Source: Synergistaceae bacterium
GTDB lineage: Bacteria; Synergistota; Synergistia; Synergistales; Aminobacteriaceae
Assembly (NCBI GenBank): GCA_017475805.1
Contig: JAFVEW010000243.1
Coordinates: forward strand, 1 to 8,353
DNA: 8,353 nucleotides
Direction: 5' to 3'
Positions 1 through 8,353 of this stretch are shown here, piece by piece. The notes beneath the pieces were generated by a model. It made no database searches and was not told the DNA's origin. It saw only the letters and a list, made by a program, of their open reading frames with translations. The stretch's first letter is position 1, and each line of letters opens with the position of its first letter. A program made the position numbers and the translations under genes.

Positions 1-519
1 GCCGACCATCGTTGGGTCAAGTGCGCTTGTAGGTTCGTCAAAAAGAATAACATTCGGCTTCATTGCGAGAGCGCGGGCTATCGCTATTCTCTCTTTCTGA
101 CCGCCTGAAAGCTCATGAGGGTAATTCAGCATTTTTTCAGAAAGTCCAACCTGCCTCAAGAGCTTTATACCTTCGTCAAAGGCTTCTTGTTTGCTTACGC
201 CTTTTAATTTCATCGGAGAAAGCATAATATTTTCAATGACCGTGAGATGACCGAACAGATTAAAGGACTGAAAGACCATTCCCATTTTCTGTCTTATTTT
301 GTGAATATTGCATTTAGGCGAAGTTATCTCTTCATCATCAAGAAAAATTTTGCCGCCGTCAGGACGTTCCAAAAGATTTATGCAGCGCAATAAAGTACTT
401 TTTCCAGTTCCCGAAGGCCCAATTACGGAAATAACATCGCCGTCGTGAATTTCTGCGCTGACATCTGAAAGAGGCGTAACGTTCGGATAAACTTTCCTGA
501 CATTTTCCAGCTTAATCAT
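1..519 (-). CDS. ATP-binding subunit of a polar amino-acid ABC importer (partial, 3' end outside window)
   Basis: Translating the minus strand from ATG at 519 gives 173 residues, open to the window edge. Visible motifs are Walker A GPSGTGKST (residues 34-42), Q-loop Gln84 in MVFQ, signature LSGGQ (137-141), Walker B VILFDEP (157-163) and D-loop SALD (165-168). This is the GlnQ/HisP type of the PAAT family, which hydrolyses ATP on the cytoplasmic face to drive import. Family members are usually near 240 residues, so roughly the last 70, including the H-loop histidine, lie beyond position 1. The start is supported by AAGGGGG about 10 bases upstream. The start overlaps the stop of the fused binding/permease gene by 8 bases (ATGATTAA), which points to translational coupling and one transporter. 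The signature is followed by KERIAIARA where QQRVAIARA is usual, a minor variant. The exact substrate cannot be read from this subunit. Confidence 0.95.
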   Translation of the reverse strand, partial: MIKLENVRKVYPNVTPLSDVSAEIHDGDVISVIGPSGTGKSTLLRCINLLERPDGGKIFLDDEEITSPKCNIHKIRQKMGMVFQSFNLFGHLTVIENIMLSPMKLKGVSKQEAFDEGIKLLRQVGLSEKMLNYPHELSGGQKERIAIARALAMKPNVILFDEPTSALDPTMVG

Positions 520-3500
520 GAATTTCAATCCCCCTTAATATATCGCTTTTCGTTCTTTTTTCCGGCCTTATTTTATTATGAATTATTCCAACGATAATAT
601 TTAATATCCCGGCAAGAACAAAATATATTATTGCAACGGCAATCAACGGGAAAAAGGCTTCATAAGTTCTGCTTCTGACGATGTCGCCCATTTTCGTTAA
701 GTCCTGAACTGCGATATAGCCGACAACAGCAGTAGCTTTGATGAGTGCAACAACGGCGGCTTTGTATGACGGCATGAAATGTAATGCTGCCTGAGGAAGT
801 ATAATCGTGAAAAACGCCCGTCTATCAGTGAAACCCAACGCATAAGCCGCTTCAAGCTGTCCGGCGTCTAAGGCTTTTACACCAGAAACTAACATTCCGT
901 AAACGCTCGAACCAAAAGTTAAAGTGAATGCAATCACAGCTACCCAAATTCCGGCTATGTCGACTTTTCCGAAAATAATATAATACAAAATCATTAGCAG
1001 CACGACCATAGGCATACCCTGAATAAGCCATATAAAGAAACGAGTAATTAGGTTAGCGACTATGTTTCCGCCTCTGCATGAAAGATACACAATAAAACCC
1101 AAAATCGTCCCGAAAAAAATCGACATTACAGTTATTATCATTGTGCTTATTATTCCGTCGGCAAAGAGCTTCCATCTGTCTTCACGGATAAAAGTTCTCT
1201 CAAAACTTGCTTTAAGCTCATCAATAAATATATTTCTTTCAGGCTCTACGTTTTTCTCGGTCTCGGCCGATTTCATTACAATCAGCACTATCGGAGTTTC
1301 TGCGTTAGGGACAGGCGAGAATAACATAGTTTCAGCCCGTTCCTCAGTCCGCGTTATGCTGCCGGTTAAATCGCATTTTCCAGTTTTGATTGAGCCTAAA
1401 ATTCCTGCAAAATCCATAGGATAGACTTCAAGCCCGTAACCTTTGGATTTACAGAACATTGATGCAATTTCTATATCATAGCCGATGATTTTATTATCTT
1501 TTACATAAGCGAACGGCATACGCCCCGTATCTATTGCCATTCTAAGAATGCCGTTATCTGCTGGAAGTTTAGAATAATCTTCAATCGTTCGGAGCTGCTC
1601 GTCTTCACTATATATCCATTTATCAGAAAGCTGTTTGATAGTTCCGTTATCCCATAGAGATTTTATGAACTCTGAATATTCGCTGCATATCTTTTGGCCT
1701 TTATCGGAATTAGTAAACGCTGAATAAGTGTACGTGTTTTCAAGAGGTTCAGATATATAAGACATATCTTTATGCTCATGCGTCATATATATCGCTGTAG
1801 GAAGAGTATTTGTGAAAGCTGCAATTTTACCTGTTTGAAGAGCAAGCGTTACGGCACTCAAATCATTAAAATATTCAATCTGAGCATCAGGGATTTTTTC
1901 AGCAACAAAAATATCATGGTTTGCTCCCAAAATAATGCCGATTTTTTTGCCGGATAAATCTTGGAAAGCAGAAGCCTTAGAATTTTCGTCTTTCAAAACT
2001 ATAATAACATTTCCTGCATGAGCTGAAGGAGTTGACGAAAAGAGAGAAACTTGCGCACGTTCCTCAGTGAAATTCATAGATTGAGAAAAATCGCATTTCC
2101 CCGTTTGTACAGCCGCAATCATTCCAGATACGCTGGTCGGAAAAACTTCAAGCCCGTAACCGTGAGCCTCGCAAAATCTTACCGCAATATCCACATCATA
2201 GCCTACAACCCGATTATCTTTAATATAAGCTAAAGGAGGCCAAGAAGTATCAACGCCCATCTTCAGAACACCGTTAGGAGCGGGAAGTTTTGAATAATCT
2301 TTTACAATTTTTTTGCTCTCATCTTTTCCGAGCCATATTGCTTCAAGATTTTTCATAGTGCCGTCGTCCCATAAAGACTTAAGAAATTTGCTGTATTCTT
2401 CGCAAAGTTTTTGACCTTTTTCAGACTTGGTGAATATCGGAGAAAGGTCGCTTGTCCTCAGCCATTGGTCTAAATAAATTAAATCATCGTTGTTATTTAT
2501 CATGTCTTTTGCGGCGAATATAGTACAGGTTAAAGCGTCGACTTTTCCTGTCTTCAATGCAATCAATACGTCAGAGAGAGCGTCAAAATATTCGATTTTT
2601 GCCGTAGGAATTTGTTGAGCTACTAATGTTGCTCCTAAAGTCCCTGTCTGAACTCCTATTTTTTTATTAGCTAAGTCTTCAAATTTTGAGTATTTTCCTA
2701 AATTTTTAGGCTTCGTTTCGGGTTTTCTTACAACGAATGAATTTCCGCTTTTCATATTGGGATAAGAAAACAATACGCTTTCTTCTCTCTCGTCAGTACG
2801 GGTTATCGCGCCCATTCCGAAATCGCATTTTCCAGTCTGCACTGCAGGAATAACGCCGTTAAAGTTCATCGGGATAATTTCGAGGCCGTAGCCGTAAGCC
2901 TCGCAAAATCTCACAGCACAGTCAACGTCATAGCCGACAATCATGTTATCTTTTACATAAGTGCACGGCGGGATTGAAACATCAGCGGCCATTTTTAGAA
3001 CGCCGTTAGGAGCAGGAAGTTTTGAATAATCTTTTATTATTTTTCTGCTTTCATCATTGCCGAACCATATTAAATCAAGTTCTTGAATTGTTCCGTTCTC
3101 CCACTGTTTTTTGAGAAATTCGCTGAATTCATCGCAAAGTTTTCTGCCGTTTTCATTTTTTGCGAATATCGGCGCACCTTCCACATGTGTGAGTTGTTCA
3201 CCGAAAAAAGCTATGCTGTCGTCCTCTGCCATGATTAATTTCGCTATTGGAATGCCCGTACAAATAGCATCAACTTTTCCTGTTTTCAAAGCGGTGAAAG
3301 TGTCAGGTATCGAGTTAAAGTACACGAGCTCTGCTGTAGGCACAAATTTCAACGTAATATCAGGGTGTGTTGAACCCGTTACGACAGCTACTCGTTTTCC
3401 AGCAAGAGCAGATACTGATGAATAAACATCGTCTTTGACCATTAAGGCAATTTCTTCAGTGAAGAGAACATCAGAGAAATCAATTTTTTCTGCACGTTCG

Positions 3501-4213
3501 GGGGGTATATTTAAGTCAGCCATTATGCAATCTATATCACCCGCAGATGCAGCTGTTATAACTCCGCCGTAATCATAATCTCTAAATTCTAATTCAGCTC
3601 CGAGCCAAGCCGCGAGCCTTTTTCCAAGTTCAATATCAAAGCCGGTTAATTTATTTCCTTCGTAATAACTATACGGCATGATGAGGCCAACTGTGCCGAT
3701 TGTAATTTTTAATTCCGGCGACGAAGGCATTTTTATATCAGGCATAGTGAAATTTCTATCGGTTAGCCAACGTTTGCGCATGTCTTGAAAAGTCCCGGAA
3801 TTTTTGAGCTCCGAAATAAATTTATTAATTTTTTCTTTAAGTCCGGGAATTTTTGAAGCCTTTGAAATTCCTATAGCAATTTCGTTTTTCTCTCCGATTG
3901 AGCCGGAAAGAATTTTAACGCCTTTCAAGCCTTCTGAAATCGCAATTTCCATTTGCTGGCGGTCGAAGGCATAAGCGTCGGCTTTTCCCATTTTTACAGC
4001 GTCATAAGCTGGCTGGCCGCTAAGATTAAGAATTTTTGCTTTCGGCAAATCTTTTTTCACAGCGTCAACAAATGCTCCTGATTCAGAAGCTACGATTGTA
4101 ACGGCCTCGTCATTAAGCTGAGAAATCGAATTTATAGCAAAACTTTCTGAAAAACTCCAAAAAATCACGAGCAATATTAACGTAACTTTTTTTAGTAAGC
4201 TCAATAAATTCAC
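512..4213 (-). CDS. Multi-domain fusion: tandem solute-binding lobes plus amino-acid ABC permease
   Basis: The start is GTG at 4213 (1233 residues) because GGGAGGT ends 9 bases upstream; an in-frame TTG at 4231 lies at the edge of that ribosome site and is less likely. Residues 1-26 form a Sec signal peptide ending SFA. An isolated lobe 2 follows (about 30-151), then three full type-3 binding domains (167-386, 403-631, 647-871), an isolated N-terminal lobe 1 (887-982) and a HisM/GlnP-type permease (1014-1219). The permease has five hydrophobic helices and the EAA loop EAAYALGF...IILPQA (about 1121-1142), which contacts the ATPase. Solute-binding domains fused to the permease are known from the GlnP family, usually one or two; here there are three complete plus two half domains. 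The carboxylate-binding Arg of amino-acid binding proteins is present in all four lobe-1 copies (R240, R476, R719, R959). The ammonium-binding Asp appears only in the first lobe (D84). The protein is expected in the membrane with nearly 1000 residues outside. Role as a polar amino-acid importer is inferred; the ligand is unknown. Confidence 0.93.
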   Translation of the reverse strand: MNLLSLLKKVTLILLVIFWSFSESFAINSISQLNDEAVTIVASESGAFVDAVKKDLPKAKILNLSGQPAYDAVKMGKADAYAFDRQQMEIAISEGLKGVKILSGSIGEKNEIAIGISKASKIPGLKEKINKFISELKNSGTFQDMRKRWLTDRNFTMPDIKMPSSPELKITIGTVGLIMPYSYYEGNKLTGFDIELGKRLAAWLGAELEFRDYDYGGVITAASAGDIDCIMADLNIPPERAEKIDFSDVLFTEEIALMVKDDVYSSVSALAGKRVAVVTGSTHPDITLKFVPTAELVYFNSIPDTFTALKTGKVDAICTGIPIAKLIMAEDDSIAFFGEQLTHVEGAPIFAKNENGRKLCDEFSEFLKKQWENGTIQELDLIWFGNDESRKIIKDYSKLPAPNGVLKMAADVSIPPCTYVKDNMIVGYDVDCAVRFCEAYGYGLEIIPMNFNGVIPAVQTGKCDFGMGAITRTDEREESVLFSYPNMKSGNSFVVRKPETKPKNLGKYSKFEDLANKKIGVQTGTLGATLVAQQIPTAKIEYFDALSDVLIALKTGKVDALTCTIFAAKDMINNNDDLIYLDQWLRTSDLSPIFTKSEKGQKLCEEYSKFLKSLWDDGTMKNLEAIWLGKDESKKIVKDYSKLPAPNGVLKMGVDTSWPPLAYIKDNRVVGYDVDIAVRFCEAHGYGLEVFPTSVSGMIAAVQTGKCDFSQSMNFTEERAQVSLFSSTPSAHAGNVIIVLKDENSKASAFQDLSGKKIGIILGANHDIFVAEKIPDAQIEYFNDLSAVTLALQTGKIAAFTNTLPTAIYMTHEHKDMSYISEPLENTYTYSAFTNSDKGQKICSEYSEFIKSLWDNGTIKQLSDKWIYSEDEQLRTIEDYSKLPADNGILRMAIDTGRMPFAYVKDNKIIGYDIEIASMFCKSKGYGLEVYPMDFAGILGSIKTGKCDLTGSITRTEERAETMLFSPVPNAETPIVLIVMKSAETEKNVEPERNIFIDELKASFERTFIREDRWKLFADGIISTMIITVMSIFFGTILGFIVYLSCRGGNIVANLITRFFIWLIQGMPMVVLLMILYYIIFGKVDIAGIWVAVIAFTLTFGSSVYGMLVSGVKALDAGQLEAAYALGFTDRRAFFTIILPQAALHFMPSYKAAVVALIKATAVVGYIAVQDLTKMGDIVRSRTYEAFFPLIAVAIIYFVLAGILNIIVGIIHNKIRPEKRTKSDILRGIEIHD
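1268..4126 (-). repeat. Four tandem lobe-2/lobe-1 units inside the fused transporter gene
   Basis: In permuted register the units are approximately 4126-3416, 3415-2687, 2686-1970 and 1969-1268, each about 235-243 codons. The last three are clearly similar to each other. They share the linker DYSKLPA-NG-L-M between tail and next lobe 1, LWD-GT in the terminal helix, GYD at the ligand side and TGKCD. The first unit is diverged and has a different linker. At DNA level a 34-base stretch at 2271-2304 recurs at 3003-3036 with one mismatch, 732 bases (244 codons) apart. These are in-gene domain duplications, not a mobile element. Confidence 0.8.
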
Positions 4214-4291
4214 GAATTTGATACCTCCCAAAATTTAATTTTATTATTATAATTCGCTAAGAAAAATTTTTGCTGGAGAGGTTAAAAATTC
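4214..4291. promoter_or_regulatory. Divergent promoter region between the two binding-protein genes
   Basis: This 78-base AT-rich gap separates divergent starts. The palindrome ATTATAAT (4246-4253) supplies a perfect TATAAT on both strands (4248-4253 on plus, 4251-4246 on minus), so the two promoters may overlap back to back and compete or be co-regulated. No convincing -35 box is found at 16-18 bases on either strand. Ribosome sites flank it: GGGAGGT for the minus gene and GGAGAGGT (4275-4282) for the plus gene. I see no clear operator dyad. Confidence 0.45.
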
Positions 4292-5095
4292 ATGAAGAAA
4301 AAATTTTTATGTTCTTTGATTTTTATTTTATTATTCACAGCCGTAGCTTTTGCTGAAGTTGTCGGGACTTTGTCCTCAAATGTCGCTGAAAGTTATAAAG
4401 AAAATCTTTTAGCTGCAGTCTTCGATAAAGATTTCAAGTCCGAAGGTACGTCAATGAAATTTTATGATTCGACTATCTTGATGCAAATGGCTCTGAACAA
4501 AGGAGAGATTGATGTTTTTGCTGCTCCTGAGTTCGTCGGCGAATATATGTTGCGAACGAATCCTGAATATAAAATGCGCGGCTTTTTAATCAGCAAAAAT
4601 CCTGTTGCGCTTGCATTCGGTTTTCTTGAAGAAAAAACAGAACTTCGTAACAGATTCAGCAAGATTATTGAAGACATTGAAAACGAAGGCAAAATAGGGA
4701 TATTAGCGAGAGATTTTATAACCGGCCCGAACGCTGCTAATCCTGCGACAGTTGAATTTGAAAAATTTGAAGGAGCTGAAACAATCACCGTCGCAGTAAC
4801 AGGGGATATGCCGCCTCTTGATTACGTTGCTGCTGACGGCTGGCCTGCGGGTTTTAACACAGCTATTCTTGCGGAGATTGGCCGACGTCTTCACATTAAT
4901 ATTAAGATTGTAAACGTTGAAACGGGTTCAAGAGCAATGATTTTGAAATCGGGCCGTGCTGATGTTGTTTTTTGGTTTCAGATTTTTTCAGGCTATGAAT
5001 CTTTTACAAAACAGCCCGACATTCCCGAAGGAGTTATCGTCTCAACGCCTTATTACGGTTGGAATAAAACAATGTTAATAGGCTTGAAGAAATAA
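4292..5095 (+). CDS. Secreted solute-binding-like protein with circularly permuted lobes
   Basis: ATG follows GGAGAGGT by 9 bases. The product has 267 residues. Residues 1-21 are a Sec signal peptide (MKKK, hydrophobic core, AFA before Glu22). Cys7 sits inside the core and is not a lipobox, so a soluble exported protein is expected. Residues about 23-143 resemble lobe 2 and the terminal helix of a type-3 binding protein (MALNKGEIDVFAAP, then NEGKIGILARDF). Residues about 164-267 resemble the N-terminal lobe 1 (ITVAVTGDMPPLDYV, AGFNTAILAEIG, SGRADVVFW, ending STPYYGWNKTMLIG). The lobe order is therefore inverted relative to ordinary family members, as in the units of the divergent fused transporter. 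The usual ligand Arg (TPER motif) is not seen near residues 228-240, and Pro79 stands where the ligand Asp is expected. It could bind a different solute, act as a sensor, or have lost binding. The gene is monocistronic, with a terminator 37 bases downstream. Confidence 0.85.
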   Translation: MKKKFLCSLIFILLFTAVAFAEVVGTLSSNVAESYKENLLAAVFDKDFKSEGTSMKFYDSTILMQMALNKGEIDVFAAPEFVGEYMLRTNPEYKMRGFLISKNPVALAFGFLEEKTELRNRFSKIIEDIENEGKIGILARDFITGPNAANPATVEFEKFEGAETITVAVTGDMPPLDYVAADGWPAGFNTAILAEIGRRLHINIKIVNVETGSRAMILKSGRADVVFWFQIFSGYESFTKQPDIPEGVIVSTPYYGWNKTMLIGLKK

Positions 5096-5132
5096 ATTAA
5101 AATTTCAGCGTTATTTTTATATTAAAACTAAT

Positions 5133-5176
5133 CCCCTTACGTTTTTGAAAGCGTGAGGGGACTTTTACTATTTTTA
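5133..5176 (+). terminator. Intrinsic terminator after the secreted binding protein gene
   Basis: CCCCTTACG (5133-5141) pairs with CGTGAGGGG (5152-5160) over 9 bp with one G-U wobble and a 10-base loop. A T-rich tail follows (ACTTTTACTATTTTT). It lies 37 bases past the stop codon and just before the next promoter. Confidence 0.85.
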
Positions 5177-5180
5177 TACC

Positions 5181-5211
5181 TTGACAAACTGTTCGAGGGG
5201 GGGGGTAAACT
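5181..5211 (+). promoter_or_regulatory. Sigma-70-type promoter with a G9 tract in the spacer
   Basis: A perfect -35 TTGACA (5181-5186) is followed 19 bases later by a -10 candidate TAAACT (5206-5211, four of six matches). The spacer contains nine consecutive G (5197-5205). The 19-base spacing is longer than the optimal 17. Slippage in the G run would alter spacing and so promoter strength, as is established for the porA and fetA promoters of Neisseria. The promoter sits right after the preceding terminator and about 120 bases before the first gene of the downstream operon. A GATAAT at 5226-5231 is another -10-like hexamer but has no matching -35 box. Confidence 0.6.
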
Positions 5212-5248
5212 TTTAGAAATTTTAAGATAATTAGTAGTCGTGTCCTTG

Positions 5249-5270
5249 ATTTCCGTGCCGGAAGTTTTTT
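5249..5270 (+). promoter_or_regulatory. Short hairpin plus U-run in the operon leader (possible attenuator)
   Basis: ATTTCCG (5249-5255) pairs with CGGAAGT (5259-5265) over 7 bp with one G-U pair and a 3-base loop, and runs into six T (5265-5270). This resembles a weak intrinsic terminator. It lies downstream of the TTGACA promoter and about 64 bases before the first gene, so it could attenuate the operon or back up the upstream terminator. The stem is short and no competing antiterminator structure was identified. Confidence 0.35.
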
Positions 5271-5333
5271 CATTAGAAATTTATTTTTTAGCGCAAATGT
5301 TTTTAATTTTTATTGTACAAAGCAGGTGATTTT

Positions 5334-5651
5334 TTGAGTATTTTATTAAAGATTTCTCTTAGCATTTTAGTCACTTTGCTATTAACCTTCAAAATTATTG
5401 ATTCTTCTGAGTTAAAGAACTTTGATACAGATGATCATGATAAGGCGAAATTTTTTCTTGCAGTAGTTGGTGTGGTATTTGTGGGAATGTTAGCGATTAC
5501 GTACATGGTACTTTCTTTTTTAGAAGGTACTTTTTTCACAGAAGATACGCCCAAAATCGAAGAAACACCGCCGGCAATTCAACAGCAGGCCGAGCAGCCC
5601 AAGCCAACGGAAAATATTGACCTAATGGGCATTATAAAAAAATCAAAATAA
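5334..5651 (+). CDS. Small two-helix membrane protein with Pro/Gln-rich tail (paralogue 1)
   Basis: I do not recognise this family. The start is taken as TTG at 5334, 4 bases after AGGTGA (5324-5329), giving 105 residues. An upstream in-frame TTG at 5313 would place the ribosome site inside the gene. Hydrophobic helices span about residues 3-23 and 40-63, separated by an acidic loop (NFDTDDHD). The tail (64-105) is polar: EDTPKIEETPPAIQQQ, then AEQPKP, then NIDLMGIIKKSK at the very end. Tail and terminal peptide are shared with the next gene, 19 bases downstream, so the two are tandem paralogues in one operon. With two helices both ends should lie on the same side, probably the cytoplasm. The repeated C-terminal peptide looks like a docking or sorting motif, which is inference. 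The function is unknown. Confidence 0.75.
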   Translation: MSILLKISLSILVTLLLTFKIIDSSELKNFDTDDHDKAKFFLAVVGVVFVGMLAITYMVLSFLEGTFFTEDTPKIEETPPAIQQQAEQPKPTENIDLMGIIKKSK

Positions 5652-6051
5652 CAGGGAGCAGGTGATTTTTTTGGAAGAATTTTTCATGTCTGTACATTAT
5701 ATTGCTGGTGTTGTTGGTTCTGTACTTATAGCTATGTTCATTGCTGCCAGTGCCGGGACAATAGCTATGTTTGTTTTTGATAATGATGCAGGATATTTGA
5801 TTACGTCTGTAATATTTATACTGTCTATGTATCTGCTGGTATATCGGAATGTTCTCGGTTTTTTACCAGAAGATACGTCCAAAGTCGAAGAAACGCCGCC
5901 TGCAATATCGCAACAGTACGAACAACCTAAGCCGATAAATGAAACGCCGCTCGTAGTGCAACAACAGCCCGAAGAGTCAAAGTCAGATGACGTTGAGGTG
6001 GACGTTGACATAAACATCGACCTAATGGGAATTATAAGGAAATCAAAATAA
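5541..6051 (+). repeat. Direct repeat of the tail-coding segments of the two paralogues
   Basis: The segment from 5541 (GAAGATACGCCCAAAATCG) recurs from 5869 (GAAGATACGTCCAAAGTCG) through the ETPPAI and EQPKP codons. The final 39 bases of the first gene (5613-5651) match the final 39 of the second (6013-6051) at 34 positions, exactly 400 bases apart. The offset grows from 328 to 400 because the second copy has an internal tail expansion. This shows tandem gene duplication with tail conservation. Confidence 0.75.
5671..6051 (+). CDS. Small two-helix membrane protein with Pro/Gln-rich tail (paralogue 2)
   Basis: Unrecognised family, paralogous to the gene before it. The start is taken as TTG at 5671, 5 bases after AGGTGA (5660-5665), mirroring the first copy; it gives 126 residues. 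An ATG at 5686 is a possible alternative with a poorer site, and GTG at 5662 lies inside the Shine-Dalgarno. Hydrophobic helices span about residues 8-36 and 41-63. The tail is longer than in paralogue 1 because the ETPPAISQQ-EQPKP block is followed by a second, degenerate copy (ETPLVVQQQPEESK) and an acidic stretch (DDVEVDVDI). It ends NIDLMGIIRKSK, matching the other copy in 11 of 12 residues. The membrane helices are much less alike than the tails. It lies 23 bases before the coiled-coil gene. The function is unknown. Confidence 0.77.
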   Translation: MEEFFMSVHYIAGVVGSVLIAMFIAASAGTIAMFVFDNDAGYLITSVIFILSMYLLVYRNVLGFLPEDTSKVEETPPAISQQYEQPKPINETPLVVQQQPEESKSDDVEVDVDINIDLMGIIRKSK

Positions 6052-6074
6052 TTATAGAAAGGTGAGATTTTTTA

Positions 6075-7649
6075 ATGAAACATAATGTGAAATTTTTTGC
6101 TGTAATTATCTTTGCGGTTTTGTTTTTGTCTTCGCAAGCTAAATCTGCCGAACATATATTGCCTCAAAATATTTCTAACAACTGGAACGAACTGACGGGG
6201 ACTCTTTCGTTTGCTTTTTCAAAGCGCGATATGCCTGTAAAGCCTACGGTGAAAAACAACGCGAGTCTGAAAGCTCAGGAAGAACGTTTGAGGGATAGTT
6301 TAGGAGCTTCAAATTTTTGGGGAAGTTCAAATTTTGAGAACGAACTGACAAAATGGACGGAAGAATTTGAAACTGGAGCAGAAGCCGAGTCATCCAGGAT
6401 TGCAGACCTTAAAGCAGAAAGGTTTAATCTTATAAAAAGACGCGCAAACATTCTTGAGCATGAGTCCTCGTGGTTCGGCAAAAAGAAACGTGAAGAAGAC
6501 GCGATTAACGCAAGGCTTGATGAAATTGGAAACGAACTTTCAGCCCGAGAAGCAAAGCTCAATAGAATAAATCAAGCAGTTTTAAGACAGCTTAAAGCAA
6601 CCCTTAACGAATCAGACGATAAAGCATCAAGTGCCCGTTACAAATCGGCATTCGCAAAACTCGAGAAACAAATTCAGGATAATATTTCCGCTCTTGAACT
6701 TGAAAATGAACGTCTACGCGAAAATTCAATCAATAAACTTCTTGATAAAGCCATTGAGCTTCTCACGTCAGAAGAAGTTAAAAATTTCCGTCATAAAAAT
6801 GAAGCATTGAAACAGACCCTTCGTAATCTTCAAATTGAATTAGATACACTTCAAAACCAGCAGTTAAGCGCAAGAGGAAACGATTTAGACAAGATAACAA
6901 AACGCATCACTGAAATTGAAACTCAAATTCCAATGACGAAACAGCGCATGAAAGATTCAAAGGCTGAAATGATAGAAACATTAGAAAAGACGGACTTAAA
7001 ACTGACTTCTTCACAATGGAATCATCTTTTCACTTTTGTTACGGGAGATGATTATCTTCAAAACGCGACGATTTTTGAAAACGTTAAATCGGTAATGGAA
7101 CAGCTTGCTTCTCTTATGCGGGCAAATCAGGGAAATCTTGAAATCGAAAACCGTTATCTTGGTATACGAATCGTACTTTATGACCTTTTGATATACATGT
7201 ACAATGATTTTATAACGAAAATTGATAATAAATATATTCCACAGCTCAACAAACTTTTAACTGAAGCAGAAGGAACTTACAAAATGTCCCTTGAAGCTGC
7301 GAAACGCTATAACTCCGATCGAAATAAAAAAGCCGCAGAGAGAGCTGTTCAAACGACAGAAAAATTACTGAAGGCCGGAAAATTGTATGTCGATGTCCTG
7401 AAACGTCAGCGTGAAAGTGCGGAAAGAACTTTGTCAATGCTTCGAGAAGATCGCGATTTTCAAGAACTGTATTATCAAGTTGAACAGAGTGCCAGCGCGA
7501 TGGTTATTTTGATTGAAACAGGGCTTGAACATTTTGAATCAATACAAAAATTATCAATTCCCGAACTTGAAATGCTTGATGATAATGCCGTAGCTGATGA
7601 GTTAGATACAATTAACGAGCAGCTTCAAGCGATGACAGCGTCAGATTAA
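6075..7649 (+). CDS. Exported coiled-coil protein of unknown function
   Basis: ATG at 6075 follows AAAGGTGA (6058-6065) by 9 bases; the product has 524 residues. Residues 1-25 form a Sec signal peptide (MKHNVK, hydrophobic core, AKSA before Glu26). A linker follows to about residue 100. Two long charged helical stretches with heptad-like spacing and many Glu/Lys/Arg then run at about 104-175 and 185-305. Residues about 310-380 form a less charged helical part (SSQWNHLFTFVTGDDYLQN; YLGIRIVLYDLLIYMYNDF). More helices follow to about 490 and the end is acidic. There is no lipobox, cysteine or transmembrane helix after the signal, so a periplasmic or surface location is expected. I do not recognise the family. 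It is the last gene of the operon with the two small membrane proteins (23-base gap) and is followed by a strong terminator. A membrane-associated scaffold or spacer assembly is a guess from architecture only. Confidence 0.85.
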   Translation: MKHNVKFFAVIIFAVLFLSSQAKSAEHILPQNISNNWNELTGTLSFAFSKRDMPVKPTVKNNASLKAQEERLRDSLGASNFWGSSNFENELTKWTEEFETGAEAESSRIADLKAERFNLIKRRANILEHESSWFGKKKREEDAINARLDEIGNELSAREAKLNRINQAVLRQLKATLNESDDKASSARYKSAFAKLEKQIQDNISALELENERLRENSINKLLDKAIELLTSEEVKNFRHKNEALKQTLRNLQIELDTLQNQQLSARGNDLDKITKRITEIETQIPMTKQRMKDSKAEMIETLEKTDLKLTSSQWNHLFTFVTGDDYLQNATIFENVKSVMEQLASLMRANQGNLEIENRYLGIRIVLYDLLIYMYNDFITKIDNKYIPQLNKLLTEAEGTYKMSLEAAKRYNSDRNKKAAERAVQTTEKLLKAGKLYVDVLKRQRESAERTLSMLREDRDFQELYYQVEQSASAMVILIETGLEHFESIQKLSIPELEMLDDNAVADELDTINEQLQAMTASD

Positions 7650-7689
7650 ATTAAAAAACTTCTAAAAAATATGCTACAATTTGAACAAT

Positions 7690-7740
7690 AAAAAAATTCC
7701 TCTTGTGATTCGGAAATCATGAGAGGAATTTTCTTTTTTT
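7690..7740 (+). terminator. Strong intrinsic terminator closing the coiled-coil operon, probably bidirectional
   Basis: AATTCCTCTTGTGATT (7695-7710) pairs with AATCATGAGAGGAATT (7715-7730) over 16 bp with two G-U wobbles and a CGGA loop. TTCTTTTTTT follows, and an A run (7690-7696) precedes it, giving a U-run in the other direction. It lies between the convergent coiled-coil and HxlR genes and may stop both. Positions 7741-7926 beyond it are AT-rich and hold nothing else I can support. Confidence 0.92.
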
Positions 7741-7926
7741 CAACTACAAAAATTTTAATTTTTATTTCTTGTCATCGATATTTTGTGAAAATTTTAGCAA
7801 ATCGCATGTCTTTTTCTTTAGCCAATGCCAAAAACGTTATGGTTTACTTGACAGAACACATTTTATAAAAATTAATTAATATTCCGGTCATTTCATTTAA
7901 TTTTTTCACAAAAATGTATTATCGTA

Positions 7927-8256
7927 TTATTTGCAGGTCACATTTTTATAATTTTTTCCAAATTCTTCCATAGCAATCAGCAAAGGCTTCAAACTCAAGC
8001 CAAGCTCGCTCAAAGAATATTCTACGCTTCGAGGCCGTGTCTCATAAATTTTTCGTATTACTAATCCGTCTTCTTCCATTGAACGTAGGCTTTCAGTTAA
8101 AACTTTGTGGCTTATGGGAGATAAATTCTTTTTTAATTCGTTAAATCGCCAAGAGCGCGCTAATAAATTTCTTAATATTAATAATTTCCATTTGCTTCCG
8201 ATTAATTTGACAGTCGTAGCGACAGGGCAGTCAGGCATTTCGTTTTTTGAAAGCAT
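7927..8256 (-). CDS. HxlR-family winged helix-turn-helix transcriptional regulator
   Basis: The product is 109 residues, the normal size for this family. Hallmarks are CPVATTVKLIGSKWKLLIL (from Cys10), RFNELKKNL, then ISHKVLTESLRSMEEDGLV (recognition helix and wing approach) and RSVEYSLSELG. HxlR/YodB/HypR-type proteins bind DNA as dimers and often respond to electrophiles, aldehydes or oxidants through an N-terminal cysteine. Cys10 is at the position seen in such sensors, but Cys107 near the C terminus is the only other one. ATG at 8256 is preceded by AAGAGGTGA about 10 bases upstream; M7 is a weaker alternative. The gene converges on the coiled-coil operon and does not look co-transcribed with anything in the window. 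Its target may be itself or a divergent gene beyond the right edge, as is common for this family. Confidence 0.95.
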   Translation of the reverse strand: MLSKNEMPDCPVATTVKLIGSKWKLLILRNLLARSWRFNELKKNLSPISHKVLTESLRSMEEDGLVIRKIYETRPRSVEYSLSELGLSLKPLLIAMEEFGKNYKNVTCK

Positions 8257-8316
8257 AAAATTTTTTCACCTCTTAATCAAAATTATACGGGTTACAAAAA
8301 AGTGCCTTCTTTTCAA
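8257..8316 (-). promoter_or_regulatory. Likely promoter and possible operator of the HxlR-family gene
   Basis: On the minus strand a perfect -10 TATAAT lies at 8287-8282, about 25 bases before the start codon. No good -35 lies at 16-18 bases; a TTGAAA at 8316-8311 is too far (23 bases). Immediately upstream of the -10 is an imperfect dyad, GGCAC-TTTTTT-GTAAC (minus strand, 8306-8291), placed where a bound HxlR dimer would block transcription. Only three of five half-site positions match symmetrically, so the operator call is tentative. Confidence 0.4.
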
Positions 8317-8353
8317 AAATTATTTTTTCTTTTATCATAATAAAAATTTTATA

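What the first reader, a model, noticed from the sequence alone, without database searches (positions are those of the whole stretch)
512..4213. ABC permease fused to about four circularly permuted solute-binding units
Directly visible: the protein starts, right after the signal peptide, with a lobe 2 lacking its lobe 1, and ends its external part with a lobe 1 lacking its lobe 2, with three complete domains between. The similarity pattern (A and first lobe 1 diverged; everything from the first domain's lobe 2 onward mutually similar) fits duplication of a lobe-2/lobe-1 unit and not of the canonical domain. Known GlnP-type fusions carry one or two canonical domains. Two foldings are possible: three canonical domains with the N-terminal and C-terminal orphan lobes pairing into a fourth, or four permuted domains in a row. 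A permease dimer would then carry eight binding sites.
Basis: partly seen in the sequence, partly recalled or inferred. Interest (0 to 1): 0.75.

Follow-up and report, generated by a model that had tools for sequence, protein, structure and literature searches.

The report
Transporter with circularly permuted binding arrays
This gut-bacterial nutrient transporter carries four ligand-grasping modules in one chain, each with its two halves in swapped order, and relatives carry from one to twelve such modules that seem to be shuffled like cassettes.

Summary
Confirmed. ORF 512-4213 (-) encodes a signal peptide, four lobe2-lobe1 units and one GlnP-type ABC permease domain. The open question, which lobes pair, is answered: each lobe 2 pairs with the lobe 1 that FOLLOWS it. 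In an AlphaFold2 model of the ectodomain, permuted segments (units 2 and 4) superpose on solved structures at 2.8-4.7 A; canonical-order segments match only lobe by lobe, at 19-23 A. Covariation stands out only in the permuted pairing. A model trained on single-unit proteins picks the following lobe 1 for 406 of 631 lobes 2, the preceding one for 72. Between arrays, lobe 2 is co-inherited with the following lobe 1 alone in 1,919 cases, with the preceding one alone in 15. Relatives with 1-8 and once 12 units occur in Synergistota, Bacillota and one Actinomycetota MAG, mostly ruminant-gut MAGs. Free-standing permuted proteins also sit in binding protein-permease-ATPase operons; the permutation probably arose more than once. 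Ligands are untested. I found no description in print.

The parts
512..4213 (-). whole gene: 1,233-aa ABC permease with four circularly permuted substrate-binding units, GTG start
4136..4213 (-). signal peptide (residues 1-26)
   Evidence: read from the translation; no predictor was run
3716..4135 (-). unit 1, lobe 2 + C-terminal segment (residues 27-166), diverged
3428..3715 (-). unit 1, lobe 1 (residues 167-262), diverged; keeps the motif Arg
3002..3427 (-). unit 2, lobe 2 + C-terminal segment (263-404)
   Evidence: pairs with 405-500 in the AF2 model, judged from the structure alignments
2714..3001 (-). unit 2, lobe 1 (405-500)
2270..2713 (-). unit 3, lobe 2 + C-terminal segment (501-648)
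1988..2269 (-). unit 3, lobe 1 (649-742)
1556..1987 (-). unit 4, lobe 2 + C-terminal segment (743-886)
   Evidence: pairs with 887-985 in the AF2 model, judged from the two OpuAC rows
1259..1555 (-). unit 4, lobe 1 (887-985), followed by no lobe 2
515..1258 (-). linker and GlnP-type transmembrane domain (986-1233), PF00528 at 1041-1222
   Evidence: PDB 4yms permease chain matches 1015-1216, E 2e-24
1..528 (-). ABC ATPase (GlnQ-like), overlaps the end of the permease gene, cut by the window edge
   Evidence: an ATPase follows directly in 61 of 77 testable permease ORFs of the 80 genome loci
4292..5095 (+). divergent gene for a free-standing single permuted unit, 267 aa (signal peptide, lobe 2 + C-segment about 4355-4774, lobe 1 about 4775-5092)
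   Evidence: AF2 pLDDT 89.7, pTM 0.83; structure matches

Best explanation
The gene encodes the membrane subunit of a polar-amino-acid-type ABC importer. Its external part is a string of four Venus-flytrap binding domains, each circularly permuted: the chain enters lobe 2, crosses the hinge once into the C-terminal helices that pack on lobe 1, builds lobe 1, and leaves through the strand that in canonical proteins leads into lobe 2. That strand here runs into the next unit's lobe 2 or, after unit 4, into the transmembrane domain. Two copies of the permease with two copies of the downstream ATPase would make the importer, with eight tethered sites in all. Each unit captures a solute and offers it to the same pore; units of different sequence probably widen the range of substrates. 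Shown here: unit order, gene order, permuted pairing by model, covariation and co-inheritance, and that relatives differ by whole lobe2-lobe1 cassettes. Inferred: homodimer, import direction, amino-acid-like ligands (the lobe-1 motif Arg is kept in all four units), different specificities.
For: Architecture (21)nT in 111 of 120 listed relatives, own protein included, 76 of 80 fused ORFs in genome loci, and 117 of 120 in the third search (114 2121T, 3 21T). AF2 ectodomain pLDDT 87.3: model 242-475 (unit 2) and 726-959 (unit 4) match OpuAC over 204-208 residues at 4.5-4.7 A; unit 2 also matches MetQ-, BvgS- and other binding-domain structures at 2.8-3.7 A over 157-175 residues; canonical-order stretches (e.g. 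378-561) give 19-23 A over 161-179 residues. DCA on 668 lobes 1 flanked by lobes 2: the permuted pairing has 104 inter-lobe pairs in the top 231 couplings (best z 9.4), the canonical one 0 (best z 3.2), two null pairings with 379 pairs each 0 and 1. Single-unit-trained partner prediction 406 of 631 following against 72 preceding. Co-inheritance 1,919 against 15. Lobe-1 and lobe-2 trees of 11 chosen arrays pair the window's units with the same units of other arrays even where positions differ. ATPase directly downstream in 61 of 77. Free-standing 21 genes beside permease and ATPase genes: L108, L123, L124, L131, L136, L143, L149, L156.
Against: The AF2 pTM is 0.37, so the arrangement of units relative to each other is not determined; the alignment had 45 sequences, and the structure rows cover units 2 and 4 only (unit 4 by OpuAC alone). 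Phylogeny contributes to partner prediction: a model trained on the canonical pairing recovers it in 301 of 495 (chance 105), so I rely on the single-unit-trained model and on the DCA contrast. The pairs are not independent. In window units 2-4 the lobe-2 Asp is replaced (G, T, T), though it is Asp in 35-43 of 53 n=4 proteins, so those units may not bind ordinary amino acids, or may not bind at all. No experiment exists.
Confidence: 0.88

Rival explanations
1. Three canonical binding domains (lobe 1 of unit i with lobe 2 of unit i+1), with the first lobe 2 and last lobe 1 closing into a fourth domain.
For: Each internal lobe1-lobe2 stretch reads as a full canonical domain in sequence (PDB hits such as 4zv1 over 170-385), with the canonical hinge connection intact.
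Against: Canonical-order stretches superpose only lobe by lobe in the AF2 model, 19-23 A. No covariation above null. The first lobe 2 picks the last lobe 1 in 0 of 136 with the array-trained model and 7 of 136 with the single-unit-trained one. Arrays share lobe2-lobe1 cassettes, not lobe1-lobe2 ones. Single-unit fusions exist.
Confidence: 0.05
2. Permuted pairing across the dimer: lobes of one permease copy close on lobes of the other (domain swap).
For: Covariation cannot tell cis from trans between identical chains (inference).
Against: The free-standing unit is modelled as one compact bilobed protein with high confidence, and its lobes are joined by a continuous hinge strand (E93-112). No positive evidence for a swap.
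Confidence: 0.05
3. A sensor or a decayed array rather than an importer: only some units bind, and the others are spacers.
For: The lobe-2 Asp is lost in window units 2-4. Free-standing proteins of the P0002 type have lost both motif residues (Arg column V/I/L/K/T in 119 of 119; Asp column Pro in 117 of 119) yet are kept, in places as tandem runs.
Against: The permease domain is conserved over its length and an ATPase gene follows directly in 61 of 77 permease ORFs. All four units keep the lobe-1 Arg. Units keep strong inter-lobe covariation.
Confidence: 0.15

Closest known systems
GlnP/GlnPQ, substrate-binding domains fused to a polar-amino-acid permease
   Same: SBP_bac_3 domains N-terminal of a GlnP-type permease, separate GlnQ-like ATPase; GlnPQ has two domains in tandem and four sites per dimer (PMC8025302, passages).
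   Different: GlnP domains are canonical (lobe1-lobe2) and number two; here they are permuted and number 1-8, once 12.
TpMglB-2 (Tp0684), a naturally circularly permuted glucose-binding protein, proposed 'Type Ic'
   Same: A natural circular permutation of an ABC binding protein that still binds ligand and changes shape (PMC4990184, abstract and passages).
   Different: Type I fold, permuted inside the N lobe, single unit, not described there as fused to a permease. Here Type II fold, cut at the lobe1-to-lobe2 hinge, tandem and fused.
OpuAC of Bacillus subtilis (glycine betaine-binding protein)
   Same: Top structural match of both models and aligned nearly end to end (204-214 residues), so the lobe order appears shared. 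That OpuAC is permuted relative to ProX is recalled and was not found in print here.
   Different: A different sequence family (no PF04069 match in P0004 or P0002), betaine ligands, single unit in the solved chains.
BvgS/EvgS tandem Venus-flytrap sensors
   Same: Tandem binding-protein-like domains in one chain; structural hits.
   Different: Sensor kinases with no ABC permease. The words permut- and swap do not occur in the BvgS structure paper (PMC4352136, word search of its text).

Membership tests
SBP_bac_3 / Type II amino-acid-type binding domains | sequence match to PF00497 above the curated cut-off | tested here: met
   343.3 bits against 26.4, five stretches; P0002 46.2 bits
SBP_bac_3 / Type II amino-acid-type binding domains | bilobed Venus-flytrap fold | tested here: met
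   AF2 models matched to solved binding proteins
SBP_bac_3 / Type II amino-acid-type binding domains | order lobe 1 - lobe 2 - C-terminal segment of lobe 1 | tested here: not met
   lobe 2 + C-segment - lobe 1
GlnP-type SBD-permease fusion | polar-amino-acid permease domain | tested here: met
   PF00528 70.2 bits against 26.4; against: TIGR01726 36.6 bits, below its 42.2 cut-off, and the listed NCBIfam permease equivalogs below theirs
GlnP-type SBD-permease fusion | separate GlnQ-like ATPase encoded alongside | tested here: met
   overlapping ATPase ORF 1-528; best NCBIfam model GlnQ, 213.8 bits, below its 379 cut-off, for an ORF truncated by the window
GlnP-type SBD-permease fusion | canonical binding domains, one or two in number (number recalled; two in PMC8025302) | tested here: not met
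   four permuted units
OpuAC family (PF04069) | sequence match to PF04069 | tested here: not met
   no match in P0004 or P0002 at E up to 0.1; weak sub-threshold matches in L136 and L003
OpuAC family (PF04069) | betaine/choline ligands | not testable with these tools
   no binding data
TpMglB-2-like Type Ic proteins | Type I fold permuted within the N lobe | tested here: not met
   sequence and structure matches are to Type II amino-acid-type proteins, and the cut lies at the hinge

The most novel reading that the evidence does not exclude
Circular permutation at the hinge has arisen repeatedly in amino-acid binding proteins. By placing lobe 1 at the C-terminus next to the permease gene, it created a cassette that can be fused by losing one stop codon, then duplicated, shuffled and diversified into arrays of up to twelve flytraps (24 per dimer). 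Gut bacteria would use these as multi-substrate scavenging importers.
Probability: 0.45. Interest if true: 0.82.

Novelty: new variant of a known kind. Interest (0 to 1): 0.72.

Why it matters
Automatic annotation sees only 'several SBP_bac_3 domains plus a permease' and hides the permuted order. If right, this is a large, unrecognised class of importer in ruminant gut bacteria, with more tethered binding sites per pore than I know of elsewhere. It gives a direct test of whether more tethered domains mean faster uptake or wider substrate range. Gene arrangements that look transitional (canonical 12|T|N, permuted 21|T|N, fused 21T|N, arrays) make the origin of a circular permutation and its later amplification traceable in living genomes.

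Tried and rejected
Considered and rejected: a hidden lobe 1 upstream (no room); fusion by assembly error (the same order in 111, 117 and 76 listed proteins or ORFs of three searches, some possibly the same genes; and two 21T genes, L084 and L085, in the genome of the named record Butyrivibrio sp. Su6); a profile artefact (canonical proteins are called '12').

Results against or outside the pattern. Of 120 relatives: 6 begin with lobe 1, starting inside the domain without a signal peptide (judged truncated, contig ends not checked); 2 lack the permease; 1 (P0112) has an internal deletion. In one search: 1 212121T that begins inside a lobe 2, 1 12121T whose start retains the tail of a lobe 2, and 1 22121T with a deletion. 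In one search: 4 of 80 fused ORFs are only '1T', and one of the 80 loci (L068) shows only T at a contig edge. Of 120 free-standing relatives 3 lacked a recognisable lobe 2. Sixteen of 77 permease ORFs had no ATPase immediately downstream (4 more lay too near a contig end to test); one of the sixteen (L013) is an unfused permease, in L045 the ATPase lies upstream, and in L023 it starts 79 bases before the permease ends, outside my limit.

Rows dropped before counts: the tree used 86 of 121 units (rows over 70% identical removed; only the first 6 arrays each of 2121T and 212121T sampled). One search used 11 arrays that I chose. The AF2 alignment A1 used 44 relatives with n=4. Searches used the 136 arrays with complete order and at least 3 units. 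In one search whole clusters of these arrays were held out, but two-unit and incomplete arrays stayed in the training set.

The control showed that partner prediction trained on arrays is inflated by phylogeny; I rely on the single-unit-trained version.

Structure search: Foldseek TM-scores for the long model are low, as expected if units are flexibly placed; a family absent from the listed rows is not excluded. A PDB profile search with the ATPase tail gave nothing below E 0.3. Neighbouring window genes 5313-7649 matched nothing by tblastn in the loci fetched.

Literature: ten searches of an open-licence library; listings only, except for the papers named with their calls. Subscription papers are mostly not covered. 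The OpuA paper PMC2861598 holds none of the words permut-, dislocat-, domain swap, swapped or topology (word search). [quoted passage not shown]

Full report
WHAT IS THERE. The minus-strand ORF 512-4213 (GTG start, 1,233 aa) has a signal peptide, about 960 external residues and a C-terminal permease domain. Lobe-1 and lobe-2 profiles built from its own segments and refined on its relatives read it as 2-1-2-1-2-1-2-1-T, with boundaries 30-166, 169-261, 267-401, 404-497, 511-645, 648-741, 750-885, 888-981 and 1011-1233. Canonical binding proteins in the fetched loci are read as '12' by the same profiles. There is no space upstream for a missing lobe 1.

THE NEIGHBOUR. The divergent gene 4292-5095 encodes a 267-aa protein with a signal-peptide-like start, one lobe 2 and then one lobe 1. 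AlphaFold2 with 111 sequences models it with mean pLDDT 89.7 and pTM 0.83. The model matches solved binding proteins: best OpuAC (204-214 residues aligned), whereas canonical amino-acid binding proteins align over about 160-180 residues, nearly the whole model (from about residue 15-21 to 267) falling on about the first 190-215 residues of the canonical chain; I read this as lobes exchanged. It has 638 relatives at E 1e-3 or better among 1,959 candidates; 117 of the 120 listed are '21'.

THE FAMILY. One search found 1,930 relatives among the 7,996 candidates scored; the 120 listed, the window's own protein among them, are (21)nT with n=2 (2), 3 (6), 4 (48), 5 (34), 6 (12), 7 (9); two have no T, six begin in mid-domain, one has a deletion. 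A search with a single-unit fusion from Butyrivibrio sp. Su6 found 3,627 relatives among 7,997 scored; of the 120 listed 114 are 2121T and 3 are 21T. Their 80 fused ORFs are 21T (19), 2121T (28, and one more fused to an ATPase), n=3 (14), 4 (6), 5 (3), 6 (1), 7 (1), 8 (2), 12 (1; 3,249 aa, L003, in which Pfam counts 12 SBP_bac_3 stretches) and four fragments '1T'. In 299 genomes drawn from the phylum of the Butyrivibrio genome, 280 have some match to the last lobe 1 plus permease profile, but nearly all of the listed matches cover the permease part alone; full-length ones are few.

WHICH LOBES PAIR. (1) The AF2 model of residues 27-1000 (45 sequences, pLDDT 87.3, pTM 0.37) was compared with solved structures. 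Permuted stretches match as wholes: 242-475 on OpuAC at 4.6 A over 205 residues, 726-959 at 4.7 A over 208, and 245-475 on MetQ-like, BvgS-type and other binding domains at 2.8-3.7 A over 157-175. Canonical-order stretches (for example 378-561, 375-562, 95-318) match with rmsd 19-23 A over 161-179 residues: each lobe fits, the pair does not. (2) Direct coupling analysis of 668 lobes 1 that have a lobe 2 on both sides: the permuted pairing gives 104 of the top 231 couplings between lobes (best z 9.4), the canonical pairing 0 (best z 3.2), and pairings one unit further away (379 pairs each) 0 and 1. (3) Partner prediction over 136 arrays with at least 3 units, 631 lobes 2: trained on arrays with clusters held out, 606 choose the following lobe 1 and 5 the preceding one (chance 136). 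The control trained on canonical pairs recovers these in 301 of 495 (chance 105), so shared ancestry helps any such model. Trained only on 140 single-unit proteins, which hold no positional information, the score is 406 following, 72 preceding, 153 other, and for the first lobe 2, 110 of 136 choose the first lobe 1 and 7 the last; trained on one- and two-unit proteins it is 510 following and 48 preceding. (4) Between arrays, 3,543 confident lobe-2 matches: both neighbouring lobes 1 are co-inherited in 1,572, the following one alone in 1,919, the preceding one alone in 15, neither in 37 (pairs are not independent). Lobe-1 and lobe-2 trees of 11 chosen arrays agree: window unit 4 lies nearest to unit 7 of P0003, unit 4 of P0008 and unit 2 of P0012 in both. 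The lobe2-lobe1 cassette is therefore, on this evidence, both the folding unit and the unit of duplication and shuffling.

ORIGIN. Loci from other genomes show a series: canonical 12|T|N genes (L114, L115, L117, L118, L119, L125; in L116 the order is T|N|12), permuted 21|T|N genes (L108, L123, L124, L131, L136, L149, L156, and 21,21,21,T,N in L161; L126 has 21|T with no ATPase seen), fused 21T|N (L110, L111, L121, L122), arrays, and one canonical fusion 12T (L127). In L108, L123, L124 and L143 the permuted gene and the permease gene are in the same frame, the latter 3-15 bases after the former's stop. In an order-normalised tree of 86 units, 15 of them canonical, the fused units form one side of a branch (SH-aLRT 85), but neither the canonical nor the free-standing permuted proteins do: branches with support of 95 or more force at least two changes of either label, and permuted L136 groups with canonical L118 and L125 (96). 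Their sequences show the swap plainly, and L123 and L124 end with a left-over start of lobe 2, as expected if permutation came from tandem duplication and loss of the ends (interpretation).

FUNCTION. The permease domain matches polar-amino-acid permeases (PF00528; PDB 4yms; NCBIfam permease models, below their cut-offs). An ATPase gene follows directly in 61 of 77 testable permease ORFs and overlaps in the window. The lobe-1 Arg that in this family binds the ligand carboxylate (role recalled) is present in all four units and in 47-53 of 53 n=4 proteins per position. The lobe-2 Asp that binds the amino group (recalled) is present in 35-43 of 53 but in the window only in unit 1. I therefore expect amino-acid-like ligands for unit 1 and changed or lost ligands for units 2-4. 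Free-standing P0002-like proteins lack both residues in the profile alignment, so their ligand is open.

KNOWN OR NEW. GlnPQ has two canonical tethered domains and four sites (PMC8025302, passages). A natural permutation of a Type I binding protein is published (PMC4990184, abstract and passages). OpuAC appears to share the lobe order here. None of the listings of ten searches of the open library showed permuted amino-acid binding domains, tandem or fused. I file it as a new variant of SBD-fused ABC importers.

Noticed in passing
L001:10739-11104 and 62 further loci: 63 ATPase ORFs of 350-395 aa, one from each of 63 of the 80 loci, carry a conserved C-terminal extension of about 120 aa; three such ATPases had no Pfam hit there. 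By eye it resembles a degenerate GHKL/anti-sigma (HATPase_c_2) domain; a PDB profile search found nothing. The window cuts its ATPase before this part.
   Followed up: partly
L161, L162, L163 (genomes of Synergistota loci): Runs of three or four free-standing permuted binding-protein genes (two runs of three in L163), nearly head to tail; up to 19 matches to P0002 in one genome, some of them weak matches to other binding-protein genes.
   Followed up: partly
L003:325-10071: A 3,249-aa protein with 12 permuted units and one permease domain, in a goat-rumen MAG.
   Followed up: partly
window 5313-5651 and 5662-6051: Two small proteins with hydrophobic starts and similar tails (..EETPPAI.QQ..EQPKP.. 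and ..NIDLMGII(K/R)KSK), apparently a tandem duplication, no family.
   Followed up: no
window 6075-7649: 524-aa protein with a signal-peptide-like start, by eye probably coiled-coil, with no Pfam family over the cut-off and no NCBIfam family.
   Followed up: no
window 7927-8256 (-): HxlR-family regulator (PF01638).
   Followed up: no
P0018 and P0126: A four-unit permease and a free-standing unit are both listed with a longest contig of 8,368 bases, hinting that the divergent pair of the window is conserved. In L158, around the best-scoring free-standing relative in the 12 genomes searched, no fused gene lies within about 9 kb.
   Followed up: partly
L123, L124 C-termini: Permuted binding proteins end in a left-over start of lobe 2, a possible scar of permutation by duplication.
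   Followed up: partly
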